DNA of 44,036 nucleotides from an uncultured bacterium (lineage in GTDB: Bacteria; Planctomycetota; Phycisphaerae; Phycisphaerales; SM1A02), in NCBI GenBank assembly GCA_903911205.1, contig CAIWCL010000327.1:1-44036 (forward strand), written 5' to 3'. The notes beneath the pieces were generated by a model. That model did no database searches, was not told the origin of the DNA, and saw nothing but the letters and a program-made list of their open reading frames with translations. The translations under genes and the position numbers were made by a program. Positions 1-44,036 of the stretch are shown piece after piece (within the stretch, counting starts at the first letter, position 1; every line of letters starts with the position of its first letter).

Positions 1-1567
1 TGTCTTTCGGTCGCTCCACGCCCGCAAGACCTCGCGCGTAAATCAGTTCGGCGACATCCATCGCAACTTCGACGGCGGATTCATGAATCCGCTGCAGCGG
101 CGGGTAAATCAGCCCAACCGAGAGTTCTGCATCGGTCGTGCGTGACGCGAGCGACTCTGCTGCGCGCAGGAACATCTCATCGGTCACACGCGTCGCTTCA
201 CAGGCGTACACGGCAAGCCCCACCGCCGGATAGATGTAGACGTTGTTGCCTTGCCCGGGAATCAGAACCCGTCCGCCAATTTCAACAGGTGGAAACGGCG
301 AACCCGCCGCAAAAATCGCCTCGCCGTCGGTCCAAGTCCACGCTTGTTCCGCGGTGCACTCCGCTTTTGAGGTTGGGTTTGAATACGGGAAAATCACAGG
401 GCGCCGACAGTACATGCGCATCGCATCGATGACTTCCTTGGTGAAAGTCTGCGGCTGCGTACTCGTTCCAACAAGCACCGTTGGTTGCACGGCGCGCACA
501 GCGTCAAGCAGCGTGGGCTCGAGGCGACCGTCACGCACGAACTCGCGTTGATGCGGCTGAATCCCTGGATTTTCGCGAACAACGAGCCCCTTCGAGTTCA
601 TCAGCCAGATGCGAGATCGGGCTTCCGCATCCGAAACACCACGCGCCTTCATCGCCTGCACGACGAGATCTGCGATGCCGGTCGCCGCACTCCCTGCACC
701 GAAGAAGAGATAGCGGTGATCCGCCAGCGAATTCTCAAGGGCACGACACGCCGCAAAGAGTCCCGCCACCGCGATCGATGCGGTGCCCTGAATGTCATCG
801 TTGAAACACGAGACGCGATCGCGATAGCGCGCGAGCAGCGGAATCGCTGTGGTGTTATGAAAGTCCTCGAATTGAATGCACGCTTTCGGATAGACCTCTT
901 GCACCGCCACGACGAACTCTTCGACGAGCGCGTCATACTCCGCGCCGCGCACGCGCTCATGCCGAAGCCCCGGGTAGAGCGGATCCGCAAGAAACTCGCG
1001 GTTGTTCGTACCAACATCGAGCACCACTGGCATGCAACGGGCCGGATGCACTCCGCCAACCGCGGTGTAGAGCGCGAGCTTTCCAACCGGGATGCCCATA
1101 CCGCAGATCCCAAGATCCCCAAGCCCGAGAATGCGTTCACCGTCCGTGACGCAGATGATGCGAACGTCAGCTTCCGGCCAGTTCCGCAGGATGTCCGCAA
1201 CACGACCGCGATGACGCAGTGACACATAGAGACCCTTCGGCCGACGCATGATGTGCCCGAACTTCTGACACGCCTCACCGACCGTTGGCGTATAGACAAT
1301 CGGCATGTGACGAACAGGATCTGCGCGCAACAACTGATAGAAAAGCCGTTCGTTGCGATCCTGCAATTCGGAAAGATAGACGTAACGCTCTAAGTCATTC
1401 GCGCGGCGATCAAGCTGCCTGAGTGCGCGCTCTTTTTGAATCTCGCACGTTTCTACAGCATCAGGAAAAAGCCCGGTCAATCCAAGAAGTTCACGCTCGG
1501 TTTCACTGAACGCAGTGCCTCGATTGAGCCGCGGGTTGTAGAGAATCTCGTGGGCTTCCTGCCGCAT
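1..1567 (-). CDS. Malic enzyme, long form (C-terminus cut by window edge)
   Basis: Oxidative decarboxylation of malate to pyruvate with NAD(P) in the cytoplasm. I translated this myself, because the gene runs off the left edge; 522 codons are present against about 540-565 in long-form malic enzymes, so only the last residues are missing. Visible family motifs are VTDGERILGLGDLG followed by GMGIPVGKLALYTA (malate-binding region), CFNDDIQGTA (metal site), FFGAGSAATGIA (Rossmann dinucleotide loop) and the late GQGNNVYIYPAVG. The start is the ATG at 1567, giving MRQEAHEILYNP. It lies 33 bp after the epimerase stop on the same strand, so the two are probably co-transcribed. Malate made from alpha-ketoglutarate in hydroxyproline breakdown would be its substrate; that link is inference. 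NAD or NADP preference cannot be read here. Confidence 0.93.
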   Translation of the reverse strand, partial: MRQEAHEILYNPRLNRGTAFSETERELLGLTGLFPDAVETCEIQKERALRQLDRRANDLERYVYLSELQDRNERLFYQLLRADPVRHMPIVYTPTVGEACQKFGHIMRRPKGLYVSLRHRGRVADILRNWPEADVRIICVTDGERILGLGDLGICGMGIPVGKLALYTAVGGVHPARCMPVVLDVGTNNREFLADPLYPGLRHERVRGAEYDALVEEFVVAVQEVYPKACIQFEDFHNTTAIPLLARYRDRVSCFNDDIQGTASIAVAGLFAACRALENSLADHRYLFFGAGSAATGIADLVVQAMKARGVSDAEARSRIWLMNSKGLVVRENPGIQPHQREFVRDGRLEPTLLDAVRAVQPTVLVGTSTQPQTFTKEVIDAMRMYCRRPVIFPYSNPTSKAECTAEQAWTWTDGEAIFAAGSPFPPVEIGGRVLIPGQGNNVYIYPAVGLAVYACEATRVTDEMFLRAAESLASRTTDAELSVGLIYPPLQRIHESAVEVAMDVAELIYARGLAGVERPKD

Positions 1568-1600
1568 TGTGGTCCTTTGCGCATGCTCTGAAAGTCGTGT

Positions 1601-2623
1601 TCAGGCTTCCTCAATCCAACCACCACGTCGCGATGGATCACCTTGATCGACCACGATGCGCCCATCGGCCACGATGAACGCGCGTCCTTCAATCCTCGGA
1701 ATCACATGAAGTGCAGCCGGATTGCTGCCCGGAATGAATCGGGGTTGACCCTCGACCGTCGCGTACGACGCACGGAACAAACTGCCAATCGCACTCTCTT
1801 GGCGCCATTCTTCGCTCGGCGCAAGTTCGCAACGCGTCGCGAGCGACGCCAGGAGCGCACTCGTCCCTGTCCCGCACGGCGATCGATCGAACGTACCGTT
1901 TGGACAGAGCACAAAGTTGCGAGCGTGCGCGTCGCCGCGTGAAGCCTGAAAGATCAGCGCGACATGATCGATCACTCCATCGTTCTCGAGGCCTCCACGA
2001 AGTTTCGCGGACGCAACTCCCTGCGCAATGGAGTTTGCATATGCAAGTTCGTCGGCATGCGACCGCATGGAACGCCCCGACTTTCCTGTCGCTCCTCGTC
2101 CGTCATGCCGCACGATGAAGAACCAATTGCCGCCCCACGCGATGTCGCCCCGCACAACGCCACCTTGCTCAAGTACGACTTCCACGTCGCGTGCATGGAC
2201 GTACGACGCCACATTCGTAAATCCGATGGAGCCGTCCGGCAACGACTGGACGCGCACCTCGCCAACACGCGTCTCAAAGGTTGCAACATGCGGAAGGTCA
2301 TAGCCCGCCCACGCAAGCGTGCGCGCGAGCCCAATCGTCGCATGGCCGCACATCCCGAGTGGTCCTGTGGCATTCCAAAAGAGCACACCACACGCGGAAT
2401 GAATGTTGGAGGGCGCACAAACCAGGGCGCAGACTGTTGCGTCTGCCGCGCGAGGATTCGCCGCGAGCGCCAACATCTCAGGCGGGATCACGAGACGGCC
2501 ACGCTGCGTCCACCGGGCGAGGATGTCGGGAAGCGTTGTCGAAAATGGCGCGTTGTTGTCGCCAAGCAGAACGCGCGTGGGCTCGCCTTCTGTGTGACTG
2601 TCGATGAAACGGCGGATCTGCAC
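1601..2623 (-). CDS. 4-hydroxyproline 2-epimerase (proline racemase family)
   Basis: Interconverts trans-4-hydroxy-L-proline and cis-4-hydroxy-D-proline by two-base catalysis in the cytoplasm. Both catalytic cysteines of the family are present: C92 in LGMCGHATIG and C250 in DRSPCGTGTSA. Keeping the second Cys argues against the related trans-3-hydroxyproline dehydratases, which have Thr there. I chose the GTG at 2623 (VQIRRFIDSHTEGEP), which gives 340 aa, the usual length. The longer reading from 2722 adds a low-complexity leader and would run into the divergent DapA-family gene. That gene starts only 38 bp away, so the short divergent spacer must hold both promoters. The neighbours supply the next steps of the pathway. 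Substrate preference between proline and hydroxyproline is inferred mainly from context. Confidence 0.88.
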   Translation of the reverse strand: MQIRRFIDSHTEGEPTRVLLGDNNAPFSTTLPDILARWTQRGRLVIPPEMLALAANPRAADATVCALVCAPSNIHSACGVLFWNATGPLGMCGHATIGLARTLAWAGYDLPHVATFETRVGEVRVQSLPDGSIGFTNVASYVHARDVEVVLEQGGVVRGDIAWGGNWFFIVRHDGRGATGKSGRSMRSHADELAYANSIAQGVASAKLRGGLENDGVIDHVALIFQASRGDAHARNFVLCPNGTFDRSPCGTGTSALLASLATRCELAPSEEWRQESAIGSLFRASYATVEGQPRFIPGSNPAALHVIPRIEGRAFIVADGRIVVDQGDPSRRGGWIEEA

Positions 2624-2661
2624 GGGCGCAAGATACTCGCAGGCGCTGCTACGCTGCGAGG

Positions 2662-3627
2662 ATGAGCCCGACGACGACTGCGACTTCGCTGCACGAACAC
2701 CCGAGTGATCCCACTGGCGCACCTTTTCGTGGGGTCATCCCCGCAACCGTTACGCCGTTTCGAGAAGATGGATCGCTCTGCGCAACGGGCCTCGGTGACC
2801 TCACCCGCCGCATGCTGACTGCAGGCTGCACGGGCACGGTGTGGCCGGGCTCGCTCGGGGAGGGGCAGACCCTTTCGTTCGAGGAACGTGCCGAGGGATG
2901 GCGTGCGATCCGTGACGCGAGCGAAGGCCGCGGCAACGCGTTTGCCACGATTTCCGCAGCATCCACCCGCGACGCAGTTCGACAGGTTGAGAAGGCTGCA
3001 GAGATCGGCATGCGTGGCTGCATGATTCTGCCGCCGTACGTGCATAAGGGCGCGTGGCGAGAGTATCGCGCGCACTTTGAAGCGATGCTCTCCGCGGCAC
3101 CCCTGCCGATGATGCTCTACAACAATCCGCCGGCGTACATCGTCGATGTGAGCGCGGAGCAAGTCTTCGATCTCGCCGAACGCCACGCGAACCTCGTCGC
3201 CGTCAAAGACTCGACCGGCGACGCACGCAAACTCACCGCGCTTGTCGCGGGAAATCGCGGGCGCGCACGCAAAGTCGGCGCACTCGTGGGCCTCGACGAT
3301 TGCGCGGTTGAAGGCGCACGCATGGGTTGCGCTGGCTGGATCGCGGGCCTCGCGAACGCGCTCCCAGAAGAGAGCGTGCGGCTGTTCACGCTCGCACAGT
3401 CGCACGAAGCGGCCGACATCGGTGCATGCGACGCGTTGTATGCCTGGTTCCTACCGCTTCTCCGACTCGACACAGTTCCTGATTTCGTGCAATTGATCAA
3501 ACTCGTGATGGCTGAGACGCACACGGGTGACGAGCGCGTGCGAGCGCCACGTCAACCACTTGATGGAACCGAGCGTGCGCGCGCATTGGAGATCATTCGG
3601 CGCGCACTCGCGTCACGGCCGACGTAA
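2662..3627 (+). CDS. DapA-family lyase, probable Delta1-pyrroline-4-hydroxy-2-carboxylate deaminase
   Basis: TIM-barrel class I aldolase of the dihydrodipicolinate synthase/N-acetylneuraminate lyase family, 321 aa. The Schiff-base lysine is K182 (NLVAVKDSTGD) and the catalytic tyrosine is Y153 (MMLYNNPP). The usual GTTGE loop of true DapA reads GSLGEG at about residues 63-68, so lysine biosynthesis is unlikely. It is divergent from a hydroxyproline epimerase and convergent with an alpha-ketoglutarate semialdehyde dehydrogenase. In bacterial hydroxyproline catabolism that is the setting of the deaminase that makes alpha-ketoglutarate semialdehyde. Other family members (KDG or keto-sugar lyases) cannot be excluded by sequence reading alone. 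The first 20 residues are poorly conserved-looking, so a slightly later start is possible. Confidence 0.82.
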   Translation: MSPTTTATSLHEHPSDPTGAPFRGVIPATVTPFREDGSLCATGLGDLTRRMLTAGCTGTVWPGSLGEGQTLSFEERAEGWRAIRDASEGRGNAFATISAASTRDAVRQVEKAAEIGMRGCMILPPYVHKGAWREYRAHFEAMLSAAPLPMMLYNNPPAYIVDVSAEQVFDLAERHANLVAVKDSTGDARKLTALVAGNRGRARKVGALVGLDDCAVEGARMGCAGWIAGLANALPEESVRLFTLAQSHEAADIGACDALYAWFLPLLRLDTVPDFVQLIKLVMAETHTGDERVRAPRQPLDGTERARALEIIRRALASRPT

Positions 3628-3656
3628 ACCGCGGCAGTTTCGCGGTCGATTGCGCC

Positions 3657-3698
3657 GCGTCAGTGGAGTGGCGTCAGTGGAGTCGCATCAGTGGAGCG
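3657..3698. repeat. 14-bp tandem repeat x3 after the aldehyde dehydrogenase stop
   Basis: Three head-to-tail copies of gcgtcagtggagtg (second and third copies with small changes) fill the short gap between two convergent genes. Read on the minus strand, the array begins 8 bp past the aldehyde dehydrogenase stop (TGA, 3708-3706) and adds TGA triplets at 3690, 3676 and 3662. Because 14 is not a multiple of three, these fall in all three frames. No hairpin with a T-run is seen. Confidence 0.9.
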
Positions 3699-3705
3699 AC
3701 GACAT

Positions 3706-5142
3706 TCATCGCACGCGATCAAGACAGAGCAACTTTGAAAAGCGCTTCGCCGCTTCGGGCAGGCCGACGGCGGAGAAACGCGCATCTCCTGTCGCCGGAA
3801 ACGGTCCGCCGTGGACCATCGCAGGCGACACCGCGACACCTGTTGGCATCGCCTCATCGAGGATACGCCCAGCCTTAAAGCGCAAGATGCCGAGCAGTGT
3901 GGCGCGCGTGGTCGCATCTGCTTCGTCGGACACCATCGTCGCTGCGAGTTGCCCATCGAGTGAACGCGCAAAATCAACAAGTTGCGCATCACCTTCCACC
4001 GCGACGACGATACCGAGCGGACCAAACGCTTCGGTGAAAACCTGCGCGCGATGCGCGCGCGCGAATGCGGCATCGACCGCGAAGAGTGTTGGCGTAAGCC
4101 GAATCCCTCGCGCCTCTTGGCCATCATGCGTTGCTCCACCACCCACGATCGGCGCGGCGCCTCGGGCACACAGCGCTGCGATCGTCGCGTTCGCGTGATC
4201 GCGCACGGCCGCCGTCAAGAGCACCGCGGGTACCGCTTGCGCGAGCACTTCGCGTGCACGTGCCGCCACACGCGCCGCCGCGCGTTCTCCCGCGACGAGT
4301 ATCACACCAGGCTTCGTGCAGAACTGCCCACCACCGAGGAGAACCGATGCTGTCCACGCATCGGCAATCACTTCCGCGCGTGATTCCGCTGCGTGCGACG
4401 CAACAAAGACAGGATTCACGCTCGACATTTCGAGACTTGCGGGCTTTCCGAGTCGATCGCACACGGCCTTCAATCGCAGTCCAGCCGCACGCGAACCCGT
4501 AAATCCAAGCGCCGCAACTCCCGGATGCGCAAGCAACGCCTCGCCATCCTCGGGTGCGCATTCGAAGAAGAGTTGCAGTGCGGCCTTCGGAAGACCCGCA
4601 GCATCGCGCGCAGCCGCGCAATGCTCGAAGAGTCGAGCCGTTGTGTTGCAATGTCCGGGATGCGCCTTGGCAATCACGGGATTTCGCGCCACGAGCGCTG
4701 CGCAGAAGTCGCCGCCCGAAATGCCATTGAAAGCCAATGGAAAGTTCGACGGTCCGATCGAAAGAACCGCACCTCCGAGAGGTACATGCGACGAACGCAG
4801 ATTGTTTTTCTCGTCACGCGTGATCTCACGCCACGACTCATTGCGTAGCGCACGCGCAGCTTCGCGCAACTGAAACGTTGTGCGATTGAATTCGACTTCC
4901 GAGAGTCGGGGTGCGTACGGAAGTGCCGTCTCTTCGTGCGCCAGCCGCGCGATTCCTTCTCGATCCGACTCGACGCGCGCCGCGTAATCCTCGAGAAATC
5001 CAGCAAGCTGTACGCCGGGTGCGTCTGCAAGAAAGTCGATCGCATCGAAGGCCGCATCCGCGATCGCGCTCAGTTCGGCACGAGAAGAGCGCGGAAAATC
5101 TGCACCGATCGCTTCGCCGGTCGCCGGATTGATGGAACGCAT
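3706..5142 (-). CDS. Alpha-ketoglutarate semialdehyde dehydrogenase (aldehyde dehydrogenase superfamily)
   Basis: Oxidises 2,5-dioxopentanoate to alpha-ketoglutarate with NAD(P), the last step of hydroxyproline (and pentose or aldarate) breakdown. The catalytic set is complete: N133 (GPSNFPLAF, oxyanion hole), E238 (LEMSSVNPVF, general base) and nucleophile C275 (GQFCTKPG). The FCTKPG form of the active-site loop is typical of the alpha-ketoglutarate semialdehyde branch rather than of betaine or lactaldehyde dehydrogenases. The start is the ATG at 5142 (MRSINPATGE), 478 aa, preceded by the strong Shine-Dalgarno AAAGGAG at 4-nt spacing. The upstream in-frame ATG at 5190 lies inside rnd. Only one base separates the rnd stop from this start, so translation is likely coupled. 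A 14-bp tandem repeat follows the stop. Confidence 0.88.
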   Translation of the reverse strand: MRSINPATGEAIGADFPRSSRAELSAIADAAFDAIDFLADAPGVQLAGFLEDYAARVESDREGIARLAHEETALPYAPRLSEVEFNRTTFQLREAARALRNESWREITRDEKNNLRSSHVPLGGAVLSIGPSNFPLAFNGISGGDFCAALVARNPVIAKAHPGHCNTTARLFEHCAAARDAAGLPKAALQLFFECAPEDGEALLAHPGVAALGFTGSRAAGLRLKAVCDRLGKPASLEMSSVNPVFVASHAAESRAEVIADAWTASVLLGGGQFCTKPGVILVAGERAAARVAARAREVLAQAVPAVLLTAAVRDHANATIAALCARGAAPIVGGGATHDGQEARGIRLTPTLFAVDAAFARAHRAQVFTEAFGPLGIVVAVEGDAQLVDFARSLDGQLAATMVSDEADATTRATLLGILRFKAGRILDEAMPTGVAVSPAMVHGGPFPATGDARFSAVGLPEAAKRFSKLLCLDRVR

Positions 5143-5143
5143 G

Positions 5144-6412
5144 TCACTCCTTTGCGAGCGACGGACGCCCGTCTTTCCAAGAGATTGCAACGCTTGCGTC
5201 GCCCTTCAAGAAGGAGTCGAGCCACGTACCCATCGCTTCGATGCGCCAATCGCCAGCCTCGAACAGCGGCTCGGGCGAGGTGGAATTCCGTGACATCCAC
5301 CAACGCGAAAGATCACTGCGCGTGAGCACCATGCCGGGCGCGAGACCCATCGCGATGGAGCGCGCGCTGGCGATCGCGAGAAGTGCATCAATGCACGTGC
5401 GATCATCGCCGGTTTCCTCGGTGATTTTGCCGTGCGCGAGTTTCTCCGGCGGCATCTTTCCGCCCTCAACAACCGCTGCAAGAATCTGCTCGCCGTACTT
5501 TTGGGCGAAGCGCTTGGGAAGCCCGCGGATTCCTGCAATCTGCGCTGCCGTTGTCGGCTTCTGCCGCACGATTTCTGCGAGCGTTTCATCGGGCATCACG
5601 ACGCGATGCGGCAAGTCTTCACCGCGCGCGATCGTGTCGCGAAGTCGCGTCACGAGACGGAGCGTCGGCACCTGCGCCGGCTTCATCGGCCAACTCTTCA
5701 TCGTGCGACGGATCTGCGATTCCTCGTCGAAACGCGCGGGAATCTTGCCACTTTGCTCACACTCGCGCATCGCCCATGCGAGCGTTCCACGTGCCTCGAG
5801 TTCGCAACGCAGGCGCTCCCACACAAGCGGGAGATAGCGCACATCGTCAGCCGCATACCGAAGTTGCGACGGCGTCAATGGACGGGCATCCCAGTTGGTA
5901 AACGTGTGCCCCTTCGAGATGCGATGCCCAGCGAAACGATCGACGAGCTTTTCAAGACCCGCGGGCCACGGCATCTCGGCAAACGCCGCCGCGACTTGCA
6001 CATCAAGAATGTTGGTCGGCTCGCGACCAAGAATGCGACGCACTGGCTCGAGGTCTTGCGTTCCTGCATGAACGAGAGTCAGAAGCGTCGGATCAGCGAC
6101 GAGTTCGAAGATCGGCGCGAGATCGGGTACTGCGACCGCGTCGACGAGAATCACGCGCTCGGTCGTTGCGATTTGCACGAGGCAAATGCGAGGCCAGTAG
6201 CTCTCTTCACCGATGAATTCGGTGTCGTACGCGAAAGTTCCTGCGCTTCGCACGTGCGCAAGCGCCTCGTCGAGTGCTTCTTTCGTCGTGACGAGTTGCG
6301 CCTCGCCTCGTGGCACCAGTTGATGCTCAAGGAGCGGCGCACTCGTTGCGTCTTCATCCTGCGTCGCGGCGTGATGCCGTTCGCGCTTCTTGCGTCGGTA
6401 ATTCAAATTCAT
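5144..6412 (-). CDS. rnd: Ribonuclease D
   Basis: 3'-5' exoribonuclease for tRNA and small-RNA 3' maturation. The DEDD exonuclease domain spans about residues 35-210: motif I YDTEFIGE (D63, E65), motif II in LVHAGTQDLEP, motif III in YAADDVRYLP. The Y four residues after the last D (DDVRY) marks the DEDDy class. An HRDC domain follows, about residues 235-315 (RLRDTIARGEDLP to AQKYGEQIL). The length of 422 aa is above the roughly 375 aa of E. coli RNase D, owing to a basic N-terminal leader and a C-terminal tail. It starts 13 nt after the DegT-family stop and ends one base before the aldehyde dehydrogenase ATG, so it is the middle gene of a leftward operon. No functional link to hydroxyproline use is known to me. 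Confidence 0.93.
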   Translation of the reverse strand: MNLNYRRKKRERHHAATQDEDATSAPLLEHQLVPRGEAQLVTTKEALDEALAHVRSAGTFAYDTEFIGEESYWPRICLVQIATTERVILVDAVAVPDLAPIFELVADPTLLTLVHAGTQDLEPVRRILGREPTNILDVQVAAAFAEMPWPAGLEKLVDRFAGHRISKGHTFTNWDARPLTPSQLRYAADDVRYLPLVWERLRCELEARGTLAWAMRECEQSGKIPARFDEESQIRRTMKSWPMKPAQVPTLRLVTRLRDTIARGEDLPHRVVMPDETLAEIVRQKPTTAAQIAGIRGLPKRFAQKYGEQILAAVVEGGKMPPEKLAHGKITEETGDDRTCIDALLAIASARSIAMGLAPGMVLTRSDLSRWWMSRNSTSPEPLFEAGDWRIEAMGTWLDSFLKGDASVAISWKDGRPSLAKE

Positions 6413-6425
6413 CGCGCGCCTCGCT

Positions 6426-7625
6426 TTAACGGGACATCCGGTTGCGGACGCACTCGATCACTGATGTTGCAACATGCTCAAGTTGCGCAGGAACGAGATC
6501 TGGGTAAATCGGAAGCGCGATCGCTTCAAGCGCTGCGAGCTCTGAATGCGGGAAAATCCCGCGCGTGTAGTTGAGGTGCGCGAAGCACTTCTGAAGATGC
6601 AGCGGGACTGGGTAATAGATCTCGGTTCCGATCTTTCGTTCGGCGAGATCTTGGCGCACCGCATCGCGGATCGCGGCGGGCACACGAATCGTGTACTGGT
6701 TGTAGATGTGCCGAGCGCCCTTCGGGGCAGCCTTTGGAAAGCGGAGTTGGAAGCCGCCCGCGGTGAGCGGCGTGCCGGAGTCTGTCGCACCTGCGGCCGA
6801 AAACGCCGCGTCGTAGAACGCCGCGTTCTTCTGCCGACCCATGCTCCACGCGTCGAGGTGACGCATCTTCACGAGCAAAACCGCCGCTTGGAGCGCGTCG
6901 AGGCGCGAATTCATGCCGACCTCGTCGTGGTAGTACTTCGGCTCCATCCCGTGGTTTCGAAGTCGCATCATGCGGGTCGCGAGCGCTTCATCATTCGTCG
7001 TGATGATGCCGCCGTCGCCGAAACCACCGAGATTCTTCGAGGGGAAGTAGCTAAACGTGCCAATCGCTCCGCGCGAGCCGACACGACGACCCTGCGGATC
7101 TTCCGTACCGATGGCCTGCGCAGCATCTTCGACGACGGGTACGCCGAACTCTTGGCCGATCGCAAGCATCGCGTCGAGATCTGCAGCCTGACCGAAGAGG
7201 TGGACAGGGACGATCGCCTTGATGTTTTTGTGGCAGCGGAACGCTTGGCGCGTGGATTCAGGGCAAATGTTGTAGGTCGCCGGATCCACGTCGACAAAGA
7301 TGGGCTGCGCACCAAGACGGTGGACACTTCCAGCGGTCGCAAAGAAGGTGAAGGACGGGCAGATGACCGCATCGCCTTGGCCGATGCCAAGCGCCTGCAA
7401 CGCCAAGAGAATGGCATCCGACCCGTTGGCGCAGCCGATGGCGTACTTCGTCTGACAGTAGCCCGCGGTCATGCACTCAAGCTCAGCGATCTTGGGGCCG
7501 CCGATGAAGTACTGACTCTCGATCACCTCTTTGATCACCGGCTCAATTTCAGAGCGGATGGTCGCGTACTGCGCCTTCAGGTCGAGCAGCGGGACATTCA
7601 CGGCGGCAGCGGTCGCGGTCGTCAA
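6426..7625 (-). CDS. DegT/DnrJ/EryC1-family PLP aminotransferase for nucleotide sugars
   Basis: Transfers an amino group from glutamate to a keto sugar nucleotide, usually for LPS, capsule or glycan building. The fold-type I markers are VPLLDLKAQY at the N-terminus, the PLP aspartate in VVEDAAQAIG (about D167) and Schiff-base lysine K197 in FSYFPSKNLGG, followed by GGIITT. Length is 399 aa, slightly above the family norm of 370-390. YFPSKNLGG resembles the WbpE/WlbC group that acts on UDP-2-acetamido-3-keto-glucuronate, but the substrate is not proven. The start is a TTG at 7625 with TAGGAG placed 6 nt upstream; no ATG precedes the conserved VPLLDL. A short inverted repeat sits just before the ribosome site. 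rnd follows after 13 nt. Confidence 0.9.
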   Translation of the reverse strand: MTTATAAAVNVPLLDLKAQYATIRSEIEPVIKEVIESQYFIGGPKIAELECMTAGYCQTKYAIGCANGSDAILLALQALGIGQGDAVICPSFTFFATAGSVHRLGAQPIFVDVDPATYNICPESTRQAFRCHKNIKAIVPVHLFGQAADLDAMLAIGQEFGVPVVEDAAQAIGTEDPQGRRVGSRGAIGTFSYFPSKNLGGFGDGGIITTNDEALATRMMRLRNHGMEPKYYHDEVGMNSRLDALQAAVLLVKMRHLDAWSMGRQKNAAFYDAAFSAAGATDSGTPLTAGGFQLRFPKAAPKGARHIYNQYTIRVPAAIRDAVRQDLAERKIGTEIYYPVPLHLQKCFAHLNYTRGIFPHSELAALEAIALPIYPDLVPAQLEHVATSVIECVRNRMSR

Positions 7626-7640
7626 GATGAACTCCTATTC

Positions 7641-7656
7641 CTCCGGGCTACCGGAG
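7641..7656 (-). promoter_or_regulatory. Short inverted repeat in the aminotransferase leader
   Basis: CTCCGG and CCGGAG (6 bp) enclose a 4-base loop. On the mRNA the stem ends a few bases before the TAGGAG ribosome site of the TTG-initiated aminotransferase gene, so it could affect translation. It may be chance in GC-rich DNA. Confidence 0.3.
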
Positions 7657-7743
7657 ATCCGCCATTGTGACGAATCCGCGCCGCTTCGGGAAGGGCTTAC
7701 GAGCGTCTGCGCGTAGGTTCACGCGTCGGCGTCGCGGTGCATC

Positions 7744-8196
7744 TCAGGGTTGACCGAAGCCTGTCGAGCCGAAACCTCCCGCTCCACGGGAGGTCTCCGT
7801 AAGTTCATGAACGACAGCGACTTCTGCCCGCGCAACCCGTGCGATGATCATCTGCGCAACGCGCATTCCTGGCTCGACAGTGAACGCCTGACGTCCGAGA
7901 TTGATGAGCGGCACCTTCATCTCTCCGCGATAGTCGGCATCCACCGTCCCCGGTGCGTTCGGCATCGAGATCCCAAACTTGGTGGCGAGCCCTGAGCGCG
8001 GACGCACCTGCGCCTCGAACCCCGGCGGAAGCGCCATGGCGAATCCGCACGGGATGAGCGCGATGTCGCCAGGCTGCAGCACCACTGACGCATCAAGATC
8101 GGCCGAGAGATCCATGCCGGCTGCGAGGTCGGTTTGGTAGGCGGGCAAGACGGCACTCGGCCGAAGCCGTCGGATCTGAAGCGTCAGGACGTCCAT
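7744..8196 (-). CDS. dut: Deoxyuridine 5'-triphosphate nucleotidohydrolase (dUTPase)
   Basis: Hydrolyses dUTP to dUMP and pyrophosphate, keeping uracil out of DNA and supplying the thymidylate precursor; homotrimer. All five family motifs are present in order: [28 protein letters not shown] (with the catalytic Asp), RVAQMII and the flexible C-terminal [10 protein letters not shown]. Starting at the ATG at 8196 ([13 protein letters not shown]) gives 150 aa, the normal size. The longer reading from 8262 adds 22 residues with no family counterpart. No clear Shine-Dalgarno was seen. The gene stands alone, with 118 bp to the aminotransferase and 130 bp to the PEP-CTERM-like gene. Confidence 0.95.
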
Positions 8197-8326
8197 CACG
8201 GCAGGGTAACGAACGCGACGAAAGCCGCATTGGTGATCGATCGTGCGAGATTCGCGACGCACCCCGCGACCAAGCGCGTTCGGGCACCATGCCGAAGAAC
8301 CGACGAGTCGCCGTATCGCGACCCGA

Positions 8327-9079
8327 TCACGAACGCGAGCGGCGATACCCGATCAAGCCAGCAAGGCCCGCGAGCGCGAGCGCGCCGGGCGATGGGACCT
8401 CACTGAATCGCTGCTCGATGAGGCTCGCCGAGGCGACGCCGCCGACGGGCCGCGCGAAGAAGGTCGCGGTCTTCTCGACGATGAGCGACGAGACCGCCCC
8501 GAACCCGTCGGGGCCGCAGAACTCCAACGCATCTTTCCGACGGGTGAGTTCGTCGCCCTCCAGCGTGACGCGGTCATAGACCTCAAGCGCACCGATCATT
8601 TCTTCCGCTGGCGGCGCGACCAAGTGCTCGATGACCTCGGCGTACGAGCCGACGCCGCTTGCGTCGCCATCGAATTGCATCCATGCGTCGCAAAGTCGGA
8701 CGCCGTTCTTCACCGCCTCGGGCACGATCGTCACGGTGAAACCGATCGACATCATGCTTGGCTCCTCGTTCGATGGCAACAGATCGGAGAAGCCGCCCGC
8801 AAGATCGAAACCCGTATCGAAACGACCAAACTGATTCGCCGTGTCGTTGATGCGCGCGGTCAGGGTGATGCCGCTTGCCGCGAAGTGCGACTCGAAGACG
8901 CCGAAAAAGTACTCCTGATCGCCGATGCGAACACTGCGGTCGCCGCCAGCCCCAACGATCGCCTCGAGGGAAATGGACTCGCCGTCTGCGAGCACGATGG
9001 TGGCGAATGCGGACGGGGCGACTGCTGCAGCAGCGGCAACGGCGGAGCACGAAACGAGAGCGAGTACGACTGGGCGCAT
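8327..9079 (-). CDS. Exported protein with PEP-CTERM-like sorting tail
   Basis: 250 aa, function unknown. It begins with a signal peptide ([20 protein letters not shown], cleavage likely after PSAFA). It ends with [20 protein letters not shown]: a proline-rich motif, a hydrophobic stretch and an arginine cluster, the layout of PEP-CTERM/exosortase substrates common in planctomycetes. The centre is acidic and likely beta-rich, with no motif I recognise. The start is the ATG at 9079, with GGAGAA just upstream; the earlier start at 9178 would put 33 residues before the signal peptide. It is presumably delivered to the outer surface or an extracellular matrix; that is inference from the tail. Confidence 0.8.
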
Positions 9080-9211
9080 GGGATTCTCCACGCACACCGA
9101 AAGTGGCCTCCCTGCGTACGCCGCAGGAAAAGCCACCATGATGCGCGGCGCGCGATCAAAGCGACGCCCTGCCCACAATCAACCATTGCGCACCAACTTC
9201 ACGCCCGATGA

Positions 9212-9260
9212 GGGACGCGTGATGGGGGACGCGCGATGGAGGACGCGCGATGGAGGAGCG
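9212..9260. repeat. 14-bp tandem repeat x3.5 downstream of bcp
   Basis: Copies start at 9212, 9226 and 9240 (gggacgcgcgatgg type), with a decayed fourth copy from 9254. The array lies 40 nt beyond the bcp stop codon (minus strand), in the 220-bp gap before the PEP-CTERM-like gene start. It shares the 14-bp period with other arrays in this window but not their sequence. No other element is seen in this gap. Confidence 0.85.
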
Positions 9261-9299
9261 TGATGAAGGAAACGTGCTCGAGTGCTTGTTCCGTATCGC

Positions 9300-10040
9300 T
9301 CAGCGACCGAGCGCCGACACGGCGTCAAGCACCGCGTCCGCGTGGCCGTCGACCTTCACCTTGTCGAAGCGCGCCGCGACACGACCGCGACCGTCGATCA
9401 CGTAGGTCGTACGCACGATGCCCATGTACTTGCGTCCGTACATGCTCTTCTCTTGCCAAACGCCGAACGCGGCGGCGACAGGCGGCACGCCATCAGCGCC
9501 AGGCGCATCGGCGAGCAACGTGAAGCCGAGGCTGTACTTCGCATCGAACTTGCGGTGGCTCTCCGAGGAATCAGGGCTCACGCCGAGTACGGGGCAGCTG
9601 AGCTTCTCGAACTTCGGGCGGTTGTCGCGGAACGTGCACGCTTCGACGGTACAGCCCGGCGTGTCGTCCTGCGGATAGAAGTAGAGGACGAAGGACTTAC
9701 CCTTCATGCTTGCGCGGGTGATGGTCTTGCCAGCGGCATCGACCGCACGGAAGTCGGGTGCGAGTTCACCAACGGCGATGAGACCTGAAGCGGCCGTCGC
9801 GCTTGTCGCAGCAACCTTCTTCGCAGCACCCTTTTGCACGGGCGACTTCGCAGCGACCTTCACGGTCTGCGCGGAGGCGACTTTCGGGGCCTTCGCCACA
9901 GCCGTTGTTGCGGACTTCGTTGCAGGCTTCTTCGCGGTCGACTTGGTGGTCGACTTGGTGGTCGACTTGGTTGAGGACTTCGCGGAAGACTTCTTCGTAA
10001 CGGACTTCTTCGTGGCAGACTTTGGAGCGAGTTTCGGCAT
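9300..10040 (-). CDS. bcp: BCP/PrxQ-type peroxiredoxin with a histone-H1-like N-terminal tail
   Basis: Thiol peroxidase reducing H2O2 and organic hydroperoxides with thioredoxin. The catalytic domain is residues about 88-246, with peroxidatic C130 and resolving C135 in DDTPGCTVEACTF, the BCP arrangement. Its size (about 159 aa) equals a complete E. coli Bcp. Unusually, some 86 residues precede it, made almost only of Lys, Ala, Ser, Thr, Pro and Val (KKSVTKK, KSTTKST). This resembles the tails of bacterial H1-like DNA-binding proteins, so the enzyme may sit on the nucleoid (inference). Part of the tail is coded by three 12-bp repeats (9937-9972). I used the ATG at 10040; a GTG at 10049 would add three residues. 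No strong ribosome site was seen. Confidence 0.9.
   Translation of the reverse strand: MPKLAPKSATKKSVTKKSSAKSSTKSTTKSTTKSTAKKPATKSATTAVAKAPKVASAQTVKVAAKSPVQKGAAKKVAATSATAASGLIAVGELAPDFRAVDAAGKTITRASMKGKSFVLYFYPQDDTPGCTVEACTFRDNRPKFEKLSCPVLGVSPDSSESHRKFDAKYSLGFTLLADAPGADGVPPVAAAFGVWQEKSMYGRKYMGIVRTTYVIDGRGRVAARFDKVKVDGHADAVLDAVSALGR
9937..9972 (-). repeat. In-frame 12-bp tandem repeat x3 in the bcp tail
   Basis: Three copies of gtcgacttggtg (last copy gtcgacttggtt) encode repeated Lys-Ser-Thr-Thr units. The unit is a multiple of three, so gain or loss keeps the frame and lengthens or shortens the basic tail. Confidence 0.85.
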
Positions 10041-10111
10041 AGTCGCCACGTTTCGCGCGACAGATGTGCTGGATGCACCGCTCGACGCGAAGAGGCTCGC
10101 AAGTCCAACTC

Positions 10112-10160
10112 ATAATCCAACTCACCGCCCAACTCAGCGCCCAACTCAGCGCCCGACTCA
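10112..10160 (-). repeat. 12-bp tandem repeat x5 that includes the acetyltransferase stop codon
   Basis: On the minus strand the stop codon (TGA, 10160-10158) begins the unit TGAgttgggcgc, with TGA repeated at 10148, 10136, 10124 and 10112. The 12-bp period keeps every TGA in the same frame as the gene, giving five in-frame stops in a row. The later copies are degenerate outside the TGA and the gttgg core. Confidence 0.9.
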
Positions 10161-10670
10161 ACATCCGCGGCGAAGCATTTCGATGTGTGGGATTCCGTCC
10201 TCGTCGTAGAGGCCCGACGCGCGCTCGAATCTGAACTCCGCATAGAAACGCTCGAGATACGCCTGCGCACCGATTCGAATGGGTACGCCCTCGCCAACGG
10301 CGGCAATCCCGCGTCGCATGAGTTCGCGGCCAAGACCACTTCGTCGTACGTCGGGTGCAGTGATCACCCTTCCGAGACTCACCTCCGCGAACTTCACGCC
10401 CGCAGGAAGGACTCGCAGATAGGCGGCCATCGTGCCGTCGGGCTGCTCAGCCCAGAGATGGCGACTCACCGCATCGCAGCCATCCGCATCTTGGTAGGCG
10501 CAGCGCTGCTCGACCACGAAGACCTGCGCGCGCAACGCCATGATCGCGTAGAGCTGACGAACACTCAGCGCATCGAACGGCCGTTGGTGCCAGACGAGAT
10601 CACCCTGTGCGATCAAACGCGACCGCGACCCCGACCGATGACCGTGCGCTTCGGGGCCAGAATCACGCAT
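10158..10670 (-). CDS. GNAT acetyltransferase, ElaA type
   Basis: Cytoplasmic acetyl-CoA-dependent N-acyltransferase of unknown substrate. The ElaA signature is clear: SVRQLYAIMALRAQVFVVEQ, then YQDADGCD, then the acetyl-CoA loop VRRSGLGRELM, then a YLERFYAEFRF segment near the end. The ATG at 10670 overlaps the oppD stop as ATGCGTGA (8 bp shared), arguing for translational coupling with the ABC operon. It gives 170 aa against about 150 for E. coli ElaA. An internal TTG would give a more typical N-terminus, so the start is uncertain. The stop codon is the first triplet of a tandem repeat. Whether it modifies transported peptides or amino acids is speculation from position. Confidence 0.88.
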   Translation of the reverse strand: MRDSGPEAHGHRSGSRSRLIAQGDLVWHQRPFDALSVRQLYAIMALRAQVFVVEQRCAYQDADGCDAVSRHLWAEQPDGTMAAYLRVLPAGVKFAEVSLGRVITAPDVRRSGLGRELMRRGIAAVGEGVPIRIGAQAYLERFYAEFRFERASGLYDEDGIPHIEMLRRGC

Positions 10671-11802
10671 TTCCGCTTTGGTAATCCTCGCGGCGATAGT
10701 CGAGATCCGGTGCTGGGCTCGGATGCGCCGCAACTTCGGCGGTCTTGAAGCAGCCCACCCAACGCGTCGGAGCGACTTGGACGAGCGCGTATTCGTCGCC
10801 TTCTTGCGCGAGCGCAGGCTTCACACCCGCCGGCGGCTCTGGCCACCAAGGAACCAACGTTCCAAGACGCGCATCAACCTCAAGTCCCCCGCCACCCGGC
10901 GGCGGCAGCGTGAACTGCTGCGCGTCCTTCACCACCTCTTCGACGGTGGTGAGGCGGTGCTTCCGCGCGGTCAACAACGGAATCGAGTTGAAGAGCCCGC
11001 GCGTATAGGGGTGAAGAGGATTATCAAAGAGTTCGAAGACGCGCGCGTACTCCACCACGCGCCCGGCATACATCACGCACACGACATCTGCGTTCTCCGC
11101 CACAACACCGAGGTTGTGCGTGATGAGCATGATGCCCATGCCGCGCGAACGCTGCAGTTCCCGCAACAACTCGAGAATTTGCGCCTGAATCGTGACGTCG
11201 AGCGCGGTCGTTGGCTCGTCCGCGAGGAGCAACGTCGGCTGACACGCGAGCGCCATCGCAATCATGACGCGTTGCCGCATACCCCCGGAGAACTGGTGCG
11301 GATACGCCTTCATCCGCTCCTCAGCCTTCGGAATGCCCACGTCCTTCATCGCTTGAATCGCGATCGACCACGCTTGCTCAGCACCGACCTTCTGATGGAG
11401 GAGAATCGCCTCCATGATCTGATCGCCGATCGTGTAGACCGGATTGAGGCTCGTCATCGGCTCTTGGAAAATCATCGCGATCTTGCCGCCGCGGATCGAG
11501 AGCATCTCGCGCTCGGAAAGCGAGAGCACGTTGCGACCCTCAAACAAGATATTGCCGCGATCGAATCGTCCCGGCGGCCGCGGAATGAGCTGCATGGTGC
11601 TCATCGCGGTCACGCTCTTGCCGCAACCAGACTCACCGACGACGGCGAGCGTCTGATTCGGATGCACCGTCATCGACACGCCAGCGACGGCTTGTACACG
11701 CGGGCCCGAGCCGTTGTCGAAACTGACGGCGAGATCTTGAACCGAGAGAATCGGCTGCGTGCGGGCGGGCGATGCCGCAGCGTTGGGCGCGGTCGACAGC
11801 AT
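10663..11802 (-). CDS. Oligopeptide/dipeptide ABC transporter ATP-binding protein (OppD/DppD type)
   Basis: Cytoplasmic ATPase that powers peptide import. Walker A is GESGCGKS (about residues 57-64), followed by the Q-loop region MIFQEPMTSLNP, signature FSGGMRQRV, Walker B LLLADEP and switch His in ITHNLG. The C-terminal HPYTRGLFNS is the oligo_HPY element specific to Opp/Dpp ATPases. The Cys-rich RC motif that usually follows is absent; only one Cys (VGCF) is found, in an extended tail of 379 aa total. The ATG at 11802 shares one base with the oppC stop (TGATG). No OppF partner lies nearby, so the ATPase may work as a homodimer or use a partner coded elsewhere. Confidence 0.93.
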   Translation of the reverse strand: MLSTAPNAAASPARTQPILSVQDLAVSFDNGSGPRVQAVAGVSMTVHPNQTLAVVGESGCGKSVTAMSTMQLIPRPPGRFDRGNILFEGRNVLSLSEREMLSIRGGKIAMIFQEPMTSLNPVYTIGDQIMEAILLHQKVGAEQAWSIAIQAMKDVGIPKAEERMKAYPHQFSGGMRQRVMIAMALACQPTLLLADEPTTALDVTIQAQILELLRELQRSRGMGIMLITHNLGVVAENADVVCVMYAGRVVEYARVFELFDNPLHPYTRGLFNSIPLLTARKHRLTTVEEVVKDAQQFTLPPPGGGGLEVDARLGTLVPWWPEPPAGVKPALAQEGDEYALVQVAPTRWVGCFKTAEVAAHPSPAPDLDYRREDYQSGNA

Positions 11803-13403
11803 CAGTGCGCCGCCTTTCGAAGTTTCGGATCAATCGCGTCGCGGAGCGCTTCACCGAGCAAGTTGTACGAGAGAACCGAGAGGAAGATCGCAAGCCCCGG
11901 GAAGACCGCAAGCCACCACACAAAGGTGCCGGTCGCCGCGGTCGCACTTGAAAGCAGTTTCCCCCACGAGGCTTGGCCATCGGGACCGAGGCCGAGGAAG
12001 GAGAGCGTCGCTTCGACGGTAATCGCCGCAGCAATCGCGAAACTCGCGTCCACGAGCACGGGCGTCACGCCGTTCGGCAGCATGTGACGGAAGAGGATCG
12101 CGCGGAGCGGAAGGCCCGTGGCCTGCGCTGCTTGCACAAAGTCCTGCTTTCGAAGCTTCAGGAACTCCGCTCGTGTAAATCGCGCCGCGCCCGTCCATGA
12201 AAAACACCCGATGATGGCCATCATCACGTAGGTATCACGAGGAAGCACACCCGCTGCGACAATCAGTAGGAAGAGAACCGGCACGGCCATGAAGATCTCG
12301 ACCACACGGAAGAGCAACATGTCGATCCATCCGCCGAAGTAACCCATGACCGCGCCGATGGTGACGCCGATCAAGAGGCTAATACCGGTCGAAACAAGGC
12401 CGATGGAGATCGAAAGGCGACATGCCCAGAGCATCTGCGCGAGCACATCGCCACCGAGCGCGTCGGTGCCAAGCCAGTTGCGACGCGCGCCAAACGGCGT
12501 GTCTTTGAACTCTGCGAGTTTCGGATTCTCTTCCACCTTCGAGCCTGGCTTCAGCCCGACCATATCGCTGCGCGTGTACTGCGGCGACCACGGGATGACT
12601 GTCCATGTTGCGCGAATCTCACCGGCACGCTCCGCCTCGATATAGCGCTCGAAATTGATGAGTTTCGCGCCGCCAGTACCAAGTGAAAGCCCGACCGCCA
12701 ACGCCGCGGTACCGACGACGACGGTCGCGCGCGCAAACAAACGATCAAAGGTCGGAACCGCACACGCAAGCGCGGCGACGATGCCAGCGACGACGATCGC
12801 GATGGGCCATGGCCCCGACTCGCTTCGCGCGAGCTGCTCAAGCCATACGACGTCGGACTTGTCGGCCCAACTCGTAAACGCGCCAGTCAAGACGATCGTC
12901 AGCCCTGCCTGAAGCAGCGCAACAACGAGCACGCCGATCCGGAACGCCCGACCAATTGGCTTTGCTCCCCCGTCGGACTTCGCGATTTCTCCGACCGCCG
13001 CACGAGCCTTCCCCGCGCGAGTTGCACCAGCCTTCTTTCCACGCTGCTCACCGATCGGGAGAAAGACCCACGGCACGCCGACGAGGAATCCGATCATCAA
13101 CAGCCAATCGGTGGGAGAGAGATTCGCGACGAGCGGCCACGTCACGTCGGTGACGCTTCCGTCTTTCGCGAGCGTTTCGAGTCGCCATGGATGCGAACTC
13201 GCGAGCACCGGCGCAAAGATCGCAAGGAAGGCGACAAGTCCAATCCAAACGAGCGCAAACTGTGCGCCCCGTCGGATGACCACCCGATCCCATGCATCCG
13301 CCCAGAAGCTCTTCGCTTCCTGCGCGCCAACGCCGCGCATCACTTCGATGCCAGAAATCGCGGCCGGCGCGACGCCAGAAGATGCCGACTTCGCATTACT
13401 CAT
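11802..13403 (-). CDS. Peptide ABC transporter permease, OppC type, with long membrane N-terminal extension
   Basis: Inner-membrane permease subunit. The typical OppC core begins late, at about residue 315 (LGTDALGGDVLAQMLW), and runs to the end with the EAA loop region (AAQATGLPLRAILFRHMLP) that docks the ATPase. Before it are about 310 residues, against about 90 in E. coli OppC. These hold a first hydrophobic span near 47-68 and four more near 100-117, 155-178, 200-217 and 225-243. The total of 533 aa is roughly 200 above normal. The start at 13403 overlaps the oppB stop by 8 bp (ATGAGTAA), and the stop shares a base with the oppD start. The role of the extra spans is unknown. Confidence 0.9.
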   Translation of the reverse strand: MSNAKSASSGVAPAAISGIEVMRGVGAQEAKSFWADAWDRVVIRRGAQFALVWIGLVAFLAIFAPVLASSHPWRLETLAKDGSVTDVTWPLVANLSPTDWLLMIGFLVGVPWVFLPIGEQRGKKAGATRAGKARAAVGEIAKSDGGAKPIGRAFRIGVLVVALLQAGLTIVLTGAFTSWADKSDVVWLEQLARSESGPWPIAIVVAGIVAALACAVPTFDRLFARATVVVGTAALAVGLSLGTGGAKLINFERYIEAERAGEIRATWTVIPWSPQYTRSDMVGLKPGSKVEENPKLAEFKDTPFGARRNWLGTDALGGDVLAQMLWACRLSISIGLVSTGISLLIGVTIGAVMGYFGGWIDMLLFRVVEIFMAVPVLFLLIVAAGVLPRDTYVMMAIIGCFSWTGAARFTRAEFLKLRKQDFVQAAQATGLPLRAILFRHMLPNGVTPVLVDASFAIAAAITVEATLSFLGLGPDGQASWGKLLSSATAATGTFVWWLAVFPGLAIFLSVLSYNLLGEALRDAIDPKLRKAAH

Positions 13404-14916
13404 AACTCACCCGCGGATCCGCGACCGCGTACAGGATGTCAGCGAGAAGGAGGGCCAAAAGGTTGACGCACGCGATCATGAACGTGTTGGCCAAGATGAT
13501 CTCGCGGTCGCGAAGATCAATCGCTTCGAGGATGAGGCTGCCCATGCCCGGTACGGTGAAGATGCGTTCGATCACAACCGACCCTGCAAGCATCGCCGGA
13601 AAAATCCCGACGAACATCGTGATCAGCGGAAGCAGGCTGTTTCGGAAGACGTGCTGCATGACCACGTCCTTTCGCGAGACACCCTTCGCCTTCGCCGTGC
13701 GCACATAGTCCGCGTTGAAGTTCTCCAACATCGCGGCGCGCGTCTGCTTCGAGAGCACCGCGAACGACGTGTAGACGAGGCAGAGAATTGGCAACACGAT
13801 GTGCCACAGCGTGTCGAGGAGCCACCCTTCGTGCCACGTGCCTGCTGCATCGAAGTACGGCAGGAACGTGTAGTTCTCCGCACCGCTCGCATGCAGCCCG
13901 CTTACCGGAAAGAGCCCGAGGTACTGCTTATTTGCAAGGAAGCCGATGGCGAAGACGCCGGCAAGCACGGTTGGAATCGAATAGAGCGAGAGAAACGCAA
14001 GCCCCGAGCCAACATCAAACCACCCGCCACGTCGAACCGACGCGAGGATTCCGGTTGGAATGGCGATCAGATAGGAAATTGGAAAGGCGATGGCGTTGAT
14101 GAGAAGCGTGACCGGCAAGGCTGCCGCGATCAGATCCCACACTGGGCGATTCTTCGAGAAGGCAACACCGAGGTCAGGAGTGTCCAGTGAAACGAGCCCA
14201 GGGATGATCCCGATGCCACTTTCTGGATACGGCTTCGCTCGGAAGGCGATGTGTGCGCGTTGACGCGTCTCCTCCGCCTTCGCCCACTTGAGGTGCATGT
14301 CGGCCGCGGCAGTTTTGAGCGCCGCCGCTTTCGGATTTGAATCTTGAATCGCGAGATCTCGGAACTTGTCTGGTTCCGCGCCACCCTTCGGCTCAAGCTT
14401 CGAGATCCAAGGTGCACCCGCCTCACGCACATAGTCTGCGAGCGTGTCCTTGAAGAAACGCACCGCACCGATATAGGAACGACGTGCACCTTCTGCGTCA
14501 CGCTGCAACTTCTTGAATTCATCGACTTGCCCCTCGCCGAGCGTCGGGGTAAACACCACCTCCGGCTTTGCAGGCAAGGCAAATGCCCATCCCATCGGTG
14601 GCTCTGCGATGTCGCGAGGCGCGGCGATACGGTCACCTGTCGGCATTCGAAGATCGCGCTCGCCGAATTTGACGGGCGAAATTCGCCCCAACCAACGCGC
14701 GTACTGCACCACAACCGGATCGTTCAAACCGTAGCGATCTTCAAGATACGCCTGCATTTGCGCAGCCTTACTCGTATCGCTCATCTGCCCGCCCGCGACC
14801 GAAAGTCCTGCGCCAATTCCACCGGGTGCCAAGGCCAAAAGCATGAACACCATAAAGGTGATCCCGAGAATCGTCGGAACCATCAGGCAGAGGCGTCTGA
14901 TCAGGTAGTTGACCAT
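13396..14916 (-). CDS. Peptide ABC transporter permease, OppB type, with large periplasmic insertion
   Basis: Inner-membrane permease subunit, 506 aa against about 306-340 normally. The N-terminus is standard (MVNYLIRRLCLMVPTILGIT, first span about 9-30, then YGLNDPVVVQYARWLG). The expected continuation DLGVAFSKNRPVWDLIAAAL comes only at about residue 248. The roughly 165 residues between are a charged, partly helical insertion facing the periplasm. The remaining spans and the EAA-like segment (AKAKGVSRKDVVMQHVFRN) are normal. I chose the ATG at 14916 over 14937 because it begins the canonical MVNYL/RR leader. It is coupled to oppC by an 8-bp overlap and lies 138 bp after the substrate-binder stop. 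Confidence 0.9.
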   Translation of the reverse strand: MVNYLIRRLCLMVPTILGITFMVFMLLALAPGGIGAGLSVAGGQMSDTSKAAQMQAYLEDRYGLNDPVVVQYARWLGRISPVKFGERDLRMPTGDRIAAPRDIAEPPMGWAFALPAKPEVVFTPTLGEGQVDEFKKLQRDAEGARRSYIGAVRFFKDTLADYVREAGAPWISKLEPKGGAEPDKFRDLAIQDSNPKAAALKTAAADMHLKWAKAEETRQRAHIAFRAKPYPESGIGIIPGLVSLDTPDLGVAFSKNRPVWDLIAAALPVTLLINAIAFPISYLIAIPTGILASVRRGGWFDVGSGLAFLSLYSIPTVLAGVFAIGFLANKQYLGLFPVSGLHASGAENYTFLPYFDAAGTWHEGWLLDTLWHIVLPILCLVYTSFAVLSKQTRAAMLENFNADYVRTAKAKGVSRKDVVMQHVFRNSLLPLITMFVGIFPAMLAGSVVIERIFTVPGMGSLILEAIDLRDREIILANTFMIACVNLLALLLADILYAVADPRVSYE

Positions 14917-15054
14917 TGTTCTCAGGTATCGAGCCACGCTTCAGGCGCGAACTCATCCGTTTCACCAGTGCGTGGTGACGGCTTCCATGCAACTCGATCT
15001 CCACAAGACTTCACACGCCGCGTCGCGCACGCGCGCGACGAGAGCGAACACGCA

Positions 15055-16995
15055 TCAACCACCGGCTGGCGCAGGAGCTGCGGTCGCCGAGTTCGTTTTG
15101 AAGAACTCTTGCGGCTCAAGGCCCGTGCGATACGTGTTGACATTGCCAAAGTCACGCTTGACGAATCGAAGCCACGGGGCAACGCGCACAAAGGTGTACG
15201 GCTGATCGTCGGCAATCACCGCTTCGAACTCGCGCCACACGAGCATGCGTTCAGCCTCGTCCATCGTGCGCCGGCCCTTTTCGATCAATGCATCTGCATC
15301 AGCGTTCCGCCACTGGATGAAGTTGTCGCCGCCCTCCTTGATGGACTCCGAGTGCCAAATCTGGCGCGGATCGCTTTCCGGAGCGTTGTTTCCCCACGCG
15401 AGCGTGATGGCGTCAAAGTCGCGCAACTTCAAGAGTTCTTGGTAACGACTCCAGTCGACCGGCCGAGTCTTCATCACGATGCCGGCTTTCGCGTAGCTGT
15501 CCTTCACGAATCGCGCGAGTCGCTCTGAGATCTCGCCGCCTGTTGCGTAGGTGTATTCAAACTCGAACTTGTCGCCCTTCTCGTTCTCAAGAATGCCGTC
15601 GCCGTTGCGATCGATCCACCCGGCCTCGGCGAGGAGCGCCTTCCCCTTTTCAACGTCGAAATCCAACGGCTTGACCGCCGGATCACTCGCTGGACTCTCG
15701 GGATTCATTGGCCCCTTCGAAACGATGCCGATCCCGTCCCAGATATCACGAATCATCCTCTCGCGGTCGAGGAGGTGCGTCATGGCACGTCGGACGCGCT
15801 TGTCAGCGAACGGAGTCAGTTCCTTTCCTGCGCGGGGGCCACACTGCCATGCGATAAACGAGTAACCGCATCGCATGTTGACCCACTTCAACGCGTAGTT
15901 CGTCTTCTCGAAGTCCGGCTCCTCTTTCAGGACCGTGTTGAACTGTGGAGAAGTGGGAAGCATCATCGAACCTTCGCCGTTGCGGTAGGAAACCAAACGG
16001 CCAAGGTCGTCTTTGATCGACTTGAAGCGCATGCCGGCGAGTGGTGGCTTCTCCGCCCAGTATGCCTCGTTGCGAACGAGCACCACATCTTGCCCGGGCG
16101 TCCATTGCACATCAAGATCGTCTGGACCTGCGGGCAACCGCTCGAAGCGGAACGGACCCGAACCCATCATGAGTCCGGTCGCCTGATTGATCTGCGTTGG
16201 TTCGAAGCGACTGTAGTAGGCCTTCGGAAGAATCGGGTTTCCAAGGGCGTTGATCGCGTTGGTGAAGAGCGGCTCCTTGAACGTGAACTCCACCGTCAAC
16301 TCATCGATGACCTTGACTTCCTTGAGATTGTCCATGGTGCTGCGCGTGCGCTCAGCTTCGATGAGTGGATTCAAGATGTAGTCCACGTAGGTCCAACGGA
16401 CGTCTTCGGATGTGACTGGCGTTCCGTCGCTAAATCGCGCTCGCGGACTGATGTGCGCACGTACCCACAAACCATCTGGGTCCACCTGCCACCCGTCCGC
16501 GAGTTGACCACGCAACTTCAACGTCTTCGGGTCGAAAGTCGCGAGCGCCTCGCAGACGCGATCAAGAACTCGCGTGTAGTACACGTCGCCCGAGATAAAG
16601 GGCACGAGCTTCGCTGGCTGAGCCTCGAACAACTCGACAAACTCGCCGCCAATTGCAAATCCAGGCACCTTCGTTGGGTCGGCCGCCGGCGCAGGCGCAG
16701 GCCAACGTTCGATCTTGACGCCCGGACGTGCCCAAGCGTCATTGGTGCCACGGTCGGCAGCGTTCGCAGCGGCTGCGCCCGGCGCCATGACGACCGTCGG
16801 GCGTTCCGAAAAGCCCTTCTCCACGATGCGTTGGAGTTGCATCGTTTGCTGTTCGATTTCACTGAGTTTGGCGCGTGTCGCGTCGAGCGCGAGCTCCATT
16901 CGGGTCTTCTGGACCATCGAGAGGAGCACCGCGAGCAATACGACCACGAGCAAAATGATCGTGACGAAGTCTTTGATGCCGAAACGGTTGTTCAT
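15055..16995 (-). CDS. Membrane-anchored peptide-binding protein of the ABC transporter (SBP family 5)
   Basis: Captures peptides (or nickel/sugar relatives) for the adjacent OppBC permease. The SBP_bac_5 domain covers about residues 120-635; family features include a VYEAL-like segment (RVCEALATFDP), FSDGTPVTSEDVRW and the later LLAEAGWIDRNGDG. Most family members have a cleaved or lipoprotein signal. Here residues 10-28 form an uncleaved-looking transmembrane helix (FVTIILLVVVLLAVLLSM) with no lipobox Cys. It is followed by a heptad-like helix (about 31-62, RMELALDATRAKLSEIEQQT) and an Ala/Pro linker. The protein is therefore probably tethered to the inner membrane, maybe as an oligomer. 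The start is the ATG at 16995 (MNNRFGIKDF), giving 646 aa. It lies in the same direction between two permease genes. Confidence 0.9.
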   Translation of the reverse strand: MNNRFGIKDFVTIILLVVVLLAVLLSMVQKTRMELALDATRAKLSEIEQQTMQLQRIVEKGFSERPTVVMAPGAAAANAADRGTNDAWARPGVKIERWPAPAPAADPTKVPGFAIGGEFVELFEAQPAKLVPFISGDVYYTRVLDRVCEALATFDPKTLKLRGQLADGWQVDPDGLWVRAHISPRARFSDGTPVTSEDVRWTYVDYILNPLIEAERTRSTMDNLKEVKVIDELTVEFTFKEPLFTNAINALGNPILPKAYYSRFEPTQINQATGLMMGSGPFRFERLPAGPDDLDVQWTPGQDVVLVRNEAYWAEKPPLAGMRFKSIKDDLGRLVSYRNGEGSMMLPTSPQFNTVLKEEPDFEKTNYALKWVNMRCGYSFIAWQCGPRAGKELTPFADKRVRRAMTHLLDRERMIRDIWDGIGIVSKGPMNPESPASDPAVKPLDFDVEKGKALLAEAGWIDRNGDGILENEKGDKFEFEYTYATGGEISERLARFVKDSYAKAGIVMKTRPVDWSRYQELLKLRDFDAITLAWGNNAPESDPRQIWHSESIKEGGDNFIQWRNADADALIEKGRRTMDEAERMLVWREFEAVIADDQPYTFVRVAPWLRFVKRDFGNVNTYRTGLEPQEFFKTNSATAAPAPAGG

Positions 16996-17133
16996 AGGAT
17001 CGCCTTCCGCTTTCCGGGGGGCGGCCATCCTACCGCGAGAAATCCCGAATCCCCCTTTGACGGAACTTTTTCCGAGACTTCCGTACGCCGAAACAAAAAG
17101 TCAAAATCAGTGTGGAGGGCCCCTGCGTTGACC

Positions 17134-17197
17134 ACGCGCCCACATACCCACGCGCCCACATACCCACGCGCCTACGTGCCCACGCGCCTACGTGCCC
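17134..17197. repeat. 16-bp tandem repeat x4 downstream of the second OppC gene
   Basis: Two copies of acgcgcccacataccc (17134, 17150) are followed by two of acgcgcctacgtgccc (17166, 17182). The array starts 42 nt past the TAA of the OppC-like gene on the minus strand and ends about 140 bp before the binding-protein start, so it lies in the transcribed spacer if the genes are co-transcribed. The pairwise identity (copies 1=2, 3=4) suggests two rounds of duplication. Confidence 0.9.
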
Positions 17198-17239
17198 ACG
17201 CGCGCTCGCACGGTCGACTCACCGCACGCGACGGCCCCG

Positions 17240-18268
17240 TTAGGCCACACGTCGACCACGCATAGGGTCAAACCGCTCGCGCAACTCGTCACCGAGAAAG
17301 TTGAGCGACACAAGCGTGAGCGCGATCGACAGGCACGGCGCAGCGAGCAGCCACCACCGGCTCTCCACCGTGTTGAGTTCGCCAAGACCTTCCGCCGCCA
17401 AGTTGCCCCAACTCGGCACGGGCTCACGAACTCCAATCCCGAGGAACGAGAGGAAACTCTCCGAGAGGATCGCAGCAGGTACCGCAAGCGCGGCATACAC
17501 CGCAATCGGCCCGATCAGATTCGGCAAGAGATGCCGAGTGAACTGCCGCGCGGGGCTCACGCCGATGGCGCGACAGGATTCCATGAATGGCTTCGCTCGC
17601 AGCGCCATCACCTGCCCGCGAATGACGCGCGCCATAGTGAGCCAACTCAGTCCACCAATCGCAATCAGGAGCGTTGCGAGATTGATCGCTTGCCGCGCCG
17701 CGGGGGCCAGATCCGCGCCTTGCTTTTCCAACAACCCATCGACCGCGACCGCGAGCAACACCACGAGCAGGATCGAGGGAAGCCCAAAGAGAATGTCGAC
17801 AATGCGCATGAGTATCGCATCGATGCGGCCACCTGCCGCGCCCGCGATGGAGCCGTACACCGTCCCAACAATCACCGCAATCGCTGCGGCTGAGAGCCCA
17901 ACAAGGAGGCTGATCGCGCCACCGACGAGGAGCCGCGCAAGGACGTCGCGACCAAGTTTGTCGGTGCCGAGAACTCGCCCGGGTACATACTGCCCCGCCA
18001 CGCGCGCTTCGTCGATCCGTGCAAGGTCGCCATCGGAAAGCGCGCTCCACACGGGCGGTAGCAAATTCAGCGCGAGGTTCGACGCTTCGTAGCGCGGCAT
18101 CTCTGTTGCGCCAGTTGCAACAGCACCCGCACTCCACGGCAGAGTCGCAATGCACGCCGCGAGTATGAAGCCGAGAACCAGCGCTCCGATTCGGCCGGCG
18201 CGACCGAGCCGGGCTCGCGGAGCGGCTCGACTGGCGGCGTTTGAAGAGGATGAATGGTCAGCACCCAC
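17240..18268 (-). CDS. Second OppC-type ABC transporter permease
   Basis: Inner-membrane permease subunit of the peptide/nickel family, 342 aa. The first span is residues about 28-50 (IGALVLGFILAACIATLPW), then the canonical LGTDKLGRDVLARLLVGGAISLLVGL and EAA-like ARVIRGQVMALRAKPFMESCRAIGVSPARQ. Unlike the other OppC here, it has no extra membrane spans. The start is a GTG at 18268; no ATG precedes the first span. It lies upstream of the binding protein, OppB, OppC and OppD in one direction, so one ATPase and one OppB may serve two alternative OppC subunits. It could also be a leftover of a second transporter. A 16-bp tandem array follows its stop. Confidence 0.9.
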   Translation of the reverse strand: MGADHSSSSNAASRAAPRARLGRAGRIGALVLGFILAACIATLPWSAGAVATGATEMPRYEASNLALNLLPPVWSALSDGDLARIDEARVAGQYVPGRVLGTDKLGRDVLARLLVGGAISLLVGLSAAAIAVIVGTVYGSIAGAAGGRIDAILMRIVDILFGLPSILLVVLLAVAVDGLLEKQGADLAPAARQAINLATLLIAIGGLSWLTMARVIRGQVMALRAKPFMESCRAIGVSPARQFTRHLLPNLIGPIAVYAALAVPAAILSESFLSFLGIGVREPVPSWGNLAAEGLGELNTVESRWWLLAAPCLSIALTLVSLNFLGDELRERFDPMRGRRVA

Positions 18269-18346
18269 GGGCCGAATGCTACCGCAGCGCGTCCAGAGAA
18301 TTACGCGGATGACCTGGGCGGCTTCTCGAATGGCTCGCCGCGATTC

Positions 18347-19369
18347 TTAGTTGCGGGGTTCTGCACGCGACTCACGAGCATCACGCGGTTCACGCGGCTC
18401 GCGGGTACCACCCTCCGCCCCGCCACGCCCGTCGCGAGGCGCGAGCGCACGCCCTCGAATCTCCTCGACGAGTTTCGATGGTTCCGCAGCATCCCGCTCG
18501 ACATCTTCCTTCGCGCGCGCGAGACGCGTTTCGACCGCTCGAATCTCTTCACGACGTACCGCAATCGTCGCGACGACCTGCCGCGCAACCGCCGCGTCAA
18601 GTGCCGCACGAAGTTCCGTCAACTCCGCGTCGATCGGAGCGCGCGCACTCTCATCGGCATCAGCGCTCCTCCCACGCTCCTCGGCACGGCGAAGCGCTTC
18701 ACCGGCACGGGCGGTCTCGCCTTGCGCGCGGAGTTCCACGATCTTCGCCTCGAAGAGTTCTGGCGAACGCTCTTCGAGTGACATCAGCGCGAGGATCCTC
18801 CGCCCCGTGGAGCGCATCGCGACCTTCAATTGAATCGGGTCCTGTTCCGCGCGTGCGGCGAGAGTCTTACCCCACTCCTCCGAAACACGCGTCGCGATGC
18901 GGATCGCTCTCGCGAGTTCTTCATCGGTCAATTCGCGACGAGTCAGATCACTCAGAAATTCATCAGCCACGAGGCCTTCAAAGAGCGGCCGTTCACGACC
19001 ACCAAACCCACCCGCGCGCGGCCAATCGGGCGGCAGCGCTGCCGCAGCCCTCCCACCACGCTGCGCGCGATCGCGACGCGGCGCGTCGCCTGCACCTGCA
19101 TCTGTCGAACCTGCGCCTGTCGTTCGACCTTCCGCGGATTCCTCTTGGTCATGCGTGGGCTGTCCATCGCGCGAGCGAGCGTCGGAGGGAGCTTGCGACT
19201 GCGGATCCGGACTTCGCGCGGAAGGCATCGCTGCCAACGCAGGCGTGCAGGTCATCAGGGCTGAAACCAAAGCCACGACGGACATCGACACAGGGCGAAG
19301 TCGACGACGGAACTCGCATCGATCATTTCGGAGATGCACATCGCTTCGAACCGTGTTGTGATCCTGCAT
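18347..19369 (-). CDS. Exported alpha-helical protein of unknown function in the ECF sigma group
   Basis: 340 aa, not recognised. The start is the ATG at 19369 (MQDHNTVRSD), with the strong ribosome site GGAGGTG 4 nt upstream. An N-terminal export segment (SMSVVALVSALMTCTPALA, about 28-46) is followed by a disordered Ser/Asp/Gly/Arg-rich stretch to about residue 115. A long charged helical region follows (about 120-310, rich in Ala, Glu, Arg, likely coiled coil), and the tail is built from REPREPRDARESR-like repeats. The layout recalls periplasmic Spy/CpxP-like stress proteins that sit beside ECF sigma factors, but I see no LTxxQ motif to confirm that. It is third after sigma and membrane-protein genes in the same direction. 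Confidence 0.7.
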   Translation of the reverse strand: MQDHNTVRSDVHLRNDRCEFRRRLRPVSMSVVALVSALMTCTPALAAMPSARSPDPQSQAPSDARSRDGQPTHDQEESAEGRTTGAGSTDAGAGDAPRRDRAQRGGRAAAALPPDWPRAGGFGGRERPLFEGLVADEFLSDLTRRELTDEELARAIRIATRVSEEWGKTLAARAEQDPIQLKVAMRSTGRRILALMSLEERSPELFEAKIVELRAQGETARAGEALRRAEERGRSADADESARAPIDAELTELRAALDAAVARQVVATIAVRREEIRAVETRLARAKEDVERDAAEPSKLVEEIRGRALAPRDGRGGAEGGTREPREPRDARESRAEPRN

Positions 19370-19502
19370 GACACACCTCCATCTTGCGTCCGTCTTGCGC
19401 CCGTCTTGCGACGGCATGGCACACGTGCTTCCGAAGACGCCGCGAACTCATCCCCTCACGGAAGATGCGCGTCGAACATAACGAGAAGTCCGCACCGATT
19501 GG

Positions 19503-20519
19503 TCACCGAAGCGCGGCGCTCTGCGAAACAATCGCCGCGAACTCGCCCGAAAGGGCCTCAAAATCTAAATCAAGGCCATCGTCCAAACCGTCGGACATCG
19601 GCGCAAGACTGCCAACGGCGCGAAGATCTTCGGTCGCCGACGACGATCCAAATGCGCTTCCCGAGGTACTTCCCGAGGTACTTCCCGAGGTACTTCCAAA
19701 GGCACGCGATGCGCGCGATTGAAGCGACGCACCCTCGTAGGCCAGACGTCTCGGCTCCGCGAGCGCCACCACAATCGCCCGCTCAGGAATCACGGTCGGA
19801 CGTGGCGGGTTCATGTCCACGAGTGCTCGCTCGAAGTGCTCAGATGTCGGCACCGATCCGACAAGACGGTTCGAATAACCGCTTCCTGAAACAACGGCAG
19901 ACGCAACAGTTTCAGACGGCCCCGCATTCAAATTCGCATTCAAATTCGTGTTGACATCCGCGCCCGCGGGAGCTTCAACAAGTACTTCGCCAGGGACGAC
20001 CGACTGATCGGTCGGCGTCGATCGCGCGAGAAGCATCGCGAGTGCCGAAAGCCCACCCACCACCGCCACGGCCGCTGCAATACGAAGCCACGGCAACGAG
20101 CGGGTACGGCTCACAGACACACGCCCCGACACGATTCGACCAATCACGGGATTCCCGCGAGGGTTCGACACGCTTCCACTTGACGAACTTCCACTTGACG
20201 AAGCGCCGCGCGTGAAACGCAACGCATCGCCAGCGAGCGGCAACTGCAAGTCGCTCGCTGCGAAAATGCGCTCCTCTGCTGCTTGCGAGAGTCGAGCGCG
20301 CTGGGAACTGCCGACTCGGTCGAGCTCACGAATCAGCGCATCGAACTCGCGACCCGCCTGGGGCGGCAGACTCGAACCCGCCTGGGGCGGCAGACTCGAA
20401 CCCGCCTGGGGCAACGCATGCTCCGGAGAGTTGGATGCAGGATCGCCGCTGACGTGCGGAGGCTCGGGCTTTCGCTGCCCATCGCCGTTCATGCCGAGGT
20501 TGTCTTGCCGTTCAGCCAT
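19503..20519 (-). CDS. Single-pass membrane protein next to ECF sigma factor, possible anti-sigma factor
   Basis: 338 aa from the ATG at 20519. The N-terminal part (about 1-143) is cytoplasmic-looking and has a short helical segment (REFDALIRELDRVGSSQRAR, 57-76). One transmembrane helix lies at about 144-165 (WLRIAAAVAVVGGLSALAML), and the rest would be periplasmic. The position directly after a sigma gene and this topology fit an anti-sigma factor; I see no zinc-binding HxxxCxxC motif, so the role is inference. The protein is full of repeats coded by DNA tandem repeats: PQAGSSLP (37-56), SSSGSSSSGS, NTNLNANLNAG and GSTSGSTSGSTSGS (275-288). Such tracts suggest linkers under weak length constraint. 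Confidence 0.68.
   Translation of the reverse strand: MAERQDNLGMNGDGQRKPEPPHVSGDPASNSPEHALPQAGSSLPPQAGSSLPPQAGREFDALIRELDRVGSSQRARLSQAAEERIFAASDLQLPLAGDALRFTRGASSSGSSSSGSVSNPRGNPVIGRIVSGRVSVSRTRSLPWLRIAAAVAVVGGLSALAMLLARSTPTDQSVVPGEVLVEAPAGADVNTNLNANLNAGPSETVASAVVSGSGYSNRLVGSVPTSEHFERALVDMNPPRPTVIPERAIVVALAEPRRLAYEGASLQSRASRAFGSTSGSTSGSTSGSAFGSSSATEDLRAVGSLAPMSDGLDDGLDLDFEALSGEFAAIVSQSAALR
19663..19698 (-). repeat. In-frame 12-bp tandem repeat x3 (Ser-Gly-Ser-Thr tract)
   Basis: Three copies of gaggtacttccc inside the membrane-protein gene encode its GSTS repeats. The 12-bp unit preserves the reading frame. Confidence 0.88.
20353..20411 (-). repeat. In-frame 24-bp tandem repeat x2.5 (PQAGSSLP tract)
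   Basis: Units run 20353-20376 and 20377-20400, with a partial third to 20411. The two full copies are identical, so the duplication is recent. They encode the eight-residue repeat near the N-terminus of the membrane protein. Confidence 0.9.
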
Positions 20520-20740
20520 AACTGTCGTCACTTTCGGCTGTCGCCACTTTCGGCTCGCCTCTGCGAGGCACCAACCCACACTTCAAACGGCGCACCCATT
20601 TGAAGATTGCCCTCATCTCTCGGGAAGCGTGCGCAAATCCTGCCGCGAACCCATCCGCCAACCCTTCCGCAAACCCACCAAATCACCCAACCCCTCTCAC
20701 GTGAACCCCGCCCGCGCGACCACCGCGCGGTGTGCCCTCG

Positions 20741-20811
20741 CGAACCCTCGTGAACCCTCGTGAATCCTCGTGAACCCTCGTGAACCCTCGTGAAACCCTC
20801 GTGAAACCCGC
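20741..20811. repeat. 10-bp tandem repeat x7 beginning 2 bp past the sigma factor stop
   Basis: Copies of tgaaccctcg start at about 20741, 20751, 20761, 20771 and 20781, with an 11-bp copy at 20791 and a decayed one at 20802. The sigma gene (minus strand) ends with TAG at 20816-20814, so the array abuts its 3' end. On that strand the unit has no stop codon. The rest of the 294-bp spacer to the membrane-protein start is unremarkable. Confidence 0.92.
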
Positions 20812-20813
20812 AA

Positions 20814-21581
20814 CTATCCCGGCCCCTCCCCTCGTTTTCCCGTTGAACGAGGCTCCCGCCCACCAGTTCCACCCCCGCTTCCTTCGCTCTTTGCACGATG
20901 GTCCTCGCCGTCGACGCCGAGGTCTTCCAACATCGCTTTCAACTTCTTGAGCGCTCGGTGATGTCGCGCGAGAAGAGTCCCGACAGGCTCGTCGTAATAG
21001 TCTGATAACGCCTTGAAACTCATGCCGCCCGTGTGTCGCAGATCAATGATCTCGCGGTCAGACTCCGAGAGCCGAGACAGCGCCGCCTCCAGCTTCGACC
21101 GCAACTCAGGATCCAGCCCGCGCGCCGCACGCTCCCGTGTATCCGGCATCACCGCGAACGTCTCCTCCGCGGCACTCCGAGCTTGGCGGGTTCGTCGACG
21201 CATCTCGTCGCGCAGACGGTTCATCGCGATACGGAAGAGCCACGACTCAAAACGCCCGGACTCCACATACGACGCGATCTTCGCCGCGAGGGTGCAAAAC
21301 GTCGACTGCACAATCTCTTCGGAGAGTTCATCGTCGCGACATTGCGCTCGAACGATGCCGAACACTCTCGGCGCGTACAGCGCGACGATCGCACGCCAAG
21401 CAGACGAATCACCCTCCGCCGCGAACTTCAACAGCCGCTCAACTTCTTCTGCGTCCTCACGTGCGTCCGCCCCCAGTGCCTCCGCGTCGCTCGTCCGACC
21501 TTGCGATCCGTGCAACGCACGACCCCGCCCCGACTCGCGGGAAGTCGGGTCAGCGTGAATATCGCGTTCGTCTTCAGACAT
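20814..21581 (-). CDS. ECF-type RNA polymerase sigma factor
   Basis: 255 aa from the ATG at 21581 (MSEDERDIHAD). Region 2 is at about residues 50-135, with the -10 recognition helix in ELSEEIVQSTFCTLAAKIASY and FESWLFRIAMNRLRDEMRR. Region 4 is at about 170-225 (ALSRLSESDREIIDLRHTGGMSFKALSDYYDEPVGTLLARHHRALKKLK), a helix-turn-helix that reads the -35 element. There is no region 3, as expected for an ECF sigma. The N-terminal 40 and C-terminal 30 residues are disordered and rich in Gly, Arg and Glu. It is followed in the same direction by a membrane protein and an exported protein, which suggests envelope-stress control. Its target promoters cannot be read here. Confidence 0.93.
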   Translation of the reverse strand: MSEDERDIHADPTSRESGRGRALHGSQGRTSDAEALGADAREDAEEVERLLKFAAEGDSSAWRAIVALYAPRVFGIVRAQCRDDELSEEIVQSTFCTLAAKIASYVESGRFESWLFRIAMNRLRDEMRRRTRQARSAAEETFAVMPDTRERAARGLDPELRSKLEAALSRLSESDREIIDLRHTGGMSFKALSDYYDEPVGTLLARHHRALKKLKAMLEDLGVDGEDHRAKSEGSGGGTGGREPRSTGKRGEGPG

Positions 21582-21751
21582 GCGTCGGGCTTTGGTGGAG
21601 TGGCACAGCAGCAGACCGTCGGACAACGGGCTCTGTCAGCGTAACGACGATACCGAGCGACGATTGCCGCCAGATTTGCTCCCTCGCTCGAACTCCGTCG
21701 GTCAAGCGATACACGCAGACATCTGGCTCGAACGACGCGCATCGACTCTTC

Positions 21752-21787
21752 GCGATCACGGCGATGACGGCGATCACCGCGATGACG
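21752..21787. repeat. 18-bp tandem repeat x2 (9-bp half units) downstream of dnaB
   Basis: gcgatcacggcgatgacg is repeated once with one change; each unit is itself two similar 9-bp halves. It lies 65 nt past the dnaB stop (minus strand), in the 271-bp spacer to the sigma gene start. Confidence 0.85.
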
Positions 21788-21852
21788 GCGCAGGAAGTTC
21801 GGGGCGTTCCGCACGGCACAGGAGCTTCCCCGCCGCGTGGCGAACCACCGAC

Positions 21853-23463
21853 TCACACCGGCAGATCGTCGATCGGTTCTTCGACCACTCGAACACGGGT
21901 CGGCGTCGAGAGACGACGCATACCGCCATCGCCGCCGCCATATCCGCCGCCATGCCCACCACCATCGTCATAACCACCCGGCGGCGATGCGTAGGAGAGA
22001 CTCTTGAAGCGCGTTGTCGCGCCATCCCACATGAGATTGACGGTGCCGGTCGGACCATTTCGCTGCTTCGCGAGAATCAGTTCCGCCGTACCAACCTTGT
22101 CAGGATTCTCATCCGCCCAGTTGGGATCGCCGCGGTGGTAGTAGTCCTCGCGGTGCAACATCATCACGACGTCGGCGTCCTGTTCGATCGAGCCCGACTC
22201 GCGCAGGTCGCTCATACGCGGGCGGTGACCCTCACGCTGTTCTGCTGCACGATTGAGCTGGGAAAGACACAGCACGGGCAAATCGAGCTCACGCGCCATT
22301 GCCTTAATACCACGCGAGATTTCGCTCACTTCAAGCTGGCGACTTTCGACGCGCGAGCCCGAACTCATGAGCTGCAAGTAGTCGATCGCGATAAATCCGA
22401 TTCCAAAACGTTCCTTCAAGCGGCGCGCCTTCGATCGCATCGCAAGAAGCGAAAGACCCGGCGTGTCGTCGATAAAGAGCGGGAGCCGCGAGATCTCGCC
22501 GCACGCGGCCATGAGTCGACGATAGTCATCGCTCCCCAGCATGTGCTTCCGCATGCGCTGGCTATCAATCTGTCCAAGCGCACACAACATACGTTGAATG
22601 AGCTGCTGCCGACCCATTTCGAGGCTGAACATCAAGCTCGGCACGCCGTTCTGCGCGACCTGTTCAATGAGATTCAACGCGAGCGCGGTTTTCCCCATCG
22701 AGGGACGCGCCGCAAGAATGATCATTTCGCCGCGCTGCAGGCCGTTCGTCATTTCATCGAACTCGCCGTACCCAGTGCGCACACCCATGAAACCCTTACC
22801 GTCACTCGCTTCGATGAGACGCATCGTTTCATCGACAAGTTCTTGCGCCGTTGCCACGACGCCCTGCTCGCGCTTTTGCGCGATGCGGAAAATGCGCTGC
22901 TCCGCGCTCTCAAGAAGATTCTGCGCAGGCTGCCTTGATGTATGCGCTTCTTCAAGGATGGAGCCTGCGGCCGCGATCAACTCGCGCGTCGTCGCCTTCT
23001 CCCGCACAACCTGCGCCCAGTGCACAGCATTTGCCGCACTCGGAACACCTTCCGCAAGTTGCACGAGATACTCAAATCCACCGATCGCCTCGACGAGGTT
23101 GCGATCAACAAGCAACTGGTTGAGCAGCACAAGATCGACCGTCGCGTGCCGCTCGTAGAGTTCGATGATGGCGTCGTAGATGCGTCCGTGCCGCGGAACA
23201 GAAAAGTCATCACCCGAACGAACGACGGTGATCACATCACCAACGACTTTTGGGTCCCACAGCACCGCACCAATGAGGCCCATCTCTGCCTCAATCGCGA
23301 CGGGCGGTTCCGCGCCGAAGAGCGCAGCCACATCTCGCCGTTGTGATTCGGTTTGGCCATCACCACCCGCACGACCTCGTCGGAATCCACGTCCACGACG
23401 TGCACCGCCGCCGCCAAAGTCGCCGGATTGCGCTCCCTCGTTGCTGTTGTCTTCGTCCTGCAC
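21853..23463 (-). CDS. dnaB: Replicative DNA helicase DnaB with Gly/Arg-rich tails
   Basis: Hexameric 5'-3' helicase of the replication fork. The N-terminal DnaB domain spans about 50-155 (EAEMGLIGAVLWDPKVVGD), followed by a linker and the RecA-like motor from about 210. That carries Walker A ARPSMGKTALAL, Walker B FIAIDYLQLM and an arginine-finger region near RESGSIEQDADVVMMLHR. The gene is 536 aa against about 470 in E. coli. The extra length is an Arg/Gly-rich leader (GGGGARRGRGFRRGRAGGDG, about 17-36) and a Gly/Tyr/Asp-rich tail (DDGGGHGGGYGGGDGG). Both may bind nucleic acid or partners. The start is a GTG at 23463 without a clear ribosome site; the next Met lies inside the conserved domain, so an early non-ATG start is needed. 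Confidence 0.95.
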   Translation of the reverse strand: MQDEDNSNEGAQSGDFGGGGARRGRGFRRGRAGGDGQTESQRRDVAALFGAEPPVAIEAEMGLIGAVLWDPKVVGDVITVVRSGDDFSVPRHGRIYDAIIELYERHATVDLVLLNQLLVDRNLVEAIGGFEYLVQLAEGVPSAANAVHWAQVVREKATTRELIAAAGSILEEAHTSRQPAQNLLESAEQRIFRIAQKREQGVVATAQELVDETMRLIEASDGKGFMGVRTGYGEFDEMTNGLQRGEMIILAARPSMGKTALALNLIEQVAQNGVPSLMFSLEMGRQQLIQRMLCALGQIDSQRMRKHMLGSDDYRRLMAACGEISRLPLFIDDTPGLSLLAMRSKARRLKERFGIGFIAIDYLQLMSSGSRVESRQLEVSEISRGIKAMARELDLPVLCLSQLNRAAEQREGHRPRMSDLRESGSIEQDADVVMMLHREDYYHRGDPNWADENPDKVGTAELILAKQRNGPTGTVNLMWDGATTRFKSLSYASPPGGYDDGGGHGGGYGGGDGGMRRLSTPTRVRVVEEPIDDLPV

Positions 23464-23719
23464 GCGGCGGAGACTACACGCTCAACGTCGCTTCGAACAG
23501 GTTTCTCACGTGAAACGCACGAAGTCGCGCGCGAAAGCCCATTCGAGTTCCGTCACTGCACGAACAACGGACGCGATCATGTGACCCGAGCGACACACGA
23601 CGCAGAAACATCCGCGCGCTCGATCGCTCGACAACTCTGACTCGCAACTCTGCCATCGGAGCTTGCGCCAACTCGCGCTCTACAAGCAAGTGACGCCATG
23701 AAACTTTGGACGAGCGGCC

Positions 23720-24049
23720 TCACTCGTCCGAGTCGGCCGACGCACCAACGCGCTCGACAACCTGGCCATCTTCGAGTGACTGCTGCATGAGCCGTCCAAC
23801 CTTGAAGCGCACACTCTTCCGCGGCGGCACCGCAACACGCTCGAGCGTCTTGGGATTCTGCGCCACACGACCCGCGCGTGCACGGATCTCGAAGACGCCG
23901 AAGTCACGGAACTCAAGGCGATTTCCGCGCGCGAGTTCATCGATCACATGATCAAGGAAACTCTGCACGGCGCGCCGCACGTCGGTTCGTGGAAGCGCAG
24001 TGTCCTGCGCGACGCGTTCGATGAGGTCCTTCTTCGTCGTTGTTGCCAT
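23720..24049 (-). CDS. HU/IHF-family nucleoid DNA-binding protein
   Basis: Small dimeric DNA-bending protein, 109 aa. The family pattern is complete: KKDLIERVAQDTALPRTDVRRAV helices, the FRDFGVFEIRARAGRVAQNP core with the proline-tipped arm (NPKT), and VPPRKSVRFKVGRLM. A short acidic tail (ASADSDE) follows. The start is the ATG at 24049 with GAGGTGAG directly upstream. Whether it is HU or IHF cannot be settled from sequence alone. The 256-bp spacer to the dnaB start shows no repeat array or clear terminator. Confidence 0.95.
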   Translation of the reverse strand: MATTTKKDLIERVAQDTALPRTDVRRAVQSFLDHVIDELARGNRLEFRDFGVFEIRARAGRVAQNPKTLERVAVPPRKSVRFKVGRLMQQSLEDGQVVERVGASADSDE

Positions 24050-24322
24050 CTCTCACCTCGGCCGGGACAGGCCGCAAGGAACTTCTTCTAGGGATTCACC
24101 ACCACGATCCCCTCCGAGGAGGAGAAGAGTGCGAGTATCCAACCACAGGGCATCGGAAGTCAAGAGTTCATCAGAGATTGCGTTCTCAGGACCTCGAAAG
24201 TTCCACTTCTCCGATCTCGTCCGATCAGGCGGAGCTCCGGCACACGCTCTTTCAGGCCAGAGAGGGCACTTTCGCTTGCTTCGACCCTATCGCGGAGCAT
24301 CGTTCGCTCCGGAGGAAGCGTC

Positions 24323-24703
24323 GTGGACAACCTGCAGATCGGTATCGGTTCCCGAGTTCTCGGCCCTCGCCATGCGTGCACCCGCATGGTGTTCACTCGC
24401 ATGGCGTGCGCGCTGAAGGCCGTCACTCTCGGCTGCCTCGCATGCACGACACTCGTCGGCTGTGCGCCAAAGGTGGTTGACACCGTCCCTCTACGAGCGG
24501 AAACGCCCAAGACGCTTGTGATGAGCGCAGGCCGCGCTGGCTTCGACCGAAATGATGGGCGACTTGGAACGCAGCGCGAAGCGCTGTCACGATCGCTCGA
24601 ACTCTCGAATACCGCAACCTTCGATCGACAGCGGATTGTGAACGGCCGTCCGTACACCGACTTCGACACGATCACGCGCTCTCGCGAGAGTTTCTCACGT
24701 TGA
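24323..24703 (+). CDS. Small lipoprotein of unknown function
   Basis: 126 aa. The export signal is KAVTLGCLACTTLVGC with the lipobox LVGC (lipidated C47), followed by a polar 79-residue mature part with no known motif. I use the GTG at 24323 because GGAGGA lies 6 nt upstream. This gives a long N-region of about 30 residues; the ATGs at 24386 and 24401 would give a more typical signal but have no visible ribosome site. The 3' end overlaps the convergent lpxK gene by 32 bp, so the two coding regions share sequence on opposite strands. The 273 bp before it, shared with the divergent HU gene, should hold both promoters; none stands out. Confidence 0.68.
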   Translation: MDNLQIGIGSRVLGPRHACTRMVFTRMACALKAVTLGCLACTTLVGCAPKVVDTVPLRAETPKTLVMSAGRAGFDRNDGRLGTQREALSRSLELSNTATFDRQRIVNGRPYTDFDTITRSRESFSR

Positions 24704-25775
24704 GAACGCGCGCGATCGCGGCGCGCACGCGGTCTTCGCCTTCAAGAAATGCAATCGAGAGTTGTGGCACGATGAGATCAACGGCCATCGACGCTTGACC
24801 GTCGAGTTTCACGAAGTCTTTGCGTGAGAGAAGAACCGTGCGCACCCCAACTCGCGCCGCGTTGCGTTCAAGTTCCTGGAGTGTGAATGGCCGGTGATCA
24901 GGCTTCTCGAGTCTTTCGACTACGTTTGCACCCGCGCTCATCGCCATCGCGTGGAAATGCGCAGGATTCCCAAGCGCGCACGCGCTGAGCACTTTTTTTC
25001 CGTGAAGTGCCGATACCGGCATCGTCATGCTCGAACCCGCGGAAGCAATCCATGTGAGCGCGCGCCACTCATGCACGCAAACTGCATCGTGCGGACGTCC
25101 ACGCGCGTTCGCAACGAGCGCCGCCGCGTGCGCACGCTGGGCCGAATCATCCGCTTTGGTGAGTATCACGATGTCTGCACGCGCGATACCTCGTGCATGC
25201 TCACGCAGCCAACCGTTCGGGAGAACGTCGCCATCGAGTGAAGGGCGCGTCGCGTCGACAAGCACGACATCAAGATCGCGCGCAAGTTGACGATGCTGAA
25301 ATCCGTCATCGAGAAGAACGACCGCACGATGCCGCCAGTTCTCCGCCGCCAACGACGAGAGTTCTGCGACAAGTGCCTCGTGGCGACGCGCACCGACGAC
25401 CACGCGCGCCATCGGCGCAGTCCACGCATACTCCGCGGCTTCATCTGAAATGAATGCGCTCGAGTCGCCCACGCGCGTTGCGCGATAGCCACGCAGCGCG
25501 ATCACAGGCTGCGCACCGCTCGAGGCGACCACCTCCGCACACCATGCAACACATGGGCTTTTGCCGGTCCCGCCAGCGGTCACATTGCCGATCGAAATGA
25601 CGGGCGGCGCAAGCGTCTCCGCTCCGCCATGACTCCTTTGGATCGCAAGTCGCGCAAGACCTTTCCCGCGATTCCACCGCGCATTTCGCCACGCGACTGC
25701 AGCTGCGTAAAACCGAGCCATTGGCCACGTGAGTGGTGCGAGCCACACGGGTAATGGTCGACGACTCTCAGGCAT
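24672..25775 (-). CDS. lpxK: Tetraacyldisaccharide 4'-kinase
   Basis: Phosphorylates the 4' position of the lipid A disaccharide precursor at the inner membrane, so this organism makes lipid A-type LPS. The N-terminal membrane-proximal segment is PVWLAPLTWPMARFYAAAV. The P-loop is ISIGNVTAGGTGKSPCV (Walker A GGTGKS), and VVLLDDGFQHRQLARDLDVVL holds the conserved DDGFQH catalytic/Walker B region. Starting at 25775 gives 367 aa, close to normal. That ATG overlaps the stop of the upstream membrane-protein gene as ATGCCTGA, indicating coupling. Its last 32 bp overlap the convergent lipoprotein gene. Confidence 0.94.
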   Translation of the reverse strand: MPESRRPLPVWLAPLTWPMARFYAAAVAWRNARWNRGKGLARLAIQRSHGGAETLAPPVISIGNVTAGGTGKSPCVAWCAEVVASSGAQPVIALRGYRATRVGDSSAFISDEAAEYAWTAPMARVVVGARRHEALVAELSSLAAENWRHRAVVLLDDGFQHRQLARDLDVVLVDATRPSLDGDVLPNGWLREHARGIARADIVILTKADDSAQRAHAAALVANARGRPHDAVCVHEWRALTWIASAGSSMTMPVSALHGKKVLSACALGNPAHFHAMAMSAGANVVERLEKPDHRPFTLQELERNAARVGVRTVLLSRKDFVKLDGQASMAVDLIVPQLSIAFLEGEDRVRAAIARVLNVRNSRESA

Positions 25776-26244
25776 TCGAACCGTCGTCTTTCGCGCTTTT
25801 TCCGCCCCCGAAGACTTCACGTTTGAGTGCGCCGTATTCGTGCATCCCTCCTCGCACGACAAGGATCACGTCAACAATCGCAAGTAAGAACCACCCAACG
25901 AGCGCGAGCAGCGCCACCGACCACGCAGCCGCCCAACCCACGCGATCTTCGTGTGGGTGCACGAACGTGAGCGCACGAACGAGCGGCACCAGCCCGGCGA
26001 CCGCGAACACAATTCCGACGCGGCGAACTCGACGCTGCGCAACCGGCACATCGTTTCGGCCGAGACGCATGAAGTACCAGAGCAATGCGAGCGCAAGTGC
26101 ACACGCAAGCGGCACGCTCAACGCCGCGGGCACCATGTGCCAGGGGCCGAGATCGCGTCCGGCAAGTGCCGGATCGATCGCGCCTTCCTCCGACGCAAGC
26201 ACCGTCGTGCACACAGCCTGAACCTGTCCAAGGCATGGCATCAT
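25768..26244 (-). CDS. Small membrane protein between maf and lpxK
   Basis: 158 aa, not recognised. Three hydrophobic spans are visible: about 38-58 (PAALSVPLACALALALLWYF), 74-94 (VGIVFAVAGLVPLVRALTFV) and 105-131 (AAWSVALLALVGWFLLAIVDVILVV), ending in a charged tail. Its ATG overlaps the maf stop (ATGA) and its stop lies inside the lpxK start, so all three are translated as one coupled unit. An envelope role near lipid A synthesis is inferred from that position only. A second ATG one codon later is an equally good start. Confidence 0.75.
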   Translation of the reverse strand: MMPCLGQVQAVCTTVLASEEGAIDPALAGRDLGPWHMVPAALSVPLACALALALLWYFMRLGRNDVPVAQRRVRRVGIVFAVAGLVPLVRALTFVHPHEDRVGWAAAWSVALLALVGWFLLAIVDVILVVRGGMHEYGALKREVFGGGKSAKDDGSNA

Positions 26245-26939
26245 GCGAACCGCTCCGTCACATCGTCTGCACGCACGTGTACCGCGTCGCTTGCGTGCAC
26301 CCGTAAGGCGTCACGCAACATGGGTTCAAGCCGTCGAAGCGGAAGCCCGACCACCGTTTCCGGATCTCCTTCACACCGAATGGGCCAGCCCCGCGCAACG
26401 ACTTCGGGAAGGTTGTATCCGCCGGCTTTCCCTCTCCATGCCCCTGATTCGATGAAGCGATCGAGATCGTCGCCCGGAATATCTCCAATCACAATCCATG
26501 CGACATCACGTCCGACTCGACACGCACCGTCAGGCCCCATAAGGCACCAGCCTGTGATCACGCCATGACCGCGCCCTGCGAGAGACTCGATCATCGCGCG
26601 CGCATCGAACTCGTCTTTGGGCTTCCCAAGAACAGCGCCGTCACGTTCGCACACGGTGTCCGCCGCGAGAATCCACGCGGCGGGCGCTCCGCGTTCCACA
26701 CGGCGCGAAGCAACTCGACGTGCCTTGAAGTGGGCGAGCGCGGGTGCGACTTCACGCGCGTCAACGTCGCCGAGGACAAGGGCGCCATCGTCGAGGTCTG
26801 CAGGCTCCACCTCAATCTCGAAGCCAGCGTCCCGCAACATCGCAATCCGACGGGGCGAACCACTCGCGAGAACAAGCCGCGCCGCGCTTGCCTGCGCCGA
26901 GCTGCGTGTCCCATTCGAACCTGTTGCGTGTGCCGTCAC
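26241..26939 (-). CDS. maf: Maf-family nucleotide pyrophosphatase
   Basis: Hydrolyses non-canonical or canonical NTPs (dTTP, UTP or modified forms, depending on subfamily) to NMP and PPi. The signature LVLASGSPRRIAML at the N-terminus, ILAADTVCERDGAVLGKPKD and the late AWRGKAGGYNLPEV place it in the family. The GTG at 26939 gives 232 aa, near the usual 190-210. The open frame upstream to 27230 has no family similarity and would overlap the divergent kinase start. The gene begins the maf-membrane protein-lpxK operon. The dTTP/UTP-type AWRGKAG block is present, but exact specificity is not claimed. Confidence 0.92.
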   Translation of the reverse strand: MTAHATGSNGTRSSAQASAARLVLASGSPRRIAMLRDAGFEIEVEPADLDDGALVLGDVDAREVAPALAHFKARRVASRRVERGAPAAWILAADTVCERDGAVLGKPKDEFDARAMIESLAGRGHGVITGWCLMGPDGACRVGRDVAWIVIGDIPGDDLDRFIESGAWRGKAGGYNLPEVVARGWPIRCEGDPETVVGLPLRRLEPMLRDALRVHASDAVHVRADDVTERFA

Positions 26940-27176
26940 AACGCGAAGATAACGACGAACGGCAAAACCCGCGTACCAACGCGCACGAGTCGCTACCCTT
27001 TCAGGCCGAAGATTGACAACGGCTCGCCGATACGTGACTCTTCCACACGAGGCGATCACGCCAATCCTGGAGGAACTCCGGGACGCAAGGTCACCCTTCG
27101 TGAAAACGCGCATCAGAAATTCGACCATCTCGTGACCGACGACACATCCAACAACAACCGAGAAGCGCCCGTCCGG

Positions 27177-28469
27177 ATGTCCGGCGAGGACGCTGCCTCG
27201 TCGTCGGCACCCTCGCCCGCGAGCACGCAATCGAGCGATGGATCACGCGCGGGCTCCAACTTCGACACCATGCTCGGTCGGGTCGTGGTCGAGCGCGGTT
27301 TGATGACGCCCGAGGAGCTCGATCAGTGTTCGAGCGATCAGCGTGCGCGCGGTCGCAGCGTCGCACCGATCACGCTCGCGGAACTCCTCGTCGAGAAGGA
27401 GTTCCTCACCAAGCGTCAAGTGGAACGGCTGCGCGGCGACCTCGAAGCGGTCAAAACGAGCCAACAAATTCCGGGCTACCGCATCATTCGAAAGCTCGGC
27501 GCGGGCGCGATGGCAACGGTCTTTCTCGCCAAGCAACTGTCGCTCGACCGGCTCGTCGCGATCAAAGTACTTCCCAAGAAGTTCTCGCAGAATCAAAACT
27601 TTATTGAGCGCTTCCTACGTGAAGGACGCGCCGCGGCGAAGCTTTCACACAACAACATCGTCGCCGCGTACGAAATCGGCCAAGCGGGCGAGCACCACTT
27701 CTTTGTGATGGAGTATGTCGACGGCGACACGGTCTACGACCGAATCGTCGCCCGAAAGCGGCTTCCTGAACGCGAAGCGCTCGAGATCATTCGGCAAGTC
27801 GGGTCAGCGCTGCAGCACGCGCACGAAATGGGCTTCGTTCACCGCGATATCAAGCCGAAGAACATCATGATGACCACGGGGAACGTCGCGAAACTGGCTG
27901 ATCTCGGCCTTGCTCGCGCGATGAGCGACAAGGAAGCAGCGGAAGCCGAGTCCGGTCGCGCGTACGGAACCCCGTATTACATCTCTCCCGAACAAATCCG
28001 CGGCGCGGTGCACATTGGACCGCCCGCCGACATCTACGGACTCGGCGCGACCTTCTACCACATGGTGACCGGCAAACTTCCATTTGACGGCACAACGCCA
28101 TCTCAGGTGATGCACCGTCACCTGAAGGATGCGCTCGTTCCGCCGGACCATCTCAACCCACAGATTTCAGGCGGAACCGCGCTCATCATTGAAACAATGA
28201 TGAAGAAAGACCCGCGCGAGCGCTATCAGAGCGCGCGAGATCTCGTGCGTGACCTCGAACTCGTTCTCTCGGGTCAAGAGCCCGAGTACGCGAAGCCGGC
28301 AGTGGATATTTCAACGATTTCGTCCGCCGTCTCGGCATCCGCCCAGGATCCGGTCGCGATCGTTCGCAAGGATGACCCCAAGCCGTTCGCAAGCCTGCCC
28401 GCGATCATCCTGATCGGCATCCTCGCCGTCGGGAACATCGTGCTGCTCGCGGTCGCGCTGCTGCGATAG
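27177..28469 (+). CDS. Membrane-anchored Hanks-type Ser/Thr protein kinase
   Basis: 430 aa from the ATG at 27177; an in-frame GTG at 27132 would add 15 residues, and neither has a clear ribosome site. Residues about 30-92 form a small helical module (MLGRVVVERGLMTPEELDQC, LLVEKEFLTKRQVERL) like the N-terminal domains of GspE/PilB-type ATPases. The kinase domain (100-395) has the glycine loop LGAGAMATVF, K130 (VAIKVL), E149, HRDIKPKN (D224), DLG in place of DFG (242-244) and GTPYYISPEQ. DLG is common in active bacterial kinases. The last 24 residues form a transmembrane helix with no extracellular sensor domain. The ligand-free end implies that input comes through the N-terminal module or the membrane. 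Targets are unknown. Confidence 0.93.
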   Translation: MSGEDAASSSAPSPASTQSSDGSRAGSNFDTMLGRVVVERGLMTPEELDQCSSDQRARGRSVAPITLAELLVEKEFLTKRQVERLRGDLEAVKTSQQIPGYRIIRKLGAGAMATVFLAKQLSLDRLVAIKVLPKKFSQNQNFIERFLREGRAAAKLSHNNIVAAYEIGQAGEHHFFVMEYVDGDTVYDRIVARKRLPEREALEIIRQVGSALQHAHEMGFVHRDIKPKNIMMTTGNVAKLADLGLARAMSDKEAAEAESGRAYGTPYYISPEQIRGAVHIGPPADIYGLGATFYHMVTGKLPFDGTTPSQVMHRHLKDALVPPDHLNPQISGGTALIIETMMKKDPRERYQSARDLVRDLELVLSGQEPEYAKPAVDISTISSAVSASAQDPVAIVRKDDPKPFASLPAIILIGILAVGNIVLLAVALLR

Positions 28470-28576
28470 AAACCCGTGAGATGAGGCCTCAGAGAGGCTT
28501 GGCGCAGAGATCTAGCGCCGGTTCGAGCGCGTTCCGCGCCGAGTCCGATCTGCGATCTCGCCCACGTCGATGTGGT

Positions 28577-28624
28577 GACGTCAAACTGGCGACGTCAACC
28601 CATCACTTCGACCATCACTTCGAC
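28577..28624 (-). repeat. Short duplications on both sides of the RidA stop codon
   Basis: gacgtcaa occurs at 28577-28584 and 28591-28598, a 14-bp period that repeats the stop codon TGA (28597-28595, then 28583-28581). Just inside the gene, catcacttcgac is duplicated exactly (28601-28612, 28613-28624) and encodes the doubled Val-Glu-Val-Met end of RidA. Confidence 0.8.
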
Positions 28625-29062
28625 CTCAACGGTCGCATCAAGCGGCAAGGCGTTGGTTCCGACGGCCGCGCGCGCGTGTCGCCCCGCCTCACCAAAGACC
28701 TCCTGCATGAACTCGCTCGCCCCGTTTGCAACCTTCGGTTGACCATCAAAGCGGTCGTCCGACTGGACAAACACGCCGAGCCTGACCACCCGGCTCACCT
28801 TGGAGAGATCACCGCCGAGTTGGTCGGCGACGACCGCGAGCGCGTTCAGAGCACACTGCTTCGCGGCCTTTTGGGCATCCTCGATCGACACCTTTGAAGG
28901 GACCGGCCCGGTCGCCATGAGCGTGCCATTCGCCAGTGGAAGTTGCCCGGAAACCACAATGAGGTTCCCAGTGCGAACGGCCGGCACGTACGCGGCGACA
29001 GGCTTCGGGGCGGCGGGAAGGGTGATACCAAGGCGCTCAAGCGCGGCGTGTGGATTGGACAT
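28595..29062 (-). CDS. RidA/YjgF-family enamine/imine deaminase
   Basis: Trimeric cytoplasmic enzyme that removes reactive enamine/imine intermediates of PLP enzymes. The family features are [18 protein letters not shown], the central [14 protein letters not shown], and the C-terminal [13 protein letters not shown] with its catalytic-site Glu. The length of 155 aa fits the longer YjgF-like branch whose N-terminus reads [10 protein letters not shown]; this branch lacks the usual late Arg (VAR) motif, so activity may differ from E. coli RidA. The start is the ATG at 29062 with GGAGGT 5 nt upstream. The last residues are part of a 12-bp duplication and the stop is duplicated too. Confidence 0.9.
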
Positions 29063-29243
29063 GGGGGACCTCCGAGGGTGGTTCGTAATCCTACTGCACG
29101 GCTCGGCTCGCCGCGGGAACAGCAACGGCACCAATGCCACTTGAGGCTCTGTCTGTGAGAGGCGGAGCGACACCCCGCCGATCAATCCGCGCCAGTCCAC
29201 CGTTCAAACCTACTTGTCTTCCGAATTCTCTCCTCACCGGAAC

Positions 29244-29271
29244 TTGACAGGCAGGACGCACGTACTACTCT
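29244..29271 (+). promoter_or_regulatory. Sigma-70-like promoter candidate
   Basis: A perfect -35 hexamer TTGACA (29244-29249) is followed after 16 bp by TACTCT (29266-29271), a weak -10 with three of six consensus bases. It lies just before the strongly structured stretch that starts near 29275 and points toward it. Confidence 0.4.
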
Positions 29272-29274
29272 GCA

Positions 29275-29690
29275 CTGGTTACCTGACGGTTGCGGCTATT
29301 TCGAGGTCGAGCCACCTTTTCTTCCGGCTCTTCTTCACACCGTCCTGATTGAGTTTCTTGTCGGCCCCCCGACGCTTCCGCCGCAACCGCCGACAATTTG
29401 AAACCCCGCCTGAGAGCTGCCGCGAACTTTTGCGGCAGAGCGTGAGTGGCGTCGTTCTTTTCCTCCTTCCGCAGGGCTCAAATTCCCTGCAGCACCTGAA
29501 GGGCTGCCCCGACATCTGCCGGGGACTTCCGAAGGAGAGCGCGAAGCGCAGGACGAGAAGGACACCTGTACTTCGCATCAGGTCGAGCCTCGGTTGGTGG
29601 AGCCTCAAAAGTTCACCCGCGCCGAGCCTCTCGTTCTGTTCTCGCTTCTCGGGCCTGCCCGTCGGGCGTTTTGCAGGGGCGTTTTGCAGG
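29275..29690 (+). ncRNA. Candidate structured non-coding RNA or long structured leader
   Basis: No convincing gene covers this part of the 865-bp gap between ridA and the first prepilin gene. Many perfect helices are visible. A 10-bp long-range helix joins 29287-29296 to 29380-29389. There are local hairpins at 29360-29373, 29417-29438 (7 bp) and 29471-29490 (6 bp). A helix of 29463-29469 with 29531-29537 encloses the last of these and another at 29507-29524. A two-part hairpin lies at 29541-29576. The 8-base loop of the 29417-29438 hairpin (GAACTTTT) is exactly complementary to 29607-29614 (AAAAGTTC), a possible pseudoknot. A weak stem followed by GTTTT near 29657-29672 could end the transcript. 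It lacks the signatures I know for RNase P, tmRNA, SRP and 6S RNA. The strand is assumed from the promoter candidate. The rest of the gap (29716-29927) holds a second copy of gtcaggagcgct and the prepilin leader. Confidence 0.4.
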
Positions 29691-29715
29691 GGCGTTTTGT
29701 CAGGTGTTTTGTCAG
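29664..29715. repeat. 12-14-bp tandem repeat x4 upstream of the prepilin genes
   Basis: gggcgttttgcag occurs at 29664 and 29677, then related copies at 29690 (14 bp) and 29704 (12 bp). Each carries a TTTT run, so on the plus strand it resembles a series of T-tracts after GC-rich bases. A further gtcaggagcgct motif recurs at 29711 and 29771. Confidence 0.8.
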
Positions 29716-29927
29716 GAGCGCTTTTTGCTTGCACACCGAACGCGCCGCCATCGTGCGACGTACACCGTGTGTCAGGAGCGCTCCGCGCAGAATGATCTGA
29801 CGAGCCGCTCAGGACCCGTTCCCTAGCCAATTGCCGTTATCGGCGTGTTTCTTTCCACGCCGCCTTCATTCCCCCCGAGTGGGCCGACAACTGCCGTTTG
29901 CCCACGAACATCTTTCAGGAGTCACAC

Positions 29928-30890
29928 ATGCGAACTGACACGAACCGCAAGAAGAGCGGCCTCGCACGCGGGTTTACCCTCGTCGAACTGCTCGTCGTCG
30001 TGGCGATCATCGCCCTCCTCATCGGCCTGCTTCTGCCGGCCCTGAGCAAGGCGCAGCGCTCGGCGAAGACCCTTCAGGACTCGGCCAACATCAGCCAGAT
30101 CCACAAGGGCTTCCTCACCTACGCCAACCAGGACGACAAGGGCCGCCTCCCGATCCCCGGCCTCATCCGCCGTCAGGCTGTCGGTGGTGTCTTCTACCCG
30201 GGCCAGGGTGAAGAGAACCCGACCCAGAACCGCACCGAAGGTCTCTACAGCTCGATGATCGCAAAGGGCTTCATCACCCCAGAGATCTGCGTCTCGCCGG
30301 TTGAGACCAATCCGGTCGTCAAGACCAAGTCGGACTACAACTACAACTCGTACAACCCAGGTGCCGCTGGCGACGCGTCGGGCCCCTTCCACTGGGATGC
30401 CTCGTTCAAGGCCAACATCCACACCAATCCGGACGGCGGCACCACCCTCGTTTCGCACACTTCTTACGCCCACCTCGCCCTCATCGGCGACCGTAAGAAG
30501 TACCACTGGTCGAACAAGGCTGACGGCACCCGACCGATGATCGGAAACCGCGGCACGTTCAAGGGCAAGGTTCAGGGTGACAACTACTCGAAGAGCTACA
30601 CCCTCTCGTTCCACGCTCCGGACGACACCTGGGAAGGCAACATCTGCTACGGCGACAACCACGTCAGCCTCGAGAAGAGCTTGATCCCCGACACCGTGCA
30701 GTATGAATGCGGCAGCTCGAACCTCGCGAAGGACAACCTCTTCACCGTCGACACCTACTTCCAGTCGACCCAGTGCGGTGGCCCAGTCCTCGGCGGCGAC
30801 ACTTGGCTCTGCATGCACCACGCTGCGACCGCCACGCTGATCACCGAGTCGAAGGAACTCCTCACGAACGGCGCGACGCCGGTTCCGTGA
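29928..30890 (+). CDS. Prepilin-like protein with N-terminal methylation motif, H-X9-DG-like (copy 1)
   Basis: 320 aa. The type IV prepilin/pseudopilin leader is complete: a short basic start, then RGFTLVELLVVVAIIALLIG with cleavage between G15 and F16 and E20 at the +5 position. The hydrophobic helix (16-36) is followed by a globular domain with SQIHKGFLTYANQDDKG. Near the C-terminus, FHAPDDTWEGNICYGDNHVSLE corresponds to the H-X9-DG block of planctomycete DUF1559-type proteins, with DN instead of DG. The product is likely processed by prepilin peptidase and placed in the envelope as a pseudopilin or surface protein. The start at 29928 has CAGGAG 6 nt upstream. The paralogue follows 153 bp later. 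Codon use looks more strongly biased to C-ending codons than in neighbours, a sign of high expression. Confidence 0.9.
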   Translation: MRTDTNRKKSGLARGFTLVELLVVVAIIALLIGLLLPALSKAQRSAKTLQDSANISQIHKGFLTYANQDDKGRLPIPGLIRRQAVGGVFYPGQGEENPTQNRTEGLYSSMIAKGFITPEICVSPVETNPVVKTKSDYNYNSYNPGAAGDASGPFHWDASFKANIHTNPDGGTTLVSHTSYAHLALIGDRKKYHWSNKADGTRPMIGNRGTFKGKVQGDNYSKSYTLSFHAPDDTWEGNICYGDNHVSLEKSLIPDTVQYECGSSNLAKDNLFTVDTYFQSTQCGGPVLGGDTWLCMHHAATATLITESKELLTNGATPVP

Positions 30891-30901
30891 TCGAATTCTG
30901 T

Positions 30902-30943
30902 GACGTTCAAGAACGGACGTTGAAGAACGGACGTTGAAGAACG
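30902..30943 (+). repeat. 14-bp tandem repeat x3 after the first prepilin stop
   Basis: gacgttgaagaacg is repeated at 30902 (with one change), 30916 and 30930. Together with the gene stop (TGA at 30888) and TGA at 30901, 30921 and 30935, the tail has stops in all three frames. It begins 11 bp past the stop codon. Confidence 0.92.
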
Positions 30944-31043
30944 GACGAGTTCGTCAAACCAGTCACGAGCGCACAACCCAGCAACTTGGACTTTGTGCGA
31001 CTCTCCTAAGAACATTCTCGCTCACCAATCTCGGAGCAGATTT

Positions 31044-31898
31044 ATGCAAAAGAACAACAGCCATCGCAGCAGCCGCGGCTTCACGCTCATCGAGTTGCTC
31101 GTCGTCATGGGCATCATCGCCCTCCTCCTCGCGATTCTCCTCCCAGCGCTCGGCAAGGCTCGCGCCACCACCAAGCGCGTGAAGGATTCCACGCAGCTCC
31201 AGCAGATTCACAAGGGCTTCATCACCCTGTCGCTGGACTACAACGGCAACTATCCAACCCCGGGCCTCATCAACCGCATCGGCACCACGCCGGGCGTTGG
31301 CGCGGAAGATCTTGCCAAGAACACCCACGCCAACATGTACTCGGCGTGCATCATGAACAACGCGTTCGACGCGCAGTCGCTGGTTTCGCCGGCCGAAGTC
31401 AGCACGAACGTCCTTGCGTTCTCGAACTACAACTTCGATGCATACAACGTGACCTCGGCGTTCGACAGCTACTGGGATCCGAACATGAAGTCGGACCTCA
31501 CCACGCTTTCGAACACGAGCTACGGAACCCTCCACCTCGCCGGCTCGCGCAAGGCGAAGGAGTGGAAGGACACCAAGAACTCGAAGTTTGCGGTCCTCTC
31601 GAATCGTGGCGTGAAGAACGGCAGCCTTGCCCCGGCTGACTACAACGCCTCGAAGACGCTCCAGATCCACGGCGCAGCAAAGCAGTGGGAAGGCAACGTC
31701 GCGTTTAACGACAACCACGTCATCTTCGACAACAAGTTCTCACCAGACGGCATCGGCACCTTCTCGGCTGCCGGCTCGACCGTTCCGGTTCCGGACAACA
31801 TCTTCGCCGACGACACCGCGGCGAACGGCGCGGACTCTTGGCTCACCGTCATCTCGACGATGAGCGCGCAGGGCGCACCGACCATCACGTGGGACTAA
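31044..31898 (+). CDS. Prepilin-like protein with N-terminal methylation motif, H-X9-DG-like (copy 2)
   Basis: 284 aa. The leader SSRGFTLIELLVVMGIIALLL is cleaved between G12 and F13, with E17 at +5. Shared features with the upstream gene are QQIHKGFITLSLDYNGNYPTPGL, FDAYNVTSAFDSYWDP and the late IHGAAKQWEGNVAFNDNHVIF (H-X9-DG block with DN). The two are therefore tandem paralogues that have diverged. The start at 31044 is preceded by CGGAG. The stop codon TAA is inside a 14-bp array that runs on for six copies, and a strong terminator follows, so this is the end of the prepilin transcript. Which secretion or pilus machine uses these subunits is not visible in the window. Confidence 0.9.
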   Translation: MQKNNSHRSSRGFTLIELLVVMGIIALLLAILLPALGKARATTKRVKDSTQLQQIHKGFITLSLDYNGNYPTPGLINRIGTTPGVGAEDLAKNTHANMYSACIMNNAFDAQSLVSPAEVSTNVLAFSNYNFDAYNVTSAFDSYWDPNMKSDLTTLSNTSYGTLHLAGSRKAKEWKDTKNSKFAVLSNRGVKNGSLAPADYNASKTLQIHGAAKQWEGNVAFNDNHVIFDNKFSPDGIGTFSAAGSTVPVPDNIFADDTAANGADSWLTVISTMSAQGAPTITWD

Positions 31899-31974
31899 TC
31901 GAAAGGGACTAATCGAAAGGGACTAATCGAAAGGGACTAATCGAAAGGGACTAATCGAAAGGGACTGATCCGAA
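31891..31974 (+). repeat. 14-bp tandem repeat x6 containing the second prepilin stop codon
   Basis: Five identical copies of gggactaatcgaaa (from 31891, 31905, 31919, 31933, 31947) are followed by a sixth altered copy (gggactgatccgaa, 31961). The first copy contains the last Asp codon and the TAA stop. The following copies place TAA at 31910, 31924, 31938 and 31952 and TGA at 31966, covering every frame. Confidence 0.97.
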
Positions 31975-32005
31975 GGGATCCCACGCAGATTGGTTCAACC
32001 ATCTT

Positions 32006-32045
32006 CCGCGGCCGACCGGTACTCCGGTCGGCCGCGGTGCTTTTT
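32006..32045 (+). terminator. Strong rho-independent terminator after the prepilin pair
   Basis: A perfect 14-bp stem (32006-32019 with 32024-32037, CCGCGGCCGACCGG and its complement) with a TACT loop is followed by TGCTTTTT. It lies 107 bp after the second prepilin stop. The rest of the 345-bp gap up to the nfeD1 start shows only an unconvincing in-frame extension of that gene. Confidence 0.92.
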
Positions 32046-32243
32046 GACACTGCAAACTTCGGCAAGTCTCCGTGTGTTGAGTGCGTCGCAGGAGTTCGAG
32101 CCCCGCGTCATCACGGGTACGATGCGGCGATGTCGAGGGGAACCCATCGCAATGCACGACAGAACGCCGCGCTGAGTTCCACGCGTACTTCCGCGCTTGC
32201 TCGGGCGTGTGTTTCCACGCGTCGCACCCTGCGCGATCATGCC

Positions 32244-33872
32244 ATGACCTTTCGCCGGAGCGCGCGCATCGCGCTCCTCTTTTCGACACTTGCAACGTGC
32301 GTCCCGTTCCTCGCATCGTGGTTGCTGAGCGCCACAGCATTTGCCCGCGAGCCTCAATCGACCGAACCCGTCGCAGTTCCCGCGGGGCGACAGGCGGAAC
32401 GTGTCGCCGTTCTTCCCATCACCGGCCCCATCGACGATGTCACGCTCTGGTCGATCGAGCGGCGCTTGAAGGCTGTGGGCGAGCAAGGCTTCCCAGCCGT
32501 TGTCCTTGAACTCGACACGCCGGGCGGCGAAGTCGGCGCGACCATCGACATCTGCCTTCGTATCAAGAGTGAGGCACCGGCGAATACTGTCGCGTGGATT
32601 CATCCAAAGGCGTACAGCGCAGGCACTCTCATCGCGCTCGCTTGTCGAGAGATTGTCGTGGCGCCTGGCTCCGTCTTCGGCGATGCCGCACCGATTGTCG
32701 CGATCCCTGGTCTCGGCCTTCAACCGCTTCCACAGGCCGAACGCGCGAAGATGGAGTCACCACTCCTCGACGAACTCGATGCCGCAGCGGAGCGGCGCGG
32801 GGACGATCCGCGCCTTTTACACGCTTTCGTCGTCACCGAGCGCGAACTCTGGCTCCTCGAACGCGCCGCCGATGGCGCTCGGCGATTCGCCGATCGCGCG
32901 GATCTCGAGCGACTTGGCATCGATCCCAATTCGGCACCCGCCAAAGTGGATCGAGGGAGTGGGCGTCGCCCGATGTCTCCCGCCGAACTCACGCTCGACG
33001 CCAACGACACCTGGCGCATCGTTGAAACCATCGACGATGTATCGCGACTGCTTGTCGCGCAATCGGATGAGGCACTTCGCTGGGGCCTCGCGACCACGAC
33101 CGTCCAAGATGATCAAGAATTACAGGCGTTTTTCGCGGCGCGAGAACTCGTGCGGTTCCCCGAGAGTTGGACCGAGTCCGTCGTTCGATTCCTCGTCTCA
33201 TGGCCTCTTCGCATCCTGCTCATTGCCATCTTCGTGGTCGCACTCGTCATTGAAACGCTGCACCCCGGCATCGGTGTCGCTGGCGCGATCGCCGGCGTCG
33301 CGCTCCTCCTCCTCGTCGGCGCACCGAGTCTCTTGGGCCTCGCCGAGTGGTGGGAGATCCTTCTTGTCTTCCTTGGCATCGCCCTCATTGGCGTTGAGGT
33401 GTTCGTCACGCCCGGCATCGGTTTCATCGGGCTCTTCGGCGCCATTTGCGTCCTCTTTGGTCTCATCGCGAGTTTCACCGGCTCCGATCCAACGAGCGCA
33501 AACGAGCGTTCGATGCTTCTGACTGCGTCAACCACCACCGTCGCAGGCCTCGTCATTGGCGGCCTTCTCACCTGGTTCGCGTCGCGGTGGTTCCGTGAGA
33601 CGACCATCTTCCGCCGAGCCGTTCTTTCCGCGTCGATCGCGAGCGGCGATCACATGCCATTGCGCGGCGAGCCAGTGCTCCCAACAATCGGAACACACGG
33701 CCACGCCGATACCGACCTGCGACCGTCGGGACGTATCCGCGTCGCCGGAGAACTCTTCGACGCGCAATCCACCGGCGACTACATTGCCCGCGGCGCAACG
33801 GTTGTCGTGGTTGCTCGATCGGGCAGCACACTTCTCGTGGAATGCGTGCGCAAAGATCTACAGACATCGTGA
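32244..33872 (+). CDS. NfeD1-type membrane-bound ClpP-class serine protease
   Basis: 542 aa. The signal/membrane segment is MTFRRSARIALLFSTLATCV to about residue 34. The ClpP-like protease domain (about 52-290) has the Ser-Lys dyad of the NfeD 1510-type: S125 in AYSAGTLIALA and K169 in ERAKMES, with LELDTPGGEVGA as the substrate-binding strand. Then come several transmembrane helices (about 375-500, WPLRILLIAIFVVALVIETLHPGI onward) and a C-terminal OB-fold-like NfeD domain (PSGRIRVAGELFDAQS). Archaeal relatives cleave stomatin near its C-terminus. An SPFH protein (FloA) lies two genes downstream, a fitting partner. I chose 32244 because it begins the signal sequence; the frame upstream overlaps the terminator. 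It ends with a double stop (TGATGA). Confidence 0.92.
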   Translation: MTFRRSARIALLFSTLATCVPFLASWLLSATAFAREPQSTEPVAVPAGRQAERVAVLPITGPIDDVTLWSIERRLKAVGEQGFPAVVLELDTPGGEVGATIDICLRIKSEAPANTVAWIHPKAYSAGTLIALACREIVVAPGSVFGDAAPIVAIPGLGLQPLPQAERAKMESPLLDELDAAAERRGDDPRLLHAFVVTERELWLLERAADGARRFADRADLERLGIDPNSAPAKVDRGSGRRPMSPAELTLDANDTWRIVETIDDVSRLLVAQSDEALRWGLATTTVQDDQELQAFFAARELVRFPESWTESVVRFLVSWPLRILLIAIFVVALVIETLHPGIGVAGAIAGVALLLLVGAPSLLGLAEWWEILLVFLGIALIGVEVFVTPGIGFIGLFGAICVLFGLIASFTGSDPTSANERSMLLTASTTTVAGLVIGGLLTWFASRWFRETTIFRRAVLSASIASGDHMPLRGEPVLPTIGTHGHADTDLRPSGRIRVAGELFDAQSTGDYIARGATVVVVARSGSTLLVECVRKDLQTS

Positions 33873-33909
33873 TGATCGACGACAGCGTCAGACATCACAC
33901 GAATTCCAC

Positions 33910-34416
33910 ATGAACGGCGAAGAATCTTCCGGCCACCTGATTGCATCGATTCTGCTCGGCGTTGCCGCGTTCGGAATCTTCTTCATTGAGTTCGTCATTC
34001 CGTCCGGTGGACTGCTCGCGATCCTGTGCGTGATCTGTGCGATCGCCTCGGTCGTTCTCGGCTTCATGCACGATGCGACGCTTGGAATGACCCTGCTTGC
34101 GCTCTACGGACTCGCCGCGCCATTCATGCTGATGTTCGGACTGCGTCTTGCCGCCAAGTCGCCGATGGGGCGTCGGATGGTGCTTTCAGCGGAGGATCCC
34201 GCGCGCACTGGCGCGAAGATCACCGAAACGACGTCGGACCTCCCGAAAGTCGGCGCGCGCGGCGAGGCAATCACGCCGCTCCGCCCTGCCGGCTTCATCC
34301 GAATCGCCGAACGCCGCCTCGACGCGAGCGCGGAGGGCGACCTCATCGACGCAGGTACCACCATCGAAGTTGTCTCGGTGCGCGATGGGCAAATCCGCGT
34401 CCGCGTCGTGCACTGA
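33910..34416 (+). CDS. NfeD2-type short membrane protein
   Basis: 168 aa from the ATG at 33910. Two or three transmembrane helices fill residues about 9-75 (LIASILLGVAAFGIFFIEFV, LAILCVICAIASVVLGFM, LALYGLAAPFMLMFGLRLA). A soluble OB-fold-like NfeD domain follows (VGARGEAITPLRPAGFIRIAERRLDAS, then IDAGTTIEVVSVRDGQIRVR). There is no protease domain, as in the short NfeD class. It lies 37 bp after nfeD1 and 142 bp before floA in the same direction. Known NfeD proteins accompany flotillin/SPFH proteins and modulate their membrane clusters. Confidence 0.88.
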   Translation: MNGEESSGHLIASILLGVAAFGIFFIEFVIPSGGLLAILCVICAIASVVLGFMHDATLGMTLLALYGLAAPFMLMFGLRLAAKSPMGRRMVLSAEDPARTGAKITETTSDLPKVGARGEAITPLRPAGFIRIAERRLDASAEGDLIDAGTTIEVVSVRDGQIRVRVVH

Positions 34417-34558
34417 ACCCTGCTACGCTCTGCCCCGAAACCCTGCAGAGCACTCGGAAAGTGACGAATGAGGCGACAACTTGTCCTCGTCGGCGTTCCG
34501 ACCAACTCTGCACTCCGCAGCCACTCTGGCTTTCTCGCTCACGAAAGGACACCGAACG

Positions 34559-35587
34559 ATGACCTCGCTCCTTGCCCAAAATGTCACGCCGACCCAAGTG
34601 ATCGTCTGGATCATTCTTGGCATCGCCTTCCTCATCGGCCTCTTCCTTTTCTTCGCCATGCTCGGCGTGTTGAAGTTGTACGTCCAGGCACTCTTCAGTG
34701 ATGCGAAGGTCGGCATGCTCGACCTCATCATGATGCGGCTCCGGAAGGTGCCGCCGGAAGTCGTTGTCCTCAATCGCATCTCTGCGAAGAAGGCTGGACT
34801 CGACATTCCGACCGACCTGATGGAAGCGCACTACCTTGCGCGTGGCAACATCAGCCGCGTGGTTGCAGCGATGATCGCCGCGGACAAGGCGTCGATTGAA
34901 CTCCCGTGGAATCGCGCGACCGCGATCGATCTCGCCGGTCGTGACATCCTCGACGCCGTGCAGACCTCGGTCAATCCGAAGGTGATCGACTGCCCGAGCG
35001 TCCAGTCCGGCAAGACCACGATCGACGCCGTCGCGAAGGACGGCATTCAACTTCGTGCGAAGGCCCGTGTGACCGTGCGGACCGCGATCTCGCGCCTCGT
35101 GGGCGGCGCCACCGAAGAGACGATCATCGCGCGCGTTGGCGAAGGCATCATCTCAACGATCGGTTCGGCAGAAGACCACAAGAGTGTGCTGGAAAATCCC
35201 GATCGCATTTCGAAGACCGTGCTCGCGAAGGGCCTCGACTCTGGCACCGCGTTCGAGATTCTCTCGATTGATATCGCGGATGTCGACGTCGGTGAAAACA
35301 TCGGTGCTCAACTCCAAGCCGCGCAGGCCGAAGCCGACACCAAGCGTTTCCAAGCGCAAGCCGAACAGCGCCGTGCACTCGCTGTTGCGCAAGAGGTTGA
35401 GTACCAAGCCGAAGCGCAGAAGAATCGCGCGCTCGTCGTGCTCGCAGAAGCGGAAGTTCCGAAGGCGGTCGCAGAGAGCCTCCGCACTGGCAAGATCGGG
35501 CTCATGGACTACTACCGCATGCAGAATCTCACCGCAGACACTGCGATGCGAACTGCCATCGGCGGCGGCGGCACGCCGCAAGTCTGA
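34559..35587 (+). CDS. floA: Flotillin-like protein FloA (UPF0365, SPFH family)
   Basis: Scaffold of functional membrane microdomains. The single N-terminal membrane segment is at about 13-36 ([20 protein letters not shown]). The characteristic UPF0365 block [31 protein letters not shown] follows, then the SPFH domain ([10 protein letters not shown] region, about 160-230). After that is an Ala/Glu/Gln-rich coiled coil ([20 protein letters not shown], about 260-310) and the conserved end [13 protein letters not shown]. Length of 342 aa is near the usual 330. The start at 34559 has AAAGGA about 10 nt upstream. The stop codon begins an 11-bp tandem array. Confidence 0.95.
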
Positions 35588-35631
35588 CCCGCGGCTGACC
35601 CGCGGCTGACCCGCGGCTGACCCGCGGCTGA
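35585..35631 (+). repeat. 11-bp tandem repeat with five TGA triplets, starting at the floA stop
   Basis: The floA stop is the first triplet of tgacccgcggc, repeated exactly at 35596, 35607 and 35618, with a final TGA at 35629 in a changed copy. Eleven is not a multiple of three, so the five TGAs cover all frames. The glycosyltransferase gene begins 40 bp later. Confidence 0.95.
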
Positions 35632-35670
35632 CCGACGCCATCTCTGGCTGGAAAGGATGCTCACGCCACG

Positions 35671-36414
35671 ATGCCGACACTCTTCGTCGTCATGCCTGTC
35701 TACAACGAACCCGCAACACTCGGCGAAGCGGTTGCACGCGCACAGTGCGCGCCGCTGCCCGATGGTTGGCGCACTCAAGTTGTACTCACGGATGACGGAT
35801 CGGACGAGTCGACGCGCGCGTCTGTGCGCGCCCTTGGCGAGCGGGGCGAGGCCATCGTTTCGTTTCATTCGAGGAATCGCGGCAAAGGTGCTGCGATCCG
35901 AACGGGATTCGCGCGTGCGCTTGAACTCGCGCAGGACAACGACGCGGTGGTTATTCAAGACGCGGATCTCGAATACGACTCTGCGGAGTTCGTGCGACTT
36001 CTTGAACCCGTGCGCATCGGCGAGGCGGATCTCGTCGTGGGAAATCGTTGGGCTGAAGTTCCCGCCAGTCTGAAACGACAACTGCATCGTTTCCTCAACG
36101 GGGTCCTCACCTTCGCCAGTAACCTCGTCACGGGCCTTGTCGTGCGCGACATGGAGTGCTGTCTCAAGTTGTTCTCCGTGCCCGCGCTCCGAAAGATCTT
36201 GCCGGACCTCGACGAAGAGCGCTTCGGTATCGAGCCGCAGATCATCGCCGCTGCGGCGCGACATCGCCTTCGCCTTCGCGAGGCTCCGGTGAGTTACAAC
36301 CCGCGTGGCTTCGACGAAGGCAAGAAAATCCGCATGAAAGACGGCTTCCGCGTCTTCGTCGTGCTGTGGCGCGAAAGGCGACGCGCACCTCGCGCGGTAC
36401 ACTCGCACGAGTGA
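35671..36414 (+). CDS. Family 2 glycosyltransferase
   Basis: 247 aa GT-A fold enzyme, probably building a lipid-linked or surface glycan. The N-terminal VVMPVYNEPATLGEAV, the nucleotide-binding VVLTDDGSDEST, RNRGKGAAIRTGF and the metal-binding DAD in VIQDADLEYD are the polyprenyl-phosphate-mannose/DPM1-like pattern. No transmembrane helices are present, so it would act at the cytoplasmic membrane face. The last codons overlap the next gene as GTGA. Coupling with a flippase-like membrane protein suggests a shared role in glycolipid synthesis; substrate unknown. Confidence 0.9.
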   Translation: MPTLFVVMPVYNEPATLGEAVARAQCAPLPDGWRTQVVLTDDGSDESTRASVRALGERGEAIVSFHSRNRGKGAAIRTGFARALELAQDNDAVVIQDADLEYDSAEFVRLLEPVRIGEADLVVGNRWAEVPASLKRQLHRFLNGVLTFASNLVTGLVVRDMECCLKLFSVPALRKILPDLDEERFGIEPQIIAAAARHRLRLREAPVSYNPRGFDEGKKIRMKDGFRVFVVLWRERRRAPRAVHSHE

Positions 36415-37442
36415 ATTCCTCCGACGACTACACACCAGCCGCGAGCGGTCGTGTGACGATGAAAGACTCCGCGGACCTTGCGCCCCCACCTCGCAGGCCG
36501 AGTCGCGCGAAGATGCTGCTACAGGTCGCGGGATTTGTCCTCGGTTGTCTGTTGGTCGTTTGGTGCATCAACCGCGCGTGGAGAGATGGTGGCGAAGGCC
36601 TCGCGAAACTACGCGCCGCTGACCCAACGCTCGTCGCGCTGCTGCTTCTTTCGACGCTCGGCTCCATCATCTGCTCCGGTCTCACGTTCTGGTCGGTCGT
36701 GAAGCCTATACGTCGCGTCGGTATCGTCGAGATGCAGGCCGTCAACTTGATGGCGACGCTCTTCAACTATGCGCCCGTCCGACTCGGGCTCGCGCTCCGT
36801 TGCGCGTACCACTGGCGCGTCGACCGCATGCCCGCAACGGATATCGCCGCATGGATCACCGGCGTCGCCATCGTGACGCTCGGAACACTTGGTGCTGGAC
36901 TCGTCGCTGGACTCGTTCAAATCGCCGCAGGCCGTGAAACGCTCGCGCTCGACTGGCTTTGGTTCGTCGGGTTTGGCGGCGTCATCGCGGTTGGATCGAC
37001 AGTCACAATGCTCGTCGGAAAGTCGGCCGTACTTCGACGTTTTTTGAAAGGCGGCGAACGCGTGTTGGCCGACCCGCGCGCACTCTTCAGCGGCATTGCG
37101 TTCCGCACCGTCGACCTCGCCATGTGGGCGATTCGTATGTGGGCGGCCGCGAAAATCGTTGGTGTCTCGCTCGGCCCCGCCCAAGCTGCCATGCTGGCGG
37201 CGGTTGCGATTCTTGGCGCGGGGAACCCGCTTGGTCGGATTGGTTGGCGCGAAGGGCTTGTTGCCGTAGTCGCGCCGTATGTTGTCACTTCGCAAGCGGG
37301 CGACACCGAAGGTCTCAATGCGCTCACTGCGCAACTCGCACTCCTTGAGAGTGCGGGTGAGGCGATCATCAGCCTCCCGCTCGGAGTCCTCGGCGCGATC
37401 TGGTGCGCACGGCGCCTGAAACGCATACCCTCAAATCCGTGA
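36411..37442 (+). CDS. Flippase-like / lysylphosphatidylglycerol synthase TM-region family membrane protein
   Basis: 343 aa with about eight hydrophobic spans, beginning AKMLLQVAGFVLGCLLVVWC and ending ISLPLGVLGAIWCARRL. The arrangement matches the LPG_synthase_TM (UPF0104) family of lipid flippase-like proteins; no C-terminal aminoacyl-transferase domain is present, so it does not make lysyl-PG by itself. I used the GTG at 36411, which overlaps the glycosyltransferase stop as GTGA; an ATG at 36459 is the alternative. The stop in turn overlaps the GTG of the next gene. It probably moves or presents the lipid product of the upstream glycosyltransferase, by analogy only. Confidence 0.78.
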   Translation: MNSSDDYTPAASGRVTMKDSADLAPPPRRPSRAKMLLQVAGFVLGCLLVVWCINRAWRDGGEGLAKLRAADPTLVALLLLSTLGSIICSGLTFWSVVKPIRRVGIVEMQAVNLMATLFNYAPVRLGLALRCAYHWRVDRMPATDIAAWITGVAIVTLGTLGAGLVAGLVQIAAGRETLALDWLWFVGFGGVIAVGSTVTMLVGKSAVLRRFLKGGERVLADPRALFSGIAFRTVDLAMWAIRMWAAAKIVGVSLGPAQAAMLAAVAILGAGNPLGRIGWREGLVAVVAPYVVTSQAGDTEGLNALTAQLALLESAGEAIISLPLGVLGAIWCARRLKRIPSNP

Positions 37443-38755
37443 GCGGCTCAAACCCCAACTCCGCATCGCACCGCGACGAGGATCAAGACTCGCGCCCGGT
37501 GGCCCTTCCACTGGTGGTGCTTCCGCTCAACGCGCAGCGCTACAGCTGCCACGGCTGCGGAAACTGCTGCCGCGACTTCACGGTGCAACTTCGCCCGGCC
37601 GACCTTCGCAAACTCACGTCACAGGGATGGGCGGAAAGACTCGGGATGCCGGTAACCATCGATTTCCGCGGGGTCACGTATCTCCGGCAGCGTGACGATG
37701 GCGCGTGTGTCTTCCTGATGGATGACGGACTCTGCCGAATCCACAAGGAGTACGGCTTCGCAGAGAAACCGATCGCATGCCAGATGTTTCCGTTCGTGCC
37801 GGTTCCAGACGATCGCCGCACGCGCGTCGGTTTGAGTTTCGCATGCCAAAGCGTGCGCGAGAACAAGGGTGCAGAACTTCGCAGCCACGCTGGCGAAATC
37901 GACCGTATGACGCGCGCCGTCCCCGAGACGCGTCTCGCGACGTATACCGCGATGCTCGCGGATGCAATGAGTGCGAAAGACGGCGAACTCGACACGCTCG
38001 CGCATGCAGTCGACGCGTATCTCGCGCGCGGCGATCTCACCTTCCGCGATCGCTTCGACGGCCTCGCGTGGATCGCAGCGAGCCTTGGACGCGCGAAACT
38101 GGCGGAGGTGCGCGCCACGCGCTTTCGCGAACTCGTCGCACTGCTCTTCTCTGCACTGCCCGGCGAACTCGAGCACTTGCCGCTCGAAGAACTATTGCCC
38201 AAACAAGCGCGACTTCTTCGACAAGCTGTCTACGCGCGTCTCGAAGATGTGCAGGTGAATCAAGCCAAAACGAAGGGCCGCTGGCGGACGGTACTTGCGC
38301 AGCTCCTCACGAGCCGCGCCTTCACGCGCGGCAAGGGACGTGTCCCCTTCGTCGCGCGCGGACTTCTCGGCGAGGTTTCGTTCGAAGCGATCCGGACCGT
38401 ATCCACACTCAGCGAGAGCCCTGATCGCGACGCGATCGAGGATCTCTTCGTTCGCTACGCGCGAGCGACAGTCGTGGGCGGCCGCGCGTGGGGTGCTGGC
38501 TACTACGGGTGGCCTGCAGTCCGCGGCCTGCAGGCGCTTGTACTCAATCTTGCATGCGCGGCGTGGCTTGCTCGCGCACTTGCTGCATCACGTGGGCATG
38601 AGGATGTCACGATCGAGGACGCACGCGATGCGCTCGGCCGTATTGATCGCCACGCCGGTCGCGCGCCATGGCTCGGTTCGGTCGGGGAACGCCTGCGCCT
38701 CGAGTACTTCCGCCTCGATGACGGTTTGCGCCGCATCGTGCGCGAGAGCGTGTGA
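37439..38755 (+). CDS. YkgJ-family CxxCxxCC metal-binding protein with long C-terminal region
   Basis: 438 aa from the GTG at 37439, which overlaps the previous stop (GTGA). The N-terminal domain (about 35-150) has SCHGCGNCCRDF, then LCRIHKEYGF, ACQMFPF and FACQSV. This cysteine set (CxxCxxCC plus three later Cys) defines the PF03692 family, thought to bind Zn or an Fe-S cluster; some members relate to flagellin N-methylation. Most such proteins are 100-250 aa. Here about 280 further residues, mainly helical and basic, follow without a domain I recognise. No membrane span is certain. The biochemical role is open. Confidence 0.82.
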   Translation: MSGSNPNSASHRDEDQDSRPVALPLVVLPLNAQRYSCHGCGNCCRDFTVQLRPADLRKLTSQGWAERLGMPVTIDFRGVTYLRQRDDGACVFLMDDGLCRIHKEYGFAEKPIACQMFPFVPVPDDRRTRVGLSFACQSVRENKGAELRSHAGEIDRMTRAVPETRLATYTAMLADAMSAKDGELDTLAHAVDAYLARGDLTFRDRFDGLAWIAASLGRAKLAEVRATRFRELVALLFSALPGELEHLPLEELLPKQARLLRQAVYARLEDVQVNQAKTKGRWRTVLAQLLTSRAFTRGKGRVPFVARGLLGEVSFEAIRTVSTLSESPDRDAIEDLFVRYARATVVGGRAWGAGYYGWPAVRGLQALVLNLACAAWLARALAASRGHEDVTIEDARDALGRIDRHAGRAPWLGSVGERLRLEYFRLDDGLRRIVRESV

Positions 38756-38762
38756 GGCGCGT

Positions 38763-38780
38763 CGCGCTGAGATCAGCGCG
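38763..38780. terminator. Palindrome between two convergent genes
   Basis: CGCGCTGA and TCAGCGCG form an 8-bp perfect stem around GA in the 17-bp space between convergent stops, reaching into the rdgB end. There is no T-run on either side, so it may act as a processing or rho-assisted end rather than a classic terminator. Confidence 0.4.
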
Positions 38781-39369
38781 GTAGTTTCGGCACGATCAAT
38801 CGCAGTGCATTCCCACGATGGCTCCGCGCGTTCTTCTCTTCGCTCGTGAGTTCGGCGCTGGTGCGCCCGTCCGGCAAAACGAGCAGCGGGTCGTAGCCGA
38901 AGCCATTCGCGCCCCGCGGCACGTGGCCGATGACGCCTTCGAAGGTGCCGCGCGACTCGGCGACGATCGTGCCGTCGGGCCGTGCGATGGTCAGCACGCA
39001 CACGAACCGCGCAGCCCGCCGCGCATCGGGAACTCCTGCGAGTGCCGCAAGCAACTTCGCGTTGTTCGCCGCGTCCCGCTCCTCGCGTGTTGCACCGAGC
39101 CCCGCGTATCGCGCGCTCTGAACCCCCGGAGCTCCGCCGAGCGCATCTACTTCGAGCCCTGAGTCGTCTGCGAGCACCGTTTCACCAAGCGCGCGGGCAT
39201 ACGCCACTGCCTTGATCCGCGCGTTCTCTTCGAACGTCACGCCGTCCTCATCGGGTTCGGGAATGTCCGTGCGCCCGAGGGCAACGCAGTCGATTCCAAG
39301 CGGTCCGAGCACGGCCGATATCTCTTCGACTTTATGTGGATTCGACGTTGCGATCGTGAGTTTTTGCAT
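38773..39369 (-). CDS. rdgB: XTP/dITP diphosphatase (RdgB/HAM1 family)
   Basis: Hydrolyses dITP, ITP and XTP to monophosphates, cleansing the nucleotide pool. The N-terminal LTIATSNPHKVEEI, central ETVLADDSGLEVDALGGAPGVQSARYAG, and GFGYDPLLVLPDG with the later HRGNAL complete the family set. Starting at the ATG at 39369 gives 198 aa, the normal size; the earlier frame start at 39402 adds 11 residues with no family match. It converges on the YkgJ-family gene. With dut and maf, it is the third nucleotide-pool sanitation gene in the window, though they are not clustered. Confidence 0.95.
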   Translation of the reverse strand: MQKLTIATSNPHKVEEISAVLGPLGIDCVALGRTDIPEPDEDGVTFEENARIKAVAYARALGETVLADDSGLEVDALGGAPGVQSARYAGLGATREERDAANNAKLLAALAGVPDARRAARFVCVLTIARPDGTIVAESRGTFEGVIGHVPRGANGFGYDPLLVLPDGRTSAELTSEEKNARSHRGNALRLIVPKLPR

Positions 39370-39436
39370 GAGAGTGGCTTCGATGGGTTGGCGCGTCGGC
39401 AATTCTCGGGCAGGCTACACGCGGAGGCTCGAGGAA

Positions 39437-40219
39437 ATGGGACAGTCAAATTTCTGGCATGTGGGGTGCATCGCTGCAGCCATGATGCCATGCACGATCG
39501 TGGGCGTCGCACACGCTGAAATGATTTCGCTGCACGCCACCCGCGACGCAACGATCTATCAGTCGAGCGACGGCAGTCTCGCAAACGGCGCAGGTCGTTT
39601 TCTTTTCGCCGGGAAGACGAACCAAAGTCTCACGCGACGCGGACTCCTCCACTTCGATGTGGCCTCAGCGCTCCCAACGGGCGCCGAGATCACCGCCGTT
39701 CGACTCACACTCCATCTCTCTCAGGTCAACGCCGGAGGCGGCCCACGCGACGTGTCGCTTCATCACGCGCTCACTTCTTGGACGACGGGTGCGTCCAATC
39801 CGACCGACACCGAAAGCCTCGGTGCTCCAACCCTCGCTGGCGACAGCACGTGGCTTCACTCGAGTGCCGACGGAACTGGTGGCGGCACGGTTTGGAATAT
39901 GGCCGGAGGCGACTTTACGGCCTACGCGAGTGCGACCGTCACCACGCAAGCACTCGGCCTCTATACCTGGAGTTCTCTCGGGCTCCTCAACGACGTCCGG
40001 CTCTTTGCGCAGGATCCATCACGCAATCACGGTTGGTTTCTCATCGGCGACGAGACGGTGGCAGGGACCGCGCGACGATTCGATAGCGCGGACAGTTCCC
40101 TCGAAGGAGGGATTGTTCCGACGCTCGAGATCGACTTCAATTTCGTACCTGCGCCCGGACCAGTCGTCCTACTCGCGATCGCCGCGTTCATCACGCCGCG
40201 CCGCACACGACGCGCATAA
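39437..40219 (+). CDS. Exported DNRLRE-type beta protein with PEP-CTERM-like end
   Basis: 260 aa. A signal peptide lies at the start (WHVGCIAAAMMPCTIVGVAHA, cleavage about residue 27). The mature part begins ISLHATRDATIYQSSDGSLANGAG, the DNRLRE opening, and continues with GLLHFDVASALPTGAEITAVRLTLHL and VSLHHALTSWTTGASN, a beta-sandwich often found on surface or carbohydrate-related proteins. The end PAPGPVVLLAIAAFITPRRTRR resembles a PEP-CTERM sorting tail. I chose the ATG at 39437, with GGAGG 9 nt upstream; the frame upstream overlaps rdgB on the other strand. It converges with the carboxylase gene 6 bp away. Confidence 0.85.
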   Translation: MGQSNFWHVGCIAAAMMPCTIVGVAHAEMISLHATRDATIYQSSDGSLANGAGRFLFAGKTNQSLTRRGLLHFDVASALPTGAEITAVRLTLHLSQVNAGGGPRDVSLHHALTSWTTGASNPTDTESLGAPTLAGDSTWLHSSADGTGGGTVWNMAGGDFTAYASATVTTQALGLYTWSSLGLLNDVRLFAQDPSRNHGWFLIGDETVAGTARRFDSADSSLEGGIVPTLEIDFNFVPAPGPVVLLAIAAFITPRRTRRA

Positions 40220-40225
40220 ACCCAA

Positions 40226-41869
40226 TCAGGTCTGCAACACACCGGTGCGATATGCACCGGGAGCTTGAAGCGGAGCCTGCGCCGCAACGGCGAGCGCGAG
40301 TGCCAATTCATCGCGCGTCTCCCGCGGATCGATGATCCGATCAACCCAACCGCGACTCGCCGCGTAGCGAATGTCCTGCTGCTCGTTGTAACTCGCGGTA
40401 ATCGCGGCAAGCAGTTGCTTGCGCATCTCTTCGTCGATCTTCTCACCCTTTCGCTCACGCGCCGCAAGGTCGATCGAAAGCAGCGTTCCAGCGGCTTGCG
40501 CGGCACCCATGACCGCAAATCGCGATCCTGGCCACGCGAGCGTGAACAGTGGATCGAACGCGCGTCCACACATCGCGTAGTTTCCCGCGCCGTAACTGCC
40601 ACCAACGACGAGCGCGATCTTCGGAACCACGCAATTCGACATCGCGTTCACCATCTTCGCACCCGAGCGAATGATGCCACCTTGTTCGCTGTCGCGACCA
40701 ACCATGAAGCCCGTCGTGTCCGTGACAAAGAGGATCGGTAGCCCCTTCTGATTGCAGTCCATGATGAACCGCGCGGACTTGTCCGCGGAGTCGTCGTAGA
40801 TGACGGCGGGCATGTTCGTCGCGCTCGATGGACCTGCTTTGCCGCCCGGCATTTTGCGCTGCGTGAGCTTCTTCTGATTCGCGACGATGCCGCAGGGGAA
40901 CCCCGCGACACGCGCGTAGGCACACACGAGCGAACAACCATACTCCGCGCGGTACTCGTCCATCGAGCCCGCATCCACGAAGCACGCGAGCAGATCACGC
41001 ATGTCATATTGAGCGCCCGGCTCTGCCTTGAAGACTTTGAAGACATCTTCCGCAGGACGTGACGGCCCCTCCGCCGTAAATGGCGCGCGCGCCTTGGCGG
41101 GCGCCGTACGAACAGCAGAAAACACACGTCGAAGCCGCGCGATGCACGAGGGATCATCCTTCTCGCGAAAATCAATCGTGCCCGAAATCTGCGCGTGCAT
41201 CTCTGCACCACCAAGTTCTTCACTCGAAACGTCTTGCCCAATGGCAGCCTTCACGAGCGCAGGTCCAGCAAGATAGAGGCCGCTTCCTTCGGTCATCAGC
41301 AGCGTGTCGCAGAGCACAGGGAGATATCCACCGCCTGCGACGCAATTCCCCATGATTGCCGCAATTTGCGGGATTCCCTGCGCACTGATCACCGCGTTGT
41401 TGCGGAAGATCCGACCGAAGTCGTCGGTATCCGGGAAGACATCTTCTTGCAGTGGGAGAAACACGCCCGCGCTGTCGACGAGATAGAGAAGCGGCAATCG
41501 CGCGCGCTCTGCAATCGCTTGCGCGCGAATGATCTTCTTGCACGTCATCGGGAAGAACGCGCCGGCCTTCACGGTCGCATCATTCGCGATCACCATGGAG
41601 AGACGACCGTCGACCTCAGCGATCGTCGTCACCACGCCTGCGGCTGGCGCACCGCCGTACTCGCGATACATGTTCCAAGCACTGAAGAGACCACATTCCA
41701 TCGCCCGCGTGCCTGGGTCAGCGAGCAACGCCATGCGCTCTCGCGCCGTGAGGCGACCGTTGCGGTGCTGCCGCTCGATACCCGACTTGCCACCGCCTTC
41801 TTCGATCTTCGCCGCCTCGGCGAAGTATTCAGCAGTCTTCTGTTCAAGCATCGATGGTGTAGTCGTCAT
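40226..41869 (-). CDS. Acyl-CoA carboxylase carboxyltransferase (beta) subunit
   Basis: Transfers carboxyl from carboxybiotin to an acyl-CoA such as 3-methylcrotonyl- or propionyl-CoA. 547 aa from the ATG at 41869 (MTTTPSMLEQ), with GAGGTC 5 nt upstream. The two crotonase-like halves are visible: the N-terminal half with NGRLTARERM, LPLLYLVDSAGVFLPLQ and GNCVAGGGYLPVLCD, and the C-terminal half with LPILFVTDTTGFMVGRDSEQGGIIRSGAKM and GGSYGAGNYAMCGRAFDP. The LPLQ after DSAG and the FMVG motif are typical of the methylcrotonyl-CoA branch (MccB), which would place it in leucine breakdown. The biotin-carrying alpha subunit is not in the window. Confidence 0.9.
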   Translation of the reverse strand: MTTTPSMLEQKTAEYFAEAAKIEEGGGKSGIERQHRNGRLTARERMALLADPGTRAMECGLFSAWNMYREYGGAPAAGVVTTIAEVDGRLSMVIANDATVKAGAFFPMTCKKIIRAQAIAERARLPLLYLVDSAGVFLPLQEDVFPDTDDFGRIFRNNAVISAQGIPQIAAIMGNCVAGGGYLPVLCDTLLMTEGSGLYLAGPALVKAAIGQDVSSEELGGAEMHAQISGTIDFREKDDPSCIARLRRVFSAVRTAPAKARAPFTAEGPSRPAEDVFKVFKAEPGAQYDMRDLLACFVDAGSMDEYRAEYGCSLVCAYARVAGFPCGIVANQKKLTQRKMPGGKAGPSSATNMPAVIYDDSADKSARFIMDCNQKGLPILFVTDTTGFMVGRDSEQGGIIRSGAKMVNAMSNCVVPKIALVVGGSYGAGNYAMCGRAFDPLFTLAWPGSRFAVMGAAQAAGTLLSIDLAARERKGEKIDEEMRKQLLAAITASYNEQQDIRYAASRGWVDRIIDPRETRDELALALAVAAQAPLQAPGAYRTGVLQT

Positions 41870-42031
41870 GCGGACCTCAAGGAGCGCCGGACGTCGGCGC
41901 GGGGCGCAGAGAATAGACCACGGGCGCGCGCGCCGCGCCGCGACAGATCGGACGTGGCGAGTCGATGGGCGGCGGGTGCGACATGCGGCGGCTTGGTCCA
42001 CCGGAGCGGGACCGAAGATTTCGACCTCGTC

Positions 42032-42109
42032 GTTCCTCACCGAAGTTCCTCACCGAAGTTCCTCACCAGCGCTCCTCACCGTGGTTCCTGACAGAAGTTC
42101 CGCACAGAA
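42032..42109. repeat. 13-bp tandem repeat x6 in the carboxylase-rpsO divergent region
   Basis: gttcctcaccgaa at 42032 and 42045 is followed by four increasingly changed copies (42058, 42071, 42084, 42097). Unlike the other arrays it does not follow a recognised gene end: it lies 163 bp upstream of the carboxylase start. Confidence 0.88.
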
Positions 42110-42346
42110 ACTCTGTGGAGCACTCCGCAGTTCCGAGAACTTGGCGACAATCGCGCTCAAACTCACCAAGATGCGCCCCGTCGCTGACGTGGAGCGGTTC
42201 ACTCCCCCGCTTGCGCCCCACAAGTGCTTCTTTCGGTGACTGTTGCGGCAGGCGTTTCCGTAAAGCCTGACCGGAAAGCGCAAAGCCCTTGCGGCAAGGC
42301 GACGGCTTCCGCTATCCTCTTCCCTTCCCCTCAACATGTGAGAAAA

Positions 42347-42364
42347 GGCGGCGGGACTGCCGCC
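42347..42364 (+). promoter_or_regulatory. Hairpin in the rpsO leader
   Basis: GGCGGC and GCCGCC pair over a 6-base loop, 31 nt before the rpsO start. S15 of several bacteria represses its own mRNA by binding leader structures; this stem is a candidate site, but the match to any known S15 site was not tested. Confidence 0.35.
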
Positions 42365-42394
42365 ACATGCAACGAAGGAAGCTGAAAGACTCCC

Positions 42395-42646
42395 ATGAGC
42401 AATTCGATCGTCGAAGCCAGCCGTCATCACGCCAACGACACCGGTTCTACCGAGGTCCAGATCTCGGCCATCACCGCGCGCATCGCGGAACTGCAAGATC
42501 ACTTCCGCGCGCACAAGAAGGACCACGCGTCTCGCCGCGGCCTGCTTCTCCTCGTCGGCAAGCGCAATAGCCTGCTGACCTATCTCGCGAAAACTGATCG
42601 CGAGAGCTACCTCAGCCTCATCAAGCGCCTCGGCCTCCGCAAGTAA
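42395..42646 (+). CDS. rpsO: 30S ribosomal protein S15
   Basis: 83 aa, binds the central domain of 16S rRNA. The family core is clear: [39 protein letters not shown] and [18 protein letters not shown] ending RLGLRK. It is slightly shorter than the 88-89 aa E. coli protein because the N-terminus is compact. The start is the ATG at 42395 after GGAAG at about 10-nt distance. The rpsO-pnp order with 269 bp between them is conserved across bacteria. Confidence 0.97.
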
Positions 42647-42772
42647 TCACCTGCGCGCCGCGTTCGCGGCCGTGCGGTGTTTTCTGCGGCGTCGCCGCAT
42701 GCGCACGCTCGCACTCGCGGCGCCTCGCGCCGGTGCTGTCTCATGTTTTGTGTTTTGAGGTTTGTTGTTGAG

Positions 42773-42788
42773 GCTTCAAGTTTGAAGC
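42773..42788 (+). promoter_or_regulatory. AT-richer hairpin in the rpsO-pnp spacer
   Basis: GCTTCAA and TTGAAGC form a 7-bp stem around GT, 127 nt upstream of pnp, in a local T/G-rich stretch that stands out from the GC-rich surroundings. In E. coli a leader hairpin cut by RNase III mediates pnp autocontrol; an analogous role here is possible but unproven. A GC stem at 42657-42670 nearer rpsO could be a processing site. Confidence 0.35.
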
Positions 42789-42915
42789 TTCGACTTTCAG
42801 GGATGCCTCATCCCACGAACACCGCGACCGCGCCGTTCCACAGTTCTTTTATTTCCCCAAACCCGGGCGCATGACGCGCCCCACGCCGCGAACGCGCGGC
42901 ATCAGGAGTTCACAC

Positions 42916-44036
42916 ATGGCAGTCACTATTGTCGAGAAGACCATCGGAGGCCGCGTCCTCCGCTTCGAGACGGGTCGCGTCGCGAAACTCGCGAACGGCG
43001 CCGTCATGGCGACCTACGGCGAAACCACCGTGCTCGCAACCTGCGTTCGCGCCAATCCGCGCGCTGGCATCGACTTCTTCCCTCTCACCTGCGATTACCG
43101 TGAGAAGACCGGCGCAGCGGGCAAGTTCCCCGGCGGATTCCGTAAGCGCGAAGGCCAACCGAACGAGAAGGAAGTCCTCACGATGCGCATGATGGATCGC
43201 CCGATCCGTCCGCTCTTCCCTGAAGGCTTCTGCGATGAAATCCAGCTCCAAGCCTGGGTCATGAGCCACGACACGCAGAACGATTCTGACGTGCTCGCCT
43301 GCACCGCCGCGTCCGCCGCGCTCCACATCACCGACGCTCCGTACCTCGGACCGGTTGCAACGATTCGCGTCGCCCGCGTCATCACCGAGCAAGGCGAGCG
43401 CTTCGTCATCAACCCGACGCAGGCGCAGATGGAATTCAGCGATCTCGACCTTGTTCTCTCCGGCCACAAGGACGGGATCAACATGATCGAAGTCGGCGCG
43501 GCCGAAGTCGATGAAGCCACGATGATTCGCGCGATTCGCTTCGGGTACGACGAAGGCATCAAACCGACGCTCGAACTGATGGAAGAACTTCGCACGAAGT
43601 GCGGCGCGCCCGCGGTTCGCATGGGCGAACTCTCGACCCCGAGCGACGAGGTGATGAAGAAGGTCAAGGAAGCTGCCTACGACCGTCTCGTTGAAGCACG
43701 CAAGATCAAGAGCAAGAAGGAGCGCAACGACGCCGTCGACGCAATCAAGAGCGAGGTCATCAAGACCCACTTCTCGATTCCAGAGGGCGTCGCCTACTCC
43801 GAGCACATGGCTGCGGAAAAGAAGCAGAAGCAAGCGAAGGAAGGCCTGCGTCTTCTCGAGAAGAAGATCACGCACTACTTGGTTGCGCAGCACTCAATCC
43901 GCGCCGACGGCCGCAAGCTGAACGAGATCCGTCAGCTCGACATGTCGGTCGCGGTCTTCCCGCGCACACACGGCTCCGCGTTCTTCCAGCGCGGCGAGAC
44001 GCAGTCGCTGGTGACCTGCACCCTGGGTACCAGCAA
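42916..44036 (+). CDS. pnp: Polyribonucleotide nucleotidyltransferase (C-terminus cut by window edge)
   Basis: Phosphorolytic 3'-5' exoribonuclease of the RNA degradosome. I translated it from the ATG at 42916 ([14 protein letters not shown], with AGGAG 7 nt upstream); 373 full codons are present of about 700. The first RNase PH-like domain (about 10-145) has [28 protein letters not shown] and [15 protein letters not shown]. The helical linker domain (about 235-330) follows, and the second RNase PH domain opens with [35 protein letters not shown]. The KH and S1 RNA-binding domains lie beyond the window. Confidence 0.97.

Follow-up and report, generated by a model that had tools for sequence, protein, structure and literature searches.

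Evidence for a conserved structured RNA and its promoter upstream of prepilin genes in Planctomycetota

We analysed a 44,036-nt stretch of DNA from an uncultured planctomycete (the window, here meaning the whole stretch) and found, upstream of a prepilin gene, what is almost certainly a conserved structured RNA with a promoter of its own. The RNA is about 120 bases long and probably forms a regulatory region with which the prepilin message begins. Its carriers are many related, mostly uncultured Planctomycetota, which keep the fold with changed letters. By Rfam it is a well-supported, uncatalogued family, the Rhodopirellula-1 motif being compared by its table entry only. A sequence-only reading of the window had proposed a novel structured RNA upstream of the prepilin genes, driven by its own TTGACA promoter; this proposal is strongly supported by the homologues, by covariation and by the lack of any match in Rfam.

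Architecture of the RNA

The features of the locus, in order of position, are the following.

28595–29062, minus strand: divergent RidA-family gene, upstream (Pfam YjgF_endoribonc and Ribonuc_L-PSP)
29244–29249, plus strand: –35 element TTGACA, pattern conserved ahead of RNA copies
29266–29271, plus strand: –10 element TACTCT, 16-bp spacer from the –35 element
29278–29401, plus strand: conserved structured RNA, about 120 nt (model R1 match 29274–29401; models R1–R3; covariation)
29287–29296, plus strand: P1 5′ strand CGGUUGCGGC, pairs with 29380–29389
29303–29336, plus strand: hairpin P2 (29303–29306/29333–29336 and 29309–29313/29326–29330)
29339–29346, plus strand: conserved single-stranded junction ACCGUCCU (from alignments)
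29360–29373, plus strand: hairpin P3 (GUCGG 29360–29364 with CCGAC 29369–29373)
29380–29389, plus strand: P1 3′ strand GCCGCAACCG, pairs with 29287–29296
29389–29401, plus strand: conserved 3′ tail GCCGACAAUUUGA, consensus GCCGACAuCCUGA, GCCGACA (from alignments)
29416–29823, plus strand: non-conserved spacer, containing the partners of an earlier proposed pseudoknot and a tandem repeat
29824–29927, plus strand: second conserved island directly 5′ of the prepilin start (5′ UTR, identity 0.70–0.88)
29928–30890, plus strand: prepilin gene, the constant downstream partner (Pfam N_methyl PF07963 above cut-off; IV_pilin_GFxxxE domain)

The RNA has a three-way arrangement in which the closing helix P1 surrounds hairpins P2 and P3. 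P1 is the perfect 10-bp helix at 29287–29296/29380–29389 that had already been picked out from the letters; taken alone it is weak, since 8% of simple letter-shuffled versions of the region contain one or more comparable pairs of arms. Several other genera have a P2 that is shortened or absent, and the sequence of P3 changes freely among homologues. The junction ACCGUCCU and the GCCGACA tail are weakly conserved, still recognisable where the helices vary. An alternative in which the 5′ strand of P3 pairs with the 3′ tail was considered and rejected: the tail is constant while P3 switches to other pairs. In one species (G015, locus L044, 517–702) a 59-nt insertion separates the junction strand from hairpin P3. 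The folding energy of the plus strand is modestly low (z = –1.68; 2 of 100 shuffles as good); on the minus strand z is –0.91 and 17 of 100 shuffles are as good.

Compensatory changes maintain the fold

The P1/P2/P3 arrangement is maintained by compensatory change. Covariation in an alignment of homologues, a check named in the sequence-only reading, is strong across the family: among 31 family-wide sequences, in an alignment fitted to the model and hence biased toward structure, 18 of the 24 pairs change on both sides, with 65 both-sides cells versus 14.7 after shuffling and at most 12 after sliding the partner by 1–3 columns. In this fitted alignment both-sides change is seen in 7 of the 9 pairs of P2 and in 4 of the 5 pairs of P3. 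Because the alignment leans to the model, 27 diverse sequences were realigned with MAFFT alone and P1 only was counted. In the unfitted alignment 9 of the 10 P1 pairs change on both sides (47 cells versus 14.1 shuffled; at most 14 when slid). Within the genus alone (12 sequences) there is little covariation, in 3 of 24 pairs and 4 cells, and the structure is unproven there because the letters vary too little.

One could expect a modest single-sequence folding z-score such as that reported above if the structure were due to chance, or if it were a DNA-level element such as an operator or a set of inverted repeats. However, this explanation is contradicted by compensatory change in helices whose arms lie up to 83 nt apart, and the helices occupy one fixed strand relative to the promoter and the prepilin gene. 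We regard its probability as practically negligible.

Extent of the conserved unit

The interval first reported for the RNA, 29244–29690 (447 nt), stands in part: positions from about 29236 to 29415 are conserved, whereas the remaining 275 nt are unconserved even among the closest relatives. Conservation stops at about 29415, and the view of the whole interval as one structured RNA is not borne out. In the three closest species, identity per 40-nt block is 0.70–0.95 in a first island (29224–29423) and 0.12–0.35 at 29424–29823, and conservation resumes in a second island (29824–29960) that includes the prepilin start. Two islands with an unconserved spacer between them are found both in these three species (the g1 trio) and in g17. 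The first island opens with GGAACTTGACA, followed by the 16-bp spacer and TACTCT, and closes after GCCGACAAUUUGA; the conserved unit starts with the promoter and ends near 29401–29415. Within the second island, aligning 13 members of the genus predicts a hairpin at about 29838–29859 (about CGGCGUG...CACGCCG); 3′ of it, ahead of the prepilin start, lies an AGGAG ribosome-binding site. The second island differs in other genera.

The region was said to hold no convincing gene, and we agree: a 183-aa minus-strand ORF (29279–29830) is without a Pfam match, and homologues of the region carry indels that are not multiples of three. A tandem repeat of GGGCGTTTTGCAG-like units occupies 29664–29725, inside the unconserved spacer. 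The loop at 29424–29431 is, as had been noticed, exactly complementary to 29607–29614, 176 nt apart, but the functional pseudoknot that this might have formed was rejected: both partners lie in unconserved sequence and the loop differs in two relatives (G002 and G011). The sole perfect long-range match, of 29358–29367 with 29881–29890, is lost in G011 and was also rejected.

Distribution of the RNA

We searched with model R1, built from 12 genus members, and with models R2 and R3, built from earlier matches (E-values are from a short calibration). R1 matched 39 of the 181 family genomes and R2 matched 69 of the 181, spread over 19 of 45 genera. R2 and R3 combined place the RNA in 89 of the 181 family genomes, with 92 of the 181 lacking a match. 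In a sample of the order, R3 matched 87 of 400 genomes (85 from the family, G364 from a second family, and G568, judged false). In the class, R2 matched 17 of 397 genomes (16 from the family, plus G364). At the level of the phylum, R3 matched 3 of 294 genomes (the window's own genome, G004, and G906, judged false), and no further true copy outside the genus was found among these 294. The matches in G568 and G906 were dropped before counting; they were judged false because they have no prepilin gene downstream and look like coding sequence.

Within the genus, 15 of 16 genomes carry the RNA. The exception, G014, has a contig break at this place: its contig begins about 200 nt 5′ of the prepilin gene. 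With filters off, two of the 92 unmatched family genomes give matches upstream of their prepilin gene (24.1 bits in G017 and 27.0 bits in G020), which were left out of the counts; nothing convincing was found in G034 and G014 (filters off) or in G021, G037 and G046. A strict pattern scan of named genomes returned seven records, all of them MAG or uncultured assemblies and most titled Planctomycetota, Planctomycetaceae or Planctomycetia. The same strict pattern had no match in viral contigs.

A promoter at a fixed distance from the RNA

The perfect TTGACA noted earlier is present at 29244–29249, and the distance to the –10 element predicts a transcript start near 29277–29280. We scanned the RNA copies with the pattern TTGACN-N15..18-TANNNT, using letter shuffles that preserve letter content only, here and for terminators below. 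The pattern lies 5′ of 54 of 71 copies (0.42 expected), of 12 of 20 further copies and of one additional copy (G018 C143), for a total of 67 of 92 copies; the spacer equals 16 every time though 15–18 was permitted. In contrast, the spacers between RNA and prepilin gene contain it in 1 of 68 cases (0.84 expected). A strict-rule promoter scan of the window found none, because TACTCT has 3 of the 6 consensus letters and the –10 rule was strict.

Linkage to the prepilin gene

A prepilin gene lies downstream on the same strand of 88 of the 92 copies, at 88–761 nt, and 3 of the other 4 copies are at contig ends. In the first set of 71 copies, 68 have a same-strand prepilin gene; the rest are two contig ends (G009, G122) and one copy in G018 (C291). 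The 20 copies found by R3 only served as an out-of-sample test: 19 have a prepilin gene and one reaches the contig end after 127 nt. The second copy in G018 (C143) also has a prepilin gene downstream on the same strand. The C291 copy (L136, 3022–3122) has no prepilin gene within 2.2 kb and no promoter match; candidate readings are that it has moved or decayed, or that it stems from contamination of the bin.

In G364, which belongs to another family, the RNA is flanked by a divergent RidA-like ORF on one side and a prepilin gene on the other, as in the window, and the motifs and position of this ORF equal those of the window's RidA gene. In G006 (C270, 8869–13019) two copies of the RNA each lie 5′ of their own prepilin paralogue, followed by a third prepilin gene, which suggests that RNA and gene were duplicated together.

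The prepilin itself has an N-terminal methylation motif and few other named features. The window's own genome contains 17 prepilin matches, and the question raised is one of RNA-level control of one prepilin among many in the genome. As to the surroundings, a Ser/Thr protein kinase is encoded two genes upstream of the prepilin (27168–28466), and its N-terminal part weakly resembles an MshE-related c-di-GMP-binding domain, with a score below the cut-off. Just 3′ of the second prepilin gene lie 6.3 copies of a 14-bp unit (31891–31978).

A leader of the prepilin message or a separate RNA

Whether the RNA is independent or a long leader had been left open by the sequence-only reading. With no second promoter of the same kind, no clear excess of terminators and a constant prepilin neighbour, we infer that the balance leans to a leader; between a 5′ leader acting in cis on the prepilin mRNA and an independent small RNA, we slightly prefer the former. 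RNA and prepilin gene are tentatively read as one transcription unit because, in the 68 spacers between them, the promoter pattern occurs once and sites resembling intrinsic terminators occur in six. The latter is twice the shuffled number (6 versus 3.0 expected), from few cases.

The distance from RNA to start codon is 90–761 nt (median 293.5; 68 copies) and the spacer is unconserved within the genus. A long unconserved spacer with islands at both ends also fits two separate units, which is the main counterpoint to the leader. The RNA would then be an independent trans-acting small RNA gene adjoining the prepilin gene, and the second conserved island would hold the prepilin promoter. The two islands with unconserved sequence between them (g1 trio and g17), the RNA's own promoter at a fixed distance ahead of it, the copy without a prepilin gene (G018 C291) and the terminator-like sites in six spacers are all consistent with such a gene. 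However, the same type of promoter is absent from 67 of the 68 spacers, terminators show no clear excess there, and the G006 copies appear to have duplicated along with prepilin paralogues. Moreover, a trans-acting RNA would not usually stay linked to one gene almost perfectly across 25 or more genera. A separate small RNA gene seems to us possible but doubtful.

For the leader, we suggest that transcription would start a few bases 5′ of P1 and run on into the prepilin gene, so that the prepilin mRNA would begin with the RNA. Less certainly, the RNA may act in cis as a sensor, the junction strand and the 3′ tail being where a small molecule or a protein would bind, and the state of the sensor might set the amount of prepilin mRNA that is completed, kept or translated. 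We looked for an expression platform in the window, the spacers and the relatives and found no conserved terminator and no conserved pairing with the ribosome-binding site. A Rho site in the spacer was considered and rejected, as there is no excess of C over G (means 0.291 and 0.284; C > G in 32 of 50 loci).

A folded structure where the message of a surface-protein gene is predicted to begin would also be expected of a passive stabiliser, which would shield a plentiful pilin mRNA from degradation and sense nothing. Such a role leaves the conserved unpaired letters of the junction and tail unexplained, however, and we consider it quite improbable. The cis-acting leader could, on the other hand, belong to a new riboswitch class confined to a group of Planctomycetota, in which an aptamer built as a three-way junction at the head of the prepilin mRNA would sense a small molecule; we put this forward as a speculative and rather unlikely proposal. 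If it were true, the ligand might be a second messenger with a link to life on surfaces, and the pilin would be controlled from up to 700 nt away.

Comparison with known RNA families

The sequence-only reading had named an Rfam search as a check, and the region is without a match at E ≤ 10 in Rfam 15 (4227 families). There was none at the gathering threshold, and ten homologous loci and the whole window gave none at E ≤ 1. Rfam might have missed a known RNA in divergent form (6S, SRP, RNase P, tmRNA or c-di-GMP riboswitch), and it speaks for this that 6S RNA is weakly detected in the genus and that RF00013 has no match in the window's own genome. Against it stand the empty searches on region, ten loci and window. 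In addition, the own genome encodes its SRP RNA and its RNase P RNA on two other contigs (C308 and C132, respectively), and sub-threshold 6S-like matches in G001, G012, G013 and G016 are on other contigs than the RNA copies of these genomes. We hold a divergent known RNA to be very improbable. Our literature search found no description of this RNA and no work on such RNAs in Planctomycetota; the family described here is tied to one surface-protein gene in that phylum. Both alignment and covariance model could now be submitted to an RNA family library.

Like 6S RNA (RF00013), the RNA is small and has a closing helix and its own promoter. Unlike 6S RNA, which in Rfam is a rod of 187 positions, it is a three-way arrangement of about 120 nt. 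GEMM-I and GEMM-II c-di-GMP riboswitches occur upstream of pilin genes and are covered by Rfam. They share with our RNA the position of a structured leader before a pilin-type gene, but the fold is different and the region has no Rfam match even at the permissive threshold given above.

Comparative genomics has also yielded a set of 104 motifs that includes orphan riboswitch candidates and structured 5′ leaders (PMC2864571). Among them, the Rhodopirellula-1 motif is listed as a candidate for Proteobacteria and Planctomycetes, with no Rfam number beside its entry in that table passage (PMC2864571); both it and the RNA described here are candidate structured RNAs that include planctomycetes, a likeness drawn from the table entry only. 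Our RNA differs from the orphan riboswitch candidates in having no Rfam family match, a long and variable distance to the gene and no recognised expression platform, and resembles them in its compact covarying fold, conserved unpaired letters, fixed promoter and single kind of downstream gene.
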